A DNA stretch of 50,232 bases. It comes from Clostridia bacterium (GTDB taxonomy: Bacteria; Bacillota; DTU025). The stretch is taken from assembly GCA_034926675.1 (NCBI GenBank), contig JAYFQW010000049.1, forward strand, positions 1 to 50,232, written 5' to 3'. The translations under genes were made by a program, and so were the position numbers. This document shows, piece after piece, positions 1-50,232 of the stretch; the first letter of the stretch is position 1, and each line of letters opens with the position of its first letter. The notes beneath the pieces were generated by a model. It was not told where the DNA came from. It worked only from the letters and a program-made list of their open reading frames with translations, and ran no database searches.

Positions 1-302
1 GTCAACCTGGGTCAGAAGCGCCCATCTCCCGCGAAAACCTGGTCGCTCCGCGTCCAGGTTGCACCTGGATACCGTGTGGGGTATGCAACTCTCGCGAATC
101 CGGGAGGCAACTGGGACTCTGTGAAGGACGGGGCCAGATGCCGCCAATTGGGAAAGACGCATATACATTCCCATCCATGGAATAACCCCCTCGGGCTCTG
201 CCCGGGGCACGCATGGAAACGGCACTTCATTCCCTGAATCGCCTGCCCTGAGCAGTTCAGGTGGTGAAGTGCCTGCGTCGTCCCAGGTCTATTTCCGGTC
301 AG
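1..302. other. Gene-free stretch before darA
   Basis: No open reading frame here resembles a protein family I recognise, and the short minus-strand frames lack convincing ribosome binding sites. The only structure seen is the long imperfect inverted repeat at 221-273, listed separately. The stretch lies downstream of the darA stop, so it is probably a 3' untranslated or intergenic region. Confidence 0.5.
221..273. repeat. Long imperfect inverted repeat downstream of darA
   Basis: Arms GGCACTTCA (221-229) and TGAAGTGCC (265-273) pair perfectly. Inside them CCTGAA (233-238) pairs with TTCAGG (256-261), and CTGC (243-246) pairs with GCAG (252-255) around a 5-base loop. As RNA this gives a three-tier hairpin 30 bases past the darA stop. 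No T-tract follows on either strand, so it is not a classic intrinsic terminator. It could be a processing or 3'-end stabilising hairpin. Confidence 0.5.
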
Positions 303-626
303 TCAGATCCTCTCGAAATGCGCCACATCCACCACGAACACCGTGGCGCCTCCGGCTATCACCTCAATCGGAGGAGCGGCAAGCCCCGGCGACATCGGCA
401 TCGGCTGCGGCGTGATCAGCTCCTGCCGCGTGCGGCAGCATCCCCTGATGATACGGAGCACCGACTCGGTCTGGCCATCGTCCACACCAACCAGAAGCGT
501 GGTATTGCCCTTGCGAAGAAATCCCCCAGTCGACGCGAGCTTAGTGTAGCGGTGGCCGGCATCGGCCAGCGAATCCTGAAGAATCTCCGAGTAGTCGTCT
601 CGCACTATAGCGATTACCAGCTGCAC
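303..626 (-). CDS. darA: Cyclic-di-AMP receptor, PII-like (DarA/PstA family)
   Basis: A 107-residue protein of the PII-like DUF970 family, which forms trimers that bind cyclic-di-AMP in the cytoplasm. Family length is about 109 residues. The conserved region TKLASTGGFLRKGN (residues 28-41) holds the threonine and asparagine that contact the nucleotide in known homologues. GVDDGQ follows, and the C-terminal strand VFVVDVAHF is typical. The start is GTG at 626, one base after the upstream MFS stop, with AAGGGGG about 8 bases ahead inside that gene's end, so translation is probably coupled. The downstream target of DarA is generally unknown. Pairing with an exporter rather than the usual tmk/holB neighbours is a local feature, though tmk could lie outside the window. 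Confidence 0.93.
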   Translation of the reverse strand: MQLVIAIVRDDYSEILQDSLADAGHRYTKLASTGGFLRKGNTTLLVGVDDGQTESVLRIIRGCCRTRQELITPQPMPMSPGLAAPPIEVIAGGATVFVVDVAHFERI

Positions 627-627
627 G

Positions 628-1980
628 TCAGAGCACCCCCTTAGCTTTTCGGTTCAGCCTCCGCCTGCGCAGAGCAGAAGGCGACACCATGCGATGGAGC
701 TTTCCGAACGTCTCATCTACTCCCACTGCCTTGATGAATATCACGCATCCCAAAATCCTCACCAATGTGGATAGGATGAAGGACGGCATGATGCCCCACC
801 GAGACACCACCGACGTGGCAATGAACGGCGCGATGATGCCCGTCGCGTTTATCAGCATGTTGAACACAGCTATCCCGTTCGCGCTTTCCGTTGGGTTCAC
901 ATACGCGAGTGTGAGGTTGAACAGGGTGAAAGCAAAACCCGCATTGAAAAAGCCAACCGCGGCCTGCAGCGCGATGAGGTAGCCCGGTGACCGGGATAGG
1001 CCGTACATCACAGGAAACAAGGCGTATGCCAGAATCGAAAGCGTGTACACGGCTGCGTCTCCCGCGCGCCTGGCAACCACTCCCCACATAGGGTAGGCCA
1101 GCACCGCAGTGAGCCCCCCAGCAAGGGAAAGAGTGCCGATGATGCTGTTGGATAGATGCAACACCCTAACGTGATAGATCGTGTACACCGGAACCGCTAT
1201 GTTGATGCCTAGGTGCAGAAGCAGTGCACTCGCAGTGAATACACTGAACTTCCGCCCGTGCTCTTTGTCGACAAAGGGCCTCCTGAGCCTGGCCGATAGT
1301 GGCAGCCTCACAGAGGCGGCTTCGCTCATCGGCGTCTCCTTCATCAAGGAGAGATAGTGGAGCGAAACCATCGACGTGAGGAACGACACCACAAACAGCG
1401 CTGCGTAGTTCGCAGGATACGGAACCCGGTCCAGCAGGATCCCGGCGAGAAGTGATGAAAGCAATGCAACCAGTGAACAGAACATGCTCCTCATGGAGAA
1501 TACCCGTGCCCGCTCCTCAGCGGGGAACGTCTCTCCCATCAGGGCAGTCCAGGCCACAGCAGTGACCACTGCCGGAATAGTCTGCAAACCTATGGCGGCC
1601 ACCAGTATTGTGGCCCTGTACTTCGCCCACGGCAGGAATGGCACAAACGCCATGAGGAGATAGAAAACGCGGGTGAATAAGGCGCCCGTAACCGAGGTGC
1701 GGAGTTTGCTCCGCCTCCGTTCAACCATCCCCGCCGCTGGAAGATACATTATCGTGTTCACGAGAGCCGGAACCGCGGTGATCATACCGACGACGCCGTT
1801 GGTTGCGCCTAAGCTCAGCGCGAACACGGCCAGGAATGGGTTCACCATACCCATCGCCACACTCGCGAACATGCCATCTAGTGTGCTTACCTTGAAGTTC
1901 CAGCGCAACCGCCAGCTATGGTCCCGCCGCCGCTCCGGCCCGGCCCCAGTTGCACCAGCCCCTACCACGCCATCCTTCAA
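628..1980 (-). CDS. MFS transporter
   Basis: A 450-residue protein with about twelve hydrophobic segments, fitting a major facilitator superfamily carrier in the cytoplasmic membrane. The loop GMVERRRSKLRT after the second helix resembles MFS motif A, and a basic tail (RRRRLNRKAK) ends the protein. The substrate cannot be read from the sequence; drug or sugar efflux are both possible. TTG at 1980 is the likely start, with GAGGG about 7 bases upstream. It is followed directly by darA with one base between, suggesting one transcript. The spacer upstream holds an 18-base tandem repeat. Confidence 0.85.
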   Translation of the reverse strand: MKDGVVGAGATGAGPERRRDHSWRLRWNFKVSTLDGMFASVAMGMVNPFLAVFALSLGATNGVVGMITAVPALVNTIMYLPAAGMVERRRSKLRTSVTGALFTRVFYLLMAFVPFLPWAKYRATILVAAIGLQTIPAVVTAVAWTALMGETFPAEERARVFSMRSMFCSLVALLSSLLAGILLDRVPYPANYAALFVVSFLTSMVSLHYLSLMKETPMSEAASVRLPLSARLRRPFVDKEHGRKFSVFTASALLLHLGINIAVPVYTIYHVRVLHLSNSIIGTLSLAGGLTAVLAYPMWGVVARRAGDAAVYTLSILAYALFPVMYGLSRSPGYLIALQAAVGFFNAGFAFTLFNLTLAYVNPTESANGIAVFNMLINATGIIAPFIATSVVSRWGIMPSFILSTLVRILGCVIFIKAVGVDETFGKLHRMVSPSALRRRRLNRKAKGVL

Positions 1981-2050
1981 CTACTTTCCCTCTTTCTCGG
2001 GCTAACCCGGGCAAGAGCATTATAGCACCGTACAAGGGGCAGAGGCCAAT

Positions 2051-2104
2051 CCCGCTCCGACGTGATATCCCGCTCCGACGTGATTTCCCGCTCCGACGTG
2101 ATAT
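2051..2104. repeat. 18-base tandem repeat, three copies
   Basis: Unit cccgctccgacgtgatat occurs at 2051-2068, 2069-2086 (last bases differ) and 2087-2104, with a decayed fourth start at 2105. It fills the gap between the importer operon and the MFS gene. The unit is not palindromic and no spacers separate the copies, so it is a minisatellite and not a CRISPR. Confidence 0.9.
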
Positions 2105-2144
2105 CCCGCCCCGCACCTCATTGCCTGTCGACGCCGCGGCCAAG

Positions 2145-3071
2145 TCACTCCCTCTCGTAGGGCAACCCCAAGGCCTCCGGCGCGCGCGAACTCCTTTTGG
2201 ATGCTGTTGCCGTCACTATGATGAGCACCGCTATTGTGAACACATAGGGCAGCATCTTGAGGAAGAACGATGATACTCCTGAACCCATCACCTGAATTCT
2301 GAAGCCGAGAGCGTCGACCCCTCCGAACAGGTAGGAGCCTATCATTGCTCTCACAGGATCCCACACCGCGAATATCACGAGGGCGACAGCGATCCACCCG
2401 CGCCCGGCAGTCATGCTCTCTATCCAGCTCGGAGCGTACGCCATGGAAAGGTACGCTCCTCCCAATCCGGCAAGCATCCCGCCTGCTATCACCGAGACAT
2501 ACCTGATGGCGAAGACATTCACGCCGAGGGCGTCCGCGGTTTGAGGGCTCTCTCCCACCGCCCGAAGATGGAGCCCAGGGCGCGTCCTGTACAGCAGATA
2601 CCATAGGGCAGGCACGAGTATGAAGGTGAGATACACCATGAGATCGTGGCGGAAGAGAATCGGCCCAAGCACTGGAATGCTTGAGAGCCCCGGTATGGCC
2701 ACCGCACGGAACTGGGCGGGAAGCGGGACCCCGATCACCGATTTCCCCAGAAACCCACTGACTCCGGTGCCGAACAGGGTCAGGGCCAGGCCTGACACCA
2801 CCTGGTTCACCCGAAGGGATATGGACATGAACGCGTGTATCAGCCCCATCAACCCTCCGGCTGCCACTGCCGCCATCACTCCAACCCATATGTTCCCAGT
2901 TCGGACCGTCGCGAGGAACCCGCTCACCGCCCCCACGAGCATCATGCCCTCCACTCCGAGGTTGAGCACACCCGCCCGCTCGCATACCAGCTCTCCGAGG
3001 GCAGCGAACAACACCGGGGTTCCGGAGCTAACCGCTGCTGCCAGAATCGAGATCAACATGCCTCCACTCAT
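2145..3071 (-). CDS. Bmp-family ABC importer, permease 2 (YufQ/NupQ-like)
   Basis: A 308-residue integral membrane permease of the BPD_transp_2 class. The diagnostic segment E-x-AGVLNLGVEGMMLVGA lies near residues 30-45, and about eight hydrophobic helices follow. It should pair with the permease encoded just upstream to carry nucleosides or related compounds delivered by the Bmp binding protein. The frame is open further upstream to 3398, but that part is only a shadow of the neighbouring permease. The ATG at 3071 overlaps the upstream stop as ATGA (3068-3071) and is the natural start. Last gene of the four-gene operon. Confidence 0.9.
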   Translation of the reverse strand: MSGGMLISILAAAVSSGTPVLFAALGELVCERAGVLNLGVEGMMLVGAVSGFLATVRTGNIWVGVMAAVAAGGLMGLIHAFMSISLRVNQVVSGLALTLFGTGVSGFLGKSVIGVPLPAQFRAVAIPGLSSIPVLGPILFRHDLMVYLTFILVPALWYLLYRTRPGLHLRAVGESPQTADALGVNVFAIRYVSVIAGGMLAGLGGAYLSMAYAPSWIESMTAGRGWIAVALVIFAVWDPVRAMIGSYLFGGVDALGFRIQVMGSGVSSFFLKMLPYVFTIAVLIIVTATASKRSSRAPEALGLPYERE

Positions 3072-4144
3072 TCTTCTGCCTCCGCCTCCGCCTGCCGCAC
3101 AACTCGCACCCGGTACCGCCCCGCCGCCTCCACGGCTAGGACGAAGAAGAGCATGAGCCCCTGCAGCATGTTCACTGATGCAGCCGATACCCCGATGAAC
3201 TGAGCGGAGTAGCCACCCACTAGCAGACCACCGAACAGCACCGACACGATGACCACCGCCCATGGGTTCAGCTTGGCAAGCCACGCCACGATGATGGCGG
3301 AGTATCCGTATCCGGGTGAGAGTTGCCTGGTCATCCTGCCCGCGATCGCTGAGACCTCCGCCATTCCAGCCAACCCCGCCAGGGCGCCTGCAAGGCACAT
3401 GACGAGCACGACATTGCGCTCGATGTTCATGCCTGCGTACCGTGCTGCCTTTGGGTTCTCCCCGATAACGGTTATCTCATATCCCCACTTGGTCCTCGAC
3501 AGGACCACGAAGATGGCTGCGGCCGCCACAAGAGCGAACAGTATGCCCGCGTGCACTCTCGAACCGAACAGCGCGGGCAGACGCGCCGCATCTGAGAAAG
3601 GCGCCGAAAGAGGGAAGTTGAGGCTGCCCGGGTCGCGCCACGGCCCATGCACCAGGTACTCAACCCAGTATATCGCCACGTAGTTGAGCATCAGGGTCGT
3701 GATGATCTCATTCACACCCAGGTAGGCCCTTGGGATGCCCGGAATAAGAGCCCATATGGCGCCGCCCGCCATTCCCGCCATGGCCATCAGCGGAAGCACC
3801 TGCCACGCGGGCGCCTTTGGCATCGACAGAGCAACCGAGGCGGCCGCGAACGCTCCCATGTGAAACTGGCCCTCAGCTCCCACATTCCATAGCAGCATCT
3901 TCGCTGCCAGCGCAATTCCCAGTGCGCACAGCATGATCGGGATGGCAGTCACGAATGTCTCTGACACTCCATAAGCGTCGCCGAACGCGCCCCACCACAT
4001 GGTGGAGTAAACTTTGAGCGGGTTGAGCCCTGAGGCCCACAGAAATGCCGCACCGAAGAGGAGTGAGAGCAGAACCGCGGCAAACGGCGAGAAGAACCGA
4101 AATGCCTGCGATGTAGTCTCCCGTTTCTCAACTGCCAGCCTCAT
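3068..4144 (-). CDS. Bmp-family ABC importer, permease 1 (YufP/NupP-like)
   Basis: A 358-residue membrane protein with a basic N-terminus and about eight to ten hydrophobic segments. The family signature LLWNVGAEGQFHMGAFAA sits at residues 84-101. Homologues are the first membrane subunit of guanosine/nucleoside importers of the Bmp class. The ATG at 4144 overlaps the stop of the ATPase gene (ATGA, 4141-4144), and its own stop overlaps the next permease in the same way. Stoichiometric, translationally coupled production of the two permeases and the ATPase is therefore likely. Confidence 0.92.
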   Translation of the reverse strand: MRLAVEKRETTSQAFRFFSPFAAVLLSLLFGAAFLWASGLNPLKVYSTMWWGAFGDAYGVSETFVTAIPIMLCALGIALAAKMLLWNVGAEGQFHMGAFAAASVALSMPKAPAWQVLPLMAMAGMAGGAIWALIPGIPRAYLGVNEIITTLMLNYVAIYWVEYLVHGPWRDPGSLNFPLSAPFSDAARLPALFGSRVHAGILFALVAAAAIFVVLSRTKWGYEITVIGENPKAARYAGMNIERNVVLVMCLAGALAGLAGMAEVSAIAGRMTRQLSPGYGYSAIIVAWLAKLNPWAVVIVSVLFGGLLVGGYSAQFIGVSAASVNMLQGLMLFFVLAVEAAGRYRVRVVRQAEAEAEE

Positions 4145-5685
4145 CGCGATTCATCACCCTTCTCGTCGGCCTTGGGGGCCACCCCCGCCATCATCAGCCC
4201 CATCTCCTCCACATTGATCGCATCCCGCGAGACAGTGCCCATGATGCGCCCTTCATACATAACAGAGATGCGGTCGGCAAGCGCCGCCAACTCCTCAAGG
4301 TCCTCAGATATCAGGAGTGTGGCCACTCCTTCGGTTCTCTCGGCGAGGAGTATCTCATGCACCGCCTCAGTGGCGCCAACGTCCAGCCCACGAGTGGGGT
4401 GGACCGCCACTACAAGCCTTGGTTTGCATGTCGTCTCTCTGGCGAGCAGCAACCTCTGGGAGTTTCCGCCCGAGAGAAGCCTTACAGCTGTCTTGAGATT
4501 CGGCGTCTTGACCCGGAACCTCTTCACCAGCTCGTATGTCCAGGCATTGGCCTGTTTCTCGTCTATCATCGGACCCGAGAACATCTCGTCGCTCCGGTAT
4601 CGCTTCATGATCGCGTTCTCGGTTATGGCCAAGTTGGCCGCAAGTCCGACGCCGAGCCGGTCCTCCGGGATGTGGCTCACTCCGGCGTCGATAACCTGGC
4701 GGGGACTATGGTTCGTCATGTCCTCGCCCTCGATCAGCACATGCCCGCAAGTGGCCTTCCGCAGTCCCGTGATCACCTCTGCCAGTTCCCTCTGGCCGTT
4801 TCCTGCAACCCCCGCGATTCCAAGTATCTCTCCCGCCTTGATGCATAGGGTGATCCCGGCGAGGGCCTTCTCGCCCCGATCACCCTCGGCTGTGAGCCCG
4901 CGCAGTTCCAGAACGGTCTCTCCCAGCTCCACCTGGGGTCTGTCGTGTTGAGCAGCGAGTTCTCTGCCCACCATCTTGGAGGCAAGCTCCCTTGGGCTAG
5001 TGTCAGAAGTGTTGCAGGTGAACGCGTTACGGCCTCCACGGAGAACCGTCACCCTGTCGGATATGCTCATCACCTCGTCGAGCTTGTGGGTGATGAACAC
5101 GATGGCTTTCCCCGAGGCCGCCATCTTTCGGAGAGTCTCGAAAAGCTCACGAACCTCCTGCGGTGTGAGTACGGCTGTTGGCTCATCCATGATCAGCACT
5201 TCCGCGCCGCGATAGAGCGCCTTGAGGATCTCGACCCGCTGCTGTTCGCCCACTGACAATTGCCAGATCTGAGCGCGGGGATCCACGGCAATCCCGTACT
5301 CGGCGGAGAATCTGCCGATTTCCTGCTCGATCGGGGCCATGTTGAGTGCAAACCTAGGAGTGGGCATTCCGAGGGTGACATTCTCAGCTACTGTGAAGGT
5401 CTGCACCAGCCGGAAATGCTGGTGAACCATGCCGATGCCCATGGCGATTGCGTTTGAAGGCGACCTGAGCTGCACCTTCTCGCCCCGTATGAGAATTTCG
5501 CCGGAATCCGGGTGCAGAAGGCCCGTGAGGATGTTCATGAGGGTGCTCTTGCCTGCCCCATTTTCGCCCAGCAACGCATGGATCTCGCCGGGACGGATCG
5601 CGAAGCTCACGTGATCGCTTGCGAGCACGCCCGGGAATCTCTTGGTAATGCCTCGCATCTCAATGACATATGGCGCGCAATCCAC
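4141..5685 (-). CDS. Bmp-family ABC importer, double-domain ATPase (YufO/NupO-like)
   Basis: A 514-residue ATPase with two nucleotide-binding domains, like those of sugar and nucleoside importers. The first has Walker A GENGAGKS near residue 40, signature LSVGEQQR and Walker B LIMDEPTAVL. The second is of the degenerate kind usual in this family, with GVAGNGQREL in place of Walker A, then LSGGNSQR and VAVHPTRGLD. It powers the two permeases encoded downstream. The start is uncertain: GTG at 5685 has GGAGG exactly 7 bases ahead, whereas ATG at 5691 would leave only one base, and GTG at 5724 has no obvious site. The specificity (nucleosides versus riboflavin-like or other ligands) is inferred from family only. 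Confidence 0.92.
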   Translation of the reverse strand: MDCAPYVIEMRGITKRFPGVLASDHVSFAIRPGEIHALLGENGAGKSTLMNILTGLLHPDSGEILIRGEKVQLRSPSNAIAMGIGMVHQHFRLVQTFTVAENVTLGMPTPRFALNMAPIEQEIGRFSAEYGIAVDPRAQIWQLSVGEQQRVEILKALYRGAEVLIMDEPTAVLTPQEVRELFETLRKMAASGKAIVFITHKLDEVMSISDRVTVLRGGRNAFTCNTSDTSPRELASKMVGRELAAQHDRPQVELGETVLELRGLTAEGDRGEKALAGITLCIKAGEILGIAGVAGNGQRELAEVITGLRKATCGHVLIEGEDMTNHSPRQVIDAGVSHIPEDRLGVGLAANLAITENAIMKRYRSDEMFSGPMIDEKQANAWTYELVKRFRVKTPNLKTAVRLLSGGNSQRLLLARETTCKPRLVVAVHPTRGLDVGATEAVHEILLAERTEGVATLLISEDLEELAALADRISVMYEGRIMGTVSRDAINVEEMGLMMAGVAPKADEKGDESR

Positions 5686-5759
5686 TTCCATGCCTCCGAA
5701 TGAACATGGGCGGCCAGCTTCCACTACCGGATGCCGGCCGTCCCATCGTATTGAGCGGT

Positions 5760-6854
5760 CTACTTAGGCAACACACCGTCAACACCCTCGACGAACCAGT
5801 CGAAGCTGAGAAGCTCCGCGTCTGTCATCGTGGTTCCGGCGGGAACCCGCAACTTGCCGAACTGGTCCTTGATTGGGCCGGCGAACGGATGGAACTTGCC
5901 AGCCACGATCTCGACCCTCTTGTCGGCGACGAGCTTCTTGAGAGCTTCCGAGACCATCGAACCATATGGCGCCAGATCGACGATGCCGTCCACTACTCCG
6001 CCCCAGTATTCTGTTGGCTTCCATGATCCATCCCGGGCTTCCTTCACGCGCCGCACATAGTACGGGCCCCAGTTCCACACAGGACCAGTCAGGATGGCAT
6101 TCGGGGCGAATTTGCCCATAGGCGAGTTGTAGCTCACGCCGTACTTCCCGCGCTCAGCGGCGGCCTGCATCGGGCCAGGGGTGTCCTGGTGCTGAGCTAT
6201 CACGTCGGCGCCTGCATCGAGGACAGCCTTGGCAGCTTCCTTCTCAGTGGCAGGATCATACCAGGTGTTGGTCCATACGACCTTCACTTTGGCATTGGGG
6301 TTCACATAACGCACCCCGCGGGTGAAGGCGTTGATGCCCCGCACGACCTCCGGGATCGGGAATGCCGCTACGTACCCAAGGATATTGCTCTTGGTCATCT
6401 TGCCGGCAACCATGCCAGAGAGGAACCGAGCCTCATAGATGCGGCCGAAGTAGGTCGCAACGTTGGGAGCGGTCTTGAAGCCTGAGCAATGCTCAAAATA
6501 GACCTTGGGGAACTGCTTGGCTACGTTCTGAACGTAGTCCATGTAACCGAAACTGGTTGCGAAGATCACTTTGCAGCCCTGCCGCGCCATCTGCGTCATG
6601 ATCCTCTCCGACTCCGACGTCTCGGGAACTGACTCCACGAACACGGTCTCCACCCAAGGCAGAGCCTTCTCTAGGTACCTGCGCCCTTCATCGTGGGCAA
6701 GGGTCCAACCTGCATCTCCCACTGGGCCGATGTACATGAACCCGACTTTGACCTTCTCCTCAGCAGCCATAGAGCTGCCACTGAGAAGGGCCATCCCAGC
6801 GAGCAGCGCCACTGCGGCGGCTAGGACTGCAACCTTCCGAAACCTGCTCATCAT
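5760..6854 (-). CDS. Bmp-family substrate-binding protein (nucleoside-type)
   Basis: A 364-residue extracytoplasmic binding protein of the Bmp/PnrA class. The mature part begins KVKVGFMYIGPVGDAGW, the usual first strand and ligand loop of this family, and further on come the hinge-type segments LGYVAAFPIPEVVRG and VDGIVDLAPYG. Two adjacent ATG codons lie at 6854 and 6851; GGAGGG is better spaced for the second. The signal peptide (residues 1 to about 31, ending SGSSMAA) has no cysteine, so it lacks the lipobox that anchors most Gram-positive Bmp proteins. It is first in the operon with the ATPase and two permeases. Confidence 0.92.
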   Translation of the reverse strand: MMSRFRKVAVLAAAVALLAGMALLSGSSMAAEEKVKVGFMYIGPVGDAGWTLAHDEGRRYLEKALPWVETVFVESVPETSESERIMTQMARQGCKVIFATSFGYMDYVQNVAKQFPKVYFEHCSGFKTAPNVATYFGRIYEARFLSGMVAGKMTKSNILGYVAAFPIPEVVRGINAFTRGVRYVNPNAKVKVVWTNTWYDPATEKEAAKAVLDAGADVIAQHQDTPGPMQAAAERGKYGVSYNSPMGKFAPNAILTGPVWNWGPYYVRRVKEARDGSWKPTEYWGGVVDGIVDLAPYGSMVSEALKKLVADKRVEIVAGKFHPFAGPIKDQFGKLRVPAGTTMTDAELLSFDWFVEGVDGVLPK

Positions 6855-6986
6855 GATCCCTCCCTGATTCTCATAGTTATGTGGTGTTTAGGACTACCAG
6901 TCTATATTCGTCGGGCGCAGGGCATATCCTTCCGGCGCTGTCCGGATGCAGCCAGCGGATGAACAGTCGGCGAAGGGGGAACAGCC

Positions 6987-7250
6987 GTGAACGAGATCAA
7001 CGCTGTACGCGGGATGGCTGCACTTCGGGCAGTAGCTGGATCTCTTGAGGTGTTCGCTGCAGTGCTGATGCTTCACTCGGGCTCAGTGATGCATGCGATG
7101 AGGATAAACGCGTTTCTGGCACTGGCTGGACCGGCTTTCCTGTTCGCAGTGAGCGCAGTGGGTTTGCTTGGAGCAGCCTCAGGCCTGTCCCCGGCAAAAG
7201 TGCTGCTCATAGCATGCGGAGTCGCGCTCATCTACGCTGGGACTCGCTGA
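6987..7250 (+). CDS. DUF2619 (YqhV-like) small membrane protein
   Basis: An 87-residue protein with about three hydrophobic helices. It matches the layout of the YqhV/DUF2619 family known from spore-forming Bacillota: a first helix with LRAVAGSLEVFAAVLM, a central NAFLALAGPAFLF and a last SPAKVLLIACGVALIYAG. Function is unknown. The start is GTG at 6987 with AAGGGGG about 8 bases ahead. It is one of only two plus-strand genes in the window, divergent from the Bmp operon and overlapping the 3' end of the radical SAM gene tail-to-tail by 23 bases. Confidence 0.8.
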   Translation: MNEINAVRGMAALRAVAGSLEVFAAVLMLHSGSVMHAMRINAFLALAGPAFLFAVSAVGLLGAASGLSPAKVLLIACGVALIYAGTR

Positions 7251-8349
7251 GCAGCGCAGCGACCAGCTCACGCCTTCGAAAAAGGGCACAACCGCCAGTC
7301 GTTTCGCCGAGCTCTTCGTGGTGGTCGCGTATGGATTTCAGAAACGAAGAATTCAGTGCATCCTTCAGAGACATCCCCCCGAGGCTCGCATCGGAGTACG
7401 GCGCGAACGGACACGGTTCCACATCTCCCCCGGAGCTGATGTGCACGAACCCACGGCCTGCCGCAAGGCATCCGCCAGTGGCCTCCTCATCTCCTGGAAA
7501 GGCCACGAAAAGCGCGGGCATCCGCGAACGCAGTGATTCGACTCGAGCCATGAGTTCTCCGCGCTGATTGGGGGTGAGCTCCCACTCCTGGGTTCCCTCC
7601 TCCACGGGCACGTACTCCACAAAGAAGAAAATGCGGCACCCGCTGGATACGAAATCAGATACGAATTCGTCGCTCGTGATCATGTTTACAGTGTCTCGCC
7701 GCACAGTGAGAGAGGCGCCGAAGAAGACCCGCGCCTGCTGAAGTTGTACGGCAGCGCGAGATATCCTCGCCCACACACCGTCGCCCCTCCGGTCGTCGGT
7801 AACGTCCTGTCGGCCCTCAACGCTTATCACAGGAACTACGTTCCTAAGCCTCCGCAGGCGATCTGCCATGGCGCCATCGATCAGCACGCCGTTGGTGAAC
7901 ATGGGGAAGATGATCTCTGGATACCGCGCGGCGACATCAAGCAGGCCCTTGCGGACCAGGGGTTCGCCACCTGCAAGCATAACCACGGATATGCCAAGCT
8001 CGCGTCCTTCATCAAGCGCCCGAGTGAGCGTGGCGTCGTCCATGTCCCCCTTCTCCGCGCGAGCCTGAGCATGTGCATAGCAGCCCTTGCAGTGAAGATT
8101 GCAGCTAGATGTGACGCTTATGATCATGAAGGGCGGAACATGAACGCCCTGTTTCTCCCATCGAGCCCGCGTGTCCTGCGCCCTCCGCTGCCAGTTCATG
8201 ACCTTCAGCATATACGCTGCCTGGCTCGGGTCCTTAGCGCAGATCCGCGCCGCAGTCCCGAGCAGGCTGATCAGCCCGTCGTTATACGGCGCCAGGTAGT
8301 CGAGTTTCTCACCTGCACCCACGTGTGTCACGCTCCCTGCTCTACTCAT
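7228..8349 (-). CDS. Radical SAM protein with C-terminal three-cysteine (twitch-like) region
   Basis: A 373-residue radical SAM enzyme. C83-x3-C87-x2-C90 (CNLHCKGC) binds the SAM-cleaving 4Fe-4S cluster, and GGEP at 127-130 contacts SAM. The C-terminal part has isolated cysteines at 294 (GGCLAAG), 313 (VEPCPFAP) and 354 (GGCALF). This spacing resembles a reduced SPASM or twitch domain binding a second cluster, as in enzymes that modify peptides. The start at 8349 overlaps the end of the upstream ABC-2 permease gene by 8 bases. Placement at the end of an ATPase/permease/permease run suggests its product or substrate is exported, but no precursor peptide was found. The reaction is unknown. Confidence 0.88.
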   Translation of the reverse strand: MSRAGSVTHVGAGEKLDYLAPYNDGLISLLGTAARICAKDPSQAAYMLKVMNWQRRAQDTRARWEKQGVHVPPFMIISVTSSCNLHCKGCYAHAQARAEKGDMDDATLTRALDEGRELGISVVMLAGGEPLVRKGLLDVAARYPEIIFPMFTNGVLIDGAMADRLRRLRNVVPVISVEGRQDVTDDRRGDGVWARISRAAVQLQQARVFFGASLTVRRDTVNMITSDEFVSDFVSSGCRIFFFVEYVPVEEGTQEWELTPNQRGELMARVESLRSRMPALFVAFPGDEEATGGCLAAGRGFVHISSGGDVEPCPFAPYSDASLGGMSLKDALNSSFLKSIRDHHEELGETTGGCALFRRRELVAALLSESQRR

Positions 8350-9589
8350 ATTTCACCGCCCGAGCGCCGAAGGCGAGGAACGCCGCGGAGAAACCTAGCA
8401 GGATCAGGCAGCTTCGCAGCACCTCCGGGCTAGGTCCGCTCTTCTTCACAATTAGGTCGATTAGAGCCGCCACGGCGTGCCGCTGGGGAAACAGCACGGC
8501 CACGCGCTGCACGACCGTGGGCATTATCTCAAACGGCCAGTAGACTCCGGCAAGCATGGACGTTGGCAACAGCACGATATTAGTGAACGTGACAACCTGT
8601 GCATGGGTCTTGGCGTATGCTGCAATCAACAGACCAAGGCCAACTGAGGCCAGTATCAGGCTTGTAAGAACCAACCACACCCATACCGGCGAAGAGCCCC
8701 ACTCCACCCGGAACAGCCATCTGCCTCCCAGCATCAGCACTGCGCACTGCAGCCAACCTATGGAGAGCAACCCCAGGAGCTTCCCGAAAAGCACCACTCC
8801 GCTTCCGGTCGGGGTGGAAAGCAGCCTGCCCCAGGTTCCCTGCTTCTTCTCCACCAGTATCTCTCCGGCCCCGATGGCTGCGCCAGCCATGACGAACATG
8901 ACCAGGAACCCAACTGATGTCTGTTCCAGTGGACGCTGAGGCACACTGGCATTTCTCTTCTCAGCCCCGCCCGACACCGGCATCTCCTCCAGCGCCACAG
9001 GCGGGCCGTCGTTCCATGCTGCATCCACCGCCGCTGCTGCATCCGCACTGATTCCCTCCGGCGCCTGCACCGGAAACCCACCGCCAGGGTCAGCCGCCGC
9101 ATCCGCCGCGGCAACGCTCGATCTGAGCCGCAACACCACCGCTCTCACGGTGGACTCTATCGCGTGTCCTTCCCCGCCCGCCCCCTCTGGAATCACTACA
9201 AGCACTGCGCAGGGACGCAGCTCCGAAAGCGCCTCGTGGAACCCGACCGGCGCCACTATCGCTGCATTCGCCTTGTTATCCCGCACCATCTCCAGCGCTG
9301 CCTTCTCTGAGGGAACAACCTCCACTCTGATGGATGATGGAAGCAGCTCCGCCAGCCTTCGCGAGGAATCCGACTGGTCAAGATCTGCGAGCGCGACCGG
9401 AACGCCCATCGGCGCCGAAGCTGAACCTGGCCCCCAGCTTGGGGCTAGCATCAGCCCCACAAGCCCAGTGAAGAGCAAGGGAAACAGCACAAGATTCACA
9501 ACGGCAGATCGGTCACGTATGGTGTCAATCAGCATCAGGCGTGCGATTGCAAAGGCCTTGCGCATCCTCTGTGCATCCCCTTCATTCAA
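8342..9589 (-). CDS. ABC-2 type exporter permease (second of pair)
   Basis: A 415-residue membrane protein with the ABC-2 layout: one N-terminal helix (VVNLVLFPLLFTGLVGLML), a large extracytoplasmic domain, then about five helices in the last 200 residues, including an AGAAIGAGEILVEKKQGTW stretch typical of the family. It forms a heterodimer candidate with the product of the gene just upstream. TTG at 9589 opens the frame and overlaps the upstream stop; ATG at 9565 (MRKAFAIARLML) is a plausible alternative. Substrate unknown. Confidence 0.88.
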   Translation of the reverse strand: MNEGDAQRMRKAFAIARLMLIDTIRDRSAVVNLVLFPLLFTGLVGLMLAPSWGPGSASAPMGVPVALADLDQSDSSRRLAELLPSSIRVEVVPSEKAALEMVRDNKANAAIVAPVGFHEALSELRPCAVLVVIPEGAGGEGHAIESTVRAVVLRLRSSVAAADAAADPGGGFPVQAPEGISADAAAAVDAAWNDGPPVALEEMPVSGGAEKRNASVPQRPLEQTSVGFLVMFVMAGAAIGAGEILVEKKQGTWGRLLSTPTGSGVVLFGKLLGLLSIGWLQCAVLMLGGRWLFRVEWGSSPVWVWLVLTSLILASVGLGLLIAAYAKTHAQVVTFTNIVLLPTSMLAGVYWPFEIMPTVVQRVAVLFPQRHAVAALIDLIVKKSGPSPEVLRSCLILLGFSAAFLAFGARAVKYE

Positions 9590-10805
9590 GCCTCAACCTT
9601 GCAGTTCCGATTCCGAACAGTAAAACCCCAATCGCGGCCAGGGAAATGCAGTTCGAACCTATCTCAGAGAGCCCCGCACCTGCGAAAATCCGTGAGAATC
9701 CATCCATCGCCCAGTAGTTCGGCGTCAATTTCGCGAGGGCAATCAGCGCCTTCGGGTAAACCGCTATCGGGATCATGCTCCCGCCCAGAAGCGAGATAAC
9801 CTGTATCGCGATGGAGCTGATGGTGTTCACACCACGCCGGGATTTCGACACAGTCGATAGAAAAACGCTCAGCCCGGCGCAGCCAAGGATGGTGCACGCT
9901 GATAGGGCGAGAAATGCCCAGGGTGCGCTCCCCCACTTCACGCCGTACGCGAGCCTAGTGAAGACCACAAGAACACCCCATTGCGCCGCCCCGATAGCGA
10001 AAACGGATACGAGTTTTCCCGCGAGTATCTCGCTCTTCCGGGTTGGAGTGGACATCAGCCGCATCAGAGTGAAGTCATCCCGCTCGTCGAGAAGCGACTT
10101 CGCCCCCAGCATCATGCTGAACATGAGGTACATCACACCCATGCCGGCTGAGTAGTATTCGAATGAACTCACGGCCTTTCGGGTGCTAACGGTCCGGGTG
10201 ACCACCTCAGGCCCAAACGCGCTCATCCTCGCCCACACCGCCCTGCCAGCCTGCGCAGCGAGGGAAGCTGCCCATTCGGGGTCGGGCGCTCTGCCAGCTC
10301 CCGCGGCGGCCTTGATCCACTCCTGCGCCACTGCCCCCGTGGCTATCTCCGTGGCAGACACCTGTGTGGCGAAGGATCCGACTACACCGCGCAAAAGTGG
10401 CGCGACAACCTGCGAAGCAGGGTCGAACAGAACAGTCAGTGCGGAATCCTGGCCAGTTGTGACCCTAGCCGTGAAGTCCTCCGGTATAATGATAGCCGCT
10501 TTCAGCTTGCCTTCGAGAATGCGCGACCTTGCCTCCTCCTCCGTGAGGCGCACCTGCGTGAACATGGCGGAGAGCTCCGGGGCGCCAAGGAACTCATCGA
10601 GAAACACCCTTGCCAGTTCCCCTTCGTCCAGGCGCACTATTCCGACATCTGCCTGTATGGCGCCGCCTCTTCCCGAGAACATCGGCCCAAGGGCGAATCC
10701 GAGCACAAGGATGATGATCATCGGCTGGACGATCATCATGGCCAGAGCATGCCGGTCCCTGGCGATGTTCCTGATATCCTTGAGGATGATGGCTGCCGCT
10801 CTCAT
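9582..10805 (-). CDS. ABC-2 type exporter permease (first of pair)
   Basis: A 407-residue ABC-2 permease: N-terminal helix near residues 20-40 (MMIVQPMIIILVLGFALG), a long outside domain, and a C-terminal bundle beginning YYSAGMGVMYLMFSMMLGAKSLLDERDDFTLMR, which contains the family's conserved E-R-x-x-x-T element. ATG at 10805 is chosen because AAGGAGG lies 5 bases ahead; the frame is open to 10823. It sits 14 bases after the ATPase stop and overlaps the second permease gene. Bacterial relatives export antibiotics, lipids or peptides; nothing here decides between these. Confidence 0.9.
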   Translation of the reverse strand: MRAAAIILKDIRNIARDRHALAMMIVQPMIIILVLGFALGPMFSGRGGAIQADVGIVRLDEGELARVFLDEFLGAPELSAMFTQVRLTEEEARSRILEGKLKAAIIIPEDFTARVTTGQDSALTVLFDPASQVVAPLLRGVVGSFATQVSATEIATGAVAQEWIKAAAGAGRAPDPEWAASLAAQAGRAVWARMSAFGPEVVTRTVSTRKAVSSFEYYSAGMGVMYLMFSMMLGAKSLLDERDDFTLMRLMSTPTRKSEILAGKLVSVFAIGAAQWGVLVVFTRLAYGVKWGSAPWAFLALSACTILGCAGLSVFLSTVSKSRRGVNTISSIAIQVISLLGGSMIPIAVYPKALIALAKLTPNYWAMDGFSRIFAGAGLSEIGSNCISLAAIGVLLFGIGTARLRLE

Positions 10806-10819
10806 GGTAACCTCCTTGG

Positions 10820-11758
10820 TCAATCCCGCAGGGATTTGCCGGTGAGATGCAGGAACACCGTCTCCAGGTTCGGCTCGCGCACCTCGATTGAAGAGATCGT
10901 TGCGCCCAGATCAGCCAGGGAAGTGATGACCTGTGCAAGCACTCGCCTCCCGTGATCTGCCCATACCACCACTTCGCCTGGTGTTTGTGTGAACCTGGAT
11001 ACACCCGCCACTGCCGTGATGCACTCGGATGCATCCGGGGCGCCTTCGGCCACCTTCACCCTGATCATGTCGAGATCCCCAACCAGAAGCCTGAGATCGC
11101 TCAGGCGCCCGCAGGCCATGATCTTGCCCAAGTCCATGATGGCTATTCTATCGCAGAGGAACTCGACCTCCTCCATGTAGTGGCTCGTGTACACGATGGA
11201 CATGCCCTGGTCGTTAAGGGATTTCACGGTTTGCAGAATGTGGTTCCTCGACTGAGGGTCGATGCCCACAGTGGGCTCGTCCAGGATGAGCAGGCGAGGC
11301 CTGTGCAGCAGGCCCGCTCCGATGTTCAGGCGCCTCTTCATCCCGCCGGAGAAGGTCGCGACCCGGTCGCCGGCCCGATCCGAAAGGCCCACCGTATCGA
11401 GAACCCACGCTGCGCGCTCCGCGAGTTCCGCTCCTTGCAGCCCGTACATGCGGCCCCAGAACGCCAGATTCTCCGCGGCGGTTAGGTACGGGTAGAGCGC
11501 GATCTCCTGCGGCACGTACCCGATGGTCCGCCTTACCTCCATGGGCCGCGATTTCACACTCGCGCCAGCGACGCGCGAGTCGCCCGACGTGGGCTGAATC
11601 AGGCCTGCGATCATCGATATGGCAGTGGACTTCCCGGCGCCGTTCGGACCCAGAAGCCCGAAACTCTCGCCCTCGCTCACTGAGAATGATACATGATCCA
11701 CGGCTACGCGATCCCCGAAGGAGCGGCATAGCTCTGATGCCTCAAGAATCGCGGACAT
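10820..11758 (-). CDS. ABC-2 exporter ATP-binding protein
   Basis: A 312-residue ATPase with Walker A GPNGAGKST (near residue 38), signature FSGGMKRR, Walker B LLILDEPTVGID and the switch histidine in TSHYMEEV. Its C-terminal extension (about residues 225-312) is the small regulatory domain seen in DrrA/CcmA-like exporter ATPases. ATG at 11758 is favoured over the upstream frame opening at 11785, because GGAGG lies about 9 bases ahead and the start falls one base after the thyX stop. It energises the two permeases encoded next. Confidence 0.93.
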   Translation of the reverse strand: MSAILEASELCRSFGDRVAVDHVSFSVSEGESFGLLGPNGAGKSTAISMIAGLIQPTSGDSRVAGASVKSRPMEVRRTIGYVPQEIALYPYLTAAENLAFWGRMYGLQGAELAERAAWVLDTVGLSDRAGDRVATFSGGMKRRLNIGAGLLHRPRLLILDEPTVGIDPQSRNHILQTVKSLNDQGMSIVYTSHYMEEVEFLCDRIAIMDLGKIMACGRLSDLRLLVGDLDMIRVKVAEGAPDASECITAVAGVSRFTQTPGEVVVWADHGRRVLAQVITSLADLGATISSIEVREPNLETVFLHLTGKSLRD

Positions 11759-11759
11759 C

Positions 11760-12605
11760 TCAATCCACCTCCGGCTCGCAGCCATGATCTGCGTCGTTCG
11801 TCCGTCCGGCCCCTCTCAGAAGAGCCTCAATGGTGGGCGCTTTGCCGCAGCACGCGGCTCCTTCCGGGCAGTAGCCGAAGTCATCGCATGACGCTCCCGC
11901 CCGCCAGAATATGTTAGGCGCGATCTCCTTGTATGCGCAGAGCAGACCGTCAAAGAGCCTACGTATCTCCCATTGAGCCCTGTTGCAGCATCTCAAATTG
12001 AACATGTGCCTGAGCTGGCGTGCATTTGTGGTGATCACAAATCTGGTCTCAGTCGCATTGGAGAGCCCGAATCGCACATCCTCCGCGGGGAGCTTCGCGA
12101 CGGACAGTCCATACCGCTGCAGTTCCCGTATCTCATCCTGCAATGCACGGAATCGCTCCAGGAACTCCTGATGCGTCTGAAAGCTTGGCGGGGTCACATA
12201 CCGAAACCCGTCTTCGCGGACATACCGCTGCGACTGCTGCAGCTGAGCCACATCAGCCGATCCCTGCTCTGGGCAGTTCTCCCACACTCCGGGATCTTTG
12301 AACGTCTTGATCAGCCTGTGCCTGTCATTCTGCTGGCTCGATATCCGCGAGTAGCCCTCGACGGCAAAACTCGTGGTCCAGTGCTCCAGGGCGCCCAGAT
12401 GCCCTGAGCGGATCAGGTTGCGCACGAACTTGCCAACATGATCGTCGTGACCCGAAGCCTTCGCCCAGACCATGTCGTGCATGGCGTCGACGCCAATGGG
12501 CTTGTAGCAGAGCTTGGCCATTAGCAGCAACCGTTCTGTGTCGATCTCAGTGCCCATCAATGGGTAGTAGATGATTCTGAATTTGAGGCCCGCTTCCTGC
12601 TCCAT
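11760..12605 (-). CDS. thyX: Flavin-dependent thymidylate synthase
   Basis: A 281-residue ThyX, which makes dTMP from dUMP using FAD, NADPH and methylenetetrahydrofolate. Family features are SGHLGALEHWTTSF (residues 67-80), the RHR triplet at 95-97, S-x-RY at 125-128, and CCNRAQWEIRRL in the C-terminal helix. The classical motif RHR-x2-S-x5-S-x-R is interrupted: about 25 residues containing TFKDPGVWENCPEQ separate RHR from SQRY. The C-terminus is cysteine-rich (SCDDFGYCPEGAACCG). Usual family length is 220-260, so this copy is slightly long. It lies between rlmH and the ABC exporter genes, close enough for co-transcription. Confidence 0.9.
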   Translation of the reverse strand: MEQEAGLKFRIIYYPLMGTEIDTERLLLMAKLCYKPIGVDAMHDMVWAKASGHDDHVGKFVRNLIRSGHLGALEHWTTSFAVEGYSRISSQQNDRHRLIKTFKDPGVWENCPEQGSADVAQLQQSQRYVREDGFRYVTPPSFQTHQEFLERFRALQDEIRELQRYGLSVAKLPAEDVRFGLSNATETRFVITTNARQLRHMFNLRCCNRAQWEIRRLFDGLLCAYKEIAPNIFWRAGASCDDFGYCPEGAACCGKAPTIEALLRGAGRTNDADHGCEPEVD

Positions 12606-12626
12606 TCCTTCTATCCCCGCTATTCC

Positions 12627-13106
12627 TCAGTAGTGGTATGGCTCGTTTCGGATTATTCTGAACGCGCGGTAGATCTGTTCCAGTAAGAACACCCGCATGA
12701 GCTGGTGTGGGAATGTCATCTTGGAGAAGCATATCCTGTCGTCTGCCCGGGCCAATGCGAGAGGTCCGAACCCCTGTGGCCCTCCGATGAGAAACGTGAG
12801 ATCGCTGACTGAGGCAATCCCCAGGTTCTCGATGAAGGCGGCGAACTGCTCGGAGGTCATCTCCCTTCCGGCAAGATCGCAGGCGATCACGCGGGAGTTT
12901 GGGCGGATGCGCGCCAGCATCTTCCTGGCCTCCAACGCTTTCAGCTCATCCTTTCGGGCACAACTGTCCGACTCAGTGAAGGGTTCCTCTTGAACAATGC
13001 TCATTCCGAGCCGACAGTAGCGTCCGAGGCGGACGGAGTAATCCTCCACCGCCTCGGCTAGATGCCTCTCCTTCACTTTGCCAACTGCAACGATATCCAC
13101 GCGCAC
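12627..13106 (-). CDS. rlmH: 23S rRNA pseudouridine-1915 N3-methyltransferase RlmH
   Basis: A 159-residue SPOUT-class methyltransferase that modifies pseudouridine 1915 in helix 69 of 23S rRNA. The trefoil-knot SAM pocket is IGGPQGFG (residues 107-114), followed by MTFPHQLMRVFLLEQIYRA, and the C-terminus ends NEPYHY exactly as in the family. Length is normal. The start is GTG at 13106 with GGAGG 7 bases ahead. It lies 76 bases after htrA and 21 bases before thyX. The htrA-rlmH neighbourhood is common in Bacillota. Confidence 0.97.
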   Translation of the reverse strand: MRVDIVAVGKVKERHLAEAVEDYSVRLGRYCRLGMSIVQEEPFTESDSCARKDELKALEARKMLARIRPNSRVIACDLAGREMTSEQFAAFIENLGIASVSDLTFLIGGPQGFGPLALARADDRICFSKMTFPHQLMRVFLLEQIYRAFRIIRNEPYHY

Positions 13107-13182
13107 CTGGGAACCTCCATGCGTCCCGTCTTGGGCGCCTCCCGCGCCGCTCCGTCGCGACCTGGAAGCAGCTCGCCTTGAC

Positions 13183-14337
13183 CTACGGAGCCTCGGTAAG
13201 CACTACCTTCACATCGCGCTGACGCGCGCTGTAGCGCCCCACAACTGTGAACTTCAGCGTGTCGCCGATTGACGATTTCAGGACCGCTTTCCTCACATCT
13301 TCCACTGTGGCGACAGAACTATCGTTGATGGAGACGATAATGTCGTTTGGAGCCAGGCCTGCACGTTCAGCCGGACTGTGCCTCATCACAGATGCGATCA
13401 GTAGACCATGGTCCACCGGCAGGCCATACCTGGAAGCGATCTGCCTGTCGATGGGCACGACCTCCGCTACGCCCACGTAGGGCCTCCTAACCTTCCCATA
13501 CTGGATGATCTGGGATGCCACCTCGCGCGCGGTGTTTATGGGTATCGCGAACCCGATCCCCTGCGCCTGCTGGATAATGGCGGTATTGATCCCAATCACC
13601 CGCCCATCCTGCGACACCAAGGCCCCGCCGGAGTTTCCCGGATTGATTGGAGCGTCAGTTTGGATCAGGCCTTCCATCGCAGGTTCCGATTGCCCGCGCT
13701 CTAGTGAGCGGTTCAAGGCGCTCACCACTCCCGCGGTCACCGTGTGGTCGAATCCGTATGGGTTTCCTATAGTGATTGCAGGCTCGCCCACAACGAGCTG
13801 ATCCGAGTTGCCGAGGTCCGCCACAGGCAAACCGGCGCCTTCAACCTTCACCACCGCAATGTCGGTGAATGAGTCGCCGCCCACGATCTTGGCCGGGAAC
13901 TGCCGGCCATCAGCCAGGACGACGGCGATTTCGGTCGTATCGGCGATCACGTGGTTGTTGGTGAGAATGTACCCAGAGGAGTCGATCACGACTCCAGAGC
14001 CAAGGCCTTCTCTCTCCTGCACCATTGGATGAAAGAAGAAGCTGTACACGACCTCTTCCTGCTTAGTCGCGATCTTAACGACCGATGGGCCCACTCGCTC
14101 AGCCGCGGTGGCCACTGAGTATGCCTGCGGGGTAAGCCGATCGGAAGGCGTCTGGTCACCCTCCTGCGCAGGCGCCGACCCAATCTCTGAAGGAGGCGCC
14201 GCCGGGGACGGAGTGCGCTGTGCGTAAGTGAGGAGCAGCGCTCCGACTACCAGTCCTCCGATTACCGCCCCAGCAAGGGCCGCGAAGAACAAACTGAACC
14301 TGCTCGCTCCTGAGCGGTCTCTCCAGTAGTAACTCAT
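13183..14337 (-). CDS. Membrane-anchored HtrA-type serine protease (DegP/S1C)
   Basis: A 384-residue protease. One N-terminal transmembrane helix (about residues 16-38) anchors it with the protease outside. A proline-rich linker follows, then a trypsin-fold domain with catalytic H129 (TNNHV), D159 (SFTDIAVV) and S236 (NPGNSGGAL). A single PDZ domain (about residues 285-380) binds substrates. It degrades or chaperones misfolded exported proteins. ATG at 14337 has GAGGTGGAG immediately upstream. Architecture matches HtrA/YyxA-like proteins of Bacillota. Confidence 0.95.
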   Translation of the reverse strand: MSYYWRDRSGASRFSLFFAALAGAVIGGLVVGALLLTYAQRTPSPAAPPSEIGSAPAQEGDQTPSDRLTPQAYSVATAAERVGPSVVKIATKQEEVVYSFFFHPMVQEREGLGSGVVIDSSGYILTNNHVIADTTEIAVVLADGRQFPAKIVGGDSFTDIAVVKVEGAGLPVADLGNSDQLVVGEPAITIGNPYGFDHTVTAGVVSALNRSLERGQSEPAMEGLIQTDAPINPGNSGGALVSQDGRVIGINTAIIQQAQGIGFAIPINTAREVASQIIQYGKVRRPYVGVAEVVPIDRQIASRYGLPVDHGLLIASVMRHSPAERAGLAPNDIIVSINDSSVATVEDVRKAVLKSSIGDTLKFTVVGRYSARQRDVKVVLTEAP

Positions 14338-14524
14338 GGAACTCCACCTCGATACTGCCCATTCAGTGCTGTGTCAATGATGATGAACGAGCCAGCCCCA
14401 GCCCTGGTTCCCCGCCGGCGTCCAGACCCGCGGCCGCTTGCACGGATCAATAATAATTCGCCATTCATCCCGGCAAGACCTTCGGCCTGACGCCATTACT
14501 CGTGCATTCCGCACTGATTCGCGA

Positions 14525-15142
14525 TCAGTACTCGATACCGTGCCTGGCCGGAATGCCCTGCTCAAAAGGGTGCTTCACCATCCGCATCTCGGTCACCAGG
14601 TCCGCAATGTCGATGAGTGGCTGTGGCATGTTCCTCCCTGTGAGAACCAGTTCCACCCCTCGGGGGCGACGCTCTATGAGCGCCACGGCGTCCTCCACAC
14701 TGAACAGACCGAATACGACAGCATTCGCTATCTCATCCAGTATTACCAGATCAGCGGAGGCCTCATCCAGCGTTTGCGCGGCCAGATCGTAGGCTTGCCG
14801 CGCGAGCTCGATATCGAGCTGGGCGGAACGGCCCTTCCGAATGAAACACTCCCCGCAGCCATCGCAGGTCAGCTCGCCAGTCCTCATCGCCTCAGAGCGC
14901 TTACAGCCCCGGCCGAACTGGAATATCTCAAATCCCGGGCCCAGCCTGCGCGCGGTCTGGATCTCCCCGGTGTAACCGGTCCCCTTCATGAACTGTATCA
15001 TCCGCACCTTGTAGCCATGCCCGAAGGCGCGCATGCCGAGGCCTATGGCAGCGGTGGTTTTTCCTTTGCCGTCTCCTGTGTAGACCTGAATCAGCGCGTT
15101 GGGAAAAGCGCCTGCCTTCACGTTCCCGGTGCTGTCAGTCAT
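14525..15142 (-). CDS. cobO: Cob(I)yrinic acid a,c-diamide adenosyltransferase
   Basis: A 205-residue adenosyltransferase of the CobA/CobO/BtuR family, which attaches the adenosyl group to reduced corrinoids. The P-loop is GDGKGKTT (about residues 23-30), used to bind ATP in the reversed orientation of this family; VILDEI is the later conserved strand. A cysteine run CDGCGEC in the middle of the protein is uncommon in E. coli BtuR and may bind a metal. ATG at 15142 is preferred because GGAGGTGA sits 7 bases ahead and the start overlaps the btuD stop by 8 bases. It is last in the riboswitch-controlled btuFCD operon, so it probably adenosylates imported corrinoid. Confidence 0.94.
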   Translation of the reverse strand: MTDSTGNVKAGAFPNALIQVYTGDGKGKTTAAIGLGMRAFGHGYKVRMIQFMKGTGYTGEIQTARRLGPGFEIFQFGRGCKRSEAMRTGELTCDGCGECFIRKGRSAQLDIELARQAYDLAAQTLDEASADLVILDEIANAVVFGLFSVEDAVALIERRPRGVELVLTGRNMPQPLIDIADLVTEMRMVKHPFEQGIPARHGIEY

Positions 15143-16037
15143 CTTGCTCACCTCCACGCCTTTCCTTTGCGTGCTCCGCGCGCTCTGCATGGCTCAGAGC
15201 CACGCCAACGCCGGAGCCGGAGCCAGAACCAGAGCCGGCACTCGCGCCAGCGGGGCTTCCCGACATCACGAACACCGCGGGCCGGTCCAGTTCAGGCCTG
15301 CGGCCAATCACTGCCCTGACTCCGTACACATCAAGGAGGTTCTCCTCAGTGAGAACGTCCCTCGGAACTCCCTCGGCGACAAGCTCCCCGGTGCGCAACA
15401 TTACGATCCTGTCGCAATAGCGTGCCGCGAGGTTCAGATCGTGAAGAACAGCTATCGTGGTGATTCCGGACCCATGGGCAAGCCCGAGTGCGAGCTCCAT
15501 CACCTCCACCTGGTAATTCACATCGAGATGCGCGGTGGGCTCATCCAGAAGAAGCGCCTTCGGCTGCTGTGCGAGGGCACGGGCTATGAGAACGCGCTGC
15601 CTCTCCCCAGACGAAAGCTCTGTGATTCTCCTCTTCCTGAGGTAGGCAACGCCAGTCTGTTCCATGGCCTGCCTCACGCAAGCCCAGTCCTCGGCTGTTT
15701 CCGAAGCGAACGGACGTATGTACGGCGACCGCCCCATCAGGACAATCTCTTCCACAGTGAACGCGAACGCCGTAGATTCCGAAGATGCAACGGCCGCAAC
15801 CGTCCGAGCGGCCTCCTTGGGAGGCAGCTTCGAGATATCGCGACCGCCGTATGAAACCCAGCCCGAGCGCGGCTTTGCCACTCCGCCAATCACTCTTAGG
15901 AGCGTCGACTTCCCAGATCCGTTCGGGCCGACTATCCCGAAAAGCGTGCCTGGAAGCACGGCGAAACTCACCCCGTGCAACACCTCCGGACTCGACCTGC
16001 CGTAGGCGTATCGCACATTGTGCAGTTCAACTCTCAT
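15135..16037 (-). CDS. btuD: Cobalamin/corrinoid ABC importer, ATP-binding protein
   Basis: A 300-residue ATPase of the FecE/BtuD class. Motifs are Walker A GPNGSGKST, Q-loop region VASSES, signature LSSGERQR and Walker B LLLDEPTAHLD, with the switch histidine in AVLHDLNLA. The C-terminus carries a glycine/serine repeat (AGSGSGSGSG) and then a charged tail, encoded by a 6-base repeat near 15206-15240. Relatives end before this, so the tail is an expansion. The start is ATG at 16037, preceded by a GGAGGGAGG tract. The B12 class is inferred from the upstream riboswitch and the downstream cobO; sequence alone would also allow heme or siderophore. Confidence 0.9.
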   Translation of the reverse strand: MRVELHNVRYAYGRSSPEVLHGVSFAVLPGTLFGIVGPNGSGKSTLLRVIGGVAKPRSGWVSYGGRDISKLPPKEAARTVAAVASSESTAFAFTVEEIVLMGRSPYIRPFASETAEDWACVRQAMEQTGVAYLRKRRITELSSGERQRVLIARALAQQPKALLLDEPTAHLDVNYQVEVMELALGLAHGSGITTIAVLHDLNLAARYCDRIVMLRTGELVAEGVPRDVLTEENLLDVYGVRAVIGRRPELDRPAVFVMSGSPAGASAGSGSGSGSGVGVALSHAERAEHAKERRGGEQDD

Positions 16038-16118
16038 GCCCGTCCTCCCTCCTTGCCCGCTCACCGAATCCGGGATAGGCTGCTCAACCTCAATGCCGGC
16101 AGGCCCTGATCGGGGCCT

Positions 16119-17195
16119 TTAGAACACTCCGTCCCTCTTCCTCCTGCGCAGCAGGTAAAAGAAGAACGGCGCTCCTGCAATGGCTGTGATTATCCCCACC
16201 GGTATCTCTCGCGGAGGGATCGCCACCCGCGCGATAGTATCAGCCGCCACCATGAACGCAGCGCCGCCCAGGGCGGATACTGGGATCAGGCTCCTGTGGT
16301 CCGGGCCTATGAGCATACGCGCGACGTGTGGCACAACGAGGCCGATGAAGCCTATGAGTCCAGACGCGGACACGGCCGCGGCTGTAATGAGGGAACCGAT
16401 GACAATCGCTGCCTTCTTGAACCTCTCCACATCCAGCCCCATGTATCTCGCAGGCTCTTCGCCCATGGCTATGAGGTTCAGACCCCGTCCCATGGCGGTG
16501 AGAGCAGCGATCCCGGCCAGCACGTACGGGGCAGCCATGGCCACATGGGTCCAGCTCTTTGCGGAAAGGCTCCCCATCAGCCACATGACCACCTTGGGGA
16601 GATCCTCTCCAGCGATCACCATGAGGAACGACACTACGGCCCACACGAACGAGCCGACCACAACACCCGCCAGCAGAAACGTATCAGTAGACACACGTCC
16701 GTCCGCCGCTGCAAGTGCATACACGAATGTGACGGTGACTACTGCGCCGACGAAGGCAAACAGAGGCACACTAGATGAAGGGCCCGCAAGAAACGAGATT
16801 CCAGACGACGCCGATAGCAGGATGCCTATGCTTGCTCCCAGTGCGGAACCTGACGACGCTCCGATGATGTATGGGTCGGCCAACGGGTTCCTGAACAGGC
16901 CCTGAAAGCATGCTCCTGTCACAGAAAGGCCCGCCCCCACCAGCAAGCCAAGCACGATGCGGGGAAGCCGCACCTCAAGCACGATGATCTCAGCGCTCTC
17001 CAGGTCATAGCGTGCTGCAAGCGCGGGGCCAGGCCTGAACAGCGGCCCGACCAGGGGAACCCTGGATCCCAGGATGCGCAGCGCGAGTTCGACCGGGACC
17101 CCTGAGGTCCCGGCTGATGCCGCACAGCACACAACCAGAATGACGACGGCTGCAAGCCCGGCGATCCGCGCCCTCCTGATGCGGGACGTTGGCAT
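16119..17195 (-). CDS. btuC: Cobalamin/corrinoid ABC importer, permease
   Basis: A 358-residue FecCD/BtuC-type permease with about ten helices. Family segments include RLPRIVLGLLVGAGLSVTG near residue 75, FQGLFRNPLADPYIIGASSG, GLIGFIGLVVPHVARML and the ending PVGIITAIAGAPFFFYLLRR. It forms the membrane channel with the BtuD-type ATPase and receives ligand from the BtuF-type protein encoded 128 bases upstream. ATG at 17195 follows the predicted leader. A cobalamin role follows from the riboswitch controlling the operon. Confidence 0.92.
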   Translation of the reverse strand: MPTSRIRRARIAGLAAVVILVVCCAASAGTSGVPVELALRILGSRVPLVGPLFRPGPALAARYDLESAEIIVLEVRLPRIVLGLLVGAGLSVTGACFQGLFRNPLADPYIIGASSGSALGASIGILLSASSGISFLAGPSSSVPLFAFVGAVVTVTFVYALAAADGRVSTDTFLLAGVVVGSFVWAVVSFLMVIAGEDLPKVVMWLMGSLSAKSWTHVAMAAPYVLAGIAALTAMGRGLNLIAMGEEPARYMGLDVERFKKAAIVIGSLITAAAVSASGLIGFIGLVVPHVARMLIGPDHRSLIPVSALGGAAFMVAADTIARVAIPPREIPVGIITAIAGAPFFFYLLRRRKRDGVF

Positions 17196-17323
17196 ACGAG
17201 TTCACCATCCTCATGGACATCCATAGGCCCGAGAGTTCGGGAGCGCGCCGCCACATCCGCTGCCCCGCCACCGCGCGCGGGGCAGCTTCCAAGCGCAGCG
17301 CGCTCCCTCCCGCAGTCCGAATC

Positions 17324-18382
17324 CTACTTCGCCATCTTCATGCCACGAAGAACATCCCCGTGCAGTATGGCTGCGAGTGCCTCCAGCCCCTCAACAAGGC
17401 GTGGGCCTGGCCTCACCAGGATGTCCGGCATCAGCTCGTACACCTGCCCGCTCGCGATGGCGGGCGCCTTTCTCCACTCGCGCCTGGCCATCACCTCGGC
17501 CTTGTTGTAGCACGTAAGGATGATGCACTCCGGCTTCGAGGCTATGACCGTCTCCGGTGAGATCTGAGGCCATCCCTGCATCGAGCCTGCTATGTTGCGC
17601 CCGCCAGCCTTCGTGATGAGGTCATCCACGAAAGTGCCTGATCCTGCAGTCATCAGTGGGTCGTTCCATATCTCCACAAACACCGGCGGACGCTCATTCG
17701 CCGGAAGCGTTGCGAGCTGCCTCTCCACAACCTTCATTCGGGCCTGAAGCCCCTCTACGACCTTGCGCGCGTAGATTCCTTCACCGGCGGCATCGCCGAT
17801 CAGCTCCATGGCCGAGAATACCTCGTCGATCGTCTTGGGGTTAACAGCCACCACAGTGATCCGCAACTCCCTGAGCTTCTCGATCACAGGCATCTGAAGG
17901 TCCGCCACTGCGAACACCACATCCGGCCTCTTGGCCACCACCTGTTCGATGTTGATGTTGTAGTCCCCGATCTTGGCGATCTTCTTCGCAGCCTCCGGGT
18001 AATCGCACGCAGTAGTGACCCCAACAAGCTTCTCGCCAAGCCCCAACTTGAACAGGATCTCAGTGTTGCTCGGGGCAAGGCTCACAATCCTCTCCGGCTC
18101 GCGCTCTATGCGGACTGATGCCCCAGTGCCATCCACAACGGTGATCGGGAATCTCCCTGCCAATGTCGCTCCTGCGGACCCCGCGGATACTGGCGACCCC
18201 ACGGATGCCGCGCACCCCGCAGAGGCAGCGCACCCCGCAGAGGCAGCCGCCGCGACCGCCCCAAAAGGCGCACAGATCAGGGTCAAGGCCATTAGGATCG
18301 AGAACACGGCCTTAGCGACAGTGCTCCGGTTGGCGCGCATGCGCTTGACTAAGGCGCAGACCAGTGTTTTCTCAGATACCAA
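17324..18382 (-). CDS. btuF: Cobalamin/corrinoid-binding protein
   Basis: A periplasmic-binding-protein-like subunit (class III, helical backbone) of about 352 residues. RIVSLAPSNTEILFKLGLGEKLVGVTTACDYPE is the usual first lobe of BtuF/FhuD-like proteins. PDVVFAVADLQMP and the long central helix follow. A hydrophobic leader (SILMALTLICAPFGAVA) precedes a repeat-rich mature N-terminus (AASAGCAASAGCAASVG), which contains cysteines but no clean lipobox. TTG at 18382 has GGAGGG 8 bases ahead; ATG at 18340 and an upstream frame opening at 18409 are alternatives. First gene of the operon controlled by the cobalamin riboswitch. Confidence 0.9.
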   Translation of the reverse strand: MVSEKTLVCALVKRMRANRSTVAKAVFSILMALTLICAPFGAVAAAASAGCAASAGCAASVGSPVSAGSAGATLAGRFPITVVDGTGASVRIEREPERIVSLAPSNTEILFKLGLGEKLVGVTTACDYPEAAKKIAKIGDYNINIEQVVAKRPDVVFAVADLQMPVIEKLRELRITVVAVNPKTIDEVFSAMELIGDAAGEGIYARKVVEGLQARMKVVERQLATLPANERPPVFVEIWNDPLMTAGSGTFVDDLITKAGGRNIAGSMQGWPQISPETVIASKPECIILTCYNKAEVMARREWRKAPAIASGQVYELMPDILVRPGPRLVEGLEALAAILHGDVLRGMKMAK

Positions 18383-18459
18383 TACTGACACCCTCCCTCT
18401 GAGCCGCACGCACGTCGCCGGCGCACCGGCCGGTTACGACCGGCGCCACGCTGCTGCCC

Positions 18460-18494
18460 AAATAAAAACACCCTGCTCACCACGGTGAACAGGG
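18460..18494 (-). terminator. Intrinsic terminator of the cobalamin riboswitch
   Basis: On the minus strand CCCTGTTCACC (18494-18484) and GGTGAGCAGGG (18481-18471) form an 11-base-pair stem with one G-U pair and a very short loop, followed by TGTTTTTATTT. This is a strong rho-independent terminator between the riboswitch aptamer and btuF. It is presumably the expression platform: formed when cobalamin is bound, shutting off btuFCD-cobO. Confidence 0.85.
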
Positions 18495-18574
18495 GATACT
18501 CCGGCGCGGTGCGCCCACATCAAGCTGAGCAACTGCCACGCCCTCCGAATCCCCCTCTGCCCCGAAGGTGGAGA

Positions 18575-18795
18575 CGGCAATTCCGGAGGGCAGGTTTCCT
18601 GGCTCCCAGTTCACCATCTGGGCGCGTCTTCCCCGTGCGCGCGCACGAGTGACATACGTTGCACCCAGACTCCCTGGATACAGTGGCGGGACCACGGGCT
18701 TAGCAGGGCGGGACCAATGCGAGCCTTCCGCACCCAGCTGCCACTTCCCTTTTGACCCGCAAGAGCGGGCGCCCACCGGCATTCCGCTATTAAGG
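18575..18795 (-). promoter_or_regulatory. Cobalamin riboswitch aptamer
   Basis: The minus strand carries the conserved cobalamin-aptamer elements in the right order: an early GCCGGTGGGC, then AAAAGGGAAGTGG, then GGTCCCGCCACTGTATCC, and the B12 box AGCCAGGAAACCTGCC (18604-18589). A peripheral arm with a CCTTCGGGG loop region follows. It lies about 190 bases upstream of btuF with an intrinsic terminator between. Binding of adenosyl- or methylcobalamin would reduce expression of the uptake operon. Exact ends are approximate. Confidence 0.93.
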
Positions 18796-18808
18796 TGTCG
18801 TTGGATTC

Positions 18809-18837
18809 ATACTATCATAATGGGCCACCTGAGCCAA
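18809..18837 (-). promoter_or_regulatory. Possible promoter of the btu operon, inside the selB 3' end
   Basis: TTGGCT (18837-18832) and TAGTAT (18814-18809) are separated by 17 bases and lie just upstream of the riboswitch. Each matches the sigma-70 consensus at about four of six positions. The -35 box and spacer overlap the last codons and stop of selB. Weak matches make this a suggestion only. Confidence 0.35.
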
Positions 18838-20812
18838 GCACCCGCTCGTCACCGACTCGCCTCGTCACCTTGGACGAATCCAGGCACTCGAGGAGCGCCA
18901 CTGCGTATTTCCGCGTTGAGCCGCACGCATCTCGGAATTCGGCCGCCGTAAAGGCGCGCCCGCCCGCGCCCAGCTCCTTCACGATGCTCATGGCTCTCTC
19001 CAGGGCATCTCGATGAAACAGCAGTTCAGGCCCTACTCGCATCAGCACTCCGGTGTCTATCATATAGTCGAGCACCGATTCGGCTGCCGTCACATCTGCC
19101 GAGCCCTGCCCCTGCGCCTGCCCCTGCGCCTGCGCCCGCCCCTGCACAGCGACGGGGGCAGCGATGGCGATGGCCGCCGCCCTTTCCGGAGGCGACATGA
19201 GGGCATCCCCATCGGAAAAGGCTGCCTCGAGCCGTTCTGCCAGGCTACGCTGTTGTGCAGTGAGAGTAACCTCGTGCTCAGGCAGGGACACGAGAACTCC
19301 GTTGTCGCGCATGAGTCCATCCTCAACAGCACGTGCGAATGCTACCGAGAACGCCTTTCCATCCCAGCCCGGGAAGGCCGCAGTCCTCAGTTGCTCCTTC
19401 GGCATCCCGGCCCGTAGCGGCGCCCGGGAGTGGTATCCCCTGAGAGCCTCCTCCATTCGTGCGCAAATGCCGTCCCAGTCGGAACGGGGCATGTACCCCC
19501 GTGACGAAGGCGATTCCCCGAAGGCAACCATCCCGCCTGCCGCTACATCCGATTCGAGAATCGCGCGGACCTCCGATTGCTCACGCACCATCTCCCTGGC
19601 CACGCTCTCGGCGGAGGCCGGAGCGGAGATTTCGGAAGTGATATGGGACGCAAACAGGCGTGCGAGAGCTGCTTCATCATCACCTGCGAGCACTTCGAAC
19701 TCTCGGATTGTCGCTTCCTTCATCCTGCGGCGCCTATCAGACGCAGGCGCCAGTATGCGCCCGCCTCCGGCGGTGACAGAGGGAGAGTATGTGCGAATGA
19801 TAAACCTGTCGCCCCTGGCAGCCACGCCATCCTCTTCAAGCTCCAACTGCACGTACGCCCGCTCTCCGGGAATCGCTTCGGCAGCCCCGATCACCCTGAC
19901 CCTGCACATGACCTCAGCAGTGCCCATGTGCAACCTCATCCTGGTCCTGTGCTCCACTGGAATCGCAGACGGAAGGAGGTCGAGTTCAGCATCGTACATC
20001 CGCGAAGGCGAGAGCATTCCAGGCCGTGCCAGAACCATCCCTCGCTCCACCTGGTCCCGGTCGACTCCTGAGAGGTTCATCGCCACCCGCTGTCCATGCA
20101 CGGCCTCGTCGGTAGGCGCGTCGTGCACCTGAACCCCTCGGACTCGGACCTCGCGCCGGGCCGGCAGCAGTTCAAGCTTATCCCCTGGCCTCACCGCGCC
20201 GCCGACGAGTGTGCCCGTGACCACAGTGCCGTGCCCAGATATGGCGAACACCCGGTCTATTGGAAGGCGCGCGAAACTCCAGCTGTCCGGGTCGGACATG
20301 GCTTCGTCAAGCGCTCGGTCGAGCGCCTGCAGGAGGAGGTCCAGTCCCTGCCCTGTGACTGCCGAAACCGGCAGTACGGGCGCACCCGCAAGGCGCGTGT
20401 GGGCGAGCCGACCACGCACGTCCTCAATGGCGAGCTCAAGCCAGTCCTCCTCAACAAGATCGCTCTTGGTTATTGCGACCACCCCGTGCCTCACTCCGAG
20501 CAACTCCAGTATGTCGAGGTGCTCTTCTGTCTGGGGCATCACGCCTTCATCTGCGGCAACAACCACCAGCGCTACGTCGACTCCTGATGCTCCGGCCAGC
20601 ATGTTCTTGATGAAACGCTCATGTCCGGGCACATCCACTACCCCCGCCATCCTCCCGGATGGCAGCGTAAGCGGCGCGAAGCCGAGCTCGATGGTCATGC
20701 CCCTGTCCTGCTCTTCCCTGAGCCGATCGGTGTTCACTCCAGTGAGCGCCCTAATGAGAGTAGTCTTGCCATGGTCAACGTGGCCGGCAGTCCCGATCAC
20801 CGCGTGCTTCAT
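18815..20812 (-). CDS. selB: Selenocysteine-specific translation elongation factor
   Basis: A 665-residue SelB that delivers Sec-tRNA to UGA codons marked by a SECIS hairpin. The GTPase domain shows GHVDHGKTT (10-18), the switch segment DRGMTIELGFA (36-46), DVPGHERF (60-67) and TKSD (115-118). Two beta-barrel domains and four C-terminal winged helices follow, the latter binding the SECIS RNA. A low-complexity insert (GRAQAQGQAQGQGSAD, around residue 560) between winged helices is encoded by a 12-base repeat at about 19104-19146 and makes the protein slightly longer than usual. ATG at 20812 overlaps the selA stop (ATGA). Confidence 0.97.
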   Translation of the reverse strand: MKHAVIGTAGHVDHGKTTLIRALTGVNTDRLREEQDRGMTIELGFAPLTLPSGRMAGVVDVPGHERFIKNMLAGASGVDVALVVVAADEGVMPQTEEHLDILELLGVRHGVVAITKSDLVEEDWLELAIEDVRGRLAHTRLAGAPVLPVSAVTGQGLDLLLQALDRALDEAMSDPDSWSFARLPIDRVFAISGHGTVVTGTLVGGAVRPGDKLELLPARREVRVRGVQVHDAPTDEAVHGQRVAMNLSGVDRDQVERGMVLARPGMLSPSRMYDAELDLLPSAIPVEHRTRMRLHMGTAEVMCRVRVIGAAEAIPGERAYVQLELEEDGVAARGDRFIIRTYSPSVTAGGGRILAPASDRRRRMKEATIREFEVLAGDDEAALARLFASHITSEISAPASAESVAREMVREQSEVRAILESDVAAGGMVAFGESPSSRGYMPRSDWDGICARMEEALRGYHSRAPLRAGMPKEQLRTAAFPGWDGKAFSVAFARAVEDGLMRDNGVLVSLPEHEVTLTAQQRSLAERLEAAFSDGDALMSPPERAAAIAIAAPVAVQGRAQAQGQAQGQGSADVTAAESVLDYMIDTGVLMRVGPELLFHRDALERAMSIVKELGAGGRAFTAAEFRDACGSTRKYAVALLECLDSSKVTRRVGDERVLGSGGPL

Positions 20813-22350
20813 GCTCGGATCGCCCTCCCCACTGCGCGGGCAAGGCTCTCGAGGTCGCGGTCGAACAGAGTCCTCATGTGAAGCCTAACCGAGCCCTCCG
20901 CCACCCTGGCCACGACTGAAGGGTCGCCCCTCCTGAGCCGCAGCTGGAGTTCAGCCGCGGACATCAGCCTGGGTTTGATCGATAAGCTCACTCCGGGGAT
21001 CATGACGGTGGGCATAGATCCTCCGCCAACTTCAGACGGGTCATCAATCACTTCGAAGGACGCCGCCTCGCAGCCTCCGCTTCCACCTGGCGCCGCGGCA
21101 ACTGGAGCGGCTTCAGCTGCGGTGAGCAACTGCCGCTGCACAAGGGAAAGAAGACGGTGGGCCCTCTCCACGAGGGTATTGTGATCAGCGGTGAGCATGG
21201 CATGGACTGGGATAGACCGCAGCGCCTCGTCTGGGTCCTCCCATGCGGCTGCCACGGCAGCCAGAGCAATCAGGGTCAGCTTGTCTATCCTGAGGGCTCG
21301 AGCCAAAGGGTCCTTAGATATCGTTTCGATGAGGTCAGGCCTGCCCACTATGATGCCTGCCTGAGGGCCTCCGAACAGCTTATCGCCGCTGAACGTCACG
21401 ATATCCGCACCATCCCGAACCGCCTGCCCAACAGCGGGCTCGGCGCCCTGTGACGGGCAGACTGCGCCGGTCATCAGTCCCGACCCGATATCGTACATCA
21501 CGGGAACCCCAACTTCAGCTCCTAGCGCTGCCAATTCCGCAATGCTCGCCTCCTCGGTGAACCCAACCACGCGGAAGTTGGACGTATGCACCTTGAGCAG
21601 CAGCCCGACGTCGGGATCGATCGCCTTTCGGTAGTCGGAGATCCTGGTGCGGTTCGTAGTCCCCACTTCCACAAGAGCGGCCCCGCTCCGCTCCATTATC
21701 TCAGGCACCCTGAAAGACCCGCCTATCTCAACAAGCTCACCCCTGGAGACCACGACCTTTTTCCCTTTCGCAAGGGCATCGAGGCACAGAAGAACTGCGG
21801 CCGCGTTGTTGTTGACGACGTAGGCTGCGGGCGCGCCCGTGATCCTGGCCAAGAGCCCGGCGATATGATCCTGCCGTGAGCCGCGCAGGCCAGTGGCGAG
21901 GTTGAACTCAAGATCACAGTACCCGATGGCGCACTCCGCGACAGCCGCAGCTGCGTACTCCGGCAGTGGCGCACGCCCGAGGTTCGTGTGCAGGATCACC
22001 CCGGTTGCGTTGATCACAGCTCTGGGACCAGGCGCGGCGCACCTGGCCGCAACGGCTGGAAGGTCGGAGAGAACGCGCAGGAGAATCGCTTCCCTGGGGT
22101 CCGCAGACTCTGGAGCGTCGGCCCCAACTGTGGAAACCCGGAAGCTCTCCTGGTGCGCATGATGTTCCACGTGCGCATGATGCTCCTCACCGCGGGTGAG
22201 AGCTTCCCGCTCCCTCGCGATGAGTTCTCGTGCGGCATCGCGCACCGCCCATCGTGGGAGAGCATCCGACAGTTCCTGTGCGATTTGAGTGGACAGTACG
22301 TCGGAGACAGAAGGGATGGCGCGAAGTGAACGCCCCACGACTGCCGCCAC
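20809..22350 (-). CDS. selA: L-seryl-tRNA(Sec) selenium transferase
   Basis: A 513-residue PLP enzyme that converts Ser-tRNA(Sec) to Sec-tRNA(Sec) with selenophosphate. The PLP lysine is K324 in SGDKLFGGPQAG, and INATGVILHTNLGRAPLP (113-130) and NNAAAVLLCLDAL (181-193) are family hallmarks. It is longer than the usual ~460 residues because of two inserts: a histidine-rich EEHHAHVEHHAHQE at 55-68 and a Gly/Ala-rich stretch near residue 415. The frame opens at GTG 22350, which overlaps the GGAGGAGG tract, so GTG at 22338 may be the real start. The gene lies 16 bases after selD and overlaps selB. Confidence 0.96.
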   Translation of the reverse strand: MAAVVGRSLRAIPSVSDVLSTQIAQELSDALPRWAVRDAARELIAREREALTRGEEHHAHVEHHAHQESFRVSTVGADAPESADPREAILLRVLSDLPAVAARCAAPGPRAVINATGVILHTNLGRAPLPEYAAAAVAECAIGYCDLEFNLATGLRGSRQDHIAGLLARITGAPAAYVVNNNAAAVLLCLDALAKGKKVVVSRGELVEIGGSFRVPEIMERSGAALVEVGTTNRTRISDYRKAIDPDVGLLLKVHTSNFRVVGFTEEASIAELAALGAEVGVPVMYDIGSGLMTGAVCPSQGAEPAVGQAVRDGADIVTFSGDKLFGGPQAGIIVGRPDLIETISKDPLARALRIDKLTLIALAAVAAAWEDPDEALRSIPVHAMLTADHNTLVERAHRLLSLVQRQLLTAAEAAPVAAAPGGSGGCEAASFEVIDDPSEVGGGSMPTVMIPGVSLSIKPRLMSAAELQLRLRRGDPSVVARVAEGSVRLHMRTLFDRDLESLARAVGRAIRA

Positions 22351-22366
22351 CTCCTCCTGCCAGTGA

Positions 22367-23455
22367 TTACAGGGATACCTCGATCAGCGGAGATCGGGCC
22401 GGAGAGCCCTCTCCGGTTTCGGTCGGCGCCAGCTCCATCTGGGCAACTGCATGGGCAACGACCGCGCTTGCCAAAGCACCAGACTCTCTGAGCCGCGCAA
22501 TGAGCTCATCCGCGCTCTCCTGCGCCACCGCTATCAGGAGCCCTCCGGATGTCTGCGGGTCGAAAAGAACGTCCATGCTTTCCTCGGAAACCCCGGGCGC
22601 ACTAATCCTGGATCGGAAGTGCGCGGCATTCCGCTTGGTTCCGCCTGGCACAAGCCCCATAGCGGCGTATTCAGATGCGCCCTCGATCATGGGCACATCG
22701 CCAACACTTACCTTGAATGCTACTCCAGAGGCCAATGCCATCTCGCACATGTGCCCGAGTAAGCCAAACCCCGTGATGTCGGTGCAACCGTGAGCCCCAA
22801 CTGCCTGCATGGCGGCTGATGCCCCCAAGTTCAGCGCCGACATCACCTCGTAGGCCCGCTTCTCCGTCTCGGGAGAAGCCATGCCCGCACGCATGGCAGT
22901 GGAGATCAGCCCAGTGCCGATGGGCTTAGTCAGGATAATGACATCGCCGGGCCTGGCGCCGGAATTGAGCATCACCCTGTCTGGATGGACAAGCCCTGTG
23001 ACCGCGAGCCCGTACTTGGGCTCCGCATCATCCACTGAGTGCCCTCCCACCAGAAGCGCTCCGGATTCGAAGACCTTGTCCGCCCCTCCCATGAGGATCT
23101 CGTGAAGAACATCCATCCCCAGAGAGCACGGATAACACACTATGTTCATTGCCACCAAGGGAACGCCGCCCATGGCGTACACGTCCGACAGAGCGTTCGC
23201 CGCAGCCACCTGCCCAAACTCGTACGGGTCATCCAGAATAGGTGTGAAGAAATCCACGGTATGAATGAGCGCAGTGTCGTCGTTGAGTTTGTACACCCCG
23301 GCGTCTTCCGACTTGTCGAACCCGGCGATCAGCCTCGGATCCGTGCGGACCCGGAGCCCCTCCACAGCAGCCATTAGGTCACCCGGACCTATCTTGGCCG
23401 CTCAGCCGGCTTTGCTCGACATCGAAGTGAGCCTTATCGACTCGCGCTTGTCCAT
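22367..23455 (-). CDS. selD: Selenide, water dikinase (selenophosphate synthetase), itself a selenoprotein
   Basis: SelD makes selenophosphate from selenide and ATP. Reading UGA as stop would give a truncated 335-residue protein starting at 23374. Upstream in the same frame, ATG at 23455 begins MDKRESIRLTSMSSKAG, then TGA (23404-23402), then AAKIGPGDL. This is the canonical SelD active-site segment (U/C)-A-A-K with selenocysteine at residue 18, followed by the usual Gly-rich loop. The full protein is 362 residues. Later motifs are DDTALIHTVDFFTP, GGHSVDD and TDITGFGLLGH. A SECIS-like hairpin follows the UGA, and selC lies 28 bases upstream of the start, so the pathway can supply its own selenocysteine. 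Confidence 0.96.
23375..23404 (-). promoter_or_regulatory. UGA codon with bacterial SECIS-like hairpin in selD
   Basis: UGA is at 23404-23402. Ten bases later TAGGTC (23391-23386) pairs with GACCTA (23380-23375), closing a 5-base loop CGGGT. The distance from UGA and the guanines in the apical loop fit bacterial SECIS elements recognised by SelB. Selenocysteine insertion is also supported by protein conservation on both sides of the UGA. Confidence 0.75.
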
Positions 23456-23483
23456 GCCTATCCCCCCGCCGCGGGCATATAAA

Positions 23484-23580
23484 TGGCGGGAGTATGTGGG
23501 AATCGAACCCACCGCGGCCAGGCTAGCTGCCCACCACTGGATTTGAAGTCCAGGCGGCCCACCAGGACCAATCTACTCCC
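23484..23580 (-). tRNA. selC: tRNA-Sec (anticodon TCA)
   Basis: The minus strand reads GGGAGTAGATTGG at the 5' end, an anticodon arm CTGGACTTCAAATCCAG that is identical to that of E. coli SelC, a long variable arm, a T arm GTGGGTTCGATTCCCAC and ends TACTCCC-G-CCA with the CCA encoded. Length is 94 bases plus CCA, as expected for the longest tRNA. The anticodon TCA (23546-23544) reads UGA. The eighth acceptor pair looks mismatched (G-A). It lies just upstream of selD. Confidence 0.97.
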
Positions 23581-23670
23581 GCGAATGCATCCCGTTACTC
23601 AAAACACATCACGTGCATTATACCCCAACCAACGAGCTTCGTCGAGATATGGACCGGCGCCCGACGCCGC

Positions 23671-24873
23671 TCACCGCCCGCCCACCCACGGCGCGCGCCC
23701 ACGCCGTTTCGCAACGCCCTCAACGGCGTATAAAGGATACGAGCATATCTCCTCGCCGTCATATAGCACCCGAATCCGGCCCAATCCCTGGCCCGCCTGT
23801 ACAGAGCGGGGCGCCCGCTCCGGAACCTCCGCACGCCACGTGAGCTTTGCGGAATCCGCAATCGCGAGCACGACTTCAACATCTCGAGTTGGAGCAAGGC
23901 CAACGGCACTGCCACGGCCACCTGAAACGAGCACCTCTGCCACCGGCTCGCCTCGCTTAGCAATGACGTGTCGAGTGAACCTGGCGAAGCCATATTCGAG
24001 CAGCGCTGCGGCATCGGCAAACCTAGCGCCCGACCGGAGCACCACCGCGATAAACTGAAGCCCATTGCGGGTTGCCGAGGCGGCTAGGCAGTGGCCCGCC
24101 TGGCTGGTCGTTCCGGTTTTCACCCCGTCCGCCCCGGCCATACTCCACAGAAGCCTGTTGGTGTTGTACACCAGCCTGCTTCCGCCCCCGAGTGGGGATG
24201 ACCACAGCTCAGGGCAGCCAACGATGTCGGCGAACTTCTTCAGCCTGAAACCGGTCATGCACATGAGGGCGATATCATAGGCGGTAGTGTAGTGGCCTGG
24301 CGCTGATAGCCCGTGGGGATTCGCAAAATGGGTGTTCTTGAGGCCCATTGAGTAGGCGCGCACGTTCATCAGGCTGACGAAACTGGAAACCGACCCTGCA
24401 ATGTGCTCGGCAATAGCTGTAGCCCCGTCATTGCCAGAGCGGAGCATCGTCGCCCGGACCAGCTCTTCGAGCTTGTATGTGGCTCCCGCCGATAGATGCA
24501 GGGATGACCCTCCCACCCTGGCGGCCCCGGCGGAAACCTTCACCGTGTCGGAGAGATCGCCACGCTCGATGGCGACAATAGCCGTCATGACCTTGGTTAT
24601 GCTCGCAGGTTCGCGCACCTCATGCTCGTTTCTGGCGTACAGAATAGTCCCAGTAGTAGCTTCCACTAGTATAGCGGCCTTTGCGCTCACACTCGGACCA
24701 GACTGGCATCCATGGTAGTAGACTAGTTCAGGGTAACGCGAGGGATTCTCGTAGGGCGGAGCGAGCGCGGGCTCCGCGGCCCACCAAGCCAACTGTGCTC
24801 CGCCAACAACCAGAGCAAGGGAGATCCAAAGCCAGATCAAGGCTCTGGCCTCGCGGCGAAGGCGAGGAACCAC
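23671..24873 (-). CDS. D-alanyl-D-alanine carboxypeptidase (peptidase S11, DacF/PBP5-like)
   Basis: A 400-residue low-molecular-weight penicillin-binding protein that trims the terminal D-Ala from peptidoglycan stem peptides. An N-terminal hydrophobic helix (about 12-32) serves as signal or anchor. Active-site motifs are S91-I-T-K94, S146-G-N148 and K252-T-G254, all intact. A beta-rich C-terminal domain (about 290-390) follows, with a basic end (AKRRGRAPW) instead of the amphipathic anchor helix. Such enzymes are common in spore formers, with roles in growth or cortex formation. The gene ends about 90 bases upstream of selC, same strand. Confidence 0.94.
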   Translation of the reverse strand: MVPRLRREARALIWLWISLALVVGGAQLAWWAAEPALAPPYENPSRYPELVYYHGCQSGPSVSAKAAILVEATTGTILYARNEHEVREPASITKVMTAIVAIERGDLSDTVKVSAGAARVGGSSLHLSAGATYKLEELVRATMLRSGNDGATAIAEHIAGSVSSFVSLMNVRAYSMGLKNTHFANPHGLSAPGHYTTAYDIALMCMTGFRLKKFADIVGCPELWSSPLGGGSRLVYNTNRLLWSMAGADGVKTGTTSQAGHCLAASATRNGLQFIAVVLRSGARFADAAALLEYGFARFTRHVIAKRGEPVAEVLVSGGRGSAVGLAPTRDVEVVLAIADSAKLTWRAEVPERAPRSVQAGQGLGRIRVLYDGEEICSYPLYAVEGVAKRRGRAPWVGGR

Positions 24874-24972
24874 ACCGTACCCCCCAGTTCCACTCTGAGC
24901 TACTCCAATTCGTACTCAGATCTGGATGTAGGTAGAACGGTACGCAGACGGCAAGCCGCAGGCTAGAACACC

Positions 24973-25407
24973 TCACACATTGGAGCGGCGCGTTTCCATG
25001 TCGAACAAGCTGTATTCCGGATTATGGGGGCACTTTCTGCACCTTTCCCGCGCCATGAACATGCGCAGAGCATCAGGCACTTCCACCTCGGGCATGGCGC
25101 CGGAGACGATAGCAGAGCGCCCGATCGCCGACACCATGAGCACCGGCCTGCGCCCTCGGGACCTCCGGAGGCAGCCATGTCCTACAAGTTGCTCTATGAC
25201 CGCCTCGATCTGCGCGATAGTCAGGCGCTGAAATGCTCCGTAATGCCTAACCCGAGCGAGGTCCAGCCTGTTCAGCTCCTTGGATTCGGATCCCTTCAAA
25301 AGACGCGCGATTTTCGTTTTGCCAACATAGCATGGGATGGAATCCACGCACTCGAGGACCGTGACGGCGGCCTGCCCGCCATCCATGAGCGAAGACCCGT
25401 GATTCAC
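24973..25407 (-). CDS. Stand-alone RQC winged-helix protein with C-terminal CxxC
   Basis: A 144-residue protein whose residues 14-98 match the RQC (RecQ C-terminal) winged helix: LECVDSIPCYVGKTKIARLLKGS, then VRHYGAF and LTIAQIEAVIEQLVGHGCL. No helicase domain is attached. After a short linker the C-terminus has CRKC (residues 123-126), which may bind metal with a partner. RQC domains bind branched or duplex DNA ends in RecQ helicases; small RQC-only proteins occur in Bacillota but their role is not established as far as I know. The start is GTG at 25407 with GGAGGG 7 bases ahead; the frame continues open to 25482 without a better site. Confidence 0.75.
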   Translation of the reverse strand: MNHGSSLMDGGQAAVTVLECVDSIPCYVGKTKIARLLKGSESKELNRLDLARVRHYGAFQRLTIAQIEAVIEQLVGHGCLRRSRGRRPVLMVSAIGRSAIVSGAMPEVEVPDALRMFMARERCRKCPHNPEYSLFDMETRRSNV

Positions 25408-25967
25408 AGAACAACCCTCCCATGGTGTCGCGGTTGAGTTTTGCCCGCGCGAGGAGCACGTCCAGTCCAGGCAACGAAACACTGACCCGGGACCGCATGC
25501 GCCTATATATTACCATTGATGGATCTTGTTGTAAACCAAGATTGCGTGTGAACTCTGCAATCGGGTAGTAGGGGGCGCCTAGCCCCTGTTCTCCCACAAA
25601 AGCGTACGTACCGTCTGCTCTAGCAGGCACATCCGCAGGAAACGGCTGGTGCAGTTGCGAGGCAAGGAGTCTCTCAGACTCAGCCATCGGGCACGACCCG
25701 TCTCATTGCGTCCGCGAATTCACCGAGATCCCCCGCCAGCATGTTCACGGCAGCATGTGAAGGCGTTCAGGATCAAGGGCAGATCCATAGACGTTCTTTC
25801 ACCCGAAATACTCGGAGCCGGACAAAGCGAGATAGGGATTCAGCAAGCTGCTGCGGGGAGCCGCATAGGGGGCTCCCGGGCTGCGCGCCCGCGCTGCCTG
25901 ACGAGGCGCGACCGGCGCGACCGAACCTTGGGGCGATGATGTCGACGAGTCCAGCAGTGAGACGAGC

Positions 25968-26244
25968 TCAATGTCCATGGAATCGACATTGAAACGTCGA
26001 TCATGTCGATGAAACCAGCATTGAGACCCTCCAAACGCGCGTTCCGGCGAGATTGGCGACACTGCGCGCGAGAGGGCGGGATCATGGCATAATGTGGCGC
26101 GGCTGACTCGCAGCTAGACGTGTTTCCGGAAATCGCCCGCGCGCGCTATGGAACCTGCGCGAACCTCGACCGCGGGAGTCGGACCGTCAATGTCGACCAA
26201 ATGGACACTGACCCAATGGTCAATGTCCATTTGAGTCGCATTGA
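25968..26244. repeat. Three copies of a 25-base palindrome TCAATGTC-N9-GACATTGA
   Basis: Copy 1 at 25968-25992 is a perfect 8+9+8 inverted repeat. Copy 2 at 26187-26211 ends GACACTGA (one mismatch), and copy 3 at 26220-26244 ends CGCATTGA. Left arms are identical in all three; spacer length is always 9. Copies 2 and 3 are 33 bases apart. Half-sites (cgacattga, cgacactga) recur at about 26267 and 26625. Confidence 0.75.
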
Positions 26245-26383
26245 TCGCGCGACAGTGCTGGTTTGGCCGACACTGACAGCCTGCGGGACCAGAATCTTGA
26301 GAACCACGGAGCCTCATCAGCGGCCATAAACGGCGTGCGAGACGTTGCCTTACGCGATGCCAAGGCAATGCTCCAGGTACAGA
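26240..26383. repeat. Diverged ~145-base duplication, copy 1
   Basis: Aligns without difficulty to 26596-26769. Shared blocks are cgcgacg/cgcgac, ggtttg..cgaca.tgac, gcctgcg.gacc.gaatct, then gatgccaag.caatgctccagg.acaga. Copy 2 has about 25-30 extra bases of a G-rich repeat in the middle. On the minus strand copy 1 would encode LEHCLGIA followed by a stop. Confidence 0.7.
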
Positions 26384-26595
26384 TTACCTAACGAGCTCAG
26401 GGCTGCAGCGAGAACCGAGCGATTGAACGCCCAATGGTGCTGAACATGGGATAGACTCGCGCCCCGGTTTTGATGCGCCACGACTCCTTCGGCTTGCAGG
26501 CTTTGACGCTAGTATCTACACCGATTCTTCGCCGAATTGGTTGAGGGGCTCATCTCCGAATTCCAAGCTGGGAACATTTACATGCGGGATGTGAG

Positions 26596-26769
26596 ATTGA
26601 GCACGCGACGATGCCGGTTTGATCGACATTGACCGCCTGCGAGACCGGAATCTCAGGAACCGTAGATTCGTTTCCGCGGCTGTGAGCGACGGGCGAAAGG
26701 GCGACGGGTGAATGGGCGGCGGGCGGGATGTTGCCCTCTGCGATGCCAAGCCAATGCTCCAGGCACAGA
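26596..26769. repeat. Diverged duplication, copy 2
   Basis: Partner of 26240-26383. The middle contains a gacgggc/gcgacggg repeat (26687-26727). On the minus strand it encodes LEHWLGIAEGN where copy 1 has a stop, so one copy has decayed further. Confidence 0.7.
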
Positions 26770-26863
26770 GTAGAGGACTTCAACGATTCGATGCTTGGGC
26801 GTACTCTGGACAAGATCTGGAACAGGCGAGCCGCAGGATTCTTGGATTTGCAGCCCGCGTTCT

Positions 26864-29443
26864 CTACTGGGCGCGAACAGGCTGAGAAAGGAAGAACCGA
26901 TTGGATTCGTAGAAATGCTTCGCCGCCCCTGATAGCGCGATTCCGGCGGGATTCCTTAGGAAGCCTCCAGTGGCCTCCACACGCAGCCCGGCGCCCTCAG
27001 GCGCCGAGAGCTCCACTTCGACATCAACAGAGCCAGCTTCACCTGCAGTCGCCATCCTCACCCTCGCCTCGCCGTCACTCCTCACCACCTCGTAGGATCT
27101 GGAGCACTTGATCACCTGCAGATCCGGCGAGCCTACCACCTCCAGCACAGCCCATTCCATGGCATCTCCCGCGGTGAGCTGCGCCCGAAGCACTGTGCCT
27201 GCCATCGTCGCATGTAGCCGCACCGATGGGGCATTGAACCTGAACGGCACAGAGAACCGGGGCCCGCGCGTGCTGATAGTCTCTTGTCGAGGCGCCGCAC
27301 CGCCTGAAGACATGATCACATTCCTGATGTTGTCGGTGCTTTCGAAAGCGATACGTTCCCCTCCTGAGTCGCCGAGGATCTGTGTCACCCGCACTAGCTG
27401 CGGATTTTCAGGGATGTAGCTTGGATAAGCGAACAGGATGCCAGTGGTGATGACGGCGAGCAACCCCACTGGCACAAGCGCTGCGTGGGGATTTGTGCTC
27501 CGACTGCTCGCCGAGGAGGACTGGGCGCCCAGACCGTATCTGTACTCCCGCACGATAGATCCGGCAGGCACATCGGAAAGCAGGTCGGCAAAGCTCCGCC
27601 TTGAACTCACTTGACGCCTCTGAACGGGGACTATGGCGAGAATTTCAAGTGCATATGGCAGTGCAGCTGCTGCAACCAATAGGCAGAGGATGATGGGGAC
27701 CCCAAGGATGTCGCTGAGAAATTCCCTGCCCACGCCCATTCCGGCCCTCACCCCCAGCCACACCATTGGCACAGGCGCAGTCCACGCAAGGAACCGCCTT
27801 GCGAACCCCTCAGGCAGCTCAAGGGCAATTTCAGTAGCAAGCAGCCCGAGCGCAGGCAGGATGGACCCAACACGAAGGACTGCCAGGAAGAAACCAACGA
27901 GCCCCATCTGGAGGATCAAGGAGATCTGAACCATCGGAAGGCGTAGTTCCTCCCGTATGCTCACACCCATTAGCCTTGACACGAGCATAGAGAAGAACAG
28001 CCCTGCGGCAACACCTGCAATGGCGAAGGCCCCGGGATAGGCGCTCCAAGGCCGTTCCAGCCCCCGCCAGGCCCCTACCAGCGCAGACGGAAGGAAGAGC
28101 GTCCACAGCAAGACCGCAAGGATGACGAACACTGCCAGGGAGGTCGCCATGGCCGACGGAATGCTTGCACCGCGCACACGGGTGAGATCGTCGTACAGAG
28201 TCGTGCGGGCCACGGCGACCGACGCCACGCCGAGCAATACCGCAATCGAAGCTGCGACAATGCTGACAGTGTATGGGATCATGACTATCCATCGGAGGAA
28301 GCTGAGGACCATGTACGGTCGCTCAGGCCTGCCCAGGAGATCACGGCCGACCGCCCATTCCAGAGCCGCCACAGCCGCCTCTGAGGCCAATGCGACCGAG
28401 GCGGGTTCGATGGAGTCGATCGTGTCTCCTAGTAGAGGCACATATGCCTCAGGAGCATACGGCAGGGATGCCTCAGTCGTTATGGTGACAGCGGGAATCC
28501 CGGCGGCCAGCAGCGGGGAGTGATCCGCCCGAACCTCTGATAGCACTGCAGTTGTGGGGTCGAAACGGACGTGCGAACCCTGGACGGCGCCTACTGCCCG
28601 CATCAGGTCGACGAGATCCACCCGGGCCAGCGCCATTCGCCCTCCCCACGGAATGAGTGCAACCCTGGAGCCCCGGCCAACCGAATCCAGGTTCACCGCA
28701 AGCATGATACGGCCGAGTCCGCCCGGCAGTTCCTCAGGGTGCTCGACCAAGGACTTCGAACCAGAGCGGCCCATTCCCGTAGCGCCAAATGCCGCGAACA
28801 CGACCCTATCCGAGAGGGGGGATCCCGCCAGAACCCTGGCGCACTCGAGCATGGCGGCCAGACCAGAAGCATTGTCGTTCGCACCCTTCGATTCCGGCAA
28901 GTCAGTGTCCAATGATGCACAGATGAGCACCGCGCCAGCGTCGCTGCTCAAGTTCGAACCAGAGGCTGGACCGGCGGCCGTTGCCTCTGGCATTGCCTCC
29001 GCTGCTGCCTCTGACGTTGCCGCTGACATTGCCTCCGCCTCTAGCGTCGCCGCTGACATCGCCGCTGACATCGCCGCCACCACATTGACCGATGATGCCG
29101 ACACATCTCCCACGGTGCGGACGAAACTCACCTTTCGCGCCTCGTACCCGTACTCCGCCAACTTCGCAGCCACGTAGTCGGCAGCGGCCTCCTCAGAGGC
29201 GCTGCCCGCTGGACGCGGGCCTATGCGGGACGCGATCTCACGCACATGGGCTATTGCAGCAGCAGCGCTCGCCATCGGAACAGATGACTGCCGTGCAAGG
29301 GCCTTTGGCATCACTGCAAGATGATACGCAAACAAGGCCGTCAACACCAGGAAGACGGCCAAGGCTGCGCCACGACGGCGCGCCGACCAGCGCTCCGTTC
29401 TATGCCTAGAGTCCCCGATCGGAGGAGGGATCAATGGATGCAC
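26864..29443 (-). CDS. Multi-pass membrane protein with degenerate M28 peptidase domain
   Basis: An 859-residue protein. A leader helix (about 25-45) is followed by an M28 aminopeptidase-like domain (about 60-340), roughly seven membrane helices (about 365-660) and a C-terminal beta-rich domain. In the M28 domain D190 (GANDNASG), D253 (LDSVG) and H308 (RADHSP) match zinc-ligand positions. The first histidine is serine (S177, in ASLD) and the Glu-Glu of AFGAEE is T222-G223. The catalytic base and at least one ligand are therefore missing, so it is probably inactive as an aminopeptidase. An Ala/Met-rich insert (about 124-158) comes from a DNA repeat at about 28980-29090. The gene overlaps the upstream toast-rack gene by 13 bases; GTG 29443 or TTG 29434 may be the start. 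Confidence 0.85.
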   Translation of the reverse strand: MHPLIPPPIGDSRHRTERWSARRRGAALAVFLVLTALFAYHLAVMPKALARQSSVPMASAAAAIAHVREIASRIGPRPAGSASEEAAADYVAAKLAEYGYEARKVSFVRTVGDVSASSVNVVAAMSAAMSAATLEAEAMSAATSEAAAEAMPEATAAGPASGSNLSSDAGAVLICASLDTDLPESKGANDNASGLAAMLECARVLAGSPLSDRVVFAAFGATGMGRSGSKSLVEHPEELPGGLGRIMLAVNLDSVGRGSRVALIPWGGRMALARVDLVDLMRAVGAVQGSHVRFDPTTAVLSEVRADHSPLLAAGIPAVTITTEASLPYAPEAYVPLLGDTIDSIEPASVALASEAAVAALEWAVGRDLLGRPERPYMVLSFLRWIVMIPYTVSIVAASIAVLLGVASVAVARTTLYDDLTRVRGASIPSAMATSLAVFVILAVLLWTLFLPSALVGAWRGLERPWSAYPGAFAIAGVAAGLFFSMLVSRLMGVSIREELRLPMVQISLILQMGLVGFFLAVLRVGSILPALGLLATEIALELPEGFARRFLAWTAPVPMVWLGVRAGMGVGREFLSDILGVPIILCLLVAAAALPYALEILAIVPVQRRQVSSRRSFADLLSDVPAGSIVREYRYGLGAQSSSASSRSTNPHAALVPVGLLAVITTGILFAYPSYIPENPQLVRVTQILGDSGGERIAFESTDNIRNVIMSSGGAAPRQETISTRGPRFSVPFRFNAPSVRLHATMAGTVLRAQLTAGDAMEWAVLEVVGSPDLQVIKCSRSYEVVRSDGEARVRMATAGEAGSVDVEVELSAPEGAGLRVEATGGFLRNPAGIALSGAAKHFYESNRFFLSQPVRAQ

Positions 29444-30561
29444 TCCACCTCTATCTTGCCAGGACCAACATCAGCCACTACGTCGAGCCGGGCTCGAGCA
29501 GTCCTGTAGTTCGGCGATTCCCAGGTGTCTTCGGCGCCTATGTTCCGCTGGCTCCGCTTCTCGCCATCCACCCAGAGGCTCCCGGTTCCTATGCTGGCCC
29601 GGATTCTGAGCCCGAGGCTCTCTGGAACGACAATACTCAGCTTGCCGGTTCCCACGTTCACGTCTGCGGTAATGTCGTGATCGATCGAAGAGCCGGAGAA
29701 GTCAAGATTCGCCGAGCCTGCGCCCAGCTCGCCCGACACACGTGTGAGCTTTGAGTTGCCGATGCCCGCAATGCGGATGGTTCCAGCCCCGACATGGAAA
29801 TCGAGCTCTCCAGCCCCGCGGCTGCTCCCCCAGCCCCAGATCAAGCTGGCTGACTGCGGAGGAGTCGCGAACTCCATCTTCGCCTCGCCGCCTCCGATTG
29901 TTATCGATATGCTGCGGGCGGCCAGTTTCTCAAGCACAGCATCGATTCTGCCGGCGCCCACCTCCAGTAGCAGGGATGTGGGAATCTCAGGACGTCCAAG
30001 GGTTATCCGGTGCTGTTCCCTACCACGCGAGATGAATGGAACAAACCATAGTCCCTCACGATCAGTTTGGTACTCCATCGTGAGGCGACCACCAGACTGC
30101 GTGGTCCGTAGCTGCGGAGCCCGTCCTGACACGGAGTAGTCCGCCACAGCATCAAGGAGGTTTCCCCCGTTCGCAGTGGACAGGAACAGATCCCCTGCGC
30201 CCAGCCGCACCTTGAGCTCTGTTTCTGAAGGCTTGTAGTCATCGTATGCGACGCTGAACTCCTTGTGGTGCGGGAGAACCCCGCCGTCGGAACGCGAGTA
30301 ACGCATAGCCTCAGGCGCCACGTACGATACCGCTGAGACAACAAGGGCAATAGCCAACACGGCAATGAGAATCCCCGCAAGTGCGCTCCCGCGCCCGAAC
30401 ATGATGGAGACTCCCCACAGTATCACAAGCACAGGCCAGTATTTCCACAGTGACGCCCACGCAGACCACGCCAAGAGACCAGTAGTGTTCAGAAGAAGAA
30501 CCACACCCACCAGGATCAGGATGATAGCGCCTGTGTAGTCCCCGACTCTCCTACCGCTCAC
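29431..30561 (-). CDS. LiaF-like / toast-rack membrane protein
   Basis: A 376-residue protein with three N-terminal hydrophobic segments (about residues 8-105, including GAIILILVGVVLLLNTTGLL and YWPVLVILWGVSIMFG), as in the LiaF/DUF5668 membrane module. The rest is a long run of beta strands with recurrent G-A-G and G-x-G-x-L motifs (LRLGAGDLFL, LEVGAGRIDAVL, GELGAGSANLDF, VNVGTGKLSIVV, ASIGTGSLWVDG), the right-handed toast-rack fold. LiaF proteins modulate envelope-stress sensing; no histidine kinase is nearby. GTG at 30561 has GGGAGG 8 bases ahead; the frame is open to 30699 without better support. Coupled to the degenerate M28 membrane protein, implying joint function. Confidence 0.85.
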   Translation of the reverse strand: MSGRRVGDYTGAIILILVGVVLLLNTTGLLAWSAWASLWKYWPVLVILWGVSIMFGRGSALAGILIAVLAIALVVSAVSYVAPEAMRYSRSDGGVLPHHKEFSVAYDDYKPSETELKVRLGAGDLFLSTANGGNLLDAVADYSVSGRAPQLRTTQSGGRLTMEYQTDREGLWFVPFISRGREQHRITLGRPEIPTSLLLEVGAGRIDAVLEKLAARSISITIGGGEAKMEFATPPQSASLIWGWGSSRGAGELDFHVGAGTIRIAGIGNSKLTRVSGELGAGSANLDFSGSSIDHDITADVNVGTGKLSIVVPESLGLRIRASIGTGSLWVDGEKRSQRNIGAEDTWESPNYRTARARLDVVADVGPGKIEVECIH

Positions 30562-30687
30562 AGCTCTCGCCTCCCTCTCTGAACCATGCAGATTCGCTCT
30601 GGTGTCGGAATTTCCTCCAGGCCGCAGACTCCCATTCGCCCCTTTGCATACAGTAATGACGACCCGATCTAGGCAGGAGGCGATACC

Positions 30688-31800
30688 ATGAGTTCGCACG
30701 CGCTTGTAAGGCAGATGTTCGCCGGCGGCAATACGTCAGTTGGCTTCCATTCCTTCTACAACTATATCATAGGTCATGATGCCGCGAGAGTGATAGTGAT
30801 CAAGGGCGGACCGGGGGTAGGAAAGTCGACGCTGATGAAATACGTGGGAGAGAACATGCTGTCCCGAGGTTACGACGTGGAGCTGTTTCACTGCTCGTCT
30901 GATCCGGAATCCCTCGACGGGGTGGTGTTTCCGGGAATCGGCGTTGCCCTGATTGATGGCACTGCTCCCCACATTGTTGATCCGGTGTTTCCTGGCGCTG
31001 TGGACGAAATACTGTATATGGGCGAGTACTGGGACGAATCTGCCATGCGGGCGGCCAGAAACCAGATCGTAGCATGCACGAAAGACGTGTCGCGCCTCTT
31101 CCAGCGCGCGTACCGATTCCTGCGCACCGCAAGCGATGTTCTGGATGACTGGAGTGAGGCAAACGCCGAGGGACTCGACCACGGCGCCGCCAACAAGGTG
31201 GCAGATACGGTAATCGGCGACATCATAGGCACTGCTAATGTGGCGGATAGGCCAGGCGCCGAGCGTCACCTGTTCGCCTCAGCCATCACTCCCGCGGGGT
31301 TCGTCAACCACCTCGAGACTGTGGTCGCAGCATGCTCCCGGCGGTATGTTGTCGAGGGCGGGCCTGGGTCAGGCAAATCACGGCTCATCACCCATGCCGC
31401 CAACCGCGCCTTGGAGTGCGGATTCGATGTAGAGCTCTTCCATTGCTCACTGAATCCCGCAAGCTTGGAGCACCTGATCATACCCGCCCTGGGGGTAGCG
31501 GTGATAACCTCAGTTGAGCCCCACCAGTGGACCATTGGAAACGATGATACGCTAGTGGACATGGCCCAATGCCTGGATCCTGCAGTAGTTGAGCGAAATG
31601 AGAAGATCATCGAATACGACCGGAAACTGATGAACGAAGCCATGGGAAGGGCCATCTTCTTCCTCAACCAGGCCCGGGAGATGCACGACTTCCTCGAGTC
31701 GTTCTACGTTCCCAACATCGACTTCGACGCCGTTCGCGCCCTTCGCCACCGCACGCTGGAGCGAATCCTCCGTTTCGCTGAGGAGACTCCCCGCGACTAG
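30688..31800 (+). CDS. PRK06851-type NTPase with two P-loops
   Basis: A 370-residue cytoplasmic protein built from two similar halves. The first has Walker A GGPGVGKST (40-48) and VELFHCSSDPESLDG (64-78); the second has GGPGSGKSR (224-232) and VELFHCSLNPASLEH (248-262). The duplication suggests a pseudo-dimeric ATPase. Members of this family are found in spore-forming Bacillota and are uncharacterised. ATG at 30688 has AGGAGG 7 bases ahead. It is divergent from the LiaF-like gene and convergent with the helicase gene. The second P-loop keeps the lysine but has arginine after it instead of Ser/Thr, so the second site may be weak. Confidence 0.85.
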   Translation: MSSHALVRQMFAGGNTSVGFHSFYNYIIGHDAARVIVIKGGPGVGKSTLMKYVGENMLSRGYDVELFHCSSDPESLDGVVFPGIGVALIDGTAPHIVDPVFPGAVDEILYMGEYWDESAMRAARNQIVACTKDVSRLFQRAYRFLRTASDVLDDWSEANAEGLDHGAANKVADTVIGDIIGTANVADRPGAERHLFASAITPAGFVNHLETVVAACSRRYVVEGGPGSGKSRLITHAANRALECGFDVELFHCSLNPASLEHLIIPALGVAVITSVEPHQWTIGNDDTLVDMAQCLDPAVVERNEKIIEYDRKLMNEAMGRAIFFLNQAREMHDFLESFYVPNIDFDAVRALRHRTLERILRFAEETPRD

Positions 31801-31801
31801 G

Positions 31802-31835
31802 GAATCACCTCGACTAAAGAATCACCTCGACTACA
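31802..31835. repeat. 17-base tandem duplication at a convergent gene end
   Basis: gaatcacctcgactaaa (31802-31818) and gaatcacctcgactaca (31819-31835) lie between the PRK06851-type stop and the helicase stop. The second unit includes the last helicase codons, so one copy arose by duplicating the 3' end of the helicase gene. Confidence 0.85.
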
Positions 31836-34366
31836 TCCCGGTCAATCCGCTTCATGGTCTCGGTGATCTTGTCGGTCAAAGCGGGGTCGTCCTTGCAGGC
31901 CGCACGAACCTGCCGGAGCAGGTCGATCCCGCGCCTGAAAGCCGACACCACATCTCCCTCGGCGTAGTTTGAACCCCTCAATAGCCCGGCGAAGTCGGCG
32001 CCCTGGCTCCACTTGTAGGCAAGGGGGGCAAGCCCAGTGAAGAACCTAATGGCGCTCGCTCCGGTGTAGCTCTCCTCCACAAGTTCGATCTGCGCCGCTA
32101 TATCCCTGATCCGATCCACATCGAAAGGCACGCCCTTAGCCGGGAACTCTCCACGCCTGGGCTCGTAGTCGATGCACACCGCTAATGCAGCAATCTGATC
32201 CTCGTCGTAGTCGTGGAACACCCCGGAGAATACGAGCTCCGTAACAAGGAGCTCCTGCGTGTGGATCTCCCTGGCGATCTCGCCTCTGGGCAGGAGCCTT
32301 CCATTCTGGATGTACCCAAGCCTCTCAAGCAGCGCCTGCTTGCGCTTGAAGTCGTGGACGAACCGTTCCTCGCTCCCGAGCCGGCGCATTCTCTCGTAGA
32401 GGCTTTCCATCCTCCCAACGATCACGCCCCTCCTGGCCAGAAGCCTTCGGCAGGCCCGCTTCTCTCCAGTGGAGCACTCCTTCGAGGTGAGGGCGCCCAG
32501 TTCCGCGCGGAGCGAGTCCATGTCCGCCTTGATACTCGCTCGCCTCTCCTTGCTTCGTCGGCGCTTCGCTACCCTTTTCAGCTGAAGCCGAAGCTCTGCG
32601 AGTTTCGTGTTGAGGCCAGTTGCGTACAGGGGACAGCCAGGCTGATTCAGGGTCTCGCATGCACGCCCCACGATCTCAGTCTCGAGTTCTCTGGCGCTTG
32701 CAAGCCCAGCCTCGATCTCCCGCTTCTGAGCACTTGTTTGGTAACTTGCAAAGTTCTGCTTGAGCACCTTTCGGATCTCGTCAGCGGACCGTGTGGCGAT
32801 AAGGTTGACCACCGTGTTGTATGACACGGTGAACCTGCTAACCAAGGGCTCTACACTCCGCTCATCGGTGCTAGGGAACTCCTCCGGGTGAAAGTAGTTC
32901 AGGTCGACCAGTATGTACACGTACCCCTCCAGGTCGATCCCTCGCCTGCCAGCTCGCCCGGCCATCTGGAAGTACTCCTGCGCGGTCATAGGCTGGAAAT
33001 CCACGCCGTTGAACTTGCGGACCGAGTCGAAGCAGACGGACTTCACCGGAAAGTTGATCCCCACCGCGAATGTCTCAGTGGCGTACAGCACACTGATCAG
33101 CCTGCGCTCGAACAGATCCTCGACTATCTCCTTGAGGACAGGCAGCAGGCCAGCATGGTGATAGGCTATCCCACGCTGAAGAATCCTTCTCATCTGTTTC
33201 ACGCTGGGCATTGAGTCGATGCCCATTCCGTCGATTCGGTCGTCGAAGTAGTTGAGTATCTCGCGGCGCTCAGACGGCGAAAGGTAATCGATGGACCGCG
33301 CAAGCTCGTCAGCCTTCTCCTCACATTGCCTGCGGCTGAACACGAAATACAAGCAAGGGAGCCTTCGCTGTTCCGTGAGGCTAGCCACGAGATCGAGATG
33401 GGTCGTTGGGGCATACCGCGAGCCCTCGGAAGCCCAGAGCTCGTCAGCCTCCTCCAGCTCCTTGTCGCGCCTGGCTTTGAACTCCTTGAGCTCCTCCAAA
33501 GTGCATGCGCCTCTGGCAACGTCGTACACGAATTGCCTCAGAGGCACAACACGCTTGAAGTGACGGACCACGGCGACCTCGTGGCCCTTTATGTCCTGAA
33601 TCCAGAAGGCCAGTTCGTCAGCGTTTGGAATAGTCGCCGAGAGCCCAAGGAGCCGCATGGATTCGGGCATGAATATGATGGACTCTTCCCAGACAGTTCC
33701 CCGCTCTTCATCTGCCAGATAGTGAACCTCGTCGAAAATGACATGGGACACGCCTTCGAGCCCCTCGGGGCTCAGGTGAAGCATGTTCCGGAATATCTCC
33801 GTGGTCATGATCAGGATCTGGGCACCGGAGTTGATAGTGACATCTCCGGTGATGATCCCCACATTCTCCGCCCCGAGCAGGCGCTTAAACTCCTTGAACT
33901 TCTGGTTGCTTAGGGCCTTGATCGGCGCAGTGTATATCACCCGATGGCCGAGTTTGAACATGCGCTCGATGAGGTAATCGGCGACGAGGGTCTTTCCGAC
34001 TCCAGTAGGCGCCGATACCAGGACCGACCTGCCAGCCTCCAGATGCTTGATGGCCTCTCTTTGGAATGGGTCCAGCTGAAAGCCTCGGTATTCCAAAGGG
34101 ATGCCATCCGACAGCTGAACGGCGACTGGATCGAATAGTGGGCCAGTCGCGGCCTGCGCGCCCAGTTCCTCCAGTCGCGAAGCTGGAGCGACAGATGCGG
34201 TCCCCTTCAGAACCTCACCTGCAGGCAGGGGATAAACGTCTCTAGAGGCGCGCCCTGCACGCCCTGCTGCAGTGGCCCTTGCCCCGCTGGGCGCCTCCTG
34301 AGGTCTCCTGGCCCGCCTCCTGCCGTGTGGTCGTCTCCTGTGGTCGCGTTTTTCGGTCTGCTCCAT
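31814..34366 (-). CDS. Ski2-like DEAD/DEVH-box helicase with DSHCT-type C-terminus
   Basis: An 850-residue superfamily 2 helicase. Motifs are Q-motif region LDPFQREAI, Walker A SAPTGVGKT (about 118-126), DEVH (about 212-215), SAT, and QMAGRAGRRGID in motif VI. The C-terminal third has the long helices and DSHCT-type segment of Mtr4/Ski2 relatives, which unwind RNA for decay in eukaryotes; bacterial members are found in actinobacteria, cyanobacteria and some Bacillota, with unclear roles. A very basic N-terminal tail (KRDHRRRPHGRRRARRP) probably binds nucleic acid. ATG at 34366 is chosen with GGTGGGG 7 bases upstream. Confidence 0.93.
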   Translation of the reverse strand: MEQTEKRDHRRRPHGRRRARRPQEAPSGARATAAGRAGRASRDVYPLPAGEVLKGTASVAPASRLEELGAQAATGPLFDPVAVQLSDGIPLEYRGFQLDPFQREAIKHLEAGRSVLVSAPTGVGKTLVADYLIERMFKLGHRVIYTAPIKALSNQKFKEFKRLLGAENVGIITGDVTINSGAQILIMTTEIFRNMLHLSPEGLEGVSHVIFDEVHYLADEERGTVWEESIIFMPESMRLLGLSATIPNADELAFWIQDIKGHEVAVVRHFKRVVPLRQFVYDVARGACTLEELKEFKARRDKELEEADELWASEGSRYAPTTHLDLVASLTEQRRLPCLYFVFSRRQCEEKADELARSIDYLSPSERREILNYFDDRIDGMGIDSMPSVKQMRRILQRGIAYHHAGLLPVLKEIVEDLFERRLISVLYATETFAVGINFPVKSVCFDSVRKFNGVDFQPMTAQEYFQMAGRAGRRGIDLEGYVYILVDLNYFHPEEFPSTDERSVEPLVSRFTVSYNTVVNLIATRSADEIRKVLKQNFASYQTSAQKREIEAGLASARELETEIVGRACETLNQPGCPLYATGLNTKLAELRLQLKRVAKRRRSKERRASIKADMDSLRAELGALTSKECSTGEKRACRRLLARRGVIVGRMESLYERMRRLGSEERFVHDFKRKQALLERLGYIQNGRLLPRGEIAREIHTQELLVTELVFSGVFHDYDEDQIAALAVCIDYEPRRGEFPAKGVPFDVDRIRDIAAQIELVEESYTGASAIRFFTGLAPLAYKWSQGADFAGLLRGSNYAEGDVVSAFRRGIDLLRQVRAACKDDPALTDKITETMKRIDRDVVEVIL

Positions 34367-34567
34367 ATATGTACCCCACCCAAGCCGCATTCAGTATTCG
34401 GAAGCACCCGACCACCGCGATGAGCGGGCGGGAGCGACGAGCCTCTACACCAAGCATGGACAGCCGCCATCCTGAGTATACAGGTTATCGTGTGTGCGGA
34501 CAATCAGCCAGGGTAATCCGGTAATCCCCGGGTGATCGAGCGGTCGGCCGGGAGAACAAGCCAAGGT

Positions 34568-34619
34568 GGTAGGCCAAGGCGGTAGGCCAAGGCGATCAGC
34601 CAAGGCGATCAGCCAGGGC
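34568..34619. repeat. 13-base tandem repeat, four copies
   Basis: Units ggtaggccaaggc (34568-34580 and 34581-34593), gatcagccaaggc (34594-34606) and gatcagccagggc (34607-34619) form a head-to-tail minisatellite upstream of the helicase gene. Confidence 0.9.
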
Positions 34620-35174
34620 GATGCCGTTGCCCCCCTGCGCCGTCCCACGACGGCGGGCTTGGAACGGATGAATGACCTCCGCCCATGGTCAGAAGCGCCC
34701 GAGAGCCAAGTCATGATGAATAAGACCAGCCCCGCCATCGCACTGCGTAGGTTGCACTGGAAGCAGCATATCAGCGCAGAGCTACATACGAAGGGGGCCA
34801 GCAAACATGAATGGTATCACAGAGCTCGTCGGCTTGGATGTGTCCGAGGTAGGCGGCGCTGGCGCGCCGCGATTCCTTTATGTCCAGCTATGTCCAGCTA
34901 CGTGCGTTGTGGCCACAGCGGGCATTCCTGCACGGCAATCCACTGGCGGGATTCAATCGCGCCTCGATGGCGCGGGCCATGAAACGGGGCGGAGTTTCCC
35001 ATTTATGAGCGTGGACCGCCAGAAAACCCTCACGAATGAGAATCTCTGCCCGCCGTTTCACTCAAAAATGAGAATCTCGGCGCCACCGCCCGCGGGCGCC
35101 GAGTATGGGTCTTGGCATTCCTCAGTTCGGGAGGGCAAGGGATCCTGAGAGCGCAGAATTACTGCAGTGGAATA

Positions 35175-35194
35175 GCGCAATAGGACAATTGCGC
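35175..35194. repeat. 7-base inverted repeat, possible operator
   Basis: GCGCAAT (35175-35181) and ATTGCGC (35188-35194) are separated by 6 bases. The form suits a dimeric regulator site, but no promoter is evident and the nearest gene (moaD-like) ends here, so a role is unproven. Confidence 0.3.
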
Positions 35195-35262
35195 AAAGCA
35201 CTACGGCGCTATGACGCATAGGCGCGTACAGAGAGGACGCAGGGCCGCCGGCCAGCTCGCGC

Positions 35263-35496
35263 CTACCCTCCCGCCACCGGGGTAATGAGGAGAAGCGCCT
35301 CTCCGTCGGTAAGCACATGGGTCTTCGGCACCGGCACACCGTCCGCCACTACACTCATGACCAGCTCCGGCTTGATGCCGAGGGCCGTGAACATGTCGAG
35401 CACGGTCGCATCGGGAGAGAACTCATAGACGAAATCCTCTCTCTGGCCGGGGAAGTACTCCCTCGCATGTCCGTGCACCTTCACCTTGACCTGCAT
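35263..35496 (-). CDS. MoaD/ThiS-like sulfur carrier protein
   Basis: A 77-residue ubiquitin-fold protein beginning MQVKVKVHGHAREYF and ending TPVAGG. The C-terminal Gly-Gly is the site of thiocarboxylation in sulfur carriers. FSPDATVLDMFTALGI and GVPVPKTHVLTDGEALLLI are usual for the family. It lies 270 bases after an aldehyde ferredoxin oxidoreductase gene, so a role in making the pterin dithiolene of the tungsten cofactor is likely; dedicated MoaD-like proteins often accompany AOR genes. ATG at 35496 is preferred; ATG at 35517 has no ribosome binding site. Confidence 0.85.
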   Translation of the reverse strand: MQVKVKVHGHAREYFPGQREDFVYEFSPDATVLDMFTALGIKPELVMSVVADGVPVPKTHVLTDGEALLLITPVAGG

Positions 35497-35537
35497 CCTG
35501 AACCGATCTCCAATCATCTATCAATCACACGAACGAC

Positions 35538-35585
35538 TGACCGCGGTTTCGACTGGCCGCGGTTTCAACCGGCCGCGGTTTCGAC
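35538..35585. repeat. 16-base tandem repeat, three copies
   Basis: tgaccgcggtttcgac (35538-35553), tggccgcggtttcaac (35554-35569) and cggccgcggtttcgac (35570-35585), with a partial fourth. It lies between the AOR gene and the moaD-like gene. Confidence 0.9.
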
Positions 35586-35672
35586 TGGCCGCGACTGCTG
35601 CCAGCCACAGCCGCGACCAGCTGTTACTGCTACTGATCACGGTTGCGATCTAGGCCCAGCTGCACAGCGAGC

Positions 35673-35744
35673 CGCACGGCAAATCGCACGGCAAATCGCA
35701 CGGCAGACCGTGCAGTAAACCGTACAGCAAACCTCGCGACAGAC
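35673..35744. repeat. 12-base tandem repeat, about six degenerate copies
   Basis: Unit cgcacggcaaat at 35673 and 35685, then increasingly altered copies at 35697, 35709, 35721 and 35733. It ends about 20 bases from the AOR stop codon. This is the second minisatellite within one 270-base gap. Confidence 0.85.
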
Positions 35745-35766
35745 CGGCAATGAGCCGCGCCCTCGC

Positions 35767-37605
35767 CTACTTGAGCAGGCCTTTTGCCTCCAGATCTCTG
35801 ACACAGCCATCGAGCCCAAGCTTCTCCAGGGTTTCGCGGGTGGGCATTCCATTGGAATCCCAGCCTCGGAGGGCATAGTACTCGTCGAGCATGGCATCGA
35901 GCTTGTCTTTGGGGATGACTTTACCCTTGGCCGGCCCGGTAGGCACCTCTTCCTCATAGAACCTGGCTGGCGGGTAATCCCACGACCTGCCAAAGCCCGG
36001 AATCTCCAAGAACGCGCGAGTCCTCGTGAGGTTCCATACCCTATCTGCCGCCTGATAGAGCTCATCCACAGTTATTTTCCGCCCGGTCACTGCAGCGAAC
36101 ATCACCGGGTAGTGGTCGTATTCAAACCCGATTTCAACCCACTGAAGCCTGCAGGTTCCGAGCAAGTCGAAGGATGGACGGATTCTCTGAAGCTCAATCA
36201 CCTTCTCCGCCTTGCCCTCGGTGATGTCCCGGCCCTTGGCCACGTCGTACGTGATGGCCCAGGCGCGGCTGTGGTGCGCACCGATGTCTGCGGTCATATA
36301 GGAAAGCATCATTGCCGGCGCCCACCGCGCCTCGTAACCAGTCCACTCAAGGCCTTTCACGTGTATCGCGAACTTCTCGGATCCCTGGCCTATCTTACGA
36401 GATGCCGCCTTGACGCCATCTGCCAGGAGATCGCCGATGCCCTTCCGGAACGCAATGAGATTGGCGAGATACTCGAACGACTCGATATCTCCCCACTTCA
36501 CCGCTCTCCCGAGCTGCTCCTCTGTGAGCAGGCCCTTTTCCGCGCATTCCATGACGAACGCGATCACATTCCCGCCGGAAATGGTGTCGAGGCCGAGTTC
36601 GTCGCACACCCAGTTGGCGTAGGCGACTTCCTCGATCGTTTTGAGCATGCAGTTTCCGCCCACCAATGCGACGGTTTCGTACTCCGGCCCCTCCACATAC
36701 ACTTGCTTGTCGCCCACCTTGGTGAGGCAGTATTTCCCGCACGGAGTGGGGCAACAGAAACAGCCCTTGTCGGTAACTAGTATCCTGTCCTTCATGGCCT
36801 GCCCGCCGATGTCTTCATGTCCTTCGAAGTAAGTGGTCCAGAAGTTCTTGGTTGGGAATGCGCCAACCTCATTCACCCATGGAGTAACGCCTGGAGTTCC
36901 CAGGGGAGTCCACTCCTTGAAGCCAGGCTTCTCGAAGCAAGCGTGGAACATCTTCTTCCCCTGCTCATACACGCCATCCGGGTCGGATAGGGGCACGGAG
37001 TTGGAGCCCCGCACGCACACTGCCTTGACTCTCTTCGATCCTAGCACGGCGCCTATCCCACACCGCGCGGCCTGCCTTCCAAAATCGTGGGACACACAGG
37101 CGAAGCCGACCTTGTTCTCGCCAGCGGGACCGATGATGGCGATCTGGAAGTCCTCGCCGAGATCGTCCTTGAGCATTTTCTCTGCAGCGAAAGAACCCTT
37201 GCCCCAGTATTTGGAGCCATCGCGCACTTCAGCCTTGCCGTTGTCGATTACTACTATCGAAGGGCGATCCGCCATGCCTTCGATGACGATCGCGTCATAT
37301 CCAGCGTACTTCACCTCAGCTGAGAAGTGCCCGCCCATGTTTGCATCGCCGAGTATGCCAGTAGCAGGGGACTTCGCGCCGAATTGGACCTTTCCGCTTG
37401 CAGGCATGAACACGCCGGAGAGAGGGCCAGGGGCTATGACGACCTTGTTCTCCGGCCCTAGCGGGTCCGCTCCCACCGGAACCTCATCATAGAGGATCTT
37501 GTGGACGAACCCACGTCCGCCTATGTAATCGTTGGCCATCCCGGGGTCGGTCGGCTGCGTGCTCGATGTGCGATTTGTGAGATTCACCCTGAGGATCTTG
37601 CCCAT
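35767..37605 (-). CDS. aor: Tungsten-type aldehyde ferredoxin oxidoreductase
   Basis: A 612-residue AOR-family enzyme that oxidises aldehydes to acids, or reduces acids, using a tungstopterin and one 4Fe-4S cluster, with ferredoxin as partner. The N-terminus MGKILRVNLTNRT and the following GGRGF are typical. Cluster ligands are C282-x2-C285-x3-C289 and C485 in LLGTCRLQ. Length matches the family (about 600-620). ATG at 37605 has AAGGGGG just upstream; the open frame to 37728 is a shadow of the ferredoxin gene. It lies 16 bases after the polyferredoxin gene, its probable electron partner, and upstream of a MoaD-like gene. Confidence 0.95.
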   Translation of the reverse strand: MGKILRVNLTNRTSSTQPTDPGMANDYIGGRGFVHKILYDEVPVGADPLGPENKVVIAPGPLSGVFMPASGKVQFGAKSPATGILGDANMGGHFSAEVKYAGYDAIVIEGMADRPSIVVIDNGKAEVRDGSKYWGKGSFAAEKMLKDDLGEDFQIAIIGPAGENKVGFACVSHDFGRQAARCGIGAVLGSKRVKAVCVRGSNSVPLSDPDGVYEQGKKMFHACFEKPGFKEWTPLGTPGVTPWVNEVGAFPTKNFWTTYFEGHEDIGGQAMKDRILVTDKGCFCCPTPCGKYCLTKVGDKQVYVEGPEYETVALVGGNCMLKTIEEVAYANWVCDELGLDTISGGNVIAFVMECAEKGLLTEEQLGRAVKWGDIESFEYLANLIAFRKGIGDLLADGVKAASRKIGQGSEKFAIHVKGLEWTGYEARWAPAMMLSYMTADIGAHHSRAWAITYDVAKGRDITEGKAEKVIELQRIRPSFDLLGTCRLQWVEIGFEYDHYPVMFAAVTGRKITVDELYQAADRVWNLTRTRAFLEIPGFGRSWDYPPARFYEEEVPTGPAKGKVIPKDKLDAMLDEYYALRGWDSNGMPTRETLEKLGLDGCVRDLEAKGLLK

Positions 37606-37621
37606 GTAGCCCCCTTGCACT

Positions 37622-38023
37622 CTACCTTCCCCCTTCCCCGGAATCGGCGTCATATATCGCTCCTCGTGGGCACATCTCAACACATGCGCCGCACAGTATG
37701 CACTTGGACGGGACGGCCTCGCCCTCACTGGCGACCATCACTCCGTAAGGGCACTCATCAACGCAGGTCATGCATCCGATACACGTTTCCGAATCGATAC
37801 GGTATACCCCGTCCACGAGGGCAATGGCCTCAACTGGACAGACTTCGGCGCATCGTCCGCACTGAGTGCAGTACTTAACCTCGTACTTTCCAGGCGCGGG
37901 GAAATGGGGCACGATCTTGAGAAGCCCCTTCTTCGGGTTGTTCTCTCGAAGTACTTCAAGAGAGCACGCAACCTGGCACACTCTGCACCCAGAGCACAGA
38001 TCGTGTTTGGCCGCAAGCCTCAT
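37622..38023 (-). CDS. Polyferredoxin with four 4Fe-4S clusters
   Basis: A 133-residue iron-sulfur protein with sixteen cysteines in four groups: 10/13/16/20, 52/55/58/62, 81/84/87/91 and 108/111/114/118. This is the HycB/DmsB-like electron-transfer subunit pattern. It begins MRLAAKHDLCSGCRVC with GGAGG 9 bases upstream of ATG 38023. Immediately upstream of the AOR gene in the same direction, it most likely carries electrons to or from AOR. Confidence 0.94.
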   Translation of the reverse strand: MRLAAKHDLCSGCRVCQVACSLEVLRENNPKKGLLKIVPHFPAPGKYEVKYCTQCGRCAEVCPVEAIALVDGVYRIDSETCIGCMTCVDECPYGVMVASEGEAVPSKCILCGACVEMCPRGAIYDADSGEGGR

Positions 38024-38143
38024 ATGGCGACGCCTCCTTCCGACTGCGCATCCGTGAGTTATTACGACAGAAGCGACGCAATACCTTCATGTTCCATGCG
38101 CGCACCCGGAGTGGAGGCCGAGCATGCATGCGACACTAGCTCA

Positions 38144-39109
38144 TCAGAGAAGCCCCGCCTCCTTGGCTGCGTCAGCAAGAATCCGCGCCGATTCCACGAA
38201 CCCTGCCTGCTCCGAAGGCGCCAGTGGTATCTCAAGCTGCCTATCCACGCCTCCCCTATTGATCACGGCCGGTATGGAGAGGCACACATCATGAACACCA
38301 CAGTACCCGTCTATCAGGCACGAGACTGTCATCACCGCATTCTCGTCTCTGAGAATCGCCCGAGTTATAGCGGTCATTGCGAGGGCGACGGCGTAGTAGG
38401 TGGCGCCCTTCCGCTGGATGATGGCGTAAGCTGCCCCTCGCACCTGCTCGAAGATGGCGTCTCTCACCTCCCGCCCACACCCCTTGCCGCACACTGGACA
38501 GTATTGATCTAGGTTGAGGCCCACTATGTTGGCTGTGCTCCACACAGGCACCTCCGAATCCCCGTGCTCCCCCACTATATAGGCGTGCACATTGGCCGGA
38601 GCGACGCCGCAATGGACACTGAGCAGGTGACGAAATCTCGCGCTATCCAGGAGGGTCCCCGAGCCCACCACTCTTGCAGCGGGAAATCCGGAGAGCTTCA
38701 TTGCAGCATAGGTCATGATGTCAACAGGATTAGTAACTACCAAAAGCACTGCGTCAGGGCTCCACCTGGCCACCTCAGGCGCCACAGAGCGAAATACACT
38801 CAAATTCCGTTTCACGAGAGCCAGGCGCGGCTCACCCGGCTGCTGCGCGACTCCGGCCGTTAGCACGACGAGGTCGGAATGAGCTGTTGCCTCCCATCCG
38901 CCGCTCGCCACGACCACAGGGGGAACGAACGATTCCCCGTGGGAGAGGTCCATCGCCTCGCCCTCCGCTCTCCCTTCCCTCGCGTCAACCAGGACAATCT
39001 CCGAGGCAAGGCCGCTTATCATCAGCGTGTATGCGAATGTTGATCCAACAAGGCCAGTGCCCACCACTGATACCTTGGTGCGACGCCTTCCAGAAGCGCG
39101 ATAGCGCAT
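38144..39109 (-). CDS. ldh: L-lactate dehydrogenase
   Basis: A 321-residue NAD-dependent lactate/malate dehydrogenase family member. The nucleotide loop is GTGLVGST (17-24). Q90 in AQQPGEPR is the residue that selects lactate over malate (malate enzymes have arginine). R95, D155, R158 and the catalytic H182 (GEHGDSE) are all present. An unusual cysteine cluster C204-x2-C207-x3-C211 (YCPVCGKGC) follows, possibly binding metal or acting as a redox switch. ATG at 39109 has GGGAGGAG upstream. It lies 120 bases upstream of the ferredoxin-AOR pair, fitting fermentative metabolism. Confidence 0.92.
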   Translation of the reverse strand: MRYRASGRRRTKVSVVGTGLVGSTFAYTLMISGLASEIVLVDAREGRAEGEAMDLSHGESFVPPVVVASGGWEATAHSDLVVLTAGVAQQPGEPRLALVKRNLSVFRSVAPEVARWSPDAVLLVVTNPVDIMTYAAMKLSGFPAARVVGSGTLLDSARFRHLLSVHCGVAPANVHAYIVGEHGDSEVPVWSTANIVGLNLDQYCPVCGKGCGREVRDAIFEQVRGAAYAIIQRKGATYYAVALAMTAITRAILRDENAVMTVSCLIDGYCGVHDVCLSIPAVINRGGVDRQLEIPLAPSEQAGFVESARILADAAKEAGLL

Positions 39110-39200
39110 GCGCTACTCCTCCCATCCAGCCCTATGCGTAGTCTTCGTAGTATGCGCAGCATGAACTGAAGAAAGGATGTCGATTGCGAGGCGTAAACCG

Positions 39201-39238
39201 GGCAGAGACACGAAAACCAGGCAGAGACACGAAAAAAC
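39201..39238. repeat. 19-base tandem duplication
   Basis: ggcagagacacgaaaacca (39201-39219) is repeated at 39220-39238 with small changes at its end. The second copy supplies the T-tract of the adjacent terminator on the minus strand. Confidence 0.8.
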
Positions 39239-39268
39239 GCCCGCCCGGGAACGCATTCCCGAGCAGGC
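39232..39268 (-). terminator. Intrinsic terminator after the lipoprotein gene
   Basis: On the minus strand GCCTGCTCGGGAA (39268-39256) pairs with TTCCCGGGCGGGC (39251-39239) over 13 positions with two G-U pairs and a 4-base loop. CGTTTTTTCG follows. It is 139 bases past the lipoprotein stop and separates that gene from ldh. Confidence 0.88.
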
Positions 39269-39406
39269 GCTTCATAGCGCTGGCCAACAGCATTCCAGCA
39301 GCATTTTTGCAGCACCCGAAAGCACCTTGAAGACACTCTGAAGGCTCCTGCGGTCGCTCTGCCAGCCGGTCCGTTCAAGCCCAGCCGAACTTCGACCCGA
39401 TCCGGC

Positions 39407-39781
39407 CTATTTGCCTCCGCCCCCAGTGTCCAGCTTCGCCAGGTATACATCCGGCGCCACCACGTTGGCCCCTTTCTGACGAAGCTCCACGGTGATCTGG
39501 ACTTTCCCGTAGTTCTCCTTGGAGAACTGAACGGTGTACTTGTCGCGCCTCAGCGGCGGGCTGAACCACAGCCCTTCAAGGCTAGTAGGGCAGTCAGCCG
39601 TGTATTTTGGATCCGATGCAGACGTAATCGTAACCTGAACACCGGGAATGGCGACTCTGTCAGACCCGGATAGCTCATATACCGCACCGCTCACACTCGC
39701 CGATCCGAGGAAGTAGAGTGTGCACCCTCCGGCCAGAAGGCATAGAGAGAGCACGGAAACTGCCAACAGCACACGCTTCAT
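39407..39781 (-). CDS. Small lipoprotein with carboxypeptidase-regulatory-like beta domain
   Basis: A 124-residue secreted lipoprotein: signal peptide MKRVLLAVSVLSLCLLAGGC with the lipobox LAGG-C at residue 20. The mature part looks like a single beta-sandwich: SGAVYELSGSDRVAIPGVQVTITSA, then a G-L-W-F turn and YTVQFSKENYGKVQITVEL, as in CarboxypepD_reg/CnaB-like domains used for stability or binding. It ends GGGGK. ATG at 39781 is chosen because GGGGGTG precedes it and the signal peptide starts there. Function unknown. Confidence 0.78.
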   Translation of the reverse strand: MKRVLLAVSVLSLCLLAGGCTLYFLGSASVSGAVYELSGSDRVAIPGVQVTITSASDPKYTADCPTSLEGLWFSPPLRRDKYTVQFSKENYGKVQITVELRQKGANVVAPDVYLAKLDTGGGGK

Positions 39782-40001
39782 GCGCGCACCCCCGTTCCTC
39801 ACGAAATCATAACGCATATGGGCATTTTCGACAGATACCGCTGAGTCTCCTGCATCGAGCGTAAGGCTATGCCGCAGCTGAGCGACCAATGGGCCACGAA
39901 ACACGCGACAAGTGCCCGGGGGCGTATCCATCGCTAGCCTGGAGCGTATCTGGCGCATGTCTGGCTGGGCGCTCCGTCAGGCGAGCGATTCCGGCAGTAG
40001 C

Positions 40002-41390
40002 TCAGGCCAGCTTCTCAAACTCAGCCGTGAAATGCCTGAGCACCGGCGCCTGATAGGTGATCCTGAGCCCCTTGACCAAGTCACGCCGGGCGAGTATGCC
40101 CTCAAACGCGGCCGCGACGCGCTGCATATGCCTATCGGTGTAGACTCTCCTTGGCACGGCCAGCCTCACGAGCTCTAGCTGCGGGTATATTGGCTCTCCA
40201 GTGTTTGGGTCGGTCCGCCCGAACGCGCATGTTCCCAGTTCCACCCCGCGAATCCCGCCCTCGATGTAGAGCTCCACAGTGAGGGCCTGCGCCGGGAACT
40301 CCGCCTGCGGGATGTGGGGCAGGACCTCCTTGGCATCCACATACACCCCATGCCCTCCTGGCGGGGTTATGACCGGGACTCCCGCATCAATCAGCAGCTC
40401 AGCAAGGTAGGCGACTTGCCCGGTTCTATCCTCGAGGTAGTCTTCATTAAGGACCTCTGAAAGCCCCGCTGCCAGAGCCTCCATATCGCGCCCGGCAAGC
40501 CCTCCGTAGGTGGCGAACCCCTCGAACGGTATGACCCACTGCAGAGCGCGCCTGTATAGATCGCGATCCCGAAACGCAAGGAATCCGCCCATGTTCACAA
40601 GGCCGTCTTTCTTTGCGCTCATCATGCACCCATCACCGTATGAGAACATCTCCCGTGCTATCTCGATGATGCTCTTGTCGGCATAGCCAGGTTCGCGGGT
40701 CTTGATGAAGTAGGCATTTTCCGCGAAGCGGGCGCAATCGAAGATCATCAGCACTCCGTGCCTGTGGGCAATGGCGCTCGCGGACCTGATGTTATCCATC
40801 GACACCGGCTGCCCGCCATTGCTGTTGCATGTGATTGTCATGATAACGAATGGCACGACGCTTCCGCTGTGAACTGCGAGTTCGCGATCCAGGGCGTCGA
40901 GGTCGATGTTTCCCTTGAAAGGCTCATCGCTCTCGATTACGTAACCCTCAGGCCTCAGGAGGTTCACCGGCTCCGCGCCTCGGAGGAGGATGTGACCTTC
41001 AGTGGTATCGAAATGCATGTTCCCGAGCACTCGCTGCCCTGCCTTCACAAGCGTCGTCATGAGCACATGCTCGGCCCCTCGGCCCTGATGGGTCGGGGCC
41101 ACAAACTCGTATCCTGTGATGCTGCGCACCGCATCTCGGAGCTTGAAGAAGCTCTTGCTGCCGGCGTACGCCTCATCGCCAAGCATCATCGCAGCCCACT
41201 GCGAATCGCTCATGGCCGATGTGCCGGAATCAGTGAGGAGATCGATGTACACGTCCTCCGATCTGAGGTTGAACACATTGTAGCCCGCCTCAAGGATGCT
41301 CTGGACCCTCTCTTCCCTCGTGGTCATCTTGATGGGCTCGACCATCTTGATCCGGTACGGCTCTGCGTAAGAGTCTCTAGACCTCAACAC
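40002..41390 (-). CDS. tnaA: Tryptophanase-like beta-eliminating lyase
   Basis: A 462-residue PLP enzyme of the tryptophanase/tyrosine phenol-lyase family, which splits the amino acid into indole (or phenol), pyruvate and ammonia. Family motifs are LLTDSGTSAMSDSQWAAMM, GDEAYAGS, THQGRGAE (100-107), FDCARFAENAYFIK and the PLP lysine K261 in SAKKDGLVNMGG. At the position of the arginine that binds the phenol ring in tyrosine phenol-lyases (usually MERG), this protein has VELG, nearer to tryptophanase (VEIG). Tryptophanase is therefore favoured, not proven. The start is GTG or the adjacent TTG near 41390, behind GGGGGG. Confidence 0.87.
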   Translation of the reverse strand: MLRSRDSYAEPYRIKMVEPIKMTTREERVQSILEAGYNVFNLRSEDVYIDLLTDSGTSAMSDSQWAAMMLGDEAYAGSKSFFKLRDAVRSITGYEFVAPTHQGRGAEHVLMTTLVKAGQRVLGNMHFDTTEGHILLRGAEPVNLLRPEGYVIESDEPFKGNIDLDALDRELAVHSGSVVPFVIMTITCNSNGGQPVSMDNIRSASAIAHRHGVLMIFDCARFAENAYFIKTREPGYADKSIIEIAREMFSYGDGCMMSAKKDGLVNMGGFLAFRDRDLYRRALQWVIPFEGFATYGGLAGRDMEALAAGLSEVLNEDYLEDRTGQVAYLAELLIDAGVPVITPPGGHGVYVDAKEVLPHIPQAEFPAQALTVELYIEGGIRGVELGTCAFGRTDPNTGEPIYPQLELVRLAVPRRVYTDRHMQRVAAAFEGILARRDLVKGLRITYQAPVLRHFTAEFEKLA

Positions 41391-41493
41391 AATGCCCCCC
41401 TGTTCATCCGCATATCGGGCGCCGGCGGACCACGCCCCGCCCGCCCTGGGCGGCGCCGGTCTCTCCGGTGATTCCGAGTTCTCGCGGCCACCG

Positions 41494-42315
41494 TCAGATG
41501 TTTACTTCGGTCTCACTCGGGGCAGTCCCTGCATCGGGCTGACCGCCCGCACGAGTCTGCGCATTCTTTCTTTCCTTTTCCCGAAGCCTTCGGCAAATGA
41601 GTATGTACTGCTGGCAGAGGGTTATGAGCATCCTAACGTACGGGCCTGATTCATCGATCTCTCTGAGTGGGAGAAGGTCGCCAATCTTCTCGCGCATTCC
41701 CTCAATCGTGAGGTCTGCCTCGGTTATCACGATGAGGGTCACGTTGTTCTTCACGCTCAGGCTGACCTTAATGTGGTCTCTGATCTGCTGCTCTCGCAGG
41801 GCATCTTCCTTTGGGAACATCGAGGTTGTCTCGTAGTGCTGGCGGCCATTGAACTCGAACGCCACCTTTGGCTCCAAGTACTGCCGATCATATTCGAGCG
41901 GACGATTGGTGTGGATGCTATCAAGGTGAGCAGGACGAGCGTTTTCAATGAACTCGCAGTCCGCAACCAACAGATCCAGAATGGACTTCATCAGGAATTC
42001 GCCGACGCGGGGCGTCACCTCACGCTCGGCCTTGAGCCGGGCCGCCATCATCGACTGGACATGATGGGGAATGGCGGCAACTGCGGTCTTCCGACCGGAT
42101 TTCGTGCGCGTAGTGATCCACCCTGCTTTGGCAAGCGATAGGCATTCGCTGCGCACCTTGCTTCTTCTGATGCCCGAGATCCGACTGAGCTCGCTAATGG
42201 AGCCTGGTTTCTTGGCGGATATGATCTGGTACAGATGATTCGCGTCTCGGCTGATTATGGTGTCATCAAGCAGCTGATCCATCACGAAGAGCTTGAGTTT
42301 TCCTGCAATTGGCAT
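41494..42315 (-). CDS. Winged-helix protein fused to a PD-(D/E)XK nuclease-like domain
   Basis: A 273-residue protein. Residues about 25-75 look like a winged helix (ISELSRISGIRRSKVRSECLSLAKAGWI). Residues about 135-210 resemble a restriction-endonuclease fold: LEYDRQYLEPKVAFEFNGRQHYE, with D143, E154 and Q159-H160, then QQIRDHIKVSL with D180 and K183, and the strand VTLIVI. The FEFNGRQHY element recalls Vsr/DUF559-type nucleases. I do not recognise the exact family. ATG at 42315 has GGAGG 8 bases ahead. It stands alone with long gene-free DNA upstream, which would suit a solitary nuclease or defence gene. Confidence 0.65.
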   Translation of the reverse strand: MPIAGKLKLFVMDQLLDDTIISRDANHLYQIISAKKPGSISELSRISGIRRSKVRSECLSLAKAGWITTRTKSGRKTAVAAIPHHVQSMMAARLKAEREVTPRVGEFLMKSILDLLVADCEFIENARPAHLDSIHTNRPLEYDRQYLEPKVAFEFNGRQHYETTSMFPKEDALREQQIRDHIKVSLSVKNNVTLIVITEADLTIEGMREKIGDLLPLREIDESGPYVRMLITLCQQYILICRRLREKERKNAQTRAGGQPDAGTAPSETEVNI

Positions 42316-42750
42316 TGATGACGCCTCCACTCATATTGTCTCCCATATTATGCCATACAGTGCTGCAAAGTGCAATCCCTTGGGAGTGGGAGAAGTTGGG
42401 GAGACGGCAGGAATGAGATGCATACCAGTCCAATCCCTTGGGTGGAGACAATCGAAACGGGGGGTATGCCAAGCAAGCTGGTTCAGAATTGCCCAGCTGT
42501 GTGATCAACATGGACGAAAATGCCCCAGCTTGCCGCAGAAAGAGGGTGCCGTACCGACCCACGCCATCGCAGGACAGATCATCTGGGTCAGAATCAACCC
42601 ACCTGAGGGCGCCGCCTGGTCCGCATCAGCCTATCCGAGGACCACACCTGATCAGTATCCGCCCACCTGAAGACTTCTTCAGCTCCTTGCTACGCCCACG
42701 ATACCCGCCAGAGTATAGCCCAAGACTCCAAATGCCATCGATGTGGGCAT

Positions 42751-42814
42751 AATCCGTCCAGGTTTCGCTAAGGCCTGAGCGCAAACCGTCCAGTTTCCAC
42801 CAAGACCTGGGCGC
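42751..42814. repeat. 32-base tandem repeat, two copies plus partial third
   Basis: Units begin aatccgtccaggttt (42751), aaaccgtccagtttcc (42783) and aaaccgtccagttcg (42815, partial), each of the first two ending ctgrgcgc. Units abut without unique spacers, so this is not a CRISPR array. Confidence 0.88.
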
Positions 42815-42895
42815 AAACCGTCCAGTTCGTCATACTCGCTCGCCGTTCGGGGCTTTCACCCCTTAGCCAACGATCATGCCGGGCGCACCCAACAC

Positions 42896-42928
42896 GAGGC
42901 GAGGCGGGCACAATGCCCGCCTCGCCTC
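42896..42928. terminator. Perfect 15-base-pair hairpin after cassette-2 lipoprotein gene
   Basis: gaggcgaggcgggca (42896-42910) and tgcccgcctcgcctc (42914-42928) are perfect inverted repeats around 3 bases. It lies 48 bases past the lipoprotein stop on the minus strand. No T-run follows, so termination would rely on the stem itself; it may be a transcript-end hairpin. A matching hairpin follows the paralogous gene. Confidence 0.6.
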
Positions 42929-42975
42929 TGCACGCGCTGCTAGATCTCAGTCATACGCCTCTAGGGCTTGCTTTC

Positions 42976-43617
42976 TCACCAGCCAGTGTAGGTTCCGAAC
43001 CCAAATCCTCCTGCGGACATGCCAGCCATTCCGGCGCTGGAAGCTCTGGCCCTGTATTCGCATCTGCCGAACTTGATAGTCATGGACTCCATTTTCCAGC
43101 CAGCCGTGGTCTTGACCATGCCGACACTGATGAATCCGCTGTCGGACCGCCATTCGGGGATGCTAGTTGTCTTCTCGTACACCTCGAAGGATCCCGTCGC
43201 CTCCGCCGTCGACCCGACGATGGTCGCCACTGCCCATCCGTTGATACTATCCATGACGCCAGGCACATCCATGGCAGCGGCAGAGCCGTCGATATCCAGC
43301 CTGATGACATAGCCCTTGGTCATCCGAAGCAGGGCCTGTTCATCTATGTCAATGCTGATCTCGCTACGAAGCCGGGCAAGGTCCTTTGTCTCAGTGCTCA
43401 TTCCTTCCTTAATCGTAAGCCTGAAGCCAGCGGCCATGACGCCGTCTCCTGCCATGGCATCCATCTCGTATGCTTCCACCCCACGCACCCAGCTGTTGAG
43501 GGCGGCCATCACTTGCACTCTCTCCTGCGCCCCATCTATTGGCGTCTGGAGCGTACACCCGGAAAGCAGGGCGGTCATAAGTGAAAGCAAAACCAGGGCC
43601 CAGGTTCTCTTTGCCAT
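42976..43617 (-). CDS. Lipoprotein with C-terminal GFGFGTYTGW (cassette 2)
   Basis: A 213-residue lipoprotein. The signal peptide MAKRTWALVLLSLMTALLSGC places the lipidated cysteine at 21. The body has NSWVRGVEAYEMDAMAG, a short helix-rich part, IRLDIDGSAA, and a beta-rich end with WRSDSGFISV and GWKMESMTIKFG; it ends GGFGFGTYTGW. This matches the 217-residue paralogue at 47481-48134 along its length. The fold recalls small nuclear-transport-factor-like beta sheets but I cannot assign it. ATG at 43617 follows GGTGGGAG. It lies 99 bases after the large Ig-repeat gene, mirroring the other cassette. Confidence 0.82.
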   Translation of the reverse strand: MAKRTWALVLLSLMTALLSGCTLQTPIDGAQERVQVMAALNSWVRGVEAYEMDAMAGDGVMAAGFRLTIKEGMSTETKDLARLRSEISIDIDEQALLRMTKGYVIRLDIDGSAAAMDVPGVMDSINGWAVATIVGSTAEATGSFEVYEKTTSIPEWRSDSGFISVGMVKTTAGWKMESMTIKFGRCEYRARASSAGMAGMSAGGFGFGTYTGW

Positions 43618-43716
43618 TCCAGCTCCCACCTTTGCAGGCATTGTCAGATGCCCCCACAGCGCTCACTCAAGCGTGCGCACGCCCGTGAAAGTTGCCGGGA
43701 TCCGGTGCGTCGACCG

Positions 43717-46700
43717 CTACAGGTGGATCCGACCGAATCCAAACCCGGTGCGCCCCGGGACGATAATGTAGGTTCTTCTTGCGGTCTCACCACCCACGCT
43801 CACCACGAGAGTCAAGGTCGGGCCACCCGCAAACACCGTTTCATCGATCAGGACACATCGCCTCGTCCGGCCCATCGTCACCACGTGCGCGGCGTCAAGC
43901 TCGACGGCGTTGACCGTCACACTGATCCTGGCGTCTACAAGGCCGATTACCTCGATCTCTATCGTGGATACCTCGTTGATCCTGTATGATCCTTCCGGCG
44001 GCGAGAGCACGCGCACCGCAAGCCCAACGACGGTTACGTCCGGGAAGACGGCGTCTGGTCCGATGGCGCCCGCCCGGTCTTCGGCTCTGACTCTGAGAAT
44101 GTGATCGCCGGCATCTACCGTTCTCACAAGCGCGGCATCTGTCGTCCAGGTTCTGCTCGCCCAGTCGTCGAAGGTGAACCAGTATCCCTTCACGCCGGTC
44201 CCAACGTCCGTTGCAGACCACTCCCACGTAACAGTGGAGCTGTTCGTCATGACGACGGACGCGGGCGACACCACTGTGACCTCAGGACCGATCGTATCGA
44301 CCACGACGTATCCAGGTTGGGATTTCCCGCTCTCATTGCCGGGTTTGTCTACCGCAGCGATTCGAATGTAGTGAGAGCCCTCGGAAAGATCAAAACTGGG
44401 AGTCCATGCTGCTGCCGACTGGGTCACGCCCAAAGCGACAGCCGCACCGTCGAGGAACACCCGGTACCCGGCAGCGCCATCAACCTCTTCCCAGTCCCAC
44501 GTCGGCCTGGGATTGCAGGTTGACGTTGTCGTAGTGGGCGTTCCGGGCACTGCGGGAGGGGTTGTATCGACGGCAAACCGGCAACTGGGATCGGCGATGC
44601 TCACCCATCCCGACGTGTTGCCGGCAACGTCCCTCGCGCGTATGCGCACCTCATACTCCCCGTCCGCCAGCGGGGTCGTCTTCCATGCAATAGTGCCGCT
44701 TAACGGCACATCGGCGGGCGCAGGAGGCGGAGCGTCGTCAACGTCCTCGTCGTCGATGTCGATGAACGTGTTCACCACGTCCCAGGAAGGGCTTCCGAAC
44801 CGCCTGATCTTCACCTCGTACCCATCAACACCGGATTGGGCTTGGCCCGGGCGCTGATCAGTGGAATGCGTCCAGACCAACGTGGGCATTGTGCTGGCAA
44901 TGCGCCTGCCTGTGCCCAACCCGGCGACATCCGGCGCTCCAGGATCGCTTGGGGCGTCGCCATCGAATGTGAAGGGCGGATCAAACCATGCGGAACCGTT
45001 CTCCACCATATCCCATGCCCTTATCCAGGCGCCATAGGACACGCCTGACCGAAACGGGAGTTCGTTGCCGACTGTGCACCAGTCACTGCCCGTTCCAGTG
45101 GGCATCACAGGCCACCGACTGCCGCCCGAAGGCGCCTCCCATAACTTGGACCCGGTCGGAATCGTGTCGCCCGGGCTCTTCGTCCACACCTGAAGCTCAT
45201 ACCCATGAAGCCCGGACCCGGACACTCCGTCTGTGCTGCTCGGATCTGTTGAAGCATCCCACGAAACAAGAGGTGCGCGGCTATTCGTGAACCGGGCTCC
45301 ATTGGCGGTGTTGATGTTTCCAACAGCTGCTTCGCCAAAAGCAGAAGGAGGAGAGCTGTCGACCACAAAGACCAGACGGCCGCTGCTCGTGCTGCTTATC
45401 GAGGCCTCATTGCCTGCGTCATCCACCGCTTCAACCTTCACGTAGTAATCGCCATCGGGCATTACAGCATTAGGCCACCATTCCGCAGCCCACTCACCGC
45501 TGTTTGCGGTGGGTCTGAGCCCGAACGCAGTATCGCCAACAACTTCGCTTTGCATGCCGCTGTCCGCGTACACGCGGACCCTAAAATGCCCCCGAAGTGG
45601 GTCCGTTGCGTCGTTGAGCCCGGACCCTCCAGGGTTGTCGATCACAGTCACTTTGACCTTAGGCTGTGTTGCTGCTGTGTAGACGACTCCACCGTTCTCA
45701 TACACAGGGCCCTCGATCTGCCAGCTACGGAGCCCGGGGGCTACGGTGTCGAGCAGGAACCCCCAGCTCGAGGGGATCGCAGGGTATGCTGACGTGTTGC
45801 CGATCCTGTCCTGAGCGCTTACACTCAGGACGTATGCGCCATCAGCCGATATCGGCCTGTCGGGTACGAAGGTCGACTTCGATGACGCATCATCCCATGT
45901 AGGTTGGCCGATCACCGCAACACCAGCCGGCCCTGTCATGGTCCAGATAACGCTGTTGGGCGCCAATCTCGCGCCTGAGTCGCTGATTATGATGCTAGGC
46001 GCAATGCTAGTGTTGTTCGTCTCAAGGCCGCTCACGGGCTTAGGGTCGGAGAACACCGGTCCATGCCTGTCGACGTTGAACCGGAACGTCTTCTCGTCCG
46101 ATGTGTTAGGCTTCGAATCTGACACTCCGACTCGCAGCCAGTGGGCGCCCTCGGATGGATTAGCTACCGTGATTCTGATCCTTCCTCCCGTGTAGCTAGA
46201 GCTGATCGCACCGCCGCCCAGATCAGACGCGACTGTGATCGAAGCCGAGTTAATGCCGCTGCTAGGGGCAGCATCCCGCACACCCACGCTGACCACGCAG
46301 TTGGCATCTGATAACCAACAGTTATCGAGCGGGTCCCACGTCATCTCATCGATGACGGGCTTGACTGTATCGTCAACGACAAAATCAACCGCTTCCGAAG
46401 CGTCATTGCCCGATCTGTCGGAAGCGACCAGCCGCAGCGTGTGAGGACCGTAGGCCAGGTCGTCGAGCACAATGGTGGCTGTGCCTGTCGTTTGGTTGTA
46501 GCTCCTCGACGTAATTGTGCCGCCCCCCGAAAGGCTTGGCGCTATCGCGCTTACGCCCGCGGTAGGGTCAGCTATCTGAACAGTAAACACCTGGTGAGTC
46601 CGGTTCGGCAGCGTTGTTCCAGAGACCGGAGTCCATCCGCTGATCACGGGGGCAGTCTTGTCCATGCAGACTGCTCTGACCTGTACTGCATCCGTAGATG

Positions 46701-47067
46701 GCGAGCCCGGGGGGCCAAGCCGTGCACTTGCATGCGCATCCATCCAGCCCTCTGCCGCCCCGCTGATGTCCACTACTGACGTGAACGTGACATGCCCGGA
46801 TGCGCCGACGGTCTGCGGGCCCGCGGTCGCGATCGGCGAACTGCCTACAGATGAGTCGAGGTAGACGACATCCCCGGGGTTCGCTGCAACAGTGACGGCC
46901 ATGGCAGCCGTCGTTGTTCCCGCCTTCGCATACTGTGGCGCCCCGGTTGTGGGAGAGTCAATCTGGACACTCGCTATGCTAGCCACGGCATAGCCCGCAC
47001 CGGCCAAGGACGCTGCAAACAGCGCCACAGTGATCGCCGCAGCCAGTCTGCGCCAGGATGGTTTCAT
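43717..47067 (-). CDS. Large secreted Ig/FN3-like repeat protein ending GFGFGRIHL (cassette 2)
   Basis: An 1116-residue exported protein. A signal peptide (about 1-32, SLAGAGYAVAS) is followed by about nine to ten beta-sandwich repeats, each ending in a D-x-x-GN-x-S type strand and opened by VDTxxP linkers (VDTVAPG, VDSSPPSA, VDTTPPAVPG, VDTIGPEV). These are bacterial Ig-like or fibronectin-type domains. The last ~95 residues form a different domain (INEVSTIEIEVIGLVDA to the end) shared with the neighbouring giant protein, finishing RTGFGFGRIHL. No LPXTG, SLH or choline-binding anchor is visible. The likely role is adhesion or surface structure. ATG at 47067 has GGGGAGAC ahead; the frame opens at 47097. 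Confidence 0.87.
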   Translation of the reverse strand: MKPSWRRLAAAITVALFAASLAGAGYAVASIASVQIDSPTTGAPQYAKAGTTTAAMAVTVAANPGDVVYLDSSVGSSPIATAGPQTVGASGHVTFTSVVDISGAAEGWMDAHASARLGPPGSPSTDAVQVRAVCMDKTAPVISGWTPVSGTTLPNRTHQVFTVQIADPTAGVSAIAPSLSGGGTITSRSYNQTTGTATIVLDDLAYGPHTLRLVASDRSGNDASEAVDFVVDDTVKPVIDEMTWDPLDNCWLSDANCVVSVGVRDAAPSSGINSASITVASDLGGGAISSSYTGGRIRITVANPSEGAHWLRVGVSDSKPNTSDEKTFRFNVDRHGPVFSDPKPVSGLETNNTSIAPSIIISDSGARLAPNSVIWTMTGPAGVAVIGQPTWDDASSKSTFVPDRPISADGAYVLSVSAQDRIGNTSAYPAIPSSWGFLLDTVAPGLRSWQIEGPVYENGGVVYTAATQPKVKVTVIDNPGGSGLNDATDPLRGHFRVRVYADSGMQSEVVGDTAFGLRPTANSGEWAAEWWPNAVMPDGDYYVKVEAVDDAGNEASISSTSSGRLVFVVDSSPPSAFGEAAVGNINTANGARFTNSRAPLVSWDASTDPSSTDGVSGSGLHGYELQVWTKSPGDTIPTGSKLWEAPSGGSRWPVMPTGTGSDWCTVGNELPFRSGVSYGAWIRAWDMVENGSAWFDPPFTFDGDAPSDPGAPDVAGLGTGRRIASTMPTLVWTHSTDQRPGQAQSGVDGYEVKIRRFGSPSWDVVNTFIDIDDEDVDDAPPPAPADVPLSGTIAWKTTPLADGEYEVRIRARDVAGNTSGWVSIADPSCRFAVDTTPPAVPGTPTTTTSTCNPRPTWDWEEVDGAAGYRVFLDGAAVALGVTQSAAAWTPSFDLSEGSHYIRIAAVDKPGNESGKSQPGYVVVDTIGPEVTVVSPASVVMTNSSTVTWEWSATDVGTGVKGYWFTFDDWASRTWTTDAALVRTVDAGDHILRVRAEDRAGAIGPDAVFPDVTVVGLAVRVLSPPEGSYRINEVSTIEIEVIGLVDARISVTVNAVELDAAHVVTMGRTRRCVLIDETVFAGGPTLTLVVSVGGETARRTYIIVPGRTGFGFGRIHL

Positions 47068-47480
47068 TGGCCCGTCTCCCCTCACGTGGATTGACAACCA
47101 CGATTACGCACCTTGAACCGAACCCTATCGTGCGTCGGTTGATCGACTTGGAGGGCTCAGTCGGCAGATGTCCGTTCATTACAGGAAATACTGGAGATAT
47201 ACGCCACATCTCAGCCAAATGCTTTGATATGCTCGGAATTATCCGGGAATGGTGGATCAGGCAGCCAATCGACAATCTCCCAAATTGCCTGCTAAACCCG
47301 CAGCTGAATTCTCCATCGTCCGCAAATCTCATCTGGAAAGCCCGCATCCCCGCCGGCTGCCATGCGCAATATAGGCAAAGGCGGGCACGACACCCGCGCC
47401 CGCCTTTGCTGTGATTCGCATGTTTTGGCAGCTCTGGAGCCCGGCCTCAGGAAGTCCCCGCTTCCCCTACCGGCCCTCAG
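47068..47480. other. Gap between cassettes
   Basis: About 410 bases with no supported gene. Apart from the hairpin at 47376-47408 it is somewhat richer in A+T than its surroundings (47180-47300), so it may hold the promoter of the downstream Ig-repeat gene. I could not pick a clear -10/-35 pair. Confidence 0.5.
47376..47408. terminator. 11-base-pair hairpin after cassette-1 lipoprotein gene
   Basis: caaaggcgggc (47376-47386) and gcccgcctttg (47398-47408) pair perfectly around an 11-base loop, 73 bases past the lipoprotein stop. No long T-run follows. The core aggcgggc/gcccgcct is the same as in the hairpin at 42896-42928, so the hairpin belongs to the duplicated cassette. Confidence 0.6.
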
Positions 47481-48134
47481 CTACCAGCCAGTGTAGGTTC
47501 CGAACCCGAATCCAGTGGGCTCAGAAGATCCGGTTCCGTCCAGGCCAATTGAGGCATGTGGGTAGTTCCCGGACCCGTACTTCAGCAGCATGGATTCCAT
47601 CTTCCAGGCGTTCGGAAGCCTGATCAGGTTGATCTTGATGGATCCGCTGTCGGAGCGCCAGTACGGAGCGTAAGGGCCGCCGACGGTTCCATTATACGTC
47701 TCGTACACCTCGAAGAATCCAGTGACCTCCGCCTTCCGCGCGTCAATGGACACGATGGTCCAGGCGTTCACGATGTCGTCCACTTCGTGCTTATCCACAC
47801 CGCCATCTACTGCTCCGTCGATATCGAGACGGATCTTGTACCCTCTATCCCTTCGGAAAAATGCCTGGTTCAGTTCATCTTCCTTCAGTTCCTCTAGGAG
47901 TCTCCCCAGAGTCTTGCATGTTCCCCCTATGTTGAGCCTGAATGCTGGAGCCATGATGCCCGTTCCTGCCATGGCATTGACATCGTACTCTTCGACTCCA
48001 GCCACCCAGCCGTTAAGAGCGGTTATCACAGCTTGCCTCTCCAGCGCTTCGTTGAACGGCGGCTGGACCACGCACCCAGCGAGGACCACCGTCATCAGAA
48101 TGAGCGCTGCGAGGTATGCTGACCTCTTGGCCAT
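47481..48134 (-). CDS. Lipoprotein with C-terminal GFGFGTYTGW (cassette 1)
   Basis: A 217-residue lipoprotein, signal peptide MAKRSAYLAALILMTVVLAGC with lipidated C21. Shared blocks with the 42976 paralogue are the MAKR start, ALNGWVAGVEEYDVNAMAG, G-I-MAPAFRL, IRLDIDGAV, VTGFFEVYE, YWRSDSGSI, AWKMESMLLKYG and the end TGFGFGTYTGW. The last 24 coding bases before the stop region are identical in the two genes, indicating recent duplication, conversion or strong constraint. The gene starts 96 bases after the preceding giant gene stop. Confidence 0.82.
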   Translation of the reverse strand: MAKRSAYLAALILMTVVLAGCVVQPPFNEALERQAVITALNGWVAGVEEYDVNAMAGTGIMAPAFRLNIGGTCKTLGRLLEELKEDELNQAFFRRDRGYKIRLDIDGAVDGGVDKHEVDDIVNAWTIVSIDARKAEVTGFFEVYETYNGTVGGPYAPYWRSDSGSIKINLIRLPNAWKMESMLLKYGSGNYPHASIGLDGTGSSEPTGFGFGTYTGW

Positions 48135-48230
48135 TCTGGCTTACCCTCCTTTGCGGGCCTGCCCGCGCTGTCTTCCCAGGGCCGAGCGAAGGCGCACGCG
48201 CCCCCGCCCGGCTTGCCGTCGTTCAGCTAG

Positions 48231-50232
48231 TTACCAGGGGCGCAGGCGGCCGAATCCGAAGCCACTGCGCTCTGAGAGCACTTGGTAGTCGAAGGATCTC
48301 GTGATCTCGCCGATCTTGACCGTAATCGTCATCGGGCCGGGCTCCATCACCGCATCGTCAAGCAGGATGTAGAACTTGGCGATGGCTGGCGTGTTGGTGA
48401 TCGTCACGATGCGCCAGTCGTGCTCAAGCGGTTCGGCGCCCATGAGCACCTCAACAGGCGCATCATATAGGCCCACGACGCTGAAGGCTATCGTGGACAC
48501 CTCGTTGATGGGATGCTCGCCAGGCGCTGGCATCGCATCGTAGATCATCACGTTCACGAGGTTGACTGAAGGCGCCACGGTTTCGGCGCTCTCGTTTCCG
48601 ATTCCGTCTACGCCCTTGACCACCAGGACATTGTCTGCAAGCCGGAGCGACTTGCATGTGTAGCTGGATTCGGTCGTCCACGACCACGCTCCGCCGTTCA
48701 GCCTCACCCAGTAACCCTGGACTCCTGCGCCATCGTCAGTCCCCGACCACTTCCACGTGAACGTGGCTATGTTAGTGCTAACTTGCTGTGTCGGAGTCGT
48801 CACCGAGACGGACGGGCCGGTGCGGTCAACCGTTGTGGAGACCTCTTCAGACCACTCAGAGACATTGCCCAATGCATCGTAGGCTCTGACCCGCCCTCTG
48901 ACGGACCGTCCATCTCCGACCTCCGAGATGTCCACAGTCTTGCTCTGAACCGCGATTCGCTCAGGCTCAGTCCAGTTCGCTTCACCGACGGTGCTGCAGG
49001 TGAAATCGTATCCCACTACATCGCCTACTGAGGACCAAGAGAATGTCACTCTGTTCTCGCTGGTGTGCGTCGGCAGCGGCGACATCTCCGGGACTGGGGG
49101 CGCGGTTCGGTCGACCAGCACACTGCCTGCAGCCGACCTGGCAGACTCGTTGCCCAGAGTATCAATGGCCGTGATCTGCAAGTAGTGAGTGCCTTCAGTC
49201 AGGTTGGTTGACTGGTAACTCAGATCCGTGACGAAGCCCTTGTCGGACTTATCCTCGTACACGCGGTACTTCGCCGCGCCATCCACCGCAGTCCATGCCC
49301 AGATCGTCCTGAGTGCATTGGTGGGACTTGCAGTTGTTGGGACGTCTGGAACCGCAGGCGCTGTCGTATCCACTGTGAAGGTCAGCGAACCGGAGTATGT
49401 GCTCCAGTTGCCCAGGCCGTCGCCTGCTTTCACCCTCACAGTGTGCACGCCGTCGGCCAGGCCCTCGGTGAACTCGTAGGATGTCCCGGTCGTGCTCATC
49501 CAGCCTTGTCCGTCGATCTCAACCGTGTACCCTACGGCATCGACCACGGAGTTCCACTTCACCTTGGGCGTGCCGTCGGTGGTATACAGAATCCCGTCGA
49601 TGAGCGTGCCGGCAGGCTCAGTGAGATCCAAGCCGGCGGGCGATGCAGGCGCCACCGTGTCGACAAACACGGAGCCAGCGACGGACCAGTTGCCTGCGTT
49701 TCCTAGGGCATCTGTGGCCCTGACCCGCAGGTATCTGGTGACGCCGTTGCCAGTGAACTCCGTGACGTATGTGGCAGCGTTGCCTACGTCTATGAGGTCG
49801 CCCCAGGTCTCGCCATCCGCGGATATCTGCATCTGGAACGTTTTCGCATCCTCGACATAGTCCCACTGCCAGTGCTGCGTGGGTTTGATCGTCGGATTCT
49901 CGTCGGCCTTCGGCGCATGAGGCGCCACAGGACCGGTGAGGTCGATCACCACATGGCCAGTGGCGGAGACGTCGCTCTCGTTTCCTAGCGCGTCGATAGC
50001 CGTCACCTGCAGGTGGTGCGCACCTTCAGCAAGTCCGACCGTGGTGTAGGTCGGCACTTCCACGTTGGCGATGAAGCCGTCGTCAAGGTATACGTTGTAG
50101 CTCACCGCGTCCGCCCCGGAAGAAACCCACACCCATACAGGCGAGGTGTTTCTCGTCGGGCTTGCCGTGGTCGGGATGCCCGGTATCGCGGGAGGCGTCG
50201 TGTCGATGGTCACAGCCGCGAACGCGACCTCC
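48231..50232 (-). CDS. Large Ig/FN3-like repeat protein ending GFGFGRLRPW (cassette 1), N-terminus outside window
   Basis: Partial: at least 667 codons, and the frame is still open at the window edge (the codons before the first internal GTG read EVAFAA), so the start and signal peptide lie beyond 50232. Repeats of about 90 residues open with (V/I)DTTPPAIPGIPTT and contain Y-x-V-Y-x-D, EG-H-x-LQ-T-A-I-D-LGNES. At least six are visible. The last ~100 residues (PINEVSTIAFSVVGLYDA to RSGFGFGRLRPW) match the end domain of the 43717 protein. Same inference: a surface fibre or adhesin. It heads the first of two duplicated cassettes. Confidence 0.88.
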   Translation of the reverse strand, partial: EVAFAAVTIDTTPPAIPGIPTTASPTRNTSPVWVWVSSGADAVSYNVYLDDGFIANVEVPTYTTVGLAEGAHHLQVTAIDALGNESDVSATGHVVIDLTGPVAPHAPKADENPTIKPTQHWQWDYVEDAKTFQMQISADGETWGDLIDVGNAATYVTEFTGNGVTRYLRVRATDALGNAGNWSVAGSVFVDTVAPASPAGLDLTEPAGTLIDGILYTTDGTPKVKWNSVVDAVGYTVEIDGQGWMSTTGTSYEFTEGLADGVHTVRVKAGDGLGNWSTYSGSLTFTVDTTAPAVPDVPTTASPTNALRTIWAWTAVDGAAKYRVYEDKSDKGFVTDLSYQSTNLTEGTHYLQITAIDTLGNESARSAAGSVLVDRTAPPVPEMSPLPTHTSENRVTFSWSSVGDVVGYDFTCSTVGEANWTEPERIAVQSKTVDISEVGDGRSVRGRVRAYDALGNVSEWSEEVSTTVDRTGPSVSVTTPTQQVSTNIATFTWKWSGTDDGAGVQGYWVRLNGGAWSWTTESSYTCKSLRLADNVLVVKGVDGIGNESAETVAPSVNLVNVMIYDAMPAPGEHPINEVSTIAFSVVGLYDAPVEVLMGAEPLEHDWRIVTITNTPAIAKFYILLDDAVMEPGPMTITVKIGEITRSFDYQVLSERSGFGFGRLRPW

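Follow-up and report, generated by a model that had tools for sequence, protein, structure and literature searches.

A C-terminal GFGFG tail on giant repeat proteins and many of their neighbouring lipoproteins marks a candidate surface-display system of diderm Bacillota

Why should two unlike kinds of exported protein, encoded side by side, end in the same short peptide? The question is raised by the window analysed here, a stretch of 50,232 nucleotides that makes up the entire contig C49 of a 3.38-Mb, 90-contig Clostridia genome, in which four consecutive minus-strand genes carry a GFGFG tail directly abutting the stop codon. The first-pass annotation had pointed out this arrangement and had taken the tail for a terminal tag shared by exported proteins. 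The arrangement was confirmed, and the tail proved to be conserved at the C-terminus of the giants and of most of the lipoproteins. Two of the genes are short and encode a lipobox, and the two long ones encode Big_13 Ig-repeat proteins, the upstream of which is cut at the contig end. We give about even odds (probability roughly 0.5) to the reading that these genes form two units of a system by which diderm Bacillota display surface proteins, consisting of a giant, a lipoprotein and an outer-membrane barrel. Since the lipoproteins often share the tail of the giants, and a lipoprotein gene and usually also a barrel gene adjoin the giant gene, the tail probably serves this set as the tag for recognising and displaying the giant. 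The relevant features of the window are as follows.

48231..50232, minus strand: 3′ part of a putative giant Ig-repeat surface protein with Big_13 and OmpL47-type repeats, N-terminus beyond the contig end
48234..48548, minus strand: conserved C-terminal domain of this upstream giant including the tail (alignment A1, E 2.4e-48); 6 genomes of the order encode homologues
48234..48269, minus strand: tail RSGFGFGRLRPW of the upstream giant, near-invariant among relatives
48181..48212, minus strand: RNA hairpin of 14 bp separating the stop of the giant from the start of the lipoprotein, a folded stem (z −1.7, alone not significant)
47481..48134, minus strand: NTF2-like lipoprotein of 217 aa, lipobox LAGC, NTF2/cystatin-like fold by AlphaFold and Foldseek
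47484..47516, minus strand: tail TGFGFGTYTGW of the 217-aa lipoprotein, behind a disordered linker (residues 188-217, pLDDT <50)
43717..47097, minus strand: putative giant surface protein of Ig repeats, 1126 aa as called, bearing a signal peptide and six Big_13 stretches
43720..44019, minus strand: C-terminal domain of the second giant (alignment A1, E 2.4e-33) with tail RTGFGFGRIHL at 43720-43752
42976..43641, minus strand: second copy of the NTF2-like lipoprotein, lipobox LSGC, 48% identity to the first copy
42979-43011, minus strand: tail GGFGFGTYTGW of the second lipoprotein copy, ending at the stop
40002..41390, minus strand: tryptophanase/beta-eliminating lyase-like gene, identified by sequence reading only, which in relatives lies beside either the barrel gene or the lipoprotein gene

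The true start of the 1126-aa giant is more likely the ATG at 47067, and for the second lipoprotein copy a start at 43617 is more likely than the called one. The tryptophanase-like gene is a conserved neighbour and is not proposed as a member of the system.

The GFGFG tails in the window are not a product of chance. The corresponding codon pattern had 10 matches in the 3.38-Mb genome, seven of which encoded C-terminal tails (four in the window, two on contig C75, where a third giant-lipoprotein pair lies, and one at the end of a frameshifted giant on contig C9), the other three being internal or non-coding. Among ORFs of at least 150 aa in all DNA fetched, GFGFG or GYGFG occurred 125 times in the last 24 residues before the stop against 10 times at other positions, a count that overlapping loci enter repeatedly and to which many loci fetched for the motif itself contributed. 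Most short-ORF matches of degenerate tail patterns were non-coding frames and were set aside. The Gly and Phe codons of the tails varied freely, glycine using all four third bases, which indicated that selection acts on the peptide rather than on the DNA; this synonymous variation ruled out a DNA- or RNA-level element as the role of the tail.

At the protein level, the nine tail columns of 12 aligned giants showed 97% mean identity versus 60% for the rest of the C-terminal domain, where the best other nine-column window reached 79%. The giants' end ERSGFGFGRLRPW was almost unchanged, and the lipoproteins ended in a looser version of it (GFGLGRLSP, GFGIGRAKR, CFGFGRLPTREGW, GFGFCKLVP). All these tails are 9–20 residues long and follow a soluble domain or a linker, with no hydrophobic helix. 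Their position directly behind the last domain of the giants would suit a tail that does nothing but close the Ig-like domain, for folding or protease protection, with the lipoprotein copy a result of gene fusion or convergence. We consider this explanation improbable, because the tail is far more conserved than the domain that it would support and because the lipoprotein motif sits behind a variable disordered linker with no Ig domain before it.

To define the distribution of the tail, the pattern GFGFG[R/S][L/F] was run over 398 genomes of the phylum and the matches were read frame by frame, which yielded true tails in five further families. Giants with the tail RxGFGFGR[L/F] were present in 18 of the 398 genomes, belonging to eight families (f1, f2, f23, f42, f51, f81, f89 and f92), and a profile of the giants' last domain retrieved one distant relative, G178, in which the giant ends RRGFGFGRLWFE and is directly followed by a tail-less lipoprotein of the same kind. 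The passengers differed between families, with Ig or FN3 repeats in most of them and leucine-rich repeats in f23 and f42; in two of the leucine-rich giants (L107, L110) a Big_13 Ig-like domain lay immediately ahead of the tail. The same tail on differing passengers is what a putative sorting or anchoring domain looks like, and its near-invariance on a diverging domain, on Ig/FN3 and leucine-rich giants alike, is in keeping with a modular signal. Among named public records, the nearest were unclassified Bacillota metagenome genomes (UBA5389, THP_Bin_8, STF2_119 and DTU025). Within the collection of papers searched, none combined GFGFG with C-terminal and outer membrane, and other searches yielded analogues only.

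The first-pass annotation had gone further and suggested that the tail might be a sorting signal, in which case several exported families should carry it. This was not supported, as C-terminal tails were found on giants and one lipoprotein family only. Pattern searches of the window's own genome, 12 relatives and the 398 genomes revealed no third tailed family, which led us to reject a general sorting signal and therefore to favour a dedicated system.

The second component, the lipoprotein, proved to be one family over all eight families of tail-bearing genomes, with 10 invariant columns that include the lipobox cysteine (alignment A4). Several genera of the window's family and a sister family possess it, adjoining the giant wherever the contig permitted. 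The gene after the tailed giant encoded the NTF2-like lipoprotein in 26 of 30 loci (a count including L019 and L027), and the giants without an intact lipoprotein behind them were the C9 remnant, G001:C20, one giant of G005:C83 and G091:C177. Among 80 Omp85-positive genomes, the lipoprotein occurred in 14/14 with a tailed giant versus 1/66 others; in the sole exception, G210, the contig begins inside the lipoprotein, where the giant would lie, and the barrel follows. The lipoprotein matched no Pfam family. Its AlphaFold model combined a core of pLDDT 80–88 with a disordered tail, and Foldseek against the PDB with this model returned NTF2/cystatin-like entries at E down to 1e-8. The predicted cone-shaped alpha+beta fold places the lipoprotein in the NTF2-like superfamily.

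By our own count the tail was recognisable in 23 of 28 lipoproteins and degenerate in one; the four without it belong to G178, G183, G149 and one pair of G384, and their giants keep the tail. Tail-to-tail pairing so cannot be the general mechanism, and the earlier suggestion that giant and lipoprotein assemble through their tails became unlikely. Tail-less lipoproteins beside tailed giants are, on the other hand, compatible with a lipoprotein that serves as the receptor, its NTF2-like cavity taking the giant's tail and thereby anchoring the giant in the membrane, while its own tail acts as a cavity-filling placeholder or as a link in a lipoprotein chain. Ligand cavities are common in NTF2-like folds, and the near-perfect co-occurrence and adjacency of the two genes would agree with such a receptor. 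We nevertheless regard the receptor as an unlikely explanation, given that the lipoprotein's own tail was disordered and undocked in the AlphaFold model and that the linked barrel would be left unexplained.

The aromatic tail end had reminded the first-pass annotation of outer-membrane protein ends in diderms, and the organism is diderm, with Omp85 present in its genome. Omp85 was present in 12/12 genomes of the order and in 101/398 of the phylum (25%). It was encoded by all 18 tail-bearing genomes, which are therefore diderm, versus 83/380 others (Fisher P 6e-12, kinship not corrected for; P values of this kind overstate independence, since the genomes share ancestry and the search alignments and profiles drew on tail-bearing ones). 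The genomes searched were mostly fragmented metagenome assemblies. The presence of Omp85 in every tail-bearing genome and the aromatic last residue on many tails could also mean that the tail is a BAM-type beta-signal-like end by which both proteins reach Omp85, no dedicated partner being involved. We find this very improbable: neither protein is a barrel, the lipoprotein being NTF2-like and the giant made of Ig repeats, unlike a BAM substrate; the 83 further Omp85-positive genomes are without the tail; several tails extend to acidic ends (e.g. FPDEDAD, FGEAPAEE); and the Gly/aromatic spacing is, in our reading, at odds with the usual beta-signal.

The uncharacterised membrane protein whose co-occurrence had been anticipated corresponds to a third gene, encoding a predicted beta-barrel. 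A secreted protein of many beta-strands was encoded next or next-but-one in G097, G112, G131, G149, G178, G183, G186 and G384, and in five families it was the next or next-but-one gene past the lipoprotein. Its C-terminal residue was usually F, and in most of these eight genomes an Ig-like domain preceded the strands. The AlphaFold model of the G097 protein (mean pLDDT 60) contained the Ig domain and about 24 strands. Foldseek matches at E <0.001 were nearly all outer-membrane barrels, including SlpA, LptD, FimD and porins, with SlpA as the top match; the full-length TM-scores were low (0.2–0.3), and the search resolved the class rather than the family. The third gene product is thus modelled as an outer-membrane beta-barrel whose strand closure is not certain at the model's confidence; at this low confidence any pore size or export role would be tentative.

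Of the 12 genomes searched in the window's order, 8 had a related barrel that lacks the Ig domain. It was joined to the barrel of the other families by local similarity only (E 1e-16 to 2e-10), the barrels of G000 and G008 being linked only via G001. The gene order in G001 was 5′-nucleotidase, small outer-membrane protein, barrel, three successive giant-lipoprotein pairs and tryptophanase. Both in G001 and in the genome of the window, the barrel gene directly precedes a giant; in the latter genome it occupies positions 1905-3569 of contig C33 on the minus strand with a giant start right behind it (L154, G000:C33 1-3569). That giant start, MSWTRRLWRTLPIALVIV..., is cut at the contig end, and similar openings were seen on giants of G001 and G006. 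A profile search of the 398 genomes detected the barrel in 14/18 tailed genomes versus 7/380 others, a count that scores G183 as missing, its adjacent barrel being too divergent for the profile; with G183, the barrel was present in 15/18 tailed genomes, linked or elsewhere, own genome included. No barrel was found in the tail-bearing G091, G145 and G269. Six of the seven barrel genomes without a detected tail belong to tail-bearing families, several of them on broken contigs. In G183, the barrel of the tailed operon was followed by a putative LptA/LptD-like gene (L125 5200-7113), recognised solely from its sequence.

Comparison with known systems drew attention to the type IX secretion system (T9SS), in which the giant adhesin SprB of Flavobacterium johnsoniae, by way of a C-terminal signal, needs and binds SprF, the barrel encoded next to it. 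Another T9SS case, in Porphyromonas gingivalis, adds the lipoprotein PorE to PorP and PG1035 (PMC9143113). T9SS signals are beta-sandwich domains (PMC10994853). With the type B pairs of this system our gene set shares a giant repetitive surface protein, a C-terminal domain as signal and an adjacent cognate outer-membrane barrel, and with one T9SS case (PG1035-PorP-PorE) a lipoprotein in the complex. By analogy, it would work most like T9SS type B pairs, and because of this resemblance we propose that the barrel recognises the Ig-like domain and tail, with the lipoprotein as helper. It differs in that the conserved element is a terminal peptide, carried by the lipoprotein too, and in that the host belongs to the Bacillota rather than the Bacteroidota.

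By the tests made, the set is not a T9SS. The SprA/Sov model (TIGR04189) gave no match over the cut-off in the 18 tail-bearing genomes, with short weak matches in 9. A full-length family derived from an SprA-like protein was absent or fragmentary in 10/18 tailed genomes and present in several tail-free ones; the SprA-like protein does not track the tail, and a T9SS with an SprA-like translocon as the general partner was rejected on this ground. T9SS sorting-domain models matched neither giant of the window (NCBIfam, E up to 1), and no NCBIfam match to PorP, SprF or PorV was obtained for the window-family or alignment A3 barrels. A PorV/PorQ-family protein is encoded elsewhere in the window's own genome.

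Nor does the set belong to the autotransporters or to two-partner secretion. For two-partner secretion, Pfam gave no POTRA, ShlB/FhaC or TPS match, and the giants, closed by an Ig-like domain plus the tail, matched no barrel, which autotransporters carry fused to the passenger. PEP-CTERM, GlyGly-CTERM and MYXO-CTERM signals combine a signature motif, a transmembrane helix and a basic end, and occur on many proteins per genome (PMC1569441, PMC3237569, PMC11980579). The present tail resembles them as a short C-terminal homology region common to exported proteins and detected by co-occurrence, but it is a tag without a helix on two families only, unlike CTERM/sortase-type signals. OmpM and SlpA of diderm Bacillota and Deinococcus are single proteins tethering the membrane to the wall (PMC10628300, PMC9388160). 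They are likewise large multidomain envelope barrels of deep-branching diderms, in line with SlpA as the top Foldseek match, whereas the barrel described here is linked to a separate giant and lipoprotein.

In the display system that we favour, the giant would bear a Sec signal peptide and close with an Ig-like domain and the tag RxGFGFGR[L/F]. Its partners would be an NTF2-fold lipoprotein, in most cases with a less strict version of the tag behind a flexible linker, and the outer-membrane beta-barrel. Sec would carry giant and lipoprotein across the inner membrane. At the outer membrane, the co-encoded barrel, aided by the lipoprotein, would then recognise the giant's domain and tag, so that the giant is moved to the surface and/or held there. 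Its own tag would let the lipoprotein use or occupy the same site. The tail with its conservation and modularity, the gene linkage, the fold, the diderm background and the co-occurrence are what the analysis shows. The surface location of the giants, the tag as the recognised element, its binding partner and the part of the barrel, exporter or mere anchor, are what we infer from the gene set. Tentatively, and with somewhat less than even confidence, we suggest an undescribed outer-membrane display or secretion system with its own signal, barrel and tag-copy lipoprotein that evolved apart from the T9SS. Little is known of how large proteins reach the surface of diderm Bacillota, and the conserved tag, linked lipoprotein and barrel offer a concrete, testable candidate that predicts surface proteins in at least eight families. 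The type B logic of giant, terminal signal and cognate barrel would then have arisen more than once.

Several minor features accompany these loci. GC-rich hairpins of 10–14 bp were found directly 3′ of the giant stop in four genomes (the window, L015, L016 and L018), with z-scores of −1.7 to −5.3 and without a clear U run; such a hairpin may set the giant:lipoprotein ratio. On contig C9 (L012, G000:C9, about 7810-10554), a frameshift precedes an intact RSGFGFGRLRPW end without a lipoprotein behind it, and this giant is either a decaying copy or an assembly error. At G005:C83:8529-8610, a second FGFGRL codon run lies ~60 bases past the giant's tail with no intact lipoprotein there, perhaps a lipoprotein shrunk to its tail alone. 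Between a lactate/malate dehydrogenase-like gene and the tryptophanase-like gene, the window encodes a small lipoprotein with a weak carboxypeptidase-regulatory-like domain (39407-39958), and the order dehydrogenase-like gene, small lipoprotein, tryptophanase was found again in L140. Finally, a three-gene minus-strand cluster on another contig of the same genome (L156, G000:C42, 3498-12673) comprises an S8 subtilase with a weak C-terminal match to a T9SS sorting domain, a member of the PorV/PorQ family that exceeds the NCBIfam cut-off, and a protein of 1400 residues that SprA matched weakly over a short stretch. This SprA-like protein occurs in f1, f2, f51 and further families irrespective of the tail, and the cluster is possibly a T9SS-like relative in Bacillota.
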